From: a virus
Direction: 5' to 3' (one strand)
DNA length: 40,473 nucleotides
Virus record (IMG/VR): IMGVR_UViG_3300022188_000023
Span: 1 to 40,473 of that record
This document shows positions 1-40,473 of this stretch, piece after piece (the stretch's first letter is position 1; the number at the start of each line of letters is the position of its first letter). Both the position numbers and the translations under genes were made by a program. Below the pieces are notes generated by a model. The model was given only the letters and a program-made list of their open reading frames with translations. It ran no database searches and had not been told where the DNA came from.

Positions 1-1
1 T

Positions 2-121
2 GCTCCTGCTAAAGCTGCTCCTGCTAAAGCTGCTCCTGCTAAAGCTGCTCCTGCTAAAGCTGCTCCTGCTAAAGCTGCTCCTGCTAAAGCTGCTCCTGCT
101 AAAGCTGCTCCTGCTAAAGCT
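2..121 (+). repeat. Tandem 15-bp repeat, 8 perfect copies (coding)
   Basis: The 15-bp unit GCTCCTGCTAAAGCT is repeated eight times without a single mismatch and then decays at 122 (GCTCCTATA). The unit is a whole number of codons, so copy number can change without breaking the frame. The array runs off the left edge, so the true copy number is unknown. Absence of even synonymous changes suggests recent expansion or assembly collapse. Confidence 0.95.
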
Positions 122-334
122 GCTCCTATAGAGGGTCAAAACTCTAAAGTTACCAGAGAGCAGTTGGCCGATAAGATGATTGAGTTATGTACTGTTACCG
201 GCAGCCGTGATGCCGCTCAAGAAATTATTAACGGTTTCAAAGTAGAGAAGCTCGCTGAGCTAAACGAAAAAGATTATGATGAAGCGCACGGGGCAGCCGA
301 GTTGAAGATACAACAGCTACGCGACGCGCAGTAG
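2..334 (+). CDS. 3' part of a phage protein with an APAKA-repeat linker
   Basis: The reading frame is open from base 2 to a TAG at 332-334 with no start inside the window, so this is the C-terminal 110 residues of a longer protein. The first 40 residues are eight identical Ala-Pro-Ala-Lys-Ala units, a flexible basic linker. The remaining ~68 residues are predicted mostly helical, beginning near 'VTREQLADKMIELC' and ending 'ELKIQQLRDAQ'. A small helical C-terminal domain after a P/A/K-rich linker is common in phage proteins of many kinds, so the function cannot be read from this part. It lies upstream of the replication genes on the same strand and is presumably co-transcribed with them. The frame and C-terminus are secure; the identity is unknown. 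Confidence 0.7.
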   Translation, partial: APAKAAPAKAAPAKAAPAKAAPAKAAPAKAAPAKAAPAKAAPIEGQNSKVTREQLADKMIELCTVTGSRDAAQEIINGFKVEKLAELNEKDYDEAHGAAELKIQQLRDAQ

Positions 335-428
335 GTATCCCTTACCTTTGGGGGATAAAGGGGGGCGTGGTTTGGCTGGAACGGGCTGCGCCCCTTGATT
401 TTAACAGAAGGCTCCGAAGAGGTTAGGA

Positions 429-611
429 ATGCTTAAAAAACTACGAGAGCTAAAAAAGATACAAAAAGCCACTGAGAGGGAAAGACTATCATGTAGTAAC
501 GCTCTTTTCTTCGGGGGAGAGACTGAACAGAGACGTAACACCCTCGGCCAGATCGGGCTTTTATTCGCCGTTTGGTTTCTTCTAGGTACGTTAATAGTTT
601 TATTTTTTTAA
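429..611 (+). CDS. Small single-pass membrane protein
   Basis: A 60-residue protein with a basic, polar N-terminal half ('MLKKLRELKKIQKATERER') and a hydrophobic C-terminal segment at about residues 41-60 ending LLGTLIVLFF, which reads as one membrane helix at the extreme C-terminus. This is tail-anchor-like topology with the charged part expected in the cytoplasm. A purine-rich stretch (GAAGAGGTTAGGA) precedes the ATG. It lies 10 bp upstream of the DUF6378 gene in the early operon. No family is recognised. The clear RBS and plausible protein make it likely real. Confidence 0.6.
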   Translation: MLKKLRELKKIQKATERERLSCSNALFFGGETEQRRNTLGQIGLLFAVWFLLGTLIVLFF

Positions 612-621
612 GGGGACGGAA

Positions 622-1098
622 ATGCTAGAGTTAAAAGTAGGGAAGACCTACGTTGATGCGGACGGAAACAGCGTGAGGCTTTTACGTAAAGTTATAAAAC
701 ACGGAAAAGATATCTCCTTCTTCGGCGAGGACGGTACGGAATACAACCCTAAAGGGGAGGTAAAACCTTATGCAGCCGGCTTACCTTTCTTGGATATCAA
801 AAAGGAGTTCAAACCTCTCTCCTTCAAAAGGGAGGAACCCACGGTAGAAGGTACCTTGGCCGAACGGGAGGGCATCTACGGTTCTTTTGAAGAACACTCA
901 TGTTTAGCCTCTACCCTTCTCGACGCCATGCCCCTCCTAATAGACAAGGACCCAGTTTACCGGAACGCGATGAATATGATCGTAATAAAAATAGCAAGAC
1001 TTATAACGGGTAGAATGTCTCACGCGGATACTTGGCACGATATCGCGGGTTACGCCACTCTCGCGGAGAAGCACGCTTTGAAGAAGGATAAGAAATGA
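622..1098 (+). CDS. DUF6378-type phage protein
   Basis: A 158-residue protein. The N-terminal ~70 residues form a small beta-rich region ('LELKVGKTYVDADGNSVRLL'). The C-terminal ~75 residues carry the pattern of the phage DUF6378 family: 'YGSFEEHSCLASTLLDAM', then 'MIVIKIARLITG', then 'HADTWHDIAGYATLAEKH'. The family is widespread in phages next to nucleotide or replication genes; its biochemical role is not established. The ATG follows AAGGGGACGGAA, a good ribosome site. Its TGA overlaps the next start as ATGA at 1095-1098, which implies translational coupling with the nuclease gene. Confidence 0.8.
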   Translation: MLELKVGKTYVDADGNSVRLLRKVIKHGKDISFFGEDGTEYNPKGEVKPYAAGLPFLDIKKEFKPLSFKREEPTVEGTLAEREGIYGSFEEHSCLASTLLDAMPLLIDKDPVYRNAMNMIVIKIARLITGRMSHADTWHDIAGYATLAEKHALKKDKK

Positions 1099-2267
1099 CA
1101 GAAAACACGGTAGAAAACGAACACGCGATCCTAAGCCCCTCTGGTGCCTCCCGATGGTCGCAATGTCTTGCCTCGCCATTCATGGAACGAGGGAGAGCCT
1201 CCTCTTCTAGCTCCTACGCGGAGGAGGGTACGAAGGCCCATCTAATCGCAAGCGAATGTCTGATAGATAACTCAGCCCCCGAGGACCTAGCGATTAAGAG
1301 TTATACAGATTACGTACGAAAAGAGGCGAAGGGGGGAATACTGCTTGTCGAGCGGCGCATGAGTATCTCTCACATCACAGGGGAGCCGAATGCAGCGGGT
1401 ACGGGAGATGCAGTCATTATCAAAGGGGACCGTCTCATTATTATAGATCTCAAGTATGGCATGGGTTTGAAGGTTAATGCGGAGGATAATCCTCAACTTG
1501 CCATGTACGCACTCGCGGCGTTAGAGTCCTTCGGGTTCATGGAATATTTCAAAGACGTGAAGATGGTAATCCACCAGCCCCGCCTCGACCATGTGTCGGA
1601 GGAGGTAGTCATGGTTGAGGAGTTATTAGCGACGCAGGAGTGGCTTAGCGAGGCTGCGAAGAAGGCTCGGGACTTACTCGAACAGGGTGCTCGTCCGAGC
1701 GAAGAAGACTTCTATCCTAGTCAAAAAACGTGTAAGTTTTGTCTTGCTAGCGGCGACTGTGCTGTGCAGACGAAAAAGGTTTTGAATGAGATAGATGCGG
1801 ACTTCGAAGTGCTGGACGACGTAAAGGAAAAAGTTACCGACATTAAAGACTACACGAACGGCGACCTAGACAAAGCGATGCAAGCGGTACCTTTCATAAA
1901 GGCATGGGCGGCGGCGGTAGAAAAACAATTGCATGCTCAGTTGCTCGGCGGCGGAAGCGTCGAAGGGTGGAAACTCGTAAGAGGGCGACGGGGTAATTCT
2001 ACGTGGACAGATGAGGGAGACGTAGAAAAGGACCTGCGTGGTATGAATGTCCCTATATCCCAAATCTTTGTTAAGAAAATTATCAGTCCGTCACAGTTCA
2101 AGAAGAAGTTTGAGAAGACTAAGCCCGGATGGTGGGCGAAGGTAGCAGATTTAGTATTCTGCGCACCGGGCAAGCCGACGGTAGCCGCCGAGAGCGATAA
2201 ACGTAAAGCTATAGTCTTCACAGATGTCGCGGACGATTTTAAGGTAATTAACAAAAGTGGAGGTTAA
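1095..2267 (+). CDS. DUF2800 RecB/AddB-like Fe-S nuclease
   Basis: A 390-residue protein that begins 'HAILSPSGASRWSQCLASPF', the usual start of DUF2800 phage proteins. The PD-(D/E)XK core is visible: D105 (GTGDAV), D118-x-K120 (IIIDLKYG) and the RecB-type Q134-x3-Y138. Four cysteines, C24 and C213-x2-C216-x5-C222, match the C...Cx2Cx5C arrangement that holds a 4Fe-4S cluster in AddB and Cas4 nucleases. It is expected to be a cytoplasmic DNA exonuclease acting in replication or recombination with the DUF2815 protein encoded just downstream. The ~140 residues after the cysteines are less recognisable. Start is the ATG overlapping the previous stop. Nuclease class is secure; substrate is inferred. 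Confidence 0.88.
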   Translation: MTENTVENEHAILSPSGASRWSQCLASPFMERGRASSSSSYAEEGTKAHLIASECLIDNSAPEDLAIKSYTDYVRKEAKGGILLVERRMSISHITGEPNAAGTGDAVIIKGDRLIIIDLKYGMGLKVNAEDNPQLAMYALAALESFGFMEYFKDVKMVIHQPRLDHVSEEVVMVEELLATQEWLSEAAKKARDLLEQGARPSEEDFYPSQKTCKFCLASGDCAVQTKKVLNEIDADFEVLDDVKEKVTDIKDYTNGDLDKAMQAVPFIKAWAAAVEKQLHAQLLGGGSVEGWKLVRGRRGNSTWTDEGDVEKDLRGMNVPISQIFVKKIISPSQFKKKFEKTKPGWWAKVADLVFCAPGKPTVAAESDKRKAIVFTDVADDFKVINKSGG

Positions 2268-2270
2268 AGA

Positions 2271-2489
2271 ATGCGAAACGCTTTAAGGCGAGCTTTCGGG
2301 GTGATCCATCCTCTTCCCGGTAAAACGGAAAGACAATTCGATGCACTAGATTTCGCGGCGAAAGCCCTACGGTCGGGGCAAGAAATAGAGAAAGCGGCGT
2401 GTGAAATATATATGTCGTTCGCGCACCCTCCTCCGCCTAAAGCCGTTGAGGAGGCGTTAAATAATCTGAGGGATAAAGTATTCCCTTGA
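2271..2489 (+). CDS. Hypothetical early protein (72 aa)
   Basis: A soluble 72-residue protein with no family I recognise. It starts 3 bp after the nuclease stop, preceded by a strong GGAGGT ribosome site. Residues ~20-70 look like two or three amphipathic helices separated by a proline run ('HPPPPKAVEEALNNL'). Location between the DUF2800 nuclease and the DUF2815 protein suggests a minor replication or recombination accessory, but that is position only. Confidence 0.65.
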   Translation: MRNALRRAFGVIHPLPGKTERQFDALDFAAKALRSGQEIEKAACEIYMSFAHPPPPKAVEEALNNLRDKVFP

Positions 2490-2545
2490 CGAGTACCCCT
2501 CGTGGTATTTTCGGCTCAAGCTACGGGGGGTTTCAATCGAGCCGA
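2489..2545 (+). other. Inverted repeats between early genes
   Basis: The 88-bp gap before the DUF2815 gene holds two inverted repeats: ACGAG/CTCGT with a 5-nt loop (2489-2503) followed by GGTATTTT, and TCGGCTC/GAGCCGA (2511-2517 and 2539-2545) with a 21-nt loop. They may be an attenuator, mRNA processing site or operator controlling the abundant DUF2815 protein. Neither is a canonical terminator. Confidence 0.35.
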
Positions 2546-2577
2546 CAACACGTACTACAAAAAAAAGGAAGACGAAA

Positions 2578-3138
2578 ATGAAGGTTATTTTTCAAAACGT
2601 AAGACTATCCTACCCCCATCTCTTTACAGAAGATAAGTATGGCAAACATAGCTGCTCTCTGATTCTCGATAAGGTAGATAACAAAAAACAAATCGACGAC
2701 CTAAACGCTGCGGTGAAAGCTGAGATGCTAGAGAAGTTCGGCGCTAAATCCGTAGCGATGGAGACAGCCCTCCGTGCTGATAAGCAGAAATGCTGCATCA
2801 AAGACGGTGATACCTTCCTTACGGGGCAGGGTGAACCTTTAGCTCCCGGATGTGTCGTCGTATCCTGTAATCGCAAACCGACCGCCGCCCCCCTACAACT
2901 TCTCGACGGGAAGAAGGTAGCTATTACCCAAGACGGGATTCTTTACGCAGGGTGCTATGTCAACGCCTCCTTAGAGATATGGGGCCAAACCGGCGAATAC
3001 CAAGGTATCCGTGGCACTCTCAACGGTCTGCAATTTGCTGGAGAAGGTGAACGCTTCGGTGGCGCACCCGTGCCTACCTCGGACGATTTTGAACCTCTCG
3101 AAACAGGAGAGGAAGCCGGCGACTTCAACGATCTGTGA
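2578..3138 (+). CDS. DUF2815 ssDNA-binding-like protein
   Basis: A 186-residue protein that opens 'MKVIFQNVRLSYPHLF', the hallmark of DUF2815, which in phages is paired with DUF2800 nucleases and family A polymerases. The family is regarded as single-stranded-DNA-binding-like (OB-fold). The acidic C-terminal tail ('DDFEPLETGEEAGDFNDL') resembles the protein-interaction tails of SSB and T7 gp2.5. It is expected to coat ssDNA during replication and recombination and to contact partners through that tail. An A-rich leader with AAAGGAAGAC precedes the ATG. The TGA overlaps the ATG of the GapR-like gene. Confidence 0.85.
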   Translation: MKVIFQNVRLSYPHLFTEDKYGKHSCSLILDKVDNKKQIDDLNAAVKAEMLEKFGAKSVAMETALRADKQKCCIKDGDTFLTGQGEPLAPGCVVVSCNRKPTAAPLQLLDGKKVAITQDGILYAGCYVNASLEIWGQTGEYQGIRGTLNGLQFAGEGERFGGAPVPTSDDFEPLETGEEAGDFNDL

Positions 3139-3386
3139 TGTCGAGTTTAGGTCATAACAGTATGTCTAAGGAATTGTTAGAGGACACTCTCGAACGGGTT
3201 GAAACCTTAATATCTGAGCGTAAAGGGATAAACGATACGATCAAATACATTCTCACCGCTGCCGAGGGGCAGGGACTAGATAAGAGAACTATACGTGAAA
3301 TGTTACGTTTGCGGGGAATAGATAAGGAAGTCCGCGACGAACAAGAAGCATTACGCGAACTGTATCTTACGACCTTGGGCATATAA
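3138..3386 (+). CDS. GapR-like nucleoid-associated protein (DUF2312)
   Basis: An 82-residue protein that fits the GapR/UPF0335 (DUF2312) family: an N-terminal helix 'LEDTLERVETLISERKGI', then 'DTIKYILTAAEGQGLDKRT', 'IREMLRLRGID' and the characteristic end 'RDEQEALRELYLTTLG'. Caulobacter GapR is a coiled-coil nucleoid protein that clamps overtwisted AT-rich DNA ahead of replication and stimulates type II topoisomerases. The ATG at 3138 overlaps the DUF2815 stop; an in-frame GTG lies one codon upstream. The phage copy may relieve torsion at its forks or act on the host nucleoid. The family is nearly restricted to Alphaproteobacteria and their phages, so it is the best host clue here. Confidence 0.85.
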   Translation: MSSLGHNSMSKELLEDTLERVETLISERKGINDTIKYILTAAEGQGLDKRTIREMLRLRGIDKEVRDEQEALRELYLTTLGI

Positions 3387-3396
3387 CCTACACCCC

Positions 3397-3426
3397 GCCC
3401 GTGGGGCTCATACGCGGGCATTTTTA
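3397..3426 (+). terminator. Possible weak intrinsic terminator
   Basis: GCCCG (3397-3401) and CGGGC (3415-3419) can pair around a 13-nt loop and are followed by ATTTTTAAAA. It sits just after the GapR-like stop. The stem is only 5 bp and the next gene continues on the same strand 37 bp later, so it may only dampen read-through. Confidence 0.35.
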
Positions 3427-3462
3427 AAATGCAAACCTGATAAAAAAAAAGAAAGGGAAGAA

Positions 3463-3777
3463 ATGTTTTACCCCCTCGAACCTAATCAAAAGGATGTTCT
3501 GTTTTTCGATAGTCTAGCGCACGTGTTAACGAAAGCTTTGTTAAAGAGAGAGTACATGGAGGATCACGGTTTGGAACCGGAGGACGCGGTACGAGCCGTA
3601 CAAAACCTTAGTACCCAAGCAGGAAGCTCGGACACAGACCTACTGTCAGAGGGCGGCAATCCTGACGACCAAGAGATACTCCATTACCGGGAGGTCTACT
3701 ATTATATGGCCTCGGCGGCGGTAATGCTCTCTGATATGACCCCCGCCCTCGTACCTGAAATCCCTACCATACATTAA
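3463..3777 (+). CDS. Hypothetical acidic early protein (104 aa)
   Basis: An acidic soluble 104-residue protein with no recognised family. A poly-A leader and AAAGGGAAGAA precede the ATG. Residues 10-35 and 75-100 look helical ('LFFDSLAHVLTKALLKRE'; 'YYYMASAAVMLSDMTP'), with a polar middle. It lies between the GapR-like gene and the polymerase and so is probably expressed early. Confidence 0.65.
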   Translation: MFYPLEPNQKDVLFFDSLAHVLTKALLKREYMEDHGLEPEDAVRAVQNLSTQAGSSDTDLLSEGGNPDDQEILHYREVYYYMASAAVMLSDMTPALVPEIPTIH

Positions 3778-3787
3778 GGAGCAACCT

Positions 3788-3967
3788 ATGGATTATACAC
3801 GCGGAGGTAAGACACGTTTCTTCTTCGAACCTTTCGGCAAGCGCGACGGCCTTTGCCCTCTTGGTTATAAGATTTATGACCGTAAGACGGGGGAACTAAT
3901 AGGTCGCACTGAAAATAATCTGTCGGCATATACGGTATGCGCCGCCTTAGAAAGGTTCGAAGGATGA
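3788..3967 (+). CDS. Small hypothetical protein upstream of DNA polymerase (59 aa)
   Basis: A short gene that is easy to miss: ATG at 3788 preceded by AAGGAG at ideal spacing, 59 codons, then a TGA that overlaps the polymerase ATG (ATGA at 3964-3967). The protein starts 'MDYTRGGKTRFFFEPFGKR' and contains 'YKIYDRKTGELIGRTEN', a beta-hairpin-like stretch. The stop-start overlap also decides the polymerase start. No function can be assigned. Confidence 0.7.
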   Translation: MDYTRGGKTRFFFEPFGKRDGLCPLGYKIYDRKTGELIGRTENNLSAYTVCAALERFEG

Positions 3968-6024
3968 AACGGCTATTCCTCGATCTCGAAACCTATTGTG
4001 AAGAGCCTATCACAAGTGGAGCTCACAAGTACGCCGAAAGCGCCGAGATACTTTTATTCTCTTACGCTATCGACGCGGCCCCCGCTAAAGTATGGGACCT
4101 AACAGCGGACAAGAAGATGCCCTCGGACCTCAGAGCGGCGATCAAGGACCGTGACACGCTTTTCATCGCCCATAACAGCGCGTTTGATCGAACGGTGTTG
4201 AAGAGATTTAGCAAGCGTTTTGAGGACGTGAACAACTGGCGGGATACGATGGTGAGAGCTTACGCGCATGGCCTCCCCGGTTCTCTCGCCGTACTTTGTG
4301 GGCTATATAACTTAGGGCAAGAGAAGTCGAAAGCTTCGAATGGTCACCGTTTGATCCATTTATTTTGTAAGCCCCGCCCAAAAAATAACAAATTGAAACG
4401 TGCTACGCGCTTCTCCCATCCTAATGAGTGGAAAGATTTCGTGGACTACGCGAGGCTCGACGTTGTGTCTATGCGTGAGCTTTATTATAAGCTTCCTCGT
4501 CGCAACCACACGAAGCAAGAACTCGTCATATGGAGGCTTGACCAAGGGATCAACGACCGAGGCTTTTTTATTGATACCGAGCTGGTCGAGAGCGCCCTTA
4601 AAATGGTGGACGTTGAGCAGAAACATCTTCGGAAGATGACGAAGGAGAAGACGCAGGGGGCGTTAGAAAGTACCACGCAGCGCGACGCTTTTCTTGCGCA
4701 CATTCTCGAAGTATATAAAGTAGAGTTACCTGACGCAAAGGCGGTAACAATCCAAAAGAGGATTGACGACCCTTCCCTCCCTAACGGTATGAAGGAGCTG
4801 CTACGACTACGTCTAAGCGCGACGACCTCCTCCACGGCGAAATACAAGAAGTTAAGTAAATGCGTATCTTCCGACGGAAGACTGCGCGGGACGTTGCAGT
4901 TTGACGGAGCGGCGCGTACGAGGAGATGGGCGGGACGATTATTCCAGCCTCACAACCTGCCCCGCCCCTCCTTCTCCTCTGAGGAGGTTGAAAGAGGCAT
5001 CGCGGCGTTGAAAGCAGGTTGCGCCGATCTTATCTATGATAACGTCATGGCCGTTACCAGCTCCGCGTTACGAGGATGTGTGGCCGCATCGAAAGGAAGA
5101 AAGTTGGTTGTGTCCGATCTGTCGAATATCGAGGGGCGTATTCAGGCGTGGATTGCGGGGGAGGAATGGAAGCTCCAAGCCTTTCGTGCTTTTGATAATG
5201 GAAGGGGCCACGATCTTTATAAATTGGCTTACGCTAAGATGTTTCGGGTTAACCCCGAAGACATAACTAAAAACCAAAGACAGATAGGTAAGACTTCGGA
5301 ACTCGCGGGGGGATACGGAGGAGGTGTAGGGGCCTTTGTAACCTTTGCTACATCATTTAACATTGACCTCGATCTTTTGGCCGAGGAGGCTTACCCTCTT
5401 ATGCCCTCGCGCATTTTAACCGAAGCAGAAGGTATGTGGGAATGGGCGAAGGCCAGAGAACGTACGTTAGGCATTGCGAAGAAAACCTTTATCGTCATGG
5501 ACAGCTTCAAGAGGCAGTGGCGTGAGGCGCATCCGGCGATATCCTCTTACTGGCAAATTATCGAGGGTGCCGTGCGAAATGCCATTAGTAGGAAGAATAC
5601 CGTATTTTCCGTAAAGGGGATGAAGGTCGAGAGCCAAGGGGCTTGGCTTTATATCCTCATGCCCTCGGGTAGAAGCCTTTGCTATCCTAACCCACGAATT
5701 GACGAGGACGGTCAAATCCTTTTCAAAGGGATGGACCCCTACACACGGAAGTGGGGGCAATTAGGAACGTACGGAGGGAAGATTTTTGAGAACTTATGCC
5801 AATCTCTCGCCCGCGACGTGCTGGCCGACAACATGTGCCTTGTCCAAGACGCGGGGTATGATATTGTTCTCACAGTTCACGATGAGGTCATATGTGACAC
5901 TCCAGATTCCGATGAATTCAACCCCGTGCATTTAAGTGGTTTGCTCTCCCACGTCCCTGATTGGGCGGAAGGGTTACCGTTGGCCGCCGCAGGGTTCGAG
6001 GGCTGCCGTTATAGGAAGGACTGA
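3964..6024 (+). CDS. Family A DNA polymerase with 3'-5' exonuclease
   Basis: The main replicative polymerase, 686 residues. The exonuclease domain has D7-x-E9 (FLDLET), 'FIAHNSAFDRTVL' and the Exo III 'DYARLD'. The polymerase domain has 'RTRRWAGRLFQPHNLPRP', motif A with D385 (VVSDLSNIEGR), motif B (R439 and K443 in RQIGK, then GGYGGGVGAF) and motif C H639-D640-E641. All catalytic residues are present, so it should be active and proofreading. No 5' nuclease domain is present, as usual for phage versions. An upstream ATG at 3937 would add nine basic residues, but the ATG at 3964 begins directly at the conserved 'MKRLFLDLET' and overlaps the preceding stop, so it is preferred. Confidence 0.95.
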   Translation: MKRLFLDLETYCEEPITSGAHKYAESAEILLFSYAIDAAPAKVWDLTADKKMPSDLRAAIKDRDTLFIAHNSAFDRTVLKRFSKRFEDVNNWRDTMVRAYAHGLPGSLAVLCGLYNLGQEKSKASNGHRLIHLFCKPRPKNNKLKRATRFSHPNEWKDFVDYARLDVVSMRELYYKLPRRNHTKQELVIWRLDQGINDRGFFIDTELVESALKMVDVEQKHLRKMTKEKTQGALESTTQRDAFLAHILEVYKVELPDAKAVTIQKRIDDPSLPNGMKELLRLRLSATTSSTAKYKKLSKCVSSDGRLRGTLQFDGAARTRRWAGRLFQPHNLPRPSFSSEEVERGIAALKAGCADLIYDNVMAVTSSALRGCVAASKGRKLVVSDLSNIEGRIQAWIAGEEWKLQAFRAFDNGRGHDLYKLAYAKMFRVNPEDITKNQRQIGKTSELAGGYGGGVGAFVTFATSFNIDLDLLAEEAYPLMPSRILTEAEGMWEWAKARERTLGIAKKTFIVMDSFKRQWREAHPAISSYWQIIEGAVRNAISRKNTVFSVKGMKVESQGAWLYILMPSGRSLCYPNPRIDEDGQILFKGMDPYTRKWGQLGTYGGKIFENLCQSLARDVLADNMCLVQDAGYDIVLTVHDEVICDTPDSDEFNPVHLSGLLSHVPDWAEGLPLAAAGFEGCRYRKD

Positions 6025-6027
6025 GAA

Positions 6028-6315
6028 ATGCGTGAAACAGGGCCTTCGGGGGTCGCCGCTTATCTTCGTAGAAGGGTTATCGAGGCGGGGGGCTATATCC
6101 GTAAAGTTGAGTTCCCCAGTACGAAGGGCGCACCCGATTATTTAGTATGCCTCCCCGAGGGCGTGCCTTTTTGGGTCGAAACTAAATCCCCGACAGGCCG
6201 CTTGCGGGCGAGCCAGAGCAGAGAGATATCCGCGTTGCGGGGTATAGGGGAGACTGTTTGGGTAGTGTCTTCTAAAAAGGAGATCGACGCTTTGGTAGGG
6301 CTTTACCGAATATGA
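6028..6315 (+). CDS. VRR-NUC domain nuclease
   Basis: A 95-residue stand-alone VRR-NUC protein. The restriction-enzyme-like core is visible: 'GGYIRKVEFPSTKGAPDYLV' supplies the first catalytic acid in GAPD, and 'PFWVETKSP' supplies the E-x-K pair, with 'ASQSREISALRGIGETVWVV' as the following helix and strand. Stand-alone phage VRR-NUC proteins sit between polymerase and helicase genes and are thought to cut branched or flapped DNA. It begins 3 bp after the polymerase stop and overlaps the helicase start (ATGA at 6312). Confidence 0.9.
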   Translation: MRETGPSGVAAYLRRRVIEAGGYIRKVEFPSTKGAPDYLVCLPEGVPFWVETKSPTGRLRASQSREISALRGIGETVWVVSSKKEIDALVGLYRI

Positions 6316-7718
6316 AGACTCTTGTCCCCCGCCCTTACCAAAAGCTTATCCGTGATCGTATTCTGAAAAAGAAACGCACAGCTATATGGGCTTTTATGGG
6401 GAGCGGAAAAACAGCCGCGACTTTGCTTGCCATCGACCTCCTTAAAATCGTGGAGGATTCGCCCGTGCTTATCGTCGCTCCAAAACTCGTAGCGCAGGTA
6501 GTATGGAGTGATGAGGTAGCCAAGTGGTCGAACTTCCGCCACCTAACCGTTTCTACAGTCGTCGGTGCTCTTTCCACACGTAACCGCGCCCTCGCAAGGG
6601 AAGCGGACATCTACACCGTGAACTTTGAACAACTCCCTTGGCTTGTGGATAAGCTAGGGGATGAGTGGCCTTTCAAAACTGTGGTGGTGGACGAAAGCTC
6701 GAAGTTACGGGGTTTCAGAGGGAGCATACAGACAAGCAAAACAGGGAAAAAGTTCCTTCGTGCGGGCGGAACAAGCAGGGCTAGTGCGCTGGCCAAGGTG
6801 GCCTTCTCAAAAGTGGATAGATTTATCGAACTCACCGGCACCCCCGCACCGAACGGGATCGAAACCCTATGGGGCCAAATGTGGTTTCTCGACGCTGGCC
6901 GCCGTTTGGGGAACACCTTCTCCGCTTTTTCCCGCCGTTGGTTCTCTGTTGGGTGGGATAAATACTCCTTGGTCCCTCACCCCCATGCGGAAGAGGAGGT
7001 AAGGGAAAGGATAGCGGATATAACTTTCGCGCTAAGAGCTGAGGATTGGTTTGATCTGAAAAAGCCCATAGTCACGAATGTAATGGTCGAGCTCCCTCCG
7101 AAAGCGAGAAGGATGTACAGGGAAATGGAAAAGGATTTCTATACGGAGATAAATAAGAGGGGAGTGAACGCCCCCAATGCCGCCGTGAAAGCAGGTAAAT
7201 GCTCTCAGTTAGCCAACGGCGCGGTGTACGTCGAGGAAGCCGGCGGAGCTTTCGAGGAGTTACATACCTCTAAGATCGCCGCCCTTGACCGTATCGTGGA
7301 AGAGGCGGGGGGCATGCCTGTTCTGGTCGTATATCAATTCAAACACGATCTCAAACGGCTATTAAAGGCTTTCCCGAAAGGGAGGAAATTAGACGGTAAA
7401 CCCGCAACGGTGAAGAAGTGGAACTCGGGAGGGCTCCCCCTTATGTTTCTACACGCGGCGAGCGCGGGACACGGGAATAACTTCCAAGACGGCGGCAACA
7501 TTATAGTGTGCTTCGGAATGGATTGGGACTTGGAATTGTACGAGCAGGTACTCGAACGGATCGGGCCTGTGAGGCAATTACAATCAGGGCATGATCGTGC
7601 GGTGTTCGTCTACCATATCCTTGCGAAGGGGACGATAGACGAGCTTAAACTAGAGAGGCTTAGGACGAAGGCTTCCGTGCAAGAGCTGTTGCTGAGAGAA
7701 GCTTCTAAAAGGCTTTAG
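6312..7718 (+). CDS. SNF2-type superfamily 2 helicase/translocase
   Basis: A 468-residue SF2 ATPase of the SNF2-like class usual in phages with DUF2800, DUF2815 and VRR-NUC genes. Seen: Q-like start 'RPYQKLIRDRIL', Walker A 'FMGSGKTAAT' with K33, Walker B 'VVVDESSKLRG' (DESS), motif III 'ELTGTPAPNG', and C-terminal lobe motifs 'FLHAASAGHGNNFQDG' and 'YEQVLERIGPVRQ'. The last uses IGP where SNF2 proteins usually have xHR, a small departure. It probably remodels or translocates on duplex DNA at forks or recombination intermediates. Its last 14 bp overlap the 3' end of the oppositely oriented immunity gene. Confidence 0.9.
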   Translation: MKTLVPRPYQKLIRDRILKKKRTAIWAFMGSGKTAATLLAIDLLKIVEDSPVLIVAPKLVAQVVWSDEVAKWSNFRHLTVSTVVGALSTRNRALAREADIYTVNFEQLPWLVDKLGDEWPFKTVVVDESSKLRGFRGSIQTSKTGKKFLRAGGTSRASALAKVAFSKVDRFIELTGTPAPNGIETLWGQMWFLDAGRRLGNTFSAFSRRWFSVGWDKYSLVPHPHAEEEVRERIADITFALRAEDWFDLKKPIVTNVMVELPPKARRMYREMEKDFYTEINKRGVNAPNAAVKAGKCSQLANGAVYVEEAGGAFEELHTSKIAALDRIVEEAGGMPVLVVYQFKHDLKRLLKAFPKGRKLDGKPATVKKWNSGGLPLMFLHAASAGHGNNFQDGGNIIVCFGMDWDLELYEQVLERIGPVRQLQSGHDRAVFVYHILAKGTIDELKLERLRTKASVQELLLREASKRL

Positions 7719-7911
7719 AGGCTTTAGAGGTAGGGCTGACCGCCCACGCGAGGCAAACAACCCAGCCGAGGACCGACCACCCTAGAAATAAGTTCACCAC
7801 GAGAATGCTATTCGCCGATCGGTGTTTGCGAAGCCTAGCGACAACCAACGGCAAGCAATACACGCAGAACGTGATGATGTAAGCTAGGATTGATGTTGAA
7901 GAGGGGATCAT
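7705..7911 (-). CDS. imm: Imm-type superinfection immunity membrane protein
   Basis: A 68-residue protein with two hydrophobic segments (about residues 8-25 and 39-58). It carries the signature of the superinfection-immunity family typified by T4 Imm: 'RLRKHRSANSILVVNLFLG' then 'WSVLGWVVCLAWAV'. T4 Imm sits in the inner membrane and blocks DNA injection by related phages. The gene runs against its surroundings, is second in a two-gene operon with an ATGA-type overlap (7908-7911) with the HTH gene, and ends inside the 3' end of the helicase gene. Many bacterial proteins of this family have other or unknown roles, so the exclusion function is inferred. Confidence 0.82.
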   Translation of the reverse strand: MIPSSTSILAYIITFCVYCLPLVVARLRKHRSANSILVVNLFLGWSVLGWVVCLAWAVSPTSKASKAF

Positions 7912-8123
7912 GAGTCACCTGTATTTGGGAAAGATGCTACCGCGTCATTTAGGCGGCGTATCGTATCCAGTTGGAGGGGGGATTTCGCATCCTTGGCGCG
8001 ATATAGGGTTGTGGGCGAACATCCTGCGCGGGCGCAAAAGTCCCGTACCTCTATGTTATTTTCACGCATAAACGTAAAAATATGAGTGATAAACGCTTTC
8101 TGATCGAAATCTAGTATGTTCAT
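7908..8123 (-). CDS. Small HTH protein, candidate regulator of the divergent promoters
   Basis: A 71-residue protein whose middle reads as a helix-turn-helix of the XRE/Cro-like sort: 'EVRDFCARAGCSPTTLYRAK' at residues ~25-45 (AGCSPTTLYR as turn and recognition helix), then 'LQLDTIRRLNDAV'. Residues 1-22 form an extra N-terminal helix. There is no room for a dimerisation or cleavage domain, so it would be a Cro-like repressor rather than a CI-like one. It is the first gene of the minus-strand operon with the imm-like gene, and its promoter overlaps that of the pentapeptide genes at a palindrome, the natural place for it to bind. DNA binding and autoregulation are inferred. Confidence 0.72.
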   Translation of the reverse strand: MNILDFDQKAFITHIFTFMRENNIEVRDFCARAGCSPTTLYRAKDAKSPLQLDTIRRLNDAVASFPNTGDS

Positions 8124-8125
8124 GC

Positions 8126-8181
8126 TTGACCTGTGTTACTGTTTAAGGTAACATGTTACCATGAAGAGCAACACAAGTCAA
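8126..8181. promoter_or_regulatory. Divergent overlapping promoters sharing a 14-bp palindromic operator
   Basis: Rightward promoter: TTGACC (8126-8131), 17-bp spacer, TAACAT (8149-8154), predicted start near 8161. Leftward promoter on the other strand: TTGACT (8181 to 8176), 17-bp spacer, TAACAT (8158 to 8153), predicted start near 8146. Both -10 boxes lie in the perfect palindrome GGTAACATGTTACC (8147-8160). A third half-site, TGTTAC, lies at 8134-8139. Two polymerases could not bind together, so the promoters should exclude each other, and a dimer on the palindrome would block both. Confidence 0.8.
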
Positions 8182-8197
8182 CAAAGGGGAATAGAAA

Positions 8198-8836
8198 ATG
8201 ATAAAACAAGAAATCAAAAGCAGGTGGAGTGATAAGGTCCAATTCACCGCTGAAATTGAATGTGACGAACAAGCCTCTTATTCCGTCAAGCAGGGACGGG
8301 CTGCTATGTGGGCTGTTAAAAATAACGCTGACCTGCGTGGTGCGGACCTGAGTGATGCTAACCTGAGTGGTGCTAACCTGAGTGAAGCTGACTTGAGTGG
8401 TGCGGACCTGTGTGATGCTGACCTGCTCGGTGCTAACTTGCGAGGGGCTGACCTGAGTGATGCTAACCTGTGTAAGGCTGACCTGAGGGATGCTGACCTG
8501 AGTGATGCTAACCTGTGTAAGGCCGACCTGAGTGATGCTAACCTGTGTAAGGCTGACCTGAGGGATGCTGACCTGAGTGATGCTAACCTGTGTAAGGCCG
8601 ACCTGAGTGGTGCTAACCTGAGTGATGCTAACCTGTGTAAGGCCGACCTGAGTGGTGCTAACCTGCGGGGTGCGGACCTGAGGGATGCTGACCTGTGTGG
8701 TGCTAGCCTGTGTGGTGCTGACCTGCTCGGGGCCGAGCTGCGTTATGCTGACCTGCGTGGCGCTGACCTGCTCGGTGCGGACCTGAGTGGTTCTTGGTTC
8801 AACAGGACACAGGGCTGGAAGATCGTGAAAGTTTAA
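8198..8836 (+). CDS. Pentapeptide-repeat protein A (212 aa)
   Basis: Residues 1-45 form a non-repeat head ('RWSDKVQFTAEIECD', 'VKQGRAAMWAVKNNADL'). Residues ~44-196 are about 30 consecutive A(D/N)LXX units, which fold as a right-handed quadrilateral beta-helix. The tail is 'SGSWFNRTQGWKIVKV'. Qnr and MfpA, built from such repeats, mimic duplex DNA and bind gyrase, but most phage members have no known role. The start codon is fixed by AAAGGGGAATAG upstream and by agreement with the paralogue 3' of it. It is the first gene from the divergent promoter. The bottom-strand open frame here is an artefact of the 15-bp codon repeat. Confidence 0.9.
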   Translation: MIKQEIKSRWSDKVQFTAEIECDEQASYSVKQGRAAMWAVKNNADLRGADLSDANLSGANLSEADLSGADLCDADLLGANLRGADLSDANLCKADLRDADLSDANLCKADLSDANLCKADLRDADLSDANLCKADLSGANLSDANLCKADLSGANLRGADLRDADLCGASLCGADLLGAELRYADLRGADLLGADLSGSWFNRTQGWKIVKV

Positions 8837-9380
8837 CAAAAGGAATAGAACCCATGGAAAAGTTTGAAGTAAAAAACAGGTGGAGTGATAAGGTCCAATT
8901 CACCGCTGAAATTGAATGTGACAAAAACACAACACTGCCTGTCAAGCAGGGACGGGCTGTTAGGTGGGCTGTTAAAAATAACGCTGACCTGCTCGGTGCG
9001 GACCTGAGTGGTGCTAACCTGCGTGATGCTGACCTGCGAGATGCTGACCTGCGTGGTGCGGACCTGAGTGATGCGGACCTGCTCGGTGCGGACCTGTGTG
9101 GTGCTGACATGAGGGGTGCGGACCTGAGGGATGCTAACCTGCGCGGTGCTGACCTGCTCGGTGCGGACCTGAGTGGTGCTAACCTGCTCGGTGCGGACCT
9201 GAGTGGTGCGGACCTGAGTGGTGCTAACCTGCTCGGTGCGGACCTGTGTGATGCTAACCTGCTCGGTGCGGACCTGAGTGGTGCTAACCTGTGTAAGGCC
9301 GACCTGAGTGGGGCTGAGCTGTATGATGCTGACCTGAGTGGGGTTATCCTGTGCGGTGCTGACCTGAGTGGTTCTTGGTT
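8330..9380 (+). repeat. 15-bp codon repeats of the pentapeptide genes
   Basis: Degenerate 15-bp units of the form GCTGACCTG plus six variable bases run through both genes, interrupted at 8788-8985 by the tail of A and head of B. Longer identical blocks recur within gene A, for example the run encoding 'SDANLCKADL', showing recent within-gene duplication. The codon choice for the invariant Leu (CTG) is almost uniform. Confidence 0.9.
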
Positions 9381-9417
9381 CAAAAGGACACAGGACTGGA
9401 AGATCGTTAAGGCTTAA
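8854..9417 (+). CDS. Pentapeptide-repeat protein B (187 aa), paralogue of A
   Basis: The head is nearly identical to that of protein A ('RWSDKVQFTAEIECD', 'KQGRAVRWAVKNNADL') and so is the tail ('SGSWFKRTQDWKIVKA'), with about 25 A(D/N)LXX units between, some five fewer than in A. This is a tandem duplication followed by gain or loss of whole repeat units. The ATG at 8854 follows AAAAGGAATAG and gives a head that aligns with A; an in-frame ATG at 8794 inside the previous gene is rejected. Unequal shaft lengths on identical ends could give two different sized DNA mimics or a hetero-oligomer; this is inference. Confidence 0.9.
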   Translation: MEKFEVKNRWSDKVQFTAEIECDKNTTLPVKQGRAVRWAVKNNADLLGADLSGANLRDADLRDADLRGADLSDADLLGADLCGADMRGADLRDANLRGADLLGADLSGANLLGADLSGADLSGANLLGADLCDANLLGADLSGANLCKADLSGAELYDADLSGVILCGADLSGSWFKRTQDWKIVKA

Positions 9418-9432
9418 CTGACGGGGAGAGCG

Positions 9433-9681
9433 ATGACACGAGGAACATTACAGGAAGGCGAACCACACCCTGCGGCAATGGATGCGTTGGGGTTTGTTAG
9501 GAGCATTCCATTTGAAAAGCAGTGCTTACTTCAAGGAGCCCTTTCCTCCTGCGCAATAGAGGGGAACCGGATGGCTGAAATATGTAGCGAAACCTTTCGT
9601 AGAGTTGTTGAAAATAAACCAGTTAGTGACAGGTACATTCTTGGGTTGGCATGGTATTTAAAAAACATTGGAGGAGAGTAG
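9433..9681 (+). CDS. Hypothetical early protein (82 aa)
   Basis: An 82-residue soluble protein that I cannot place in a family. The ATG has GGGGAGAG upstream, and the stop (TAG, 9679-9681) abuts the next ATG at 9682. Helical character is likely in residues 22-55 ('VRSIPFEKQCLLQGALSS') and at the C-terminus. Probably co-transcribed with the pentapeptide genes, 15 bp upstream. Confidence 0.65.
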   Translation: MTRGTLQEGEPHPAAMDALGFVRSIPFEKQCLLQGALSSCAIEGNRMAEICSETFRRVVENKPVSDRYILGLAWYLKNIGGE

Positions 9682-10137
9682 ATGACCGACAAAAACCAAC
9701 AACAAAAGATTGAGCTGGTTAGAGAAGCGTTCGGATGCGCTAGGGAGTTTGACCATTTTATAGCTAATAAAGCAGAAAGAGCCTTCGAGTCCCTCCTCCC
9801 TAATCTGTTGCCAGAAAGACCAGTAATACACGAGGAGCTTTTAAGCCGGTTTACTGAAATGTGTGATACGATGGAAACCATACGCGCTAAACAAGCCACC
9901 TCTGACAGGATTGTGTGGGAGGCAGATAAAATTATAGATGCCTTATCTGATTTTCGTTTTCATGCTGGAAACAATAAAATTGCAAAAATAAATAACGCTA
10001 AAGTCATCAAACTTCCTAAATGCGAAGGTGGTGAAAATGCTGTTTATGCAATGTGTTTTGAAAAACTGGCAGAAGCTATGTATGAATACCAAAAAGCCCG
10101 TGAGCACTTGGAAGGGAAAGAGGATGACAACAGATAA
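9682..10137 (+). CDS. Hypothetical helical early protein (151 aa)
   Basis: A 151-residue protein, largely alpha-helical by composition, with charged segments such as 'KIELVREAFGCAREFDHFI' and a C-terminal 'KLAEAMYEYQKAREHLEG'. It starts directly after the preceding stop with GGAGGAGAG as ribosome site. Codon use in this stretch is richer in A and T than in the replication genes, suggesting separate acquisition. Function unknown. Confidence 0.65.
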   Translation: MTDKNQQQKIELVREAFGCAREFDHFIANKAERAFESLLPNLLPERPVIHEELLSRFTEMCDTMETIRAKQATSDRIVWEADKIIDALSDFRFHAGNNKIAKINNAKVIKLPKCEGGENAVYAMCFEKLAEAMYEYQKAREHLEGKEDDNR

Positions 10138-10264
10138 GAAAGACATCTATGAAAGAGCAAAGGGGCTTTTGGGAGCTGATGTTGGCCTGATTGCTCGCGC
10201 TTTACAGTCGGCATTCGAAGACGGTGTTGAGGCAGAGCTGAAAAGACGGGAAGACCCCGTATGA
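10124..10264 (+). CDS. Small hypothetical protein (46 aa)
   Basis: The ATG at 10124 lies 14 bp inside the end of the previous gene behind GAAGGGAAAGAGG and gives 'MTTDKKDIYERAKGLLGADV' and so on to 'ELKRREDPV'. An upstream in-frame ATG at 10028 would overlap the previous gene by 110 bp and give an unnatural sequence, so it is rejected. Looks like a small two-helix protein. No family recognised. Confidence 0.55.
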   Translation: MTTDKKDIYERAKGLLGADVGLIARALQSAFEDGVEAELKRREDPV

Positions 10265-10306
10265 GGATATATATGAATTCACACTTAACCTATTGAAGGA
10301 GTAGAC

Positions 10307-10546
10307 ATGACCAACCCTAGAATATCTTACCCAAGCAACCGCATGAAGCGAGAGTTTAAACAGCTCATGAAAAAAGCAGTCTTCCGTGTGATTGACGTTG
10401 AGAAAATCACCACTAAGAAAAACGCCACACGCGAAGAAGAGTATTTGGGTATGCTGTGCGCTCGCAGCTTAGTCGGGGACGCAAAGACAAAGAAGAAGAT
10501 TAAATGGAGTGGAAAAGCAAAGGGGTTTGAAACATGCCAGCCATAA
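10307..10546 (+). CDS. Small basic hypothetical protein (79 aa)
   Basis: A 79-residue lysine- and arginine-rich protein ('MKREFKQLMKKAVFRVIDVE', 'DAKTKKKIKWSGKAKGFET'). AAGGAG at good spacing precedes the ATG. The high positive charge would allow nucleic-acid binding, but no motif supports it. It overlaps the next small gene by 13 bp. Confidence 0.6.
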   Translation: MTNPRISYPSNRMKREFKQLMKKAVFRVIDVEKITTKKNATREEEYLGMLCARSLVGDAKTKKKIKWSGKAKGFETCQP

Positions 10547-10680
10547 TTGCATTTGTTATTTTATTTTTCCTTTCAACCCTGTTCTTCGCTCGCCTCTATA
10601 TAGACGGGGGCCTAAAGAATATTCCTCCTAACCAGTCGGCGACACAGGAGAGGGTAGCCAAGGAAGAGAATGACAGATAG
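10534..10680 (+). CDS. Small membrane protein (48 aa)
   Basis: A 48-residue protein with a strongly hydrophobic N-terminus ('IIAFVILFFLSTLFFA', residues 4-19), one membrane helix or uncleaved signal anchor, then a short polar tail ending 'ERVAKEENDR'. The ATG is nested in the end of the previous gene and its stop overlaps the start of the next one, as in other compact phage cassettes. Function unknown. Confidence 0.5.
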   Translation: MPAIIAFVILFFLSTLFFARLYIDGGLKNIPPNQSATQERVAKEENDR

Positions 10681-10789
10681 GCAGTTTTACCAAATACTCC
10701 TTTACCTCCATAAGGCCACGCTAGAAACAAAACTATCGGGTATATCCTTTCGGGTTAGCCAGTTAATTTTAGAAACGGACAGGAAATAA
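10670..10789 (+). CDS. Small hypothetical protein (39 aa), last gene of the rightward cluster
   Basis: The ATG at 10670 overlaps the preceding stop and is preceded by AAGGAAGAG. It encodes 39 residues ('MTDRQFYQILLYLHKATLET' and so on). It ends at 10789, one base before the stop codon of the first convergent late gene, and no terminator separates them. Coding is supported by start context and tight packing only. Confidence 0.45.
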   Translation: MTDRQFYQILLYLHKATLETKLSGISFRVSQLILETDRK

Positions 10790-10790
10790 G

Positions 10791-11105
10791 TTATTTAGGG
10801 TAGGTGTAGTCAATTTCTATGCCTGAGGGCTTCGTTTCCGCTCCGGTGGGAGGAGATTCTTTAGGCGCTAAGGCTTTGGTCGCCCCAGAGTTTAAAAGTG
10901 ATCCAGTGGCCCCTATCGCGGCGATAGCAAGTCCTATATCGTCCGCATTTGCTTCACACACCCATTTACGGGCATCTTCTATGTAACCACTTGAAACGAG
11001 AAACCCAGCACCCGCAGCAATGCCCGTGCCTAGCCAGCCGCTAATATGGTTAGCCTTTGCGGCGTTTCGGCACTTTAGAAAGCTTATTAGAAACTTCAAG
11101 TTCAT
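10791..11105 (-). CDS. Two-pass small membrane protein, candidate holin
   Basis: A 104-residue protein with two hydrophobic, glycine- and alanine-rich segments ('GWLGTGIAAGAGFLVSSGYI', residues ~23-42, and 'DIGLAIAAIGATGSLLNSG', ~56-74) and a polar, proline-rich C-terminus. Size, two helices and a place next to the M15 peptidase gene fit a class II holin, but no holin family is matched. It is the last gene of the leftward late operon. Its start lies inside the 47-codon gene upstream, with no clear ribosome site of its own, so it may depend on translational coupling. Confidence 0.5.
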   Translation of the reverse strand: MNLKFLISFLKCRNAAKANHISGWLGTGIAAGAGFLVSSGYIEDARKWVCEANADDIGLAIAAIGATGSLLNSGATKALAPKESPPTGAETKPSGIEIDYTYPK

Positions 11106-11193
11106 GTGCTTTTTTCCACTTCCTCCGTTGCCACCAATCCCAAATCTTAGAAGTTGGCACCGTCCATCTGATGAAAAACGGTGCCAATTTCAT
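11050..11193 (-). CDS. Small basic Trp-rich protein (47 aa) in the lysis region
   Basis: A short unlisted gene: its ATG (11193-11191) shares one base with the stop of the upstream gene (TAATG), a standard coupling arrangement, and 47 codons follow to a TAA at 11052-11050. The protein is tryptophan-rich and basic ('IRWTVPTSKIWDWWQRRKW', ending 'SKVPKRRKG'). Its 3' end overlaps the candidate holin gene by 56 bp. It fills an otherwise empty gap in the operon. Possible lysis or membrane-active accessory, unproven. Confidence 0.5.
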   Translation of the reverse strand: MKLAPFFIRWTVPTSKIWDWWQRRKWKKAHELEVSNKLSKVPKRRKG

Positions 11194-11504
11194 TACTTGG
11201 CCTTCATCGTAGCCACGGCATTCTCAATAGCGCCGTTGATCGCATTAACACTTGCTTTGATACCTGCCGCTTGAAGCGCGGGAAGGATGCGGTTAAACGC
11301 CATATCTTTCTTTGCCATAGCTTTATCGCCGTTGGCATAATCTTCCTGAACCTTTAAAACCTGCGCAGCAACAATGGCAATCCCCGCCGCTCCGAGTTCT
11401 TTCGCCATAACCCTAGCGAGCGGCGTTACGAAATCCAAGATGTCCTCGCCGATATCAGCAAGCCAAGCTCCGAAATCTTTCATCATTTCCGTGAATATAC
11501 TCAT
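11193..11504 (-). CDS. Lysis-region protein, possibly holin-like (103 aa)
   Basis: A 103-residue protein with an amphipathic N-terminus ('DFGAWLADIGEDILDFV') and a moderately hydrophobic stretch 'LGAAGIAIVAAQVL', then a helical, charged region 'EDYANGDKAMAKKDMAFNR' and an alanine-rich end. The general look (membrane-leaning start, 'N..I.AA' C-terminus) recalls LLH-type phage holins, but the similarity is loose. GGAGAG precedes the ATG. It is between the M15 peptidase and the two-pass protein, so a lysis role is likely from context. Confidence 0.5.
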   Translation of the reverse strand: MSIFTEMMKDFGAWLADIGEDILDFVTPLARVMAKELGAAGIAIVAAQVLKVQEDYANGDKAMAKKDMAFNRILPALQAAGIKASVNAINGAIENAVATMKAK

Positions 11505-11528
11505 TTTTTTTCTCTCCTTTTTTAGGGG

Positions 11529-11879
11529 TTATACATAGCCACGGTAAAAATGGCTATAGTGGTTACCGTCCGGCTTGGTAAAATCACCCCCCCAGCGGTT
11601 GTCTGGATGTCTTTCTTTCCAAAAGGCCCCTAAGCATCGGTGAGCTTCCGTACCAGTACAGTACACCCCATCTTTGTGTAAATTAAGGTCAATAGCAAGT
11701 TTTAGTTTATGGGCAGAGTTTCTGTGACTGTAGCTACTCTTCTCGCCAAACTTCCCATGAACACGGGGGTCCCGAAAACAATCGCCAAGCGTAACCTCAA
11801 AACCTAGAACGTGCGCATGGATTATTAACGATGGCACCAAACGTGAAAACGTCTGTTGCTTTATTAAAAGCTCGCTCAT
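11529..11879 (-). CDS. M15-family peptidase endolysin
   Basis: A compact 116-residue zinc peptidase of the VanY/M15 type, as used by many phages to cut peptidoglycan cross-links. Metal ligands are visible: His in 'RNSAHKLKLAID' and the Asp of AIDLNL (the S-x-H-x6-D pattern), and a third His in 'GNHYSHF'. It starts with 'ELLIKQQTFSRLVPSLI', the usual helix before the catalytic core. No signal peptide or cell-wall-binding domain is present, so it needs a holin to reach the wall. GGAGGG precedes the ATG. Confidence 0.85.
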   Translation of the reverse strand: MSELLIKQQTFSRLVPSLIIHAHVLGFEVTLGDCFRDPRVHGKFGEKSSYSHRNSAHKLKLAIDLNLHKDGVYCTGTEAHRCLGAFWKERHPDNRWGGDFTKPDGNHYSHFYRGYV

Positions 11880-11987
11880 TTACCCTCCACTTTCAAAAGA
11901 GAAGTTACATACACGAACAACGATATGCCTTTCCTTCGTATCCTTCAGATTCTTTTATTAAATCCATACCTGTTTGGTTTAGGTGTC

Positions 11988-12269
11988 TCATCTACGCCTG
12001 TCCTGCCGTAGCTCTTTCCTGAATTCACCGACTCTCTTATCAATTCTTTCAAGCAACGCCATTGTGTAAGTGCTGTTGGCTTTTAACACGGCTATTTCTC
12101 GGCTATTTTTGGAAACTTCTTTGGCATTGTGTTTTGCCATATCAAGCGTTTCCTTGGCCAGTGCAGGAAGGTTTGAAAAGGAGGCTATGCCCCCCACTAA
12201 CACTGCGCCCAAAGAGAACACAAGCATGAGCGGGATTTTGTTGTCTAATTTCAAACCACTGCCCGCCAT
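11988..12269 (-). CDS. Membrane-anchored coiled-coil protein (93 aa)
   Basis: Hydrophobic residues ~12-32 ('KIPLMLVFSLGAVLVGGIAS') form one membrane helix; residues ~40-93 are a charged heptad-like helix ('KHNAKEVSKNSREIAVLKAN', 'LLERIDKRVGEFRKEL') ending in RQDRRR. This matches the shape, though not the sequence, of small phage membrane proteins in lysis cassettes such as spanin- or XhlA-like proteins. No lipobox is seen. It lies upstream of the peptidase gene in the same operon. Confidence 0.6.
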   Translation of the reverse strand: MAGSGLKLDNKIPLMLVFSLGAVLVGGIASFSNLPALAKETLDMAKHNAKEVSKNSREIAVLKANSTYTMALLERIDKRVGEFRKELRQDRRR

Positions 12270-12320
12270 AACACTTCCCCTATTTTATAGTAAAAACTCT
12301 TTCACTGCGCCTGTTGGCCC

Positions 12321-12590
12321 TTATTCTTTTGCCCAGATGCCACAAACGGCGGCACCCTCTTCCTCGGTGCAAACTTCTAGCTCCTTGTAAGCAGAAGGCA
12401 GACGTACACACGCGTAGTACATATCGGGATCGCCTTTGGCTGGCTGTGCACCCGTTGTGATGAACCCGTCTTTGTCTGTGACCTCCTCTGTTGCCACGGC
12501 TCCCTTTTTAACAGGGAGGACATTCAGGAAGAACGCCTTGAGTTCGTCTAGTGACTTTTTATCTTTCGCTTTGAAATATGTATCTTGCAT
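12321..12590 (-). CDS. Hypothetical late protein (89 aa)
   Basis: An 89-residue soluble protein ('YFKAKDKKSLDELKAFFLNV' near the N-terminus, 'MYYACVRLPSAYKELEVC' further on), behind AAAGGAAA. It lies between the fibre-type genes and the lysis genes in a slot often used for small tail or chaperone proteins. No family recognised. Confidence 0.6.
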   Translation of the reverse strand: MQDTYFKAKDKKSLDELKAFFLNVLPVKKGAVATEEVTDKDGFITTGAQPAKGDPDMYYACVRLPSAYKELEVCTEEEGAAVCGIWAKE

Positions 12591-12638
12591 TTGGTTTCCT
12601 TTACGCTGTTCCGCCGTCTGTGATTGACCAAGAGTCCC

Positions 12639-13067
12639 CTACTCTTCTGTTATCGTTGTCGAGGAGGTAATGTTAGGTGTTACTCCCGTTTCTACGGAGA
12701 TCTCAGGCGTTACCGTGCCATAATATAAAATCTTGCCTGTTCCAGTTGGATCTGTACCAATAGCCATATGGGTAATTGTATTTGTACCTCCAGTACAGGC
12801 TGGAAACACGATATCCGCAGCGGGGGACACACTGTTAGCTGTCACGGTCCAACCACTCGTTGTACGTGCGACTGCTACCCGCGAATAGCCGGTATAGTCC
12901 GCCTCGCTTGTGGTTTGGTTTCCCGCTTCATCCGGGTCCGCTGTATGTAGAGACACATAAAGATTAGTAAGAGGGGAAGAGGCCGCGTTATCAGCGTAGT
13001 TCGTAATGGCGGTCCCGTTAAATGTTAGTTTTTGTAGGTCGTTTTCGAAAGTGTTACTTTTAGACAT
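12639..13067 (-). CDS. Tail-associated beta-rich protein (142 aa)
   Basis: A beta-rich protein ('NLYVSLHTADPDEAG', then 'YTGYSRVAVARTTSGWTV', 'IVFPACTGGTNTITHMAIG'). The 'L.VSLHTADPDEAG...Y.GYSR' pattern is common in phage tail-fibre-region proteins of unknown exact role. GAAGGAG precedes the ATG, 12 bp after the big fibre gene. Probably a virion surface or fibre-tip component. Confidence 0.65.
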   Translation of the reverse strand: MSKSNTFENDLQKLTFNGTAITNYADNAASSPLTNLYVSLHTADPDEAGNQTTSEADYTGYSRVAVARTTSGWTVTANSVSPAADIVFPACTGGTNTITHMAIGTDPTGTGKILYYGTVTPEISVETGVTPNITSSTTITEE

Positions 13068-13079
13068 AGTTTTCTCCTT

Positions 13080-16000
13080 CTAAGATAAAGTGAATTGCCT
13101 AATAACGTCAGAAATACTATCATTACAATACATTTTATTCCCGTTGCTATTAAACTCTAAGCCGAACCCGGCGTTCGTACTTATAAGATACTCTTTACTA
13201 TCATAGGACGCTGTCGGCATGTCCCATGCAGTGGGTAAAGAGTATTGATATACTGTCATACCCGTCCCAGATACCCAAGCCATAACGAAAACCTTCGTTC
13301 CGTCATCATTCATAAAGATACCACGCGGAGCAACAGTTGTTTGCGGTGTCGGATCAAATCCGTTGGTATAGCTGATTGTTGAAATGTCCCAAGGCGTTGA
13401 CAGCGTATAGTGTCGTACCCCGTCCGTGTTACCGTTCACAACAATCATATGAGACCCTGTAGGATCGACGTACATATTATTAGCGCCCCATACGAGGTCT
13501 ATACCCGAAGATACACTGTCGTACGACGCTGTGCTTATATCCCACGCGGTTGATAGAGAGAATTGAAAAGCCCTTCCGCTCCCCGCAATTATAAGACGGG
13601 TACCATCAGTCCTAAAGACTAGCCCTTTTACAGAACTGTCCTGCGCACTTACGTCTAAACTCTTACTATCATAAGATGCGGAGGTCACGTCATAGTTTGT
13701 CGACAAGGAATACTGATATATCGTATCTGTCGTGTTGTCAGAAATATATATTTTATCGCCCGCCGGGCTCATTAACGTGTCAAGCCCCGCAACAACCTGA
13801 GCAGAGATATCTTTTACACCGTTAGTAGACACGTTGCCAATATCCCAAACCCCTATACTCTCGCTGTCCCCTGCACCAGAAACCGAGGATACGCCAACGG
13901 CGCTACCTACGCTCGAAATGTAAACAACTAACTTACCCTCAAGGCTTGAGGAGCCTTCTAAAGCTCCTACGCTCGAAAGGTAAACAGCTACATTACCCTC
14001 AAGGCTTGAGGAGCCTTCTAAAGCTCCTACGCTCGAAATGTAAACAGCTACCTTACCCTCAAGGCTTGAGGAGCCTTCTAAAGCTCCTACGCTCTCGCCG
14101 GCGACAAAGAGGCCCCCAACTCCTGATAAATCGGCTCCACCCTCTGCTAAACCGATACCCTCTCTGAAAACACTGATACTACTAACCCCTAATAAATTAG
14201 AGCTGCTCTCCGCTAAACCGACGCCCTCGATATCAACCTCTATAGGGTACCCTGCTAAATCAAAGGTAGCAACCTGCACCTCCCCGCCCATTAAAATATG
14301 CCCGTTAGCGCTTGGGTGACACGTGTCATGCGCAGCATAGTTTGGAGTCCCATCAACAGCCCATTTAGTTTTTTCTACCCCTTTAACGCTATCCGCTTCA
14401 ATGAGATAGTCAAGAATACCTTCTATGAGTTTACCGTCTAGCCACGTGTTCATTTGGTCGCCGTTGCCACCAACCCCCCAACTTACTGAGCATGTTTGAT
14501 TGGCCTCCGTTACGTATGAATCAGTTGATAAGGCGTGTGGTGTTAGCTTTGTCCTTACAATTTTCTCTATGTCCCCCGCACGAAGCGACTGCCAAATTAA
14601 TTGTAGGTTTGTTTGGGTGTGCGAAACACCCCACAAATTAGCGCCCAGCGCTTCAACAGCGTAATTAGCGTACTTTAGGAAATCCTTCCAATACGTGTTT
14701 GCGCCGACAAAAGTGTCGGACAACGCCCCGCTAGAGGATAGATTTAACGAAGGGATAGAAAGGGTTTTACTGTCCGCTGTCATACTGCGTGCAAAAAAGC
14801 CGCCTCCGTAATACCCGTTATCATCGCTGGCGGCGTATCCAAGGGAGATACTATCCCCAACACAGACGAAAGAGGGTTTCGTATCCTCGGAAGGTCTTCC
14901 CAATAGGATAGCCTTGTATCCGTGGTCTCTCGATACAGGAGCCGAGCCCGAATAGGTGAACGCGCCCGGCTCATCGACGCTAGACATGGTTGTCGAAGCG
15001 CCGTACCAAAGTATTTGGCCGTTACTAGTCGAGATATCGTCCTTATCTGAAAAAGGGATAGTGTCGGAAGACAAGGCTACAGACACTATCATTTTAATAT
15101 GATACTTCTCGTTTGCAGAAAACTTAACAACGCCTAACGACGAGGGCAATATATCGTCACTATTTATGTCGTAATCTGTTGTAGATAATATTTTACTTCG
15201 ATTTCCTCCAAAAGTAATTTGTGTGGTTTCCGTCCCCTCTTCGTTTTCTAGGGCGGCGGACTCAATCGTTATTTGATTATCCCCATCAGCCTGTCCACTA
15301 TAAGCTAAAATTACATTGCTGACATTCACATTTAAAACTGTCGCGTCATTGCTAATCACATACCCTTGATTGGTAGCTTGGCTTCCCAAAGCTTGACTTT
15401 CAGAATCAGTTAATACTGTCTGGTTAGCGGCTATGACCTTTAGCGACGTAACTGATTCTGCTACAATGGTCTTAATGTTGGCCCGGTTTAAATCATTAGG
15501 AACCGTATAAGCCCCTACGGTAACAACAACGTCTTGTGTGCTGTCGTCATCGAAGGTGTATCTAAGCCCTGTACAAGCCAAGGGAATATCAAATGAAAGC
15601 TGGTCCACGGCGCGGCTTGCGGCAGCGGCCCCTGTAACTATAAATGCGCTACACTCCGCGCCTTCTTCAACTTGAGCCGAAAGACAAATTGCCGTTTCTC
15701 CTGAAACAGTAGAATCTGGACCGACAGAAAAGGAGTGGTACCCTGTACTGTCTGGAAGGAACGTCCCTGATATAAAGAATGTATCGTCAGACAGTTTTAC
15801 TTGCTTAGTTATGGTCAGCGCGCCAGCGCCGTTTTGACTTACCGAAAGAGCACCAACGGCGCCTTTGATTATGCTTTCACTTGGGGAATATCGGAACGCA
15901 ATCCTAGCTCTGCCCGAAGTCCCTTCACGATAGTACGCGCACCAAGATAAAGTGACCGCAGAAGTGGCATAGAAATCATCAGGTGGGCTAGCGCGGTGCC

Positions 16001-16358
16001 ACGTTTCGCCCCCACTTGACACAACTGCACCATTATCAAATAGGCTTAACGCTGTCTCGCTATATTCAGAGAGCGCAGCCCCAATGCCTGTCCATTCACT
16101 AAATATAGACTTAGAATAAATTAATTTATTCTCACGCTGCTCTTCATAAAGCAGGCCAAGCGCATCTCCTGAAACAGGATCATAGTTAAACCGCGCCACG
16201 TCATCCGTGACAGCAACAAGCACACCGCTGGCATTGAAGTACGTACCAGCACTAACGCGTGTGAAGGTTGTGCCGCTCGGCAGCAAGCCCTCCGTAAAGT
16301 TGTAGTCTATTAAAAGACTATCATCTCTGCGAAAGAGGAGGAGAAGCGAACTGCTCAT
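13080..16358 (-). CDS. Large tail fibre with SGNH esterase domain and beta-propeller-like C-terminus
   Basis: A 1092-residue receptor-binding or depolymerase-type protein. Residues 1-~270 start 'LLIDYNFTEGLLPSG' and look like a phage attachment and carbohydrate-binding region. The middle holds an SGNH hydrolase: block I 'VCVGDSISLGYA' with Ser503, and block V 'HDTCHPSANGH' with D678 and H681. Residues ~757-816 are three 20-residue VGALEGSSSLEG-type linker repeats. Residues ~836-1092 repeat 'W-D-I/V...AS-YDSK...' and 'G-T-K-V/I-F/Y' blades, as in a beta-propeller. A deacetylating or de-esterifying action on host surface glycan is inferred. The ATG follows directly on an in-frame TAA. Confidence 0.85.
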   Translation of the reverse strand: MSSSLLLLFRRDDSLLIDYNFTEGLLPSGTTFTRVSAGTYFNASGVLVAVTDDVARFNYDPVSGDALGLLYEEQRENKLIYSKSIFSEWTGIGAALSEYSETALSLFDNGAVVSSGGETWHRASPPDDFYATSAVTLSWCAYYREGTSGRARIAFRYSPSESIIKGAVGALSVSQNGAGALTITKQVKLSDDTFFISGTFLPDSTGYHSFSVGPDSTVSGETAICLSAQVEEGAECSAFIVTGAAAASRAVDQLSFDIPLACTGLRYTFDDDSTQDVVVTVGAYTVPNDLNRANIKTIVAESVTSLKVIAANQTVLTDSESQALGSQATNQGYVISNDATVLNVNVSNVILAYSGQADGDNQITIESAALENEEGTETTQITFGGNRSKILSTTDYDINSDDILPSSLGVVKFSANEKYHIKMIVSVALSSDTIPFSDKDDISTSNGQILWYGASTTMSSVDEPGAFTYSGSAPVSRDHGYKAILLGRPSEDTKPSFVCVGDSISLGYAASDDNGYYGGGFFARSMTADSKTLSIPSLNLSSSGALSDTFVGANTYWKDFLKYANYAVEALGANLWGVSHTQTNLQLIWQSLRAGDIEKIVRTKLTPHALSTDSYVTEANQTCSVSWGVGGNGDQMNTWLDGKLIEGILDYLIEADSVKGVEKTKWAVDGTPNYAAHDTCHPSANGHILMGGEVQVATFDLAGYPIEVDIEGVGLAESSSNLLGVSSISVFREGIGLAEGGADLSGVGGLFVAGESVGALEGSSSLEGKVAVYISSVGALEGSSSLEGNVAVYLSSVGALEGSSSLEGKLVVYISSVGSAVGVSSVSGAGDSESIGVWDIGNVSTNGVKDISAQVVAGLDTLMSPAGDKIYISDNTTDTIYQYSLSTNYDVTSASYDSKSLDVSAQDSSVKGLVFRTDGTRLIIAGSGRAFQFSLSTAWDISTASYDSVSSGIDLVWGANNMYVDPTGSHMIVVNGNTDGVRHYTLSTPWDISTISYTNGFDPTPQTTVAPRGIFMNDDGTKVFVMAWVSGTGMTVYQYSLPTAWDMPTASYDSKEYLISTNAGFGLEFNSNGNKMYCNDSISDVIRQFTLS
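13911..14090 (-). repeat. Three 60-bp tandem repeats in the fibre gene
   Basis: Three consecutive 60-bp units, differing by only a few bases, encode VGALEGSSSLEG followed by eight mostly aliphatic residues. Each holds the inverted repeat CTCAAG-G-CTTGAG. They form an in-frame expandable linker between the esterase and the propeller-like domain. Confidence 0.9.
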
Positions 16359-16406
16359 TTAAGTCACCCTCGGAGGCGTCAGAGCTAACCGGCTGTCGTA
16401 AGGCAT
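16359..16406 (-). CDS. 15-codon mini-ORF directly upstream of, and in frame with, the fibre gene
   Basis: ATG at 16406-16404 with a strong AGAGGAG site 6-7 nt upstream encodes MPYDSRLALTPPRVT and stops with TAA at 16361-16359. The next codon is the fibre ATG. The mini-ORF starts one base after the previous gene's stop and fills the gap exactly. It may be a coupling leader peptide for the fibre gene, or the fibre's true N-terminus cut off by a stop that could be read through. Confidence 0.45.
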   Translation of the reverse strand: MPYDSRLALTPPRVT

Positions 16407-16407
16407 G

Positions 16408-16764
16408 TTACACTCCTCTGGAAATAATCCCGATCGTACGTTCGGAGGCTTCGGAAGCGCTAGAGGTAATACGGATTTTCTCTACCGACGCGAAAGCAGA
16501 AGGATCGAGGCTTACCTGACGGGCGGGGTCCCCGCAAACAACTGAATATACACTCCCAGCGTCGTCATATTTAGGTAACCAAGCTGATAGTTCTTCACTG
16601 TACACCTCGAAAGTGAGGGACGCGCCCGTCATAACAGGGATATCAAGAGAGAATAAACGGAGGCCGCCGAAGGCTACCTCTCCGCTAAGGGTTTCGCCGT
16701 TGGCGATCGTTGCGGTTGTCGTTGTGAGGTTTGATGCCACCCCAGAGCTTCCGAGTGCTGTCAT
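16408..16764 (-). CDS. Hypothetical beta-rich tail-region protein (118 aa)
   Basis: A 118-residue protein, beta-rich and poor in lysine ('ETLSGEVAFGGLRLFSLDIP', 'TGASLTFEVYSEELSAWL', ending 'ASERTIGIISRGV'). Proteins with this 'LRLFxLDIP...LTFxV' pattern occur in many siphophages near tail or decoration genes; the role is not established. Probably a small virion component. Confidence 0.65.
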   Translation of the reverse strand: MTALGSSGVASNLTTTTATIANGETLSGEVAFGGLRLFSLDIPVMTGASLTFEVYSEELSAWLPKYDDAGSVYSVVCGDPARQVSLDPSAFASVEKIRITSSASEASERTIGIISRGV

Positions 16765-16838
16765 TTTATTATCCCTCTAGTTTATGGTATTTATTCCGAT
16801 AAAGGTTACCCTATTCCTTCGCTGGCGGCAACAGCGGA

Positions 16839-17102
16839 TTAGCCCTCCCCCTTGGTGAAGGGGAGTATCTGTTTTCTTAGCTCTGTTATTTGATTGTCGG
16901 TATCCTGTAGCCAAACCTTGCCTTCATCGGTAAGTATAGCCTCACGGAGGCGGCGAGGTGTTAAGGATGCCTCAAGCGTGTTGATTGCCTCTTTGGCTTC
17001 CCGCTTGGGGGCTTCAGCTAAGGAGGCTGCACGTCTAGTGTGCACCTCGGCTTCCTCTTCGGCTGTAAGTGTTATTTCTTTTCCGTTAACAAGTTTTTTC
17101 AT
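16839..17102 (-). CDS. Small helical tail-fibre-region protein (87 aa)
   Basis: An 87-residue helical protein of a type often found just after phage tail fibre genes: 'MKKLVNGKEITLTAEEEAEV', an Ala/Glu-rich helix, 'ASLTPRRLREAILTDEGKVW' and a final 'DNQITELRKQIL' helix. Such proteins are commonly annotated as fibre assembly or hypothetical. Its start overlaps the stop of the upstream fibre gene at 17102. Confidence 0.65.
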   Translation of the reverse strand: MKKLVNGKEITLTAEEEAEVHTRRAASLAEAPKREAKEAINTLEASLTPRRLREAILTDEGKVWLQDTDNQITELRKQILPFTKGEG

Positions 17103-18139
17103 TAGCTTATCCCGTATAGTTTAAAGGTTCCGCTGTTGATGGTTTGTGCCCCATCTTTTAATACCTGTATTCTGTCCAGCGTAATGGCTGATTGCCGCAC
17201 TGATGATAGAATATGCATCCTTCCTGTAATCGAATCGTTACCCGTGCCAAACACAGCGGGGTACGCAGTACCTCCAGTAGGGCGTGTGAAATGATACACA
17301 GCGTTCAACCCATTTTGATTTCCCGCATCTAGGCCAATCCTACTATCGTATTCATCCTGTAAAGTTGAATATACACCTCCTGTTGTGGGCTGTAAAAGAA
17401 GCCATGCATAATCCGATCCTCCTAAATCAAAGCCGCTGGAATCCCCTAAACGGAGCATGCTTTGCACAGCTGCCGAAGATACCATCTCGGTAATAACTAA
17501 CACATAGTTTTTATATGTGCTGTCAATACCAGAGGTAAAATCAACACTTGTGACTGCTGATGAAACCGTCTGTGTTTGTAATAGATTCCATGAACCCCCA
17601 CCATCGCCTCCTGAGATATCAGAGTAAGACACCACACGGTATAACCCGCTGCCTATACACATCACGCTCGCCGTATCACCGGCCACCGTAGTCTTATTCG
17701 CTTCGCCCGGTATAATCAAACTTGTGCCGTTATGCGTTAAAGTCATCACTCCCGAAAAAGTGAGAACCTTAATCTGTCCCGTAAGCATACTCGAGCCGAA
17801 ACCCGTGATCGTCGTCGTGCCTGAGATAGTGATCGCGGTTTGAGCTACCGAACCTAAGTCAACGGTCGTCGCGCTCGCCAAAGTTGTTGCGCCCCCGCCG
17901 ATAGGGGGGAGCATTCGGTGATTGACCGTATCCAGCGTGAACAAAGATATATCGGAAGCCCCGTCATACGAATAAAAGGTTTTATCAGAAGTATTGTACC
18001 ATATCGTCGGCACCACAGCGAAAGAGGGACGTGAGGTTCCCGAATACCCTGAGAACAACGCAGCGAGAAAATCTGACCATACTAAGGGGAACGCCGAGGC
18101 CATATCACCAGAAATATCTACATCAATCGTTTGGGACAT
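17102..18139 (-). CDS. Tail fibre / tail tip protein (345 aa)
   Basis: A 345-residue beta-rich protein. The N-terminus ('IDVDISGDMASAFPLVWSDF') is a short attachment part; residues ~170-345 hold the repeatedly seen fibre domain 'SSAVTSVDFTSGIDSTYKNY' through 'LVITEMVSSAAVQSMLRLGD', with a final 'DRIQVLKDGAQTINSGTFKL'. Its ATG overlaps the J-like stop, so it is coupled to the tip protein and probably attaches to it. Confidence 0.75.
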   Translation of the reverse strand: MSQTIDVDISGDMASAFPLVWSDFLAALFSGYSGTSRPSFAVVPTIWYNTSDKTFYSYDGASDISLFTLDTVNHRMLPPIGGGATTLASATTVDLGSVAQTAITISGTTTITGFGSSMLTGQIKVLTFSGVMTLTHNGTSLIIPGEANKTTVAGDTASVMCIGSGLYRVVSYSDISGGDGGGSWNLLQTQTVSSAVTSVDFTSGIDSTYKNYVLVITEMVSSAAVQSMLRLGDSSGFDLGGSDYAWLLLQPTTGGVYSTLQDEYDSRIGLDAGNQNGLNAVYHFTRPTGGTAYPAVFGTGNDSITGRMHILSSVRQSAITLDRIQVLKDGAQTINSGTFKLYGIS

Positions 18140-21100
18140 TATGTTACCCTTCCATATCCTGTTGCAATGTAATCAAAAGTACGTGACACGGCTATTCCCA
18201 TTGAATCGCGCCAAAGAATGGTGAACCCACTAACCGCTGGACCGCTAGAATACACAAAATAGTCGCCGGTAGCAAGGTTCTGACCTGTGATTGCGACACC
18301 TGATAATACTTTATACGCCGGGGAGAAGCTAACCGCCGTCCCCCCAGTACTAGATACTGTGCCGGCGGCACTGATTAAGCGGTCGGGCATATCTATCGTA
18401 ACCGTTACGTCGCTAATCGTAAGTACGAGGTCTTCTATGTAATTCTCGGCAACAAACCTAAACTCAAACGCACGAGCCTCATAATCCCCAACGACGAGCG
18501 TTGACCAATCCGACCATGTCGGAGAACTAGAAGGATCGTCGTTCGTTGTACGAAGCTCAACGTAGGCCCCCCACTCTGTAGAATCTGTTGCGGACCACTT
18601 CCCAAGGGTTGACCATAAGTCCATAGCCTCCCATACCCCCGATGCAAGCCCTGCAACGGCATCTATGGCGGAAGAAACACGTGAGGTATATACTTCTCCG
18701 AGATCGTAATATGCCGCGAAAGTGTAAGAGCCCGCACCTAAACCCGCAAGTTTAATATCGGTCCCCTCTTTCACAAACTCAACAAAGGTGCCGGCCCATG
18801 TCGGCCAATCACTCACTGCGGCGACGGAGTTCATCATTGTCTGAGGTGAAATCTCATTGACTACCAAGGTCGCCTCGTCGCTCTCAGTGCCGCTTATATC
18901 CACCGCCTTGATAAGGAAACTCCCAGCGGAGGTTGGAAGCTGCACAGAGGTTCCTTCGATCCGAGGCATTAATGTGGTCGCCGAGGCCCATACGGCACCT
19001 GTTGTGAGAACCGAGTATTTTATGACGTAATGCGAAAGGTCTAGCTCGGTGTTTGCCTCCCACGTTGCCGTGGAGGAGTCACCGAGGACGTACATTCTAA
19101 AGTTTGAAACTGCTGCGGGGGCGGCGGCGATTCCGAATAATGTTATCTCTTTCGTGAACCACTCACTGGTAATGCCTATAAAGCCGATTGCTCGCACTCG
19201 CACATAATGTAGGCCGGAGTCGACATTCTTTATATCAACCGTCGTCCCTTCCACTTCACCCGCTTTGAGCCAATCCCCCTCTTCTCTCTGGAGCTCCAAC
19301 TCGTAACCTCTAACTAAAGCCTCGGAACCCTCGGCGGGGGTCCATGTCAGTGTCACACCTGATTTAAGTGCCAGCGAATACCGGTACGCGTACTCAGCAA
19401 AATCAACGCCGATAGGAGCCGCCGGCGCATCTTTATTGTATAAAGAATAATTAACCTCATCCAAAACGACATCTTCCTCAACCCTGTCATATTTAGAAGG
19501 GTCGTAGAAAAGGCCGGAAACCGCATATAAGTCGTTTTCACTTTCCCGTACCGCCAATATGCGAAACTCACGCCCCGCTACCTCCGAAGATGAAAGCCCC
19601 CACACCGCGCCGTCAACAGGAACTTCCTCCAACGCCTCAGTGAAAGTTAGAATTGTAGCGTCGCCTGTGGCGTTTGTTAGGGTGCGGGTGGAAACGGTTC
19701 CGTCTGGATTTATGATTGCAAGGCTATAGGGCTGCCCCCCTGCGGAAATAGAAACTTGAACGTCTATTGTTATGCTCGTGGTCGTAGAGGCTGTTATTCT
19801 CCCGCCTAAACGTACACCAGCGTAATTTTCATCGTACACTGTTATAATGTCACCCGGCACCACGCCCATGCTGTCCCATGACGCTTCAAAATTAACTGTC
19901 TCCGTCGCGTGCTTCTCAGTGTCGAGTAACCATTTACCAACCCGATGAGCTTGACCGCGTGACGTGCAGCCGTAAGCAACTAATGAAACCTCGCGCCAGC
20001 CATAGGTTTCAAGTAAGTCGGCATCATCTACAAGCTCAACAACAGGCTTACATTGGTTGTCCAGATCAAACCACGTTACGAGAACAACGGAATGTCGTGC
20101 GGATAAACCAACGCCCTCGTAGGTGAACCCTCCAACGACATTAGCTTCATTATATATTTTAACTGAATCAGAAGGCATATCAACGGTGAAGGCTACTTTT
20201 CCTGACAACCAATAAGTAAGCCCTCTAAAAGTTGCCGCGATAAGCTGCACCATCGTATAGGCATCCATACGGCGGTTGAACTGGTAATTAAATACGTATC
20301 TTGGTTCTGAGCCGCCGAAGCCGTCGTCTACGTACTCGTCACAGTATTGAGCGATTTCATAAAGGGCGTATTTATCCACTTGATCCGCATCAACATCGTT
20401 ACCGAGGCCGTAGTCCTTATCGGTAAGCACCCCGTACAAAACCCATGCAGGGTTGTTGGACCACCCCGTCGTAAACGTGCCGTCCCAAATCCCTGTGTAG
20501 GTGCGGGTTTCAGGATCGTAATTAGAGGGTAGCGGAAGCAAAACGCCGCCCCAACGAAAGGAAACGGTGGGGATGCTAGAACCAAATTGTTTGGCATCAA
20601 TCGACGTAGCCACAAGCCCACACGTAGGATATATAAACTTGTTATCTGTTATAAGCGTCGTGTACGCCCAATTAGTTTTGTTTTGCAACGAGGTTTCTTC
20701 GCTGTCAGCGGTGTTACGTGTGAACTTTATATCCCAATCAGTCGAACCGCCGAGAGGGATACGGAAAGTCTCGTTGAAGGTAGAAACGCATTTATCATTA
20801 TACGTAACCGTTCTCGCGTTCGTCCACGTACTAGTGCCAAACACTCGTTTTGATAAAGTGAAAGAAACTTCGGTCTTTAAAAGATCGCCAGTGGAAGTAC
20901 TCTGGCTGGTGAGATAGGGGATGCCAACAGTAACCGCGCAAGCATCAAGAGGTCCCGCGAGAGTTCGTATCACGGGGGTTACTTTAGTAACCTCCACGTT
21001 AATACTTGTTGTCGTCGAAGCACTAGCGAAACCTTCTATATAACTCTGGTCGGCCTCCCCCGTCCTTTCGATATAATCTATACCGGTGAAATTGTAGCTC

Positions 21101-21327
21101 CCATTTGAAGCTTGGAGCGGGGTACCGTCCAGAAAAACACTTTTAGCACCGTCTATTAGCCCCCTACACGGGCCGTAACTTATAAGATTAACAACGCGAG
21201 CCAACGAATTGGATTGTAAAGAGTTGGGATCTTCTTGGGCAACTCGCGCAGCCCCGCCGCCGCCTTTTCCCCCGCCACCCGCGCCGAAAGCTCCGCTCTT
21301 CAACTGTTGGTAATCAAACGTGGTCAT
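18139..21327 (-). CDS. Lambda J-like tip attachment protein
   Basis: A 1062-residue central tip protein, about the size of lambda gpJ (1132). A glycine-rich start ('FGAGGGGKGGGGAARVAQED') is followed by 'NSLQSNSLARVVNLISYGPC', the standard J opening, tail-hub domains through ~600 ('YDPETRTYTGIWDGTF', 'GWREVSLVAYGCTSRGQAHR'), then fibronectin-III-like modules at ~650-820 ('SGLHYVRVRAIGFIGITSEW') and a C-terminal receptor-facing part. It contacts the host and caps the tail with the I, K and L proteins encoded upstream. The ATG overlaps the I-like stop by 4 bp. Confidence 0.92.
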   Translation of the reverse strand: MTTFDYQQLKSGAFGAGGGGKGGGGAARVAQEDPNSLQSNSLARVVNLISYGPCRGLIDGAKSVFLDGTPLQASNGSYNFTGIDYIERTGEADQSYIEGFASASTTTSINVEVTKVTPVIRTLAGPLDACAVTVGIPYLTSQSTSTGDLLKTEVSFTLSKRVFGTSTWTNARTVTYNDKCVSTFNETFRIPLGGSTDWDIKFTRNTADSEETSLQNKTNWAYTTLITDNKFIYPTCGLVATSIDAKQFGSSIPTVSFRWGGVLLPLPSNYDPETRTYTGIWDGTFTTGWSNNPAWVLYGVLTDKDYGLGNDVDADQVDKYALYEIAQYCDEYVDDGFGGSEPRYVFNYQFNRRMDAYTMVQLIAATFRGLTYWLSGKVAFTVDMPSDSVKIYNEANVVGGFTYEGVGLSARHSVVLVTWFDLDNQCKPVVELVDDADLLETYGWREVSLVAYGCTSRGQAHRVGKWLLDTEKHATETVNFEASWDSMGVVPGDIITVYDENYAGVRLGGRITASTTTSITIDVQVSISAGGQPYSLAIINPDGTVSTRTLTNATGDATILTFTEALEEVPVDGAVWGLSSSEVAGREFRILAVRESENDLYAVSGLFYDPSKYDRVEEDVVLDEVNYSLYNKDAPAAPIGVDFAEYAYRYSLALKSGVTLTWTPAEGSEALVRGYELELQREEGDWLKAGEVEGTTVDIKNVDSGLHYVRVRAIGFIGITSEWFTKEITLFGIAAAPAAVSNFRMYVLGDSSTATWEANTELDLSHYVIKYSVLTTGAVWASATTLMPRIEGTSVQLPTSAGSFLIKAVDISGTESDEATLVVNEISPQTMMNSVAAVSDWPTWAGTFVEFVKEGTDIKLAGLGAGSYTFAAYYDLGEVYTSRVSSAIDAVAGLASGVWEAMDLWSTLGKWSATDSTEWGAYVELRTTNDDPSSSPTWSDWSTLVVGDYEARAFEFRFVAENYIEDLVLTISDVTVTIDMPDRLISAAGTVSSTGGTAVSFSPAYKVLSGVAITGQNLATGDYFVYSSGPAVSGFTILWRDSMGIAVSRTFDYIATGYGRVT

Positions 21328-21974
21328 ATCCGCTCCGCCGTTATATCCGAGCTAATCGCCACAGAACCGCAAATAAACTCACCGAAAACGAGGGGCTTCG
21401 CGGCCCCTTGCCGGGCGGTATTCACGGGACCATTGAAAACGTAACTGGCGTTCGCGTCCGCCCCCGCCTTCGTAGACGTGGTGGAGGCGCTACCCATAAA
21501 AGCTTGGCTTATCCCTGTTAATACCATCGCGATACCGAAACCCGCGATCTGTGAGAAGGTTACACCCATGAAAGCCACCGACCCCATCAACCCAGCCGTT
21601 CCAGTACCCGCTACCCCTGTGAGCGCGCCATAAGCAGCGGTAGCCGCGCCAGAAGTAACAACAGCCAGCGCGATCAGAGCAACCCCCATTAGTATCTTCG
21701 TCGTGCCGTTTCCGCCGCCGCCTGCGCCATGGGCTACAGGAATTATAACTATTTCAGCATCACGAGCCAAGCGCACGTCAACGGTATTTTCATCAAGGTC
21801 AAACTGCCTCCCGCCGCGCTTATAAATCACTCGGTAGGAGCCTTCTAATATTCTCTTTTTAAAGCCCTTTAATTGATGGCATAAAGCTCCAACCAACGCC
21901 TGTGGCGTAGGAGCATCTAAAATATAGGGACCCCCGAAAGAAGCAAGATCGCCCATAAGGGTCAACGAGGCCAT
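21324..21974 (-). CDS. Lambda I-like tail assembly protein
   Basis: 216 residues from ATG 21974, chosen because it starts 'MASLTLMGDLASFGG' right after the K-like stop and has GAGGGAGAATAAC upstream; an in-frame ATG at 22043 would overlap the previous gene by 68 bp. A ubiquitin-like N-terminus ('ALVGALCHQLKGFKKRI', 'DAEIVIIPVAHGAGG') is followed by a hydrophobic Gly/Ala-rich centre, as in lambda gpI, needed for tip assembly and thought not to remain in the virion. Confidence 0.88.
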   Translation of the reverse strand: MASLTLMGDLASFGGPYILDAPTPQALVGALCHQLKGFKKRILEGSYRVIYKRGGRQFDLDENTVDVRLARDAEIVIIPVAHGAGGGGNGTTKILMGVALIALAVVTSGAATAAYGALTGVAGTGTAGLMGSVAFMGVTFSQIAGFGIAMVLTGISQAFMGSASTTSTKAGADANASYVFNGPVNTARQGAAKPLVFGEFICGSVAISSDITAERI

Positions 21975-21975
21975 G

Positions 21976-22701
21976 TTATTCTCCCTCTTCCTTGTACCGA
22001 AGATAATGCGTGATAAACTTACTCCACCTATTGATCGGCTCACGGCGGCTTAAACGCCCGTCGAGATGGTGAAGTCCTAAACCCCTATCGAGTATAACCC
22101 CTCCATGGTTCGGCACATCGGACCTAACCTTTCCGATGAAACAATCCCCGTCGCGGGCTTGAGACGAATCTATCTGTTCGAAACCCATACGTTCAAAGTT
22201 CTCTACGTAGAGGTTTCCTTTACCCTCCCACCAATTCTTGTCACGCGGAAGATCGGGTAACTTAAGCCCCCGCACTTGCCAAAAATAACCACGCACCACC
22301 GTAAAGCAGTCGGTTACACCGTGCACGAAGCGTTGGCCGATAAGGGGGGTTTCCAAAAGGAAATCACCCCACCACGTAATATCAAATGCCTCGTTTTTAT
22401 TACAGGGGATCAGCCCAAAGATGCAGTCCATCGACATCTGTGAAACCATATCAGCATGCGAAGGGGAGGTTCCCCCCTCGGGGTGGCTATGGATAACCGC
22501 TTCTAAAGAAGCTCCCGCCTCAAATATGACGCTGTCCTTAATACGGAAACCTTTGGTAGGGTCTTCGGCAATATTGTCACACCTTTGGTATATCCCTCCG
22601 GCAATAATACCACAGCTTTCTTTCGGCCACTGGTCAACCGCGTGTTCCTTTATTTCCGCCAAAACTTCTGGCGCAAAATCAGGGGTAGGGAAACTGCTCA
22701 T
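21976..22701 (-). CDS. Lambda K-like tail tip peptidase (JAB/MPN + NlpC/P60)
   Basis: A two-domain protein. Residues 1-~120: JAB/MPN metalloprotease fold with 'AVIHSHPEGGTSPSHADMVS' (HxH-x10-D zinc motif). Residues ~130-241: NlpC/P60 cysteine peptidase with 'GVTDCFTVVRGYF' (Cys), 'HGGVIL' (His) and 'GLHHLDG'. The ATG at 22701 lies two bases from the L-like stop with AAGGAC upstream; an upstream in-frame ATG at 22776 falls inside the L-like gene and is rejected. It acts in tip maturation and probably local cell-wall digestion during entry. Confidence 0.92.
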   Translation of the reverse strand: MSSFPTPDFAPEVLAEIKEHAVDQWPKESCGIIAGGIYQRCDNIAEDPTKGFRIKDSVIFEAGASLEAVIHSHPEGGTSPSHADMVSQMSMDCIFGLIPCNKNEAFDITWWGDFLLETPLIGQRFVHGVTDCFTVVRGYFWQVRGLKLPDLPRDKNWWEGKGNLYVENFERMGFEQIDSSQARDGDCFIGKVRSDVPNHGGVILDRGLGLHHLDGRLSRREPINRWSKFITHYLRYKEEGE

Positions 22702-22702
22702 A

Positions 22703-23548
22703 TTATGTCCTTCCAAGTCCGGGGAAACCACCGAAAGGTATTTCCTCATTATCGCCGAAGCGTTTACGACAATCACTTAATTTCTTGCCGCAGCAATCCT
22801 TCGCCATCGTAGTACCTATTCCTGTTCTGTCAAAATAATTAGTATCAGCATAAGGACAGGTTGCTTTTGTATACTCGAAAGCCCCGCCGCTATAGCGGCG
22901 ATAGATCAAAGGGCAAACATCTCGGATCAAAGCATCACGAGGTAACTTCGCGCTTGCGTTATCCAACGCCGTTGAAAGCTCCATCACCGCCATGCTCTTT
23001 GTCACGGATACTTTTCTCTCAACCTTGTAAATATCCAACGGCCAGTATTGTTCTGGATCGGCACCCGGCTGGTCGTCAAGAAACTCATACAATGTTTTCG
23101 TGCGGGTAACCGTACAACCGAGAAGATCGCCGTATACCGTCAGTAACGCACCAACGACGTTATCAGCATTTCCGATTGATATGCGCGGGCGAGGCATGGC
23201 CCCTGCGGTGGTTTTTTCAAAGCCCTCCACTTGTACATCCACAGAAGTATACGTGTTCCCTCTCCATATGATAGGCACCGCCGATGAAGGGCGGGAAGGC
23301 GTCCAATAATGGATAATGCCACCGAGGGGGGTTGCGTCGAGGCTGAAAAGCTCGACATACGCCCCGACTTCTGTCTGTTGCGCCCTCCGCTCGATAGTAA
23401 TCCCCGCCTGAACAAACGTGAAAAGAACAGCGTTAGGTTCTATGGCAAACTCAAGGCGCGGATACGCGTAGGAGCCAACATCAAAAGTAACGGTCTTAAC
23501 AGACAGCACGCTGTCATTTATATCAACCGAGATAGGATAATCTGTCAC
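22703..23548 (-). CDS. Lambda L-like minor tail protein with Fe-S cysteines
   Basis: A 281-residue tail tip protein. The N-terminal two-thirds is beta-rich hub fold ('RLEFAIEPNAVLFTFVQAGI', 'AVPIIWRGNTYTSVDVQVEG'). The C-terminus has the cysteine set of gpL-like proteins: 'DVCPLIYRRYSGG', 'KATCPYAD', 'KDCCGKKLSDCRKRFG', which in lambda binds a 4Fe-4S cluster, and ends 'PFGGFPGLGRT'. It follows the M-like gene and a small protein, matching lambda order M-L-K-I-J with one insertion. Confidence 0.88.
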   Translation of the reverse strand: MTDYPISVDINDSVLSVKTVTFDVGSYAYPRLEFAIEPNAVLFTFVQAGITIERRAQQTEVGAYVELFSLDATPLGGIIHYWTPSRPSSAVPIIWRGNTYTSVDVQVEGFEKTTAGAMPRPRISIGNADNVVGALLTVYGDLLGCTVTRTKTLYEFLDDQPGADPEQYWPLDIYKVERKVSVTKSMAVMELSTALDNASAKLPRDALIRDVCPLIYRRYSGGAFEYTKATCPYADTNYFDRTGIGTTMAKDCCGKKLSDCRKRFGDNEEIPFGGFPGLGRT

Positions 23549-23560
23549 AGTAATTTGGCC

Positions 23561-23977
23561 TTACGTTATAGAGAGAACTCCATTAGTTTGATCGAAGTTC
23601 ACGGAAAAAGTATCACCGGTGGTAAGCGTTATTGACGATCCATAATCCGTAAAGGCAACAAGCTCGTCATTCGTAGCGGAAGCATTATAAAGAACTGCAT
23701 ACCTGAAAGAGGCCATCGTACCCGTTGCGGTAAAGGTTACATCATTCAACCCAAGGCGGTAAGTGCCAGCCACTTGTGCGGAATAGTTTTGCACGGCCTG
23801 TGTGCCGCCGGTGGTGTATCCGTTACCGTTGGCGATTTCTGTTATGTCGGTTAGAACGGTGTCCGTCGAAGAGGGGGGAGTACCCGTCAACACTAACTTG
23901 AGAGTGTCACTCCCTAGGTTATGCGTCTTTTCAGCCACCGCCTCAACGAAAGAATTAAACTTATTTAATGTCGTCAT
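23561..23977 (-). CDS. Tail tip-region beta-rich protein (138 aa)
   Basis: A protein starting 'MTTLNKFNSFVEAVAEKTHN' with 'DTLKLVLTGTPPSSTDTVL' and 'ITEIANGNGYTTGG'. This pattern is common in siphophages among the tail tip genes, role unknown. The ATG at 23977 is chosen over a TTG two codons upstream because GAGGG lies 7 nt before it. It interrupts the M-L pair of lambda order. It shares general layout, not clear sequence, with the 142-aa protein at 12639-13067. Confidence 0.75.
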   Translation of the reverse strand: MTTLNKFNSFVEAVAEKTHNLGSDTLKLVLTGTPPSSTDTVLTDITEIANGNGYTTGGTQAVQNYSAQVAGTYRLGLNDVTFTATGTMASFRYAVLYNASATNDELVAFTDYGSSITLTTGDTFSVNFDQTNGVLSIT

Positions 23978-23987
23978 TTTCAAACCC

Positions 23988-24335
23988 TCATGGTGTGTGA
24001 ACTTCTGTGAAAGTACAAGTGATAGTGCAAACTACGCCGGAATCCTCCCAAGCACGTATAGGCGGGCTGTTTCTAAAGAGACGTTCGCTATCACCTGATA
24101 CTGTATAGTAGAAAGCCTCGAAGCCTCCGCGAGCGTTGAGGAAGGTTTCTATATTATCAGCATCAGCATTCGATATCGAAGCCCACGTCAAATCATAACT
24201 GTGAGTTATATGATTAACCCCGTCCTTGGCTACCTGAACATGTCCGTCGCCGAAATCAACCTGCTTCAAACGGTAAGACGGACTCTTTTTAGCTGGAAAG
24301 CTCGGGGCTTTCGGTGGAGAAAAGGTTTCGGTCAT
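23988..24335 (-). CDS. Lambda M-like minor tail protein
   Basis: A 115-residue protein of the phage minor tail protein family (gpM-like): 'YRLKQVDFGDGHVQVAKDGV' and 'YDLTWASISNADADNIETFL', then 'GGFEAFYYT' and a final 'CTITCTFTEV'. It forms part of the distal tail ring just beyond the tape measure and tube. Its start overlaps the tape measure stop by 4 bp, consistent with coupled synthesis. Confidence 0.88.
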   Translation of the reverse strand: MTETFSPPKAPSFPAKKSPSYRLKQVDFGDGHVQVAKDGVNHITHSYDLTWASISNADADNIETFLNARGGFEAFYYTVSGDSERLFRNSPPIRAWEDSGVVCTITCTFTEVHTP

Positions 24336-26704
24336 ACTGTCCCCTGTAATGTTCCGCCCGGACGCTGCTCTTGCTGAATGATTTCAACAATCTTGGCCCT
24401 TGCTGCTGTTGCGAAAGCCATCCCCGCCGAAGCAGCCGTCTCAGGGTTTTTTGCCGCCGCACCGTCAACTTTTACGTTGAATATAAACTCCTGCTTCGCT
24501 TGCGTTCCCCCGCCAGCGACGTTTGATACAACCGTGCCTTGGGTCGAGGGGATGAAGGTTTCCCTGCCTTTTTCGCCGACGGTATAAGCGTGGTCGGGAT
24601 ATACGGTGCCTCCAGATGCCATGCCTCCGCCCGCGCCAAGAAACGAAGAAAAAATTGTGCCGATAGCGCTAAAAGCGGTGCCGGACATCTTTTCGCTCGC
24701 GCCCTTCATAATCGGATTAATAATAACATTCAAAATAGATTTTGCAGCAAGCTCTTCGAGTATGGTTAGATACGCAGTACGGAAAGCTTCCGCCGCGCTC
24801 GTGCCTCGCACAAACGAGGAGGCCAGAGTGTTAGAAAGCTTTTTCGTAAGAGCATCCCTCGCTTGGGCATACTTTGCCTCTTCTTTGACGCGGGCCTTTA
24901 TACGCGCTTTCGTCAACGCCTCCGCCGCCGCGCCGGCTTCGATCCATTTTACGTATTTAATCTGCTCGTCGGTGCTTAATTGCTTGAGGTAAGGTTCTGC
25001 GCGGAGCAACGCGGCGTGTTGAGCGGCCTGAACGGTGGTTTTCTTCCCCAGCTCCGCCGCGAGGCGCATCTTAGAAAGCTGTCTGTCTAGCGAGGTCGTG
25101 GCCTCGTCATGCTTCTTTTTCTTACGGGCAAGATCGGCCAAGGTCTTCTTCCTTACCTTCGCCGCCTCCTCGGCTGCCTTTTTATTGGCGGCGTGTACCT
25201 GCTCTAAGGTTCTTGTGTCCCCAGTGGAAAAGGAGGGTTGGAAGGTAGGTCCACTAACCTCTTTCGCCACCCCGGTTACCGAGGAAATACTCTTTCGACC
25301 AAGAGAGGCGCTACCGGAAACAAGTTCAGCCCTCTCCTCCTTTAGCCTCTTAAGCTTCTTTTCAAGCCCTACCAAGGCGAGATCATTAACCATCCCCTGC
25401 CCGAAAATAGCATCCCCATTAGTTCTCTTGTGGGTAATAGTTGTTGAAACCTCCCCGATCGTACGGTTTAGGTCTTTCAACTTCTCGGCGTCCGAGAAAA
25501 AAGCACGCGTTAACGCTACCACCGCCTCGGTGTTATGGAAGAACCCTCGCACCCATGCAGAGTCCGACAAAGATACTTTAAGATCGTCCCATGAGTTACC
25601 GAGCGCGTCAAAAGAAGCAGAAAGAGGGGTGACACCTTTCTCTCTCGCCCCCTTCATTGCTTTCGTTAGCTCTTCGAGAAGAATAGCTTGTGCTTTCGTA
25701 GCTTCCCCCGCCTTCTCGAAAGCCTTTATCTGTTTGTATTGCTCGTTATTGAGAATACCATAGTCTTTATTTAATTTATTAGCGAAGGTGCTTACCTCCT
25801 TGAAACCATTTGCGAGTTCAGACATGGCTTCGGGAAGGTCACTACCTGTTACTTGAGCGTAATCGCCGGCTAGGGTGATTAACTTCGAGTACATGTCGCG
25901 CCCGATTTGGCGGGTTTGCACCATCTTCGTAACGGATTCTATGGCGGCTTTACGTGAAACACTCGATAACTTCGAGGTGGATTCGATAAGAAGGTTGATC
26001 TCTTTTCTATTAAGCATCCCTGCGCGCCCTGACGCAGCCAGTCTAATCTCAAAAGAGCGTATAACCTTATCGGCGTTCGCCGCTCCCTTGACAATCGCGC
26101 CTAAAGTAAACGCCACACCTCCCAACGCGGCGAGTGTCAATCTGGCTGGACTAATCAAGGCCCGTAGAGTGTTACCTAAACCCCCCCACGCCTGTGTAAC
26201 CTGCCCCCCTTGTTGCATGAGAATGGTAAAGGGGGAGATACCGGTAGCTAACGAAGCCGCGACGTCATTCACTGTATATTGAATGGTGAGGAGCTGCATA
26301 CGCGTTAATTTAGTTGTTTTACCGTACTGCTCCATGCTGCGGCGGCTGCGCTGGAGGGCGGGTGACAATTTATTGTTGTGTTTGTCGGCTAATAAACCAA
26401 GATAACGAGAGTATTCTTTGGCGGATATTTTTCCGCGCTCGAAGGCTCCCCGAAGGGTCTTCTGTCCGCGCTCTAAGGCTACCTGCGCTTTCACCGCAGG
26501 GTCCAGATTAGACGTAAGCCTCGCGAGGCCCCGGCTCATACCCACCACGCTATCCTGCGTTCTTTCGGTACTATTATCGACTTTCTGCGATGCCTTGGCA
26601 AACTCCTCGTTTGCCTTCGTCATCCTCTTCACTCCGGCGGTATAACCCTTATCATCCATCCCAGCGGAGACCCGTAATTCAGCTAAGTTAATCTTATCCG
26701 CCAT
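24332..26704 (-). CDS. Tail tape measure protein
   Basis: A 790-residue tape measure. The start 'INLAELRVSAGMDDKGYTAG' with a long helical segment is typical, and hydrophobic helices occur around residues 140-210 ('LLTIQYTVNDVAASLATGIS', 'LTLAALGGVAFTLGAIVKGA'). The C-terminal third is a lysine/alanine-rich helix followed by a glycine-rich region ('IGTIFSSFLGAGGGMASGG', 'DHAYTVGEKGRETFIPSTQG') shared by lambda-type measures. At ~0.15 nm per residue the tail would be near 120 nm. It follows the frameshifted chaperone genes, as expected. Confidence 0.92.
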   Translation of the reverse strand: MADKINLAELRVSAGMDDKGYTAGVKRMTKANEEFAKASQKVDNSTERTQDSVVGMSRGLARLTSNLDPAVKAQVALERGQKTLRGAFERGKISAKEYSRYLGLLADKHNNKLSPALQRSRRSMEQYGKTTKLTRMQLLTIQYTVNDVAASLATGISPFTILMQQGGQVTQAWGGLGNTLRALISPARLTLAALGGVAFTLGAIVKGAANADKVIRSFEIRLAASGRAGMLNRKEINLLIESTSKLSSVSRKAAIESVTKMVQTRQIGRDMYSKLITLAGDYAQVTGSDLPEAMSELANGFKEVSTFANKLNKDYGILNNEQYKQIKAFEKAGEATKAQAILLEELTKAMKGAREKGVTPLSASFDALGNSWDDLKVSLSDSAWVRGFFHNTEAVVALTRAFFSDAEKLKDLNRTIGEVSTTITHKRTNGDAIFGQGMVNDLALVGLEKKLKRLKEERAELVSGSASLGRKSISSVTGVAKEVSGPTFQPSFSTGDTRTLEQVHAANKKAAEEAAKVRKKTLADLARKKKKHDEATTSLDRQLSKMRLAAELGKKTTVQAAQHAALLRAEPYLKQLSTDEQIKYVKWIEAGAAAEALTKARIKARVKEEAKYAQARDALTKKLSNTLASSFVRGTSAAEAFRTAYLTILEELAAKSILNVIINPIMKGASEKMSGTAFSAIGTIFSSFLGAGGGMASGGTVYPDHAYTVGEKGRETFIPSTQGTVVSNVAGGGTQAKQEFIFNVKVDGAAAKNPETAASAGMAFATAARAKIVEIIQQEQRPGGTLQGTV

Positions 26705-26705
26705 T

Positions 26706-27445
26706 TTACCCTCCCGATCCTTTATTTATGACATCCAAGCACACGCTATCAAGCCTACGCATAACATAGCAAAAAACCTCAAAATCTCCACCTGTTATTT
26801 TATAACGGGTAGAGTAACAATCATAAGCATTAAAGGGGATGGGGCCCGCGCCTCCCATCGGTAGAGAGGGGCGGTCACACGCAAGGTCAGCCAGCGCCTT
26901 ACGATAGAAAACGGCCCAACTAGGCCAGAAGGCGTCTTCGGGACGTTTTTTACGGGTAATATGGTGGGAGGCCGTAGGGTCCTCAGCCGTAATCTTATCT
27001 AACCATTTGTCGGTCGGCGCTTCCGTTAATTCCCAGCGGAGCGCCGCAGTTAGTTTTTTGCGACTTCTTCCACCTGCTCGAACGCAAGCTCGGAGGCTTT
27101 CAGAGAAGCGGACTCGATCGCATCGCACAACTTTCTAAAATCAGGGTCGCACAGCACTTCCCTCGCTAACTCTTTTGTATATTCTCTATCAAAACCCTTC
27201 CAATCAAGGAGGATATGCTCCGCAATAAGTTTCCCCCGCAATCTAGCAAGTTCTTCATCACTAAGATCGTCCGAAGCCCCAGATGCGATAAGTTTCTGCC
27301 CCTCCGTCATCCGCGCCTTTTGATAATCTGAATTATCAAAGGGGCGTACCCGTAGTTTTACACCGGGGATGTCAACTGAATCTTCCCAAACCCCGTCCTT
27401 TTCCTTAACAGGGTCGATCTTCACCGAAGCAAGCTTTAAAACCAT
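26706..27445 (-). CDS. Tail assembly chaperone, GT-like -1 frameshift fusion
   Basis: Slippage at A-AAA-AAC (27059 to 27053) joins all 131 G codons to a 115-codon downstream frame starting 'LTAALRWELTEAPTDKWLDK' and ending 'CLDVINKGSGG', giving a 246-residue fusion. The downstream frame is open past the slip site and lacks its own well-placed start, as in other G/GT pairs. Fusions of this kind join the tape measure and the tube subunit during tail assembly. Ratio of products is unknown. Confidence 0.8.
27050..27445 (-). CDS. Tail assembly chaperone, G-like (zero frame)
   Basis: A 131-residue protein in the position of lambda gpG: just after the major tail protein, before the tape measure. 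It begins 'LKLASVKIDPVKEKDGVWED', with 'GVKLRVRPFDNSDYQKARM' and helices to 'FEQVEEVAKN'. The stop codon TAA follows directly after AAAAAAC, a canonical -1 slippery heptamer, so a fraction of ribosomes should continue into the T frame. It is expected to bind the tape measure and recruit tail tube subunits. Confidence 0.85.
   Translation of the reverse strand: MVLKLASVKIDPVKEKDGVWEDSVDIPGVKLRVRPFDNSDYQKARMTEGQKLIASGASDDLSDEELARLRGKLIAEHILLDWKGFDREYTKELAREVLCDPDFRKLCDAIESASLKASELAFEQVEEVAKN
27053..27059 (-). other. -1 ribosomal frameshift site AAAAAAC
   Basis: On the minus strand the zero frame reads GCA-AAA-AAC-TAA, so the heptamer A-AAA-AAC fits X-XXY-YYZ exactly and lies directly before the G stop. 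The -1 frame then reads CTA-ACT-GCG and stays open for 115 codons. No strong downstream stem-loop was identified by eye. Confidence 0.85.
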
Positions 27446-27448
27446 ATT

Positions 27449-28912
27449 CTAATCCTCGTAGTATTCAAAACGGTCGAATTGGATGTGGGCCACCGTGGTA
27501 GAATCATACGAGGCCGAAAACTCAAGTGGTATCATAACGTCTTGGTTTTGTCCACCTGCGGAGGGGGCTCCCGAGGTAAACGTCACCCTAGGAATCGTGG
27601 TAACAAAAGCTTGGTTATCCTTGGCCGCGATAGAACTAATGTTTGTAGCCGTTCCCGCAAGCAACTTCTCCAACAGGGTATTCGAGCCGAAATAGGTTTC
27701 AATCGACCCCGTCACCGCGCACATCCCCGCACCGATATCAACAGAACCAACCGTTCCAATAGCACCGTTCATGCGCACGTTATTGTTAACCGTTACTTTT
27801 AGGGACTTAACATAATTTGGTGTCACCACTGCGGAGCCGTTCTCTGAAATCCGCCCGACATTCGCATTTGCTGACATAACAACATTCGTATCCGCATCAT
27901 CTGGCTCGGTATCTAACGAGGTTGTAGTTTGTTCGCCGCTTAAACCGCTAAAGGCGAAGGAGCCTGTAATGACCGCGTCCGTTTCGTAACTTAAATCCAT
28001 TTGCCCCGCAACAAGGCCACGTTGGATAATGTACGTCGGTGTTGTTTGACCCATAAACCCACGTTCGAAGGTCATCGAACTACGGGTAGTGCCGTTTCGA
28101 ATCATATCGCCGAAGAATACCCTTATCGTCTTAGCAGCGCCCACGTCGGCGGTCCAGCCGGTAGGAAGGTTGTCAAGAGTAAGCGCCGAGGATGTAATAG
28201 ACGTAATTCGCGCCCAACTATTTAGCGCGCCGGTCGCAAAACTGTCCCCAGCGGCGGTGCCGCCAATCTTCACCCATTTACCAACGGCAAGTCCAGTAAT
28301 CGTTGTAAAGTCGAGCGCCGTAGAACCTAGTCCGGTAGCTTCGGCGGTAATATCCCCCGCCGCGCCCTCAAAACCGACAACTTTCATTCGTGCATCTGCG
28401 GCCACTGAAGTTTCATCAACGAGTCCTTGCGACACAAATGCCGGAACCGTTGCACTTCCAGTGGTGCACATGAATGTACCATTGTTTCCCGCGTTTGTGA
28501 ATCCTGAGTTACGCACCAACTCATTAGCAACGAAAGGTGTGCCGGTATCGACCGTGATGACACCTCCGCTTGAGGCCACCTCAGTGATTACATCGTCCGT
28601 TACCCCATCGTTATCTCGTGAGTTTGTTTCGCCCCATGCGCTATATAATGCCGAAGCCATCGCAATACTTATAGGAGCATCTGCAACGGGGTAAGACAAT
28701 TCAAAATTAACACCTCCCGCGTTCTCATCGCTCGTTTTAATAGGGTCCGCATTCATGCGATCATCCCGAATCTCAGCCGAGTTCGTAAACTGAGGCTCGT
28801 ATTTCATAGTTTCCCCAGTTGTGCGCATTGTGCGCATGCGGGGGGTTGTAGGCGTGGTGCCGAAGGTTACTTCCTTGAGCACCGTAAGGCGCAATCTGTT
28901 ACTATCTGACAT
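27449..28912 (-). CDS. Major tail (tube) protein, enlarged
   Basis: The likely tail tube subunit: 'RLRLTVLKEVTFGTTPTTPR' and 'MKYEPQFTNSAEIRDDRM' at the N-terminus, 'MDLSYETDAVITGSFAFSG' in the second half, and 'VMIPLEFSASYDSTTVAHIQ' at the end are typical of tail tube proteins. At 487 residues it is well above the usual 150-350; residues ~95-230 are Gly/Ala/Thr-rich and look like an inserted domain that could decorate the tube surface. It lies between the terminator-like gene and the chaperone pair. Confidence 0.85.
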   Translation of the reverse strand: MSDSNRLRLTVLKEVTFGTTPTTPRMRTMRTTGETMKYEPQFTNSAEIRDDRMNADPIKTSDENAGGVNFELSYPVADAPISIAMASALYSAWGETNSRDNDGVTDDVITEVASSGGVITVDTGTPFVANELVRNSGFTNAGNNGTFMCTTGSATVPAFVSQGLVDETSVAADARMKVVGFEGAAGDITAEATGLGSTALDFTTITGLAVGKWVKIGGTAAGDSFATGALNSWARITSITSSALTLDNLPTGWTADVGAAKTIRVFFGDMIRNGTTRSSMTFERGFMGQTTPTYIIQRGLVAGQMDLSYETDAVITGSFAFSGLSGEQTTTSLDTEPDDADTNVVMSANANVGRISENGSAVVTPNYVKSLKVTVNNNVRMNGAIGTVGSVDIGAGMCAVTGSIETYFGSNTLLEKLLAGTATNISSIAAKDNQAFVTTIPRVTFTSGAPSAGGQNQDVMIPLEFSASYDSTTVAHIQFDRFEYYED

Positions 28913-28924
28913 ATCTATCTCCCG

Positions 28925-29335
28925 TTAAGTGTCTAATACCCAATCAACCGACATACTTAAACGCCAGTAATTCCCGTTCTCATCGCCCGGTTCACCAAGA
29001 CCCACCGAAGCCTCTTGAAAAGTAAGCTTCCCAGATAGAAGCTGTTGGTCTCTTAAAAGCTCTATCAAAGATTCTGCGTACGTTCGTGCGCCTAAACTGC
29101 CCTCACCTGACGGTATCATAATATGAAACCATAGCAAACCGTTTTCACGCCATAAGTTATTATCGGGGGACCCTATCGAAGCTCTTCCGTAGCTATTTCC
29201 TGAAATCTCGACATAAATAAAATCCGAAGGATCGTCGGCTATCGGCTCGTTGGTGTTTTCGTAAACCAACGGAGTATCACTCCAATTAGCATCTAGGAAA
29301 CTCTTTATCGCTGAATAAACTACCCCTGTTGACAT
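28925..29335 (-). CDS. Tail terminator-like protein (DUF4128-type)
   Basis: A 136-residue protein matching the DUF4128 tail completion pattern: 'VYSAIKSFLDANWSDTPLVY', 'NEPIADDPSDFIYVEI', 'WFHIMIPSGEGSLGARTYAE' and 'LIELLRDQQL'. Such proteins cap the tube at the head-proximal end and set the point of joining to the neck. It starts one base from the upstream gene's stop. Confidence 0.8.
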   Translation of the reverse strand: MSTGVVYSAIKSFLDANWSDTPLVYENTNEPIADDPSDFIYVEISGNSYGRASIGSPDNNLWRENGLLWFHIMIPSGEGSLGARTYAESLIELLRDQQLLSGKLTFQEASVGLGEPGDENGNYWRLSMSVDWVLDT

Positions 29336-29971
29336 CTACTTCACCCATATGCGTAGCGCGGGGTATCTCATAACCTCCCCCGAAGAACGCCCTGTTTGGT
29401 TTGTCTTTTTCTGGCCTTTGCGTAGCACGTACCCGCCGTTGAGGGTTACGAAAATAACTTTAGTACCTAGTAATTTAGCCCCAAAATGTCTTTTTAATGC
29501 CTTCGCGCAATCGTGGTACATCCCACGAGGCACCATGAAACCTTTCGCTCCGATTTGGGCTTTACGTGCGTAGGGCATATCGTTGGTGATAACCATGCTA
29601 TTATATTTATTCGCGTCCTCTATAGGTATTTCCTTCCCGCCGGACATGATGAAGTATTTATCTTTGAAATGCCCGCCGCGTCCCGGCCCCGTTACGGACC
29701 AGCGACCTTTAAGAAACCCTATGGCAAACTCCGCCACCTCATTAAGCCAATTAAACCGGTATAAAATAGGACCGGGAAGGTGTACCTGCTCCTCTGAAAC
29801 GCCCTCACGCCCATTAACAAACCTATCGTAGCGTTCATTCCCCTCACCTGTGCGAATGACCTCCCTCAAGGATTCTTTGGCCACCGTTGCAAGTCTTCCC
29901 CGCGCAGCCGGCCCCGTCAACTCGCCCATTATGACATCAATTTGCCGCTTTAGGTTTTTAGCAATAGCCAT
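29336..29971 (-). CDS. HK97 gp10-like neck/tail completion protein
   Basis: A 211-residue protein placed between the head-tail joining and tail terminator genes, the position of the HK97 gp10-like neck protein. It contains 'LYRFNWLNEVAEFAIGFL', 'DMPYARKAQIGAKGFMVPRG' and a basic C-terminus. It is longer than the usual ~150 residues. The assignment rests mostly on gene order plus the 'Y-A..I' motif. Start overlaps the upstream stop at 29971. Confidence 0.65.
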   Translation of the reverse strand: MAIAKNLKRQIDVIMGELTGPAARGRLATVAKESLREVIRTGEGNERYDRFVNGREGVSEEQVHLPGPILYRFNWLNEVAEFAIGFLKGRWSVTGPGRGGHFKDKYFIMSGGKEIPIEDANKYNSMVITNDMPYARKAQIGAKGFMVPRGMYHDCAKALKRHFGAKLLGTKVIFVTLNGGYVLRKGQKKTNQTGRSSGEVMRYPALRIWVK

Positions 29972-30288
29972 TAACCCCTCACGAATATATTATAGCGGAC
30001 AACGTCATCGGCAACCGAAACCTCTTCTACGTGCTGAATGGTGTAAGTTTTGCTGAAAATAACAACTTTATCCCCCTTACGTATCGGAACTGGCCATGCA
30101 GCATTGTCGAGTTCCGTTGTACCAAACACCACCTCACGTGTACTTTGGGATAATTCACCCACAAGAACATTAGGAGATGCGGTTCTAAGGTAGCCCTTCA
30201 AGGTTAAATTGCTCGTCCCGCTCCGTTTAAGGACCATCGTAGTACCGCGTTTATCAAGTACCCGCTTATAATTAGAATCTATTGTCAT
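29971..30288 (-). CDS. Head-tail joining (stopper) protein
   Basis: A 105-residue beta-barrel-like protein with 'TTMVLKRSGTSNLTLKGYL', 'PVPIRKGDKVVIFSKTYTI' and 'HVEEVSVADDVVRYNIFVRG'. The '..GD.V.I....Y.I..V....' pattern fits phage head-tail joining proteins (HK97 gp7/SPP1 gp16-like), which close the portal channel after packaging. Overlaps its neighbours by 1-4 bp on both sides. Confidence 0.75.
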   Translation of the reverse strand: MTIDSNYKRVLDKRGTTMVLKRSGTSNLTLKGYLRTASPNVLVGELSQSTREVVFGTTELDNAAWPVPIRKGDKVVIFSKTYTIQHVEEVSVADDVVRYNIFVRG

Positions 30289-30899
30289 GTGAACGACCTC
30301 TTTTTATAAGCCTCCAGCAACAAATCAACGTCTGCGGGGACGCCATCATCGACCGCGCCAACCCAATATTCTTCACGAGACACTCCGTCTATGTTAAGGG
30401 AGCGTAACATGGGGTCCCGGCCACGAGCGTAATACTTTTGTTTGACCATTTGGGTACATGCCTCAGTAAGATCGGCGGGGATAGTCTCGTAACCTCCAAC
30501 GTAGGTCACTGCAATCTTCTCGCCACTCCAATTCGTCCTCTCCGCACTTGAATTCAAGCGGTATAGAAGACCGGAGGGGGCATCGTACTCGTACTCCTCA
30601 TCTATCGTATCGTTATCTATATAAACAGACGCGACCGAAACAATCGGGGTGCGGGAAAGAGGGAGCTGAAACAACGCCCTTGTCGTAAAACGAAGATCGA
30701 AACGGAAGGTATCCACAACTGTTTCCGCGAGAAATACGCGGTTGCATATGTTGGCTATCTTCAAACTTTCCGAAGCAATGTAGCTAGTTAAAATTGCGTC
30801 ACTATCCGTATCAGATATGCCAAGCTCTGCCTTGACCTTCGCAAGGGTGGAAAGGTCAAAAGACGAGGCCGCTTCCGTTACGGTTGTTATTTTTTCCAT
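30285..30899 (-). CDS. Head-tail connector, HK97 gp6-like adaptor
   Basis: A 204-residue adaptor: 'LSTLAKVKAELGISDTDSDA' and 'ILTSYIASESLKIANICNRV' at the start, 'LPLSRTPIVSVASVYIDNDT', and 'VTYVGGYETIPADLTEAC' then 'QMVKQKYYARGRDP' are the hallmarks of phage gp6-like connectors that dock below the portal. It follows the capsid and decoration genes, as expected. The ATG has GGAAGA upstream. Confidence 0.88.
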   Translation of the reverse strand: MEKITTVTEAASSFDLSTLAKVKAELGISDTDSDAILTSYIASESLKIANICNRVFLAETVVDTFRFDLRFTTRALFQLPLSRTPIVSVASVYIDNDTIDEEYEYDAPSGLLYRLNSSAERTNWSGEKIAVTYVGGYETIPADLTEACTQMVKQKYYARGRDPMLRSLNIDGVSREEYWVGAVDDGVPADVDLLLEAYKKRSFT

Positions 30900-30947
30900 C
30901 TTCCTCCCGGCCTCCGTTCATAAAAGTTAAGATACCGTCATACTAAT

Positions 30948-30975
30948 AGGGCGGCGGCGTTTAAGCTACCGCCCT
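30948..30975 (-). other. Hairpin in the late operon before the connector gene
   Basis: AGGGCGG and CCGCCCT (7 bp) can pair around a 14-nt loop in the ~100-bp gap between the decoration-like and connector genes. No U-run follows on the minus strand, so it is more likely an mRNA-stabilising or processing hairpin that keeps head protein mRNA abundant than a terminator. Confidence 0.4.
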
Positions 30976-31000
30976 AGAAGGGGTATTAAAAAACTAAGCC

Positions 31001-31429
31001 TTATTGGGGAGGATTAGCGGTAGGTTTGTTTCCCGGATGACCGAGGATAGCCAACGCTGACACAAAGATGTTACCAGAATTGTTACCGGTTGGAGTGATA
31101 GTCATACGGAGATATCTCTTAATGCCAATATAACCAAGCTTACGGGTTTCGTTATCGTCACCGAAAGCATAACCAGCAAGAGCCAGCGTACCAACAAGAT
31201 CAGTTGTCGCAGGTGCCGCCGTATCGCTGAGCGCCGAATCATCGCCATGTTCCAGCGTCACGGCAAAGGTGGCATCGGTGTCCGTATTGGTACCAATGTT
31301 AATCGCCAGCATAACACTGTCGTAATCCCGCAAGTCGATGATAGACGAAACAATCGCCGTGTTATCTGTGCGAGCCGCAACCGGAGCAATCAACTGCACC
31401 GTGTGGAGGTTATTCATAATATCGCGCAT
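31001..31429 (-). CDS. Probable head decoration protein (142 aa)
   Basis: A 142-residue beta-sandwich-like protein right after the capsid gene ('SSIIDLRDYDSVMLAINIG', 'ATFAVTLEHGDDSALSD', 'KLGYIGIKRYLRMTITPTGN'). Proteins of this pattern next to siphophage capsid genes are usually abundant and are thought to decorate the shell, although direct evidence differs by phage. AAGGGA lies 7 nt before the ATG at 31429, so this start is preferred over the ATG at 31417. Confidence 0.65.
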   Translation of the reverse strand: MRDIMNNLHTVQLIAPVAARTDNTAIVSSIIDLRDYDSVMLAINIGTNTDTDATFAVTLEHGDDSALSDTAAPATTDLVGTLALAGYAFGDDNETRKLGYIGIKRYLRMTITPTGNNSGNIFVSALAILGHPGNKPTANPPQ

Positions 31430-31455
31430 AGCATATTCCCTTCTACGTTAAAGAG

Positions 31456-31477
31456 GGGAGGGGATGTATTCCCTCCC
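31456..31477 (-). other. Hairpin after the major capsid gene
   Basis: GGGAGGG (31456-31462) and CCCTCCC (31471-31477) pair with an 8-nt loop, 17 bp after the capsid stop; on the minus strand it is followed by TCTTTAA. It may attenuate transcription or protect the capsid mRNA 3' end, giving more capsid than downstream proteins. Confidence 0.45.
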
Positions 31478-31493
31478 GAAAAATTAAAGCCCC

Positions 31494-32822
31494 TTACGTT
31501 GAGAACTTAAGAAACTTAAGAGCCTCAAACTGGAGTACCGCTCCACCGACACGACGCGTCGTATAGAACTTGACGTAAGGTTTGGTTGTAAGATTATCGC
31601 GGATAACACGTAAACCCTGACGATCAACAATCGTATAGGCTTGACGGAAATCCCCAAGCGCGAGAGAAAGCGAACCGTCTGCCAACTCTGCCATATCTTC
31701 CATCAAAGCAATCGGATAACCCAATAACGTCTGGGGGACACCAAGGGCAATACTAGGCTGCCATAGATATATGCCCTCACTCGTTTTGATTTTACGCAAC
31801 TTAGTTACCACTGATCGACGGGTAGCAAAAGTTGCGTTGTTCAAATATCCCGGCTTGAAGGCCGCTTCAAGATCGAAGAGAATGTCGGCGGGATTAGACG
31901 CTGCAAAATCTCCAGCCGCGCCAGTGGCAACATGCTCTAATTGGCCCCACGTACGTGTCGCATCCGCAGTAGCCGCTGTCGTATAAGAAGCGAACCCACG
32001 AGGTTGACCAACACCGTTACCCGTAACAAACGCAGCGTTTTCAACGCGGGTAAACTTGTCCGCTACTTTCATAGACAACCACGCTTCCATGTCCCGCGAA
32101 GAGTCATCTAAAAGCTGTTGAGTAGCGATAGGTTGAGCAAACATTTCATGGACCGGAACGCGCCATTTAGCCAACTCCGGCGTATCGGTGTTAGCACGTG
32201 TTCCTGTTTCAGAAACCCACCCACCACTCGATGCTTCATCGGTATCACGTAAGCCTTCGATGGCATCCGTATTAATTGTCTCGGTAGAAACAAGTGGACG
32301 GATAATACTCGTTTCAAAGATACGGGTAATAGTTCTCGCCGACACTGCCGCAGGAACCACATACCCTCCGTCGGTGTCCACACCAACAGAGAGAGCTTTG
32401 CGCTCTTCGTCGGTCGCGAGAGAAGACTCACCCTTACGGAGAACAGTACCAAAAGCTTTGGTATAGGCTTTATACTCGTCTTCCGTAACGTCAGCCTCCC
32501 GCTTGAACTTTTCAGACTGAATGCGATGACCATTAAAGGTCTTAACCTCTTTCGCAAGGTCTTCGGATTTCACTGTACCGCTAAGTTCGCTACGATTAAG
32601 ACGCTTCTCGATATCGTCCGAACGCTGCTCTGCGGAGGTTTTCGCGTCTTCAAGCGCGGTAAGAGCTTTATCAATTTTCTCAACTTTTTCTTTGGTGAGA
32701 ACGTCCTCTTTACCTTCTTTAACTTCTTTAAGTGCTTCATCGTTAGTCTTCTTAAACACCTCGAAAGCAGTAGCTAGATCAGCAACTACCTCTTTAATTT
32801 CGATTTTTTTAGGTTCTGGCAT
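31494..32822 (-). CDS. HK97-fold major capsid protein with delta domain
   Basis: A 442-residue HK97-type capsid protein. Residues 1-~105 are a charged coiled coil ('KEVVADLATAFEVFKKTNDE', 'EKVEKIDKALTALEDAKTSA'), the scaffold-like delta domain expected to be removed by the protease encoded upstream. The shell part begins near 'ERKALSVGVDTDGGYVVPA', contains 'FVTGNGVGQPRGFASY', 'LFDLEAAFKPGYLNNATF', 'LLGYPIALMEDMAEL' and ends 'YVKFYTTRRVGGAVLQFEAL'. All are typical. Confidence 0.95.
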   Translation of the reverse strand: MPEPKKIEIKEVVADLATAFEVFKKTNDEALKEVKEGKEDVLTKEKVEKIDKALTALEDAKTSAEQRSDDIEKRLNRSELSGTVKSEDLAKEVKTFNGHRIQSEKFKREADVTEDEYKAYTKAFGTVLRKGESSLATDEERKALSVGVDTDGGYVVPAAVSARTITRIFETSIIRPLVSTETINTDAIEGLRDTDEASSGGWVSETGTRANTDTPELAKWRVPVHEMFAQPIATQQLLDDSSRDMEAWLSMKVADKFTRVENAAFVTGNGVGQPRGFASYTTAATADATRTWGQLEHVATGAAGDFAASNPADILFDLEAAFKPGYLNNATFATRRSVVTKLRKIKTSEGIYLWQPSIALGVPQTLLGYPIALMEDMAELADGSLSLALGDFRQAYTIVDRQGLRVIRDNLTTKPYVKFYTTRRVGGAVLQFEALKFLKFST

Positions 32823-32823
32823 G

Positions 32824-33510
32824 TTAAGTCCCTCCTGCGGACATTGTGTTAATCAAACGACGAATCTCATTCGTCAATTCTGTCTGACCGCCGCCGGCGT
32901 CCCGCAGGGGCTTATCAGTTTTGAAACCCGAAGATAAAATACCTTTGGCTTCTTCGCGAGAGAAACCTGCATCCCGCAGAGCTTTCTCAGCGTCTCGTTT
33001 AGAAGGCTCGGATTTCACACTCGAAACCCTAGCTTCTAGGTTCGCGGGGAATGTTACCAGAGAAACCTCCATTAAGTCAATCGCTGTAAGTTTTCGCTTA
33101 GGACCGTCAGGCTTTACACAGGCTTCGTACTTTTTGACACGGTACCCTATCGACATCCCAGTGATGGCTTTGTCTTTAAGCAGCGTGTACGTGTCGATCC
33201 CTCGCTGTGTTTTTGACAACTTACCTTCCACTAAAAGTCCCTTGCCATCCTCGGAAAGAGACACCCATACTCCGATAGGCATATTGTCCTCTGCGCCCAT
33301 CCCCCAACCGCCGTGATTAAGGAGCAGGGAAGGCGCTGTTCCACTCTTTAGGGCCTCGCCTAAGGTCTCGGTAAAAGCGCCGGGCATAATCATGTCCCCG
33401 TAGGAATCTATATTATTAAACACCGCGCCATAACCTTTAAAGGTCATCTCTTCCGTGTTCTCGGCGGTCTTAACGTCTCGTAGTGAAAAGGAGGTATATT
33501 CCATAGACAT
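32824..33510 (-). CDS. Prohead serine protease (HK97/S78 family)
   Basis: A 228-residue prohead protease. 'FKGYGAVFNNIDSYGDMIMP' opens the family core, His in 'SLLLNHGGWGMG' and Ser in 'KAITGMSIGYRV' are the catalytic pair, and 'LMEVSLVTFPANLEARV' is the standard closing motif. The C-terminal ~60 residues are a charged helix likely removed on self-cleavage. It cleaves the capsid delta domain during maturation. Two bases separate it from the capsid start. Confidence 0.93.
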   Translation of the reverse strand: MSMEYTSFSLRDVKTAENTEEMTFKGYGAVFNNIDSYGDMIMPGAFTETLGEALKSGTAPSLLLNHGGWGMGAEDNMPIGVWVSLSEDGKGLLVEGKLSKTQRGIDTYTLLKDKAITGMSIGYRVKKYEACVKPDGPKRKLTAIDLMEVSLVTFPANLEARVSSVKSEPSKRDAEKALRDAGFSREEAKGILSSGFKTDKPLRDAGGGQTELTNEIRRLINTMSAGGT

Positions 33511-33513
33511 AAG

Positions 33514-34755
33514 CTATTCCTTCGGGTCAATAGGTTCGGGTGGGGGTTTAGCGCCTTCTTCGGCGGGGAGAGGATTACCTACCACCATATTCATAGGCGA
33601 CAGTGGCTCGTCTAAGCCATCAATCGGGTTAAGCTCTTCGAAACGCCGAGCCTCATTACGCATTAGCCAGCCGGCGTTGATGCCACTCCTGTAGTATTCG
33701 GCTCTATCCTTCGCCGCTCCGCGTAAAAGTTCAGCATCTAAGAACTTAGCATAAATCCCCCGCTTACGGTCTTCCTTCGATATCAACGCAAACTTTATGG
33801 AAGCCTCTAGTCTTCGATGCAGCGGACGGGAGGTATGAACGGAATGGGCTAAAAACATTTGTTCGGCACTAGCATATGTCGCGTTGTTTTCGCTATGTCC
33901 CGCCATGATAGGCAACACGCCAAATGCGCGGCATATTTCTTCGACTTGAAACTTCCTTCCCTCAAGCTGTTGTGCATCGACACTTTTCATAGCCAAGGAA
34001 GTAAACTTCGCCGCCCTATCAAGCAGCATGGGCTTGCCGGAGTTGTCTATTCCCGTGAACTCACTATCCAAGTACTCACGGAGCTGTTTTGCTTGACTGT
34101 CTTTTAAAATCCCTTCGACCGAATAAACACCAGAAGGGCGCAGCCCATTTTTTTGAAGCCTCGCTTGGCTGTGCTCCATGGCCATAGCTAACCCTACGGC
34201 CTCTCTAGCGAGCGCCACCGCCTCCAACCCCATCCAACCATTCATAGTTGGGCCTCTTACGTGCCAAATAGCCTCTTGGGGGAATACGACAGTGGTACCG
34301 TCTTCTTTAGAGAGGGTGTATACGAGGGATAAATCTTGGTTCTGCTCAACTGATATTTTGTTAGTCATCAAGGGAACAAGCTCTACTATCCTCCCTCGTA
34401 CACGGTTTATGAATACGAAGGCGTTCCCGTTAAGAATAAGGCTAAAAGATAGCCACTCTCGGAATTGTAAAGTATCTTGGAAGGCATTGGGGGCCACGTC
34501 GAATAAATCATATAACTCGTGGTCAACCGCAGGTTCCCTATTATTGGTACCTTTTTTCTGAAATATGCGAAGAGGAATCGTCGAAAGCGTATCTGATAAA
34601 ATCTTAACACAGCGAAATACGGCAGCTACTTCTAGGGCAGAAACAGTTGTAACCTTCGCCCCGGAACGCACTTCACGCCCCCCGTACAAATCACGCATTA
34701 TATCGTCAATCGAAGCCTTCCGTGAGAAAGGCCAAAAGTTTTTAAAACGTAACAT
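33514..34755 (-). CDS. HK97-family portal protein
   Basis: A 413-residue portal. Family features: 'AVFRCVKILSDTLSTIPLRI', 'DVAPNAFQDTLQFREWLSFS', 'LILNGNAFVFINRVRGRI', 'EAIWHVRGPTMNGWMGLEAV', 'ICRAFGVLPIMAGHSENNAT' and the C-terminal 'AEYYRSGINAGWLMRNEARR'. Twelve copies form the DNA entry channel bound by the terminase. Start overlaps the large terminase stop by one base. Confidence 0.95.
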   Translation of the reverse strand: MLRFKNFWPFSRKASIDDIMRDLYGGREVRSGAKVTTVSALEVAAVFRCVKILSDTLSTIPLRIFQKKGTNNREPAVDHELYDLFDVAPNAFQDTLQFREWLSFSLILNGNAFVFINRVRGRIVELVPLMTNKISVEQNQDLSLVYTLSKEDGTTVVFPQEAIWHVRGPTMNGWMGLEAVALAREAVGLAMAMEHSQARLQKNGLRPSGVYSVEGILKDSQAKQLREYLDSEFTGIDNSGKPMLLDRAAKFTSLAMKSVDAQQLEGRKFQVEEICRAFGVLPIMAGHSENNATYASAEQMFLAHSVHTSRPLHRRLEASIKFALISKEDRKRGIYAKFLDAELLRGAAKDRAEYYRSGINAGWLMRNEARRFEELNPIDGLDEPLSPMNMVVGNPLPAEEGAKPPPEPIDPKE

Positions 34756-36485
34756 TACGAAGCACTCTCCCAGAATGACTTTTCCACTACCTCACCCCTG
34801 TCGGCGTTCCCAACGGCCATCGCACCCGCCACTATGCCGTCTATCCTACCAGTTGACTTACGTTTAGTAAATATTCGATTTCCCTTGGCATCCGCTTCGA
34901 GTACCGCAGAGGCGCTATTATACGTTAGCACAGGATTCCTCTTTACGCGAAGGAGCCCTTTCGCCACTTTCTCCTCGAGCTGATCTATTGATCGAGGCAT
35001 CCATAACCTGCTTTCCTGAGAACGATAGTACCCTTGCCCATGGGGTACAAGCTCTATCTCTATGCCCTCGTTTGCCATATCCCTCTCAAAGTATTTAATA
35101 CGGTAAGGATCAAAAGCTATACTTTCTATGTTAAACCTTCCCGCCAATTCGCCAAGAAAAGCAGCAACAAAACTATAATCCACCGCTCGACCGGGAGTAG
35201 CTACAAGCCAACCCTCCTTCACCCATTGGTCATACGGGACTTGGTCCTTGCGTGTTCTTTCAAGCAGGGTGTCTTCGGGTGTCCAGAAGAAAGACAGTAA
35301 ATCGACCTGCCCGTCTTCTCCCGGGAAGGCTAGAACTAAGGAAGTTAAATCTTTAGTACCGGATAAATCTAAAGCGGCGACACAAGACCTCCCGTCGAGC
35401 TCCCTATCGTCGAAATCCTCTTCGCAAGCCCGCCATATATCTTGACCTATCCACGGGTTCGCCGCGTCTACCCACTGGCAAAAGTTAAAGCGACGGACTT
35501 CACTCTCGTTGGAAGGCATCCCCTTCGCCTCACGTACGCGCTCAATAATATACTTCTCCGTTATCGACACTCCGAGATTAGGATTAGCTTTGATCCAACA
35601 ACTTTTATCCTCGAAAGGATCGTCGTCTTCGTCCATCGCGCATACGTAGCCAAACCAACTGTCATCCTCCTTAACGCCTTCGACAACTTGGGTAGAATAT
35701 AAGTGGTGCCTCCAACAAACGCTTTGCCGATCGTGGCCACTATTCGTAATCTCTAATATAAGCGCCTGTTTTCTCCCCTTCGTACCCGCCCGCATCTTAT
35801 TAACCACCACGTCCGTAGGATGCTCATGCACCTCATCAATCGCGGCGTAGTGGACACGCTTTCCGTCAAGCCCCCTCCCTTCGGAAGAAACAGGACGGAA
35901 ATACGAACCCGAAGCAAGATGCGCGAGATTAAAAACCTCACGCTCACCTGATTTCTGTAAACGCGAGGAAAGCTCATGGGAAGCGTCGGTCATAAACACC
36001 GCATCACGGAATAAGATACGGGCTTGATCCCTCGTGACCGCCGCCGCGTAGCATTCCGCCCCCTTCTCACCGTCCGCAGTGAGCATATATAACCCGCAGC
36101 CTCCCGCCATAGGACTCTTACCGTTACCCTTCCCGATCTCAACGTACGCTGTCCGAAACCTACGAACGCCGTCTTCGGTTTTCCACCCAAACATAGAGCC
36201 AGTAACGAAGACCTGCCAAGGCTCCAATATAAAGGGGGTAGGGGGATCGCTTTCGGGCAGGATCAAAAGGTCCTTGTGAAACCCAATAACCCTCTGATAG
36301 GCGGCTATGTCCCATACCAACCCCCGCTTATGCCCGTCCTTTAAATCTTTAAGATGACGTGCGCATGCCGCACGGACGTAAGGCCCCGCTACGATCTTCT
36401 TCTTCACAACATCCTTGGCGTATTGGGTCGCGGGATCAGCCGAAGTACTTGTCGAGAGGGTCTTTTTTCTTTTTACCACTACCAT
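34755..36485 (-). CDS. terL: Terminase large subunit
   Basis: A 576-residue packaging motor. The ATPase has 'AYVEIGKGNGKSPMAGG' as Walker A, 'HYAAIDEVHEH' as Walker B with catalytic Glu, and 'LILEITNSGHDRQS' after it. The nuclease has 'CVAALDLSGTKDLTSLVLAF' with its first acidic residue and 'IESIAFDPYRIKYF' further on. N-terminal 'ATQYAKDVVKKKIVAGPYVR' is usual for HK97/phi-C31-type TerL. It overlaps the small subunit gene by 50 bp, more than usual; a later start is possible but the family N-terminus supports this one. Confidence 0.95.
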   Translation of the reverse strand: MVVVKRKKTLSTSTSADPATQYAKDVVKKKIVAGPYVRAACARHLKDLKDGHKRGLVWDIAAYQRVIGFHKDLLILPESDPPTPFILEPWQVFVTGSMFGWKTEDGVRRFRTAYVEIGKGNGKSPMAGGCGLYMLTADGEKGAECYAAAVTRDQARILFRDAVFMTDASHELSSRLQKSGEREVFNLAHLASGSYFRPVSSEGRGLDGKRVHYAAIDEVHEHPTDVVVNKMRAGTKGRKQALILEITNSGHDRQSVCWRHHLYSTQVVEGVKEDDSWFGYVCAMDEDDDPFEDKSCWIKANPNLGVSITEKYIIERVREAKGMPSNESEVRRFNFCQWVDAANPWIGQDIWRACEEDFDDRELDGRSCVAALDLSGTKDLTSLVLAFPGEDGQVDLLSFFWTPEDTLLERTRKDQVPYDQWVKEGWLVATPGRAVDYSFVAAFLGELAGRFNIESIAFDPYRIKYFERDMANEGIEIELVPHGQGYYRSQESRLWMPRSIDQLEEKVAKGLLRVKRNPVLTYNSASAVLEADAKGNRIFTKRKSTGRIDGIVAGAMAVGNADRGEVVEKSFWESAS

Positions 36486-36909
36486 TCACTTTCAATCTTG
36501 ACCGAGCTGAGGGGGTTAAACCAAAATCTTGAAGGTAAGATTGGAACTGCTTCTCCGCCGTACTGAGCATACCGACTTCGGGGCGTCCCTTAACGCAAAT
36601 GCTCCCCGTCTGTGTAACCGATTCCACCGTGCGCCCTTGCTCCTCGATGACCTCTTGGCATTCGATAATCGTTACGTAAATCTCGCACATCCTACCGAGG
36701 GCATATCCGTCCCCCACCGTTAAAACTCCCATGTCATCTAAAAGCTTTGCTAAAAGCTTCCACTCCTTCTTCGCCCGATCCGAAAGGTCCCTCGGTACCT
36801 TAGGGATTCCCGACGTAACTTCCGGTTCATCTTCGTTTAACGGCCTACGTCCGGGGTTCCCTTTGATGACCTTTAAATGCGTAGGGTGGGGTTTGCGTCC
36901 TGCTGCCAT
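36436..36909 (-). CDS. terS: Terminase small subunit, P27 family
   Basis: A 157-residue P27-type small terminase: 'MAAGRKPHPTHLKVIKGNPG' and 'RRPLNEDEPEVTSGIPKVP' at the N-terminus, 'DRAKKEWKLLAKLLDDMGVL' in the middle and 'FQSYLQDFGLTPSARSRLKV' near the end. It recognises the packaging site and brings in TerL. AAGGAGG lies 7-8 nt upstream of the ATG. Directly upstream is the repeat cluster at 36928-37265, a natural candidate for its binding site. Confidence 0.93.
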   Translation of the reverse strand: MAAGRKPHPTHLKVIKGNPGRRPLNEDEPEVTSGIPKVPRDLSDRAKKEWKLLAKLLDDMGVLTVGDGYALGRMCEIYVTIIECQEVIEEQGRTVESVTQTGSICVKGRPEVGMLSTAEKQFQSYLQDFGLTPSARSRLKVNGSGKKKKDPLDKYFG

Positions 36910-37070
36910 TTTAGCCTCCTTTTTTAGCCTACCTTTTCAACCTATCATTTTGGTAGGGCGTTTAATCCTACCTTTTGGTGGGACATTTTACCCTACCATT
37001 AAGCGCTATCAAATGCAACTGCCCATACACGGTTTGCCTTCCCAATCGTCCGAGAGATATCGCCCTCCCC

Positions 37071-37119
37071 CGCCCCCAAGGAGGGGGGCAGGGTGCGCGT
37101 TGGTAGGGAGGGACGCTAG
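37071..37119 (+). repeat. 49-bp direct repeat, copy 1
   Basis: A 49-bp segment starting CGCCCCCAAGG and ending GGGACGCTAG is identical to 37217-37265. It includes the inverted repeat GCCCCC/GGGGGC and one TTGGTAGGG motif. The two copies are 146 bp apart, start to start. Confidence 0.95.
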
Positions 37120-37216
37120 GCAGTACCAGATAGAAAAGGGGACCCCCAAGGGGGACACAGGGAGGTTTAAAGGGGATTTTATAGCTAGGATTTTCTACCA
37201 CCCTCCCCTGAAATGC

Positions 37217-37265
37217 CGCCCCCAAGGAGGGGGGCAGGGTGCGCGTTGGTAGGGAGGGACGCTAG
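37217..37265 (+). repeat. 49-bp direct repeat, copy 2
   Basis: Identical to 37071-37119 over all 49 bp. Perfect identity in a region without genes suggests either selection as a protein-binding site or recent duplication. Confidence 0.95.
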
Positions 37266-37320
37266 ATGTTACCTGCCAGCAAAGCGGGCGTCTAAAGAGG
37301 ATATGGGAGGGAAGGAGGAT

Positions 37321-37698
37321 TTAACCCCCCTTTGTATTCCTCGGCGGGGGGTATTTACCCCGCCAATGGTGGCCCTCCCCTTTCGGAATACCCTCGGCGG
37401 TGCAACCGCACCTCTGAAACTTAGAGGCTTTGTTACCAAAACCACCATCTCGCGAGGCAGTCTTACGGCTATGGCAAGGCCAGCACATCCATCGCAAATT
37501 GCCCAAAGTATCTTTGCCTCCCTCACGTCGCGGGGTTTTATGGTCAAGATGAAAGCTTTTGGTCCAGCTCTTCCCACACTCCGCGCATGGAGCGGGAGGC
37601 ACCTTAGCACGTAGTAAGCACCAATTAGTGCCGTAACCTCGTGCGTTCGCGCTCGGTCGAGAGGGAGTATTCGAAGCCATGCGAAGGATATGGCACAT
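37321..37698 (-). CDS. HNH endonuclease near the terminase genes
   Basis: A 125-residue zinc HNH nuclease: 'PCAECGKSW' (CxxC), 'FHLDHKTPRREGGKD' with the metal-binding DH, 'LGNLRWMCWPCHSRKT' with Asn and the second CxxCH. HNH proteins beside terminase genes are needed for specific cleavage at the packaging site in HK97-like phages. The start could be 37698 or the internal ATG at 37680 ('MASNTPSRPS'); neither has a clear ribosome site. The last ~30 residues run through a GC-rich hairpin (37343-37364) and may be a non-conserved tail. Confidence 0.88.
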   Translation of the reverse strand: MCHILRMASNTPSRPSANARGYGTNWCLLRAKVPPAPCAECGKSWTKSFHLDHKTPRREGGKDTLGNLRWMCWPCHSRKTASRDGGFGNKASKFQRCGCTAEGIPKGEGHHWRGKYPPPRNTKGG

Positions 37699-37768
37699 AA
37701 AGGGCGTGATAAATAGGGCACACTCAATCTTTTAAGCGCATTTTGCACATATTTATTGAGTCCATAGC

Positions 37769-37797
37769 TTGCGTATTGAGCGCAAACGTGATATATT
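37769..37797 (+). promoter_or_regulatory. Sigma70-like promoter for the right-hand plus-strand module
   Basis: TTGCGT (37769-37774), 17-bp spacer and TATATT (37792-37797) point to transcription from about 37804 into the five-gene cluster starting at 37865. Two TATTGAG direct repeats exactly 20 bp apart (37754-37760 and 37774-37780) and an inverted CTCAAT at 37723-37728 flank or overlap the -35, so they could be activator or repressor sites on one helix face. Confidence 0.65.
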
Positions 37798-37846
37798 GAC
37801 CCCAAGAGAAAGCCTCTCTTAACTCTCTAGGGTAATCAAACCCTTC

Positions 37847-37869
37847 AAAACAAAGGAAAATAACATGAA
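37847..37869 (+). repeat. 23-bp leader repeat A, copy 1 (RBS and start codon)
   Basis: A 23-bp stretch containing AAAGGAAAATAACATGAA is identical to 38164-38186 and in both cases carries the Shine-Dalgarno sequence and the ATG of a gene. Shared leaders imply copied expression signals. Confidence 0.85.
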
Positions 37870-38155
37870 AAAATACAAAACATATAAGCCACATCGCACG
37901 ATACAACGCGCCCAAGCCGTAGCCGGCGGCACCTTGATATTTTTAGCGGCTGTGTCTGTTTTTGTCGCTATCGGCTTTATCGCGGGTAGCGGGACTAAAG
38001 ACGCACGTATCGCAAAAATAGAAACGGTCATCGTTAAGGCAGCCACGGTGTTGCCTCCCCGCAAGCCAGCACCTCCTAAATATTATCTGCCAGAGGATAT
38101 GGCGGCACTTGTGGCCTCTATCAAACTAACCAACGCTTTGAAAACTCGCAACTAA
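37865..38155 (+). CDS. Small membrane protein, first gene of the right-hand module (96 aa)
   Basis: Basic N-terminus ('MKKYKTYKPHRTIQRAQAVA') followed by a hydrophobic helix at residues ~21-42 ('GGTLIFLAAVSVFVAIGFIA') and a periplasmic-looking tail ('PPRKPAPPKYYLPEDMAALV'). A single-pass protein with its C-terminus outside is the simplest topology. AAAGGAAAATAAC gives a good ribosome site. No family is recognised; role could be envelope modification or exclusion, unproven. Confidence 0.65.
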   Translation: MKKYKTYKPHRTIQRAQAVAGGTLIFLAAVSVFVAIGFIAGSGTKDARIAKIETVIVKAATVLPPRKPAPPKYYLPEDMAALVASIKLTNALKTRN

Positions 38156-38163
38156 CCCCCCGA

Positions 38164-38186
38164 AAAACAAAGGAAAATAACATGAA
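38164..38186 (+). repeat. 23-bp leader repeat A, copy 2
   Basis: Identical to 37847-37869 and holding the ribosome site and ATG of the 125-aa gene. Confidence 0.85.
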
Positions 38187-38559
38187 CCACACACACGACA
38201 AAACAAGAGAGGCCGCGATTAGTAAAATTATGGAAGATAGCGGGGCTTTCTTTGCTTTCAGCAATTCGCAATTCAAAGAGAAAGCACAAGAGGGCGTTAC
38301 ATATGCCCGCTTGCCTCTCGGCATGCTTGCGCCAAAAGACAAAGCACGGGCAACCATGAAAGCTATTAATGAGGCCATAGCGGAGTCCATAGCTGAATCC
38401 CTACGCAATAACACACTAGAGGAAATAATCAGATATGAACTAGCTAACCATGAAGCCCCCTATTCGGGCAATATTTGCGACACTATGGCCGCCCTCGCGG
38501 GCTATGACGTAACCGAGTCACAGGTGCAAAAAATCCTAAACACTATGCACGCCGAATAA
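38182..38559 (+). CDS. Uncharacterised phage/plasmid protein with FFAFSNSQF motif (125 aa)
   Basis: A 125-residue soluble protein: 'KIMEDSGAFFAFSNSQFKEK' with 'VTYARLPLGMLAPKDKARA' resembles a family of small proteins from phages and plasmids that carry 'FFAFSxxQF' followed by 'LGxGMLxPK'. The C-terminal part ('NTLEEIIRYELANHEAPYSG') accompanies it in some relatives. No biochemical role is known to me. It lies in the plus-strand accessory cluster. Confidence 0.65.
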   Translation: MNHTHDKTREAAISKIMEDSGAFFAFSNSQFKEKAQEGVTYARLPLGMLAPKDKARATMKAINEAIAESIAESLRNNTLEEIIRYELANHEAPYSGNICDTMAALAGYDVTESQVQKILNTMHAE

Positions 38560-38580
38560 ACAAAAGAAAGGAGTCGCGCC

Positions 38581-38973
38581 ATGTTATACAATTTCAAAGG
38601 AAAGAATCGCGAGGTTATGCAATTAAAAGAAAACCTATTGCAAGCCCTAATAGATGCATTTCCCGATAGGGATACATTCGCCGAGGTCATGCCCTTTGTT
38701 GATTATCTGCAAAGAGCGGGGGCAACAATTCGCAAAAGATATGAAAACGAATGCTCTTATGAATGGGCGGCCAATGATCCCAAATACACGGCAAGCACTG
38801 AAAGCCGAGAAAAGAAACTAATGCAACGCGCCGCCGATTTTGGACTCAAGCCTTGTGATTATTATGCTGTTGATAAGAAAGAAAGCGGCCACTATATCGC
38901 CATGCAAGGGGATTGCAGGGGTTGCCCTGTTATCGTTCGAATCGGAATTAGAAGTTATTCGATAGGCGCATAA
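38581..38973 (+). CDS. Uncharacterised protein with QGDCRGCPVIV motif (130 aa)
   Basis: A 130-residue protein. N-terminal ~50 residues are helical ('LLQALIDAFPDRDTFAEVMP'); the C-terminus 'HYIAMQGDCRGCPVIVRIGI' recalls the 'HQxDPRGxxLY' ending of many small phage and plasmid proteins of unknown role. GAAAGGAG before the ATG gives a good ribosome site. Confidence 0.65.
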   Translation: MLYNFKGKNREVMQLKENLLQALIDAFPDRDTFAEVMPFVDYLQRAGATIRKRYENECSYEWAANDPKYTASTESREKKLMQRAADFGLKPCDYYAVDKKESGHYIAMQGDCRGCPVIVRIGIRSYSIGA

Positions 38974-38985
38974 GGCGGGCATTTA

Positions 38986-39016
38986 CGCAACAAACAAAGA
39001 AGGAATCCACGCCATG
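38986..39016 (+). repeat. 31-bp leader repeat B, copy 1
   Basis: A 31-bp stretch (CGCAACAAACAAAGAAGGAA and 11 more bases) ends in the ATG of the 98-aa gene and is identical to 39279-39309. It carries the AGAAGGAA ribosome site. Confidence 0.9.
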
Positions 39017-39310
39017 GAAAAATCACCATATGAAAAAGCAATAATTGACACGGTTAAGCCAAAACTAGGGGACTCGTATTTCTTGACTCAACTTTTGGGG
39101 CGGCTGCAATCCGATTTATTGAACGGGGCGCAACCTTGCGGGCATTTGTGGGGGCTTGATTTTCAAACACACATTGCAACAATGAAGGCCATTTTTGACT
39201 CACTCAATCCCGCGCCTTGTTTCATATCAAGAAAAGAGATTCAAGAATTAGAAACGAGACTCGCGCCCGTATATGCGGCGCAACAAACAAAGAAGGAATC
39301 CACGCCATGA
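39014..39310 (+). CDS. Uncharacterised protein, LPD11-like pattern (98 aa)
   Basis: The 'FLTQLLGRLQSDLLNGAQPC' and 'HLWGLDFQTHIATMKAIFDS' pattern, with a later 'ISRKEIQELETRL', resembles the small LPD11-type domain found in polyvalent mobile-element proteins and as stand-alone genes; the match is by eye. The last nine codons (QQTKKESTP) are simply the next gene's leader repeat translated, which suggests the original 3' end was lost. It overlaps the next gene by 4 bp. Confidence 0.6.
   Translation: MEKSPYEKAIIDTVKPKLGDSYFLTQLLGRLQSDLLNGAQPCGHLWGLDFQTHIATMKAIFDSLNPAPCFISRKEIQELETRLAPVYAAQQTKKESTP
39279..39309 (+). repeat. 31-bp leader repeat B, copy 2 (also coding)
   Basis: Identical to 38986-39016. 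This copy provides the ribosome site and ATG of the 239-aa gene and at the same time the last codons of the 98-aa gene. Confidence 0.9.
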
Positions 39311-40026
39311 CTCAAACATTAAAAACAACTATCCCATTCGGCGGCTTTTACGAATCCGTATGGGGGGCCTTAATTGAAGATAGCATAACCCACTATACTG
39401 AAAACGCCGAAACTCTAACCGAACATGAAGCCGATGAGTTAAGCGGACTCGCTTATGATTGCATTGACTTTGCAGCGTTGCGACTAGAGATAAGCCGCGC
39501 CTATGTGGTGGCGTTTAACGACTTTTTCAAGGATGAAACGGGGCAAGAGTTAGGGCTTGCGTTTGAGAAATTGACCAGCCCCCGCGAGTATAATTTCACA
39601 ACAGACCGAATCCACTGCACCACGCCTCTTAAAAACATCGTGAAAATATATAGGGCGGTCGATAAGGCCACCTTAACGCGAGTCATAAAAAATAGTTTCA
39701 CGTCGCGGGAGGGATTCAGCTCATTCTATAGTGATGACGTGAATATGTGGCTCATAGGAAAAGCCCGCGATGAGGAAGGCACGTTAAGCGGCGTTAAATA
39801 TTGGGATCATAACCAATTAGAGACTCTCATTATCGCGGCATTAGAAGGGGCGGGCGTTGCCTCGGGGGAGTCTTATTCTTGCACATTTGAATCACCGATA
39901 TATAGCGCCTTGCAAGATGAGCGCGACAACGGATGTTTTGAAGCGTTCGATACTCTCGATTCAAAAGCCCCTGTTAAAAAACTGAAACGCATTAACGAAT
40001 TAGTAGGCAAAGAAAGAGAGGGGTAG
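39307..40026 (+). CDS. Uncharacterised phage/plasmid protein with SPREYNFTTDRI motif (239 aa)
   Basis: A 239-residue protein with the pattern 'IPFGGFYESVWGALIEDSI', 'AYVVAFNDFF', 'LTSPREYNFTTDRIHCTTPL', 'FTSREGFSSFYSDD' and 'WDHNQLETLIIAALEGAG'. The same series of motifs recurs in proteins from plasmids and phages, but no function is established. The ATG at 39307 follows AGAAGGAATCCACGCC and overlaps the preceding stop; an in-frame ATG at 39217 would lie deep in the previous gene. It is the last gene before a strong terminator. Confidence 0.75.
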   Translation: MTQTLKTTIPFGGFYESVWGALIEDSITHYTENAETLTEHEADELSGLAYDCIDFAALRLEISRAYVVAFNDFFKDETGQELGLAFEKLTSPREYNFTTDRIHCTTPLKNIVKIYRAVDKATLTRVIKNSFTSREGFSSFYSDDVNMWLIGKARDEEGTLSGVKYWDHNQLETLIIAALEGAGVASGESYSCTFESPIYSALQDERDNGCFEAFDTLDSKAPVKKLKRINELVGKEREG

Positions 40027-40050
40027 AGGTTTTAACCAAAAGATATCAAG

Positions 40051-40076
40051 GGCACGGCATTAGCCGTGCCTTTTTT
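40051..40076 (+). terminator. Strong intrinsic terminator of the right-hand module
   Basis: GGCACGGC (40051-40058) and GCCGTGCC (40063-40070) form an 8-bp perfect stem with a 4-nt ATTA loop, followed by six T. It lies 24 bp after the last gene. Confidence 0.93.
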
Positions 40077-40091
40077 AGATTCAAAGTCCCT

Positions 40092-40473
40092 CTTTGGCGT
40101 GAACGGCTAGAGCCACGCTTTGGCGTGAACGGCTAGAATCACGCTTTGGCGTGAACGGCTAAAGGCACGCTTTGGCGTGAACGGCTAGAATCACGCTTTG
40201 GCGTGAACGGCTAAAGGCACGCTTTGGCGTGAACGGCTAAAGGCACGCTTTGGCGTGAACGGCTAAAGGCACGCTTTGGCGTGAACGGCTAAAGGCACGC
40301 TTTGGCGTGAACGGCTAAAGGCACGCTTTGGCGTGAACGGCTAGAATCACGCTTTGGCGTGAACGGCTAAAGGCACGCTTTGGCGTGAACGGCTAGAATC
40401 ACGCTTTGGCGTGAACGGCTAAAGGCACGCTTTGGCGTGAACGGCTAAAGGCACGCTTTGGCGTGAACGGCTA
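40092..40473 (+). repeat. 26-bp iteron-like tandem array, about 14.7 copies
   Basis: From 40092 to the window edge a 26-bp unit recurs: 21 constant bases (ACG + CTTTGGCGTGAACGGCTA) and a 5-bp segment that is GAGCC once (first copy), GAATC four times or AAGGC nine times. Each unit holds CACGC-TTTG-GCGTG, a perfect 5-bp inverted repeat. Each unit has stops on both strands in a period that is not a multiple of three, so it cannot encode protein. Form and regularity fit iterons of a replication origin, a partition site or a multi-operator array. The true end lies outside the window. Confidence 0.9.

Follow-up and report, generated by a model that had tools for sequence, protein, structure and literature searches.

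A compact predicted bidirectional promoter, probably overlaid on two abutting operators, between divergent gene clusters of a siphovirus-type genome

The window analysed here is an entire virus record of 40,473 bases with siphovirus-type genes for tail, portal, and terminase. Both termini of the record consist of tandem repeats (positions 1-127, 8.5 copies of a 15-bp unit; positions 40092-40473, 14.7 copies of a 26-bp unit), which may be points at which the assembly stopped. A further tandem repeat at 13906-14094, with 3.2 copies of a 60-bp unit and 95% matches, lies within a minus-strand ORF of 1092 aa (13080-16358). A phage-encoded GapR-like DNA-binding protein (3135-3386; PF10073, 5.2e-17), together with pentapeptide relatives from Caulobacter and Rhizobium, hints at an alphaproteobacterial host, whereas the relatives of the DNA polymerase and of the helicase point away from it. 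Known defence families gave no match. The locus considered below comprises two leftward and four rightward genes:

7705..7911, minus strand: 68-aa Imm_superinfect (PF14373) protein, whose start overlaps the stop of the HTH gene (ATGA)
7908..8123, minus strand: 71-aa XRE/Cro-fold HTH protein, putative autorepressor
8198..8836, plus strand: pentapeptide-repeat protein, 212 aa
8854..9417, plus strand: pentapeptide-repeat protein, 187 aa, a paralogue of the preceding gene product (71% identical in aligned columns)
9433..9681, plus strand: 82-aa ORF without a recognised domain; all-helical low-confidence model, no HTH match
9682..10137, plus strand: 151-aa ORF without a recognised domain

The leftward genes were originally predicted to encode an HTH protein and an Imm-type immunity protein, and the profile and structure comparisons bear this out. 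The HTH ORF scores 20.8 bits against the Cro/C1-type profile HTH_26 of Pfam, under the cut-off of 22. Its AF2 model, obtained from a single sequence with Met1 absent, contains four helices at a pLDDT of 86.6. The closest solved folds found by Foldseek are those of the XRE proteins HipB, C.BclI, C.Esp1396I, and ClgR, at a probability of 1.00 and with no match at E<=0.001. A Cro/C1-type HTH fold is thus predicted with confidence. The Imm ORF is a clear match to PF14373 (59.3 bits, curated cut-off 27.9), a family common in phages. Since its ATG overlaps the stop codon of the HTH gene, the two genes probably form one translationally coupled unit. The Imm gene also shares a 14-bp tail-to-tail overlap (7705-7718) with a gene for an SNF2-family helicase. 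On the rightward side, the gene calls agree with the two pentapeptide-repeat genes described before. A second regulator was recognised in this cluster neither by Pfam, PHROGs, and NCBIfam nor, for the 82-aa ORF, by fold (low-confidence model, pLDDT 73, resembling no HTH protein); the lack of a profile match is not proof that the cluster has no regulator.

A 56-bp element falls exactly within the gap separating the divergent genes and contains the following overlapping features:

8126..8181, no strand: imperfect inverted repeat of 56 bp with 23 of 28 positions paired per arm, carrying both promoters and both putative operators
8147..8160, no strand: perfect 14-bp palindrome GGTAACATGTTACC, read as the junction of O1 and O2
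8126..8154, plus strand: predicted rightward promoter TTGACC-17-TAACAT, by consensus match only (9/12); start at about 8161
8153..8181, minus strand: predicted leftward promoter TTGACT-17-TAACAT, by consensus match only (9/12); start at about 8143-8146
8134..8153, no strand: putative operator O1, TGTTAC-N8-GTAACA, an exact dyad
8154..8173, no strand: putative operator O2, TGTTAC-N8-GCAACA, with one mismatch

The promoter geometry given in the original prediction is exact in its coordinates, hexamers, and 17-17 spacing. On the plus strand, TTGACC (8126-8131) and TAACAT (8149-8154) are separated by a 17-bp spacer, and the same distance separates TTGACT (8181-8176) and TAACAT (8158-8153) on the minus strand. 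The two units are mirror images around 8153.5. Their -10 boxes share only 2 bp, and GGTAACATGTTACC encloses the pair. A TG precedes the -10 box of the leftward promoter only. We infer the start sites by placing them seven bases past each -10 box, at about 8161 on the plus strand and about 8146 on the minus strand, and the leaders to either ATG would be short. Both predicted promoters fall in the space that separates the HTH gene from the divergent pentapeptide genes, and they overlap almost completely around the palindrome. Such full overlap means that two polymerases could not sit there simultaneously, so that joint occupancy would be sterically excluded, as had been proposed. This mutual exclusion is a generic property of bidirectional promoters.

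The promoter matches alone prove nothing, as they occur at chance frequency. A consensus scan of positions 6500-10000 returned two promoter-like sites, which are just this pair, and shuffled sequences give 2.3; opposed pairs with overlapping -10 boxes arise about 1.1 times per shuffled window. The hexamers are weak (9/12), and the consensus may not be that of the host. The non-random feature is the larger symmetry, not the promoter pair by itself. The inverted repeat is 82% symmetric over all 56 bp and scores higher than any other gapless palindrome of the window (13, against maxima of 7-12 in 30 shuffles); with this number of shuffles, the score alone amounts at best to a few percent per window. 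A complete scan of 429 kb of related loci revealed no gapless palindrome scoring at least 12.

A read-through transcript crossing the element would fold as a hairpin (-22.5 kcal/mol, z -3.4); no U-run follows it, and the terminator reading was therefore set aside. The leaders from the predicted starts carry one arm only and are unstructured, which led to the RNA-element reading being set aside as well and suggests that the palindrome should act as DNA. A terminator-like site was looked for on the plus strand between the helicase and pentapeptide genes, and none was found; without such a site, early read-through could run antisense to the HTH-Imm operon.

The element contains a second level of order, absent from the original prediction. 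O1 and O2 are 20-bp dyads that abut at the centre of the palindrome, so that TGTTAC recurs as a direct repeat at a distance of 20 bp. This repetition does not follow from the mirror symmetry and constitutes a separate observation. In a search framed after the dyads had already been seen, which accepted every hexamer, gaps of 2-12, and no more than one mismatch, this is the sole place in the window where two dyads abut in tandem, and none of 40 shuffles contains such a pair. For this half-site and gaps of 0-14, only N8 yields two sites with at most one mismatch, and four half-sites inside 40 bp occur only at this place. When up to three mismatches are allowed, TGTTAC-N8-GTAACA gives 28 matches against 13.9 expected; this excess was rejected as an N8-specific signal because N2 gives 29. 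The original prediction built the switch around the palindrome. The palindrome is real, and the separate 20-bp repetition leads us to read it as a junction, the likelier unit being two tandem 20-bp dyads with four TGTTAC-like half-sites.

At both predicted promoters, including the leftward one of the HTH gene, the dyads overlie the spacer and the start site. Counted from the predicted starts, O1 is centred (8143.5) near -17.5 for the rightward promoter and near +2.5 for the leftward one, and for O2 the order is reversed. Activators of the lambda CI type act from a position near -42. By their coordinates, neither O1 nor O2 occupies an activating position (about -42) for either promoter.

The reading that we favour, with a probability of roughly two in three, is that a bidirectional promoter shares its DNA with two abutting operators for the 71-aa XRE/Cro protein, which would be subject to negative autoregulation. 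One dimer of the HTH protein would bind O1 (8134-8153) and another O2 (8154-8173). Their centres are 20 bp apart, which is about two helical turns, and the dimers would therefore lie on the same face of the DNA, possibly binding cooperatively. Each operator covers one promoter at its spacer and the other at its start, so either one, when bound, would repress both. In such a scheme, the HTH-Imm and pentapeptide operons would both be on until the HTH protein builds up, and would then be jointly held down. The outcome would be a small accessory cassette under negative autoregulation. The earlier proposal that one protein could shut both sides is supported by the repressing positions of both dyads at both promoters, provided that they are bound. 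The small Cro-like protein is likewise the natural choice of ligand, as had been suggested, and the ligand could instead be a different phage or host protein. Similar logic is known from the bidirectional acrA/acrR promoter, both directions of which are shut by AcrR (PMC12825309).

In a less elaborate alternative, a dimer of the HTH protein recognises the central 14-bp palindrome only, with the outer half-sites being incidental and repression still shared. The perfect symmetry of these 14 bp speaks for it, as does their GGTA-N6-TACC content, which matches the half-site spacing of 434-type operators. The outer TGTTAC repeats, placed exactly 20 bp to either side, form the tandem dyads not obtained in any of the 40 shuffles, and this makes a single operator unlikely. 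The palindrome might also be the site of another protein, such as a host factor, a different regulator of the phage, or a protein of replication, partition, or recombination, with the HTH protein acting elsewhere. We infer the binding of the HTH protein to the element, and the phage encodes the GapR-like DNA-binding protein as well. The element, however, lies on the HTH gene's own promoter region, which is the usual location for an autorepressor site, and no integrase was recognised among the phage ORFs scanned with Pfam and PHROGs; another ligand with the HTH protein acting elsewhere is accordingly rather improbable.

The original prediction went further and saw in the locus a switch, bistable or dosage-sensing, with a single promoter active at any time and the choice, once made, being fixed. 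The near-complete promoter overlap, with its presumed steric exclusion, and the presence of a Cro-like protein encoded in the same operon as an Imm-family gene are consistent with this idea. Against it, both operators are positioned to repress both promoters and none is placed for activation, and the rightward genes yielded no recognised second regulator, whereas the bistability of CP-933P has been attributed to two competing regulators (PMC8630535). At the five E. coli bidirectional promoters that were tested, competition between polymerases was negligible at basal activity, which was too low for it, and interference occurred once one direction was substantially activated (PMC12825309). A lone protein that represses both promoters, including its own, has a decreasing production function and thus a single steady state, so that bistability would require something further. 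We therefore regard the switch as rather improbable too. Still less probable is a stand-alone module of the XRE protein, the Imm protein, and the pentapeptide pair, in which polymerase exclusion and shared repression couple immunity to the divergent operon and give two infection outcomes.

Relatives of the module were sought in several collections, which may omit records very near to the genome of the window. The HTH protein had no match in viral_contigs or phages, nor in one prophage-bearing genome, and in plasmids it matched over 27 residues only; a close relative of the Imm protein was not found in viral_contigs. The helicase has relatives in 43 viral loci (37-54% identity) and in one Parasutterella genome. 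No like module was seen among the minus-strand ORFs downstream of the helicase relatives in those viral loci shown in a listing of viral loci only, nor in a palindrome scan of the downstream regions of all viral loci and the Parasutterella locus. Since these searches yielded no second copy of the module, a lack of the palindrome at other loci is uninformative about its conservation. In Caulobacter phages with relatives of the pentapeptide N-terminus, the gene begins 3 bp after that for DNA polymerase I, which leaves no room for such a site. The operator pattern was found in 21 stretches of viral_contigs, seemingly one recurring element in low-GC contigs with primase/helicase-type genes; these were judged unrelated. 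This recurring element, TGTTACCGCTAACGGTAACATGTTACCG (loci L046-L066, e.g., L062:2273-2298 and 3971-3996), resembles two adjacent dyads and is sometimes present twice, about 1.7 kb apart, near the phage primase/helicase-type genes.

The arrangement looks like a new, compactly built instance of known categories. In bacterial bidirectional promoters, described by Warman, Grainger and colleagues (PMC12825309, PMC10268837), opposed starts lie within 7-25 bp and the -10 elements overlap. Here the predicted -10 boxes overlap as well, the predicted starts are about 15-18 bp apart, and, as at acrA/acrR, a self-encoded repressor could close both directions. The overlap of only 2 bp departs from the reciprocal -11A/-7T of the commonest (18-bp) class; the class also includes other spacings (PMC12825309). 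In contrast to those promoters, the symmetry extends here through the -35 boxes and the operators. HipB, which binds cooperatively at TATCC-N8-GGATA sites (PMC3376134), provides a precedent for an N8 half-site plan in a small XRE protein with several operators at its own promoter. The half-site differs in the phage element, the dyads abut directly, and the neighbour is an Imm-family gene, with no HipA-like partner recognised. The C proteins of restriction-modification systems (C.Esp1396I, C.Csp231I; PMC4321490) share the small XRE-fold dimer and two neighbouring dyad sites, whereas no adjoining restriction-modification genes and no operator in an activating position were recognised here.

Overlapping divergent promoters beside a regulator gene, with an operator of that regulator on top, are also known from Pc/Pr of pLS20 and its regulator RcoLS20; that system goes further, with another operator at a distance, looping of the DNA, and an activated Pr, of which there is no sign here (PMC4207663). 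The lambdoid cI/cro region and paaR2/ydaS of CP-933P (PMC8630535) likewise combine a Cro-like HTH protein with operators common to divergent operons, but only one regulator was recognised in the phage locus, which leaves no basis for a toggle. A limited literature survey on mutually exclusive overlapping phage promoters matched only restriction-modification work, and no priority is claimed.

If the proposed reading is right, two promoters and two repressor sites are merged within 56 bp in an unusually compact form, and one small protein would limit both flanks of an accessory cassette that includes an Imm-family gene. The element also offers a near-symmetric natural template for studying how polymerases compete, and how repression is shared, at promoters of this bidirectional kind.
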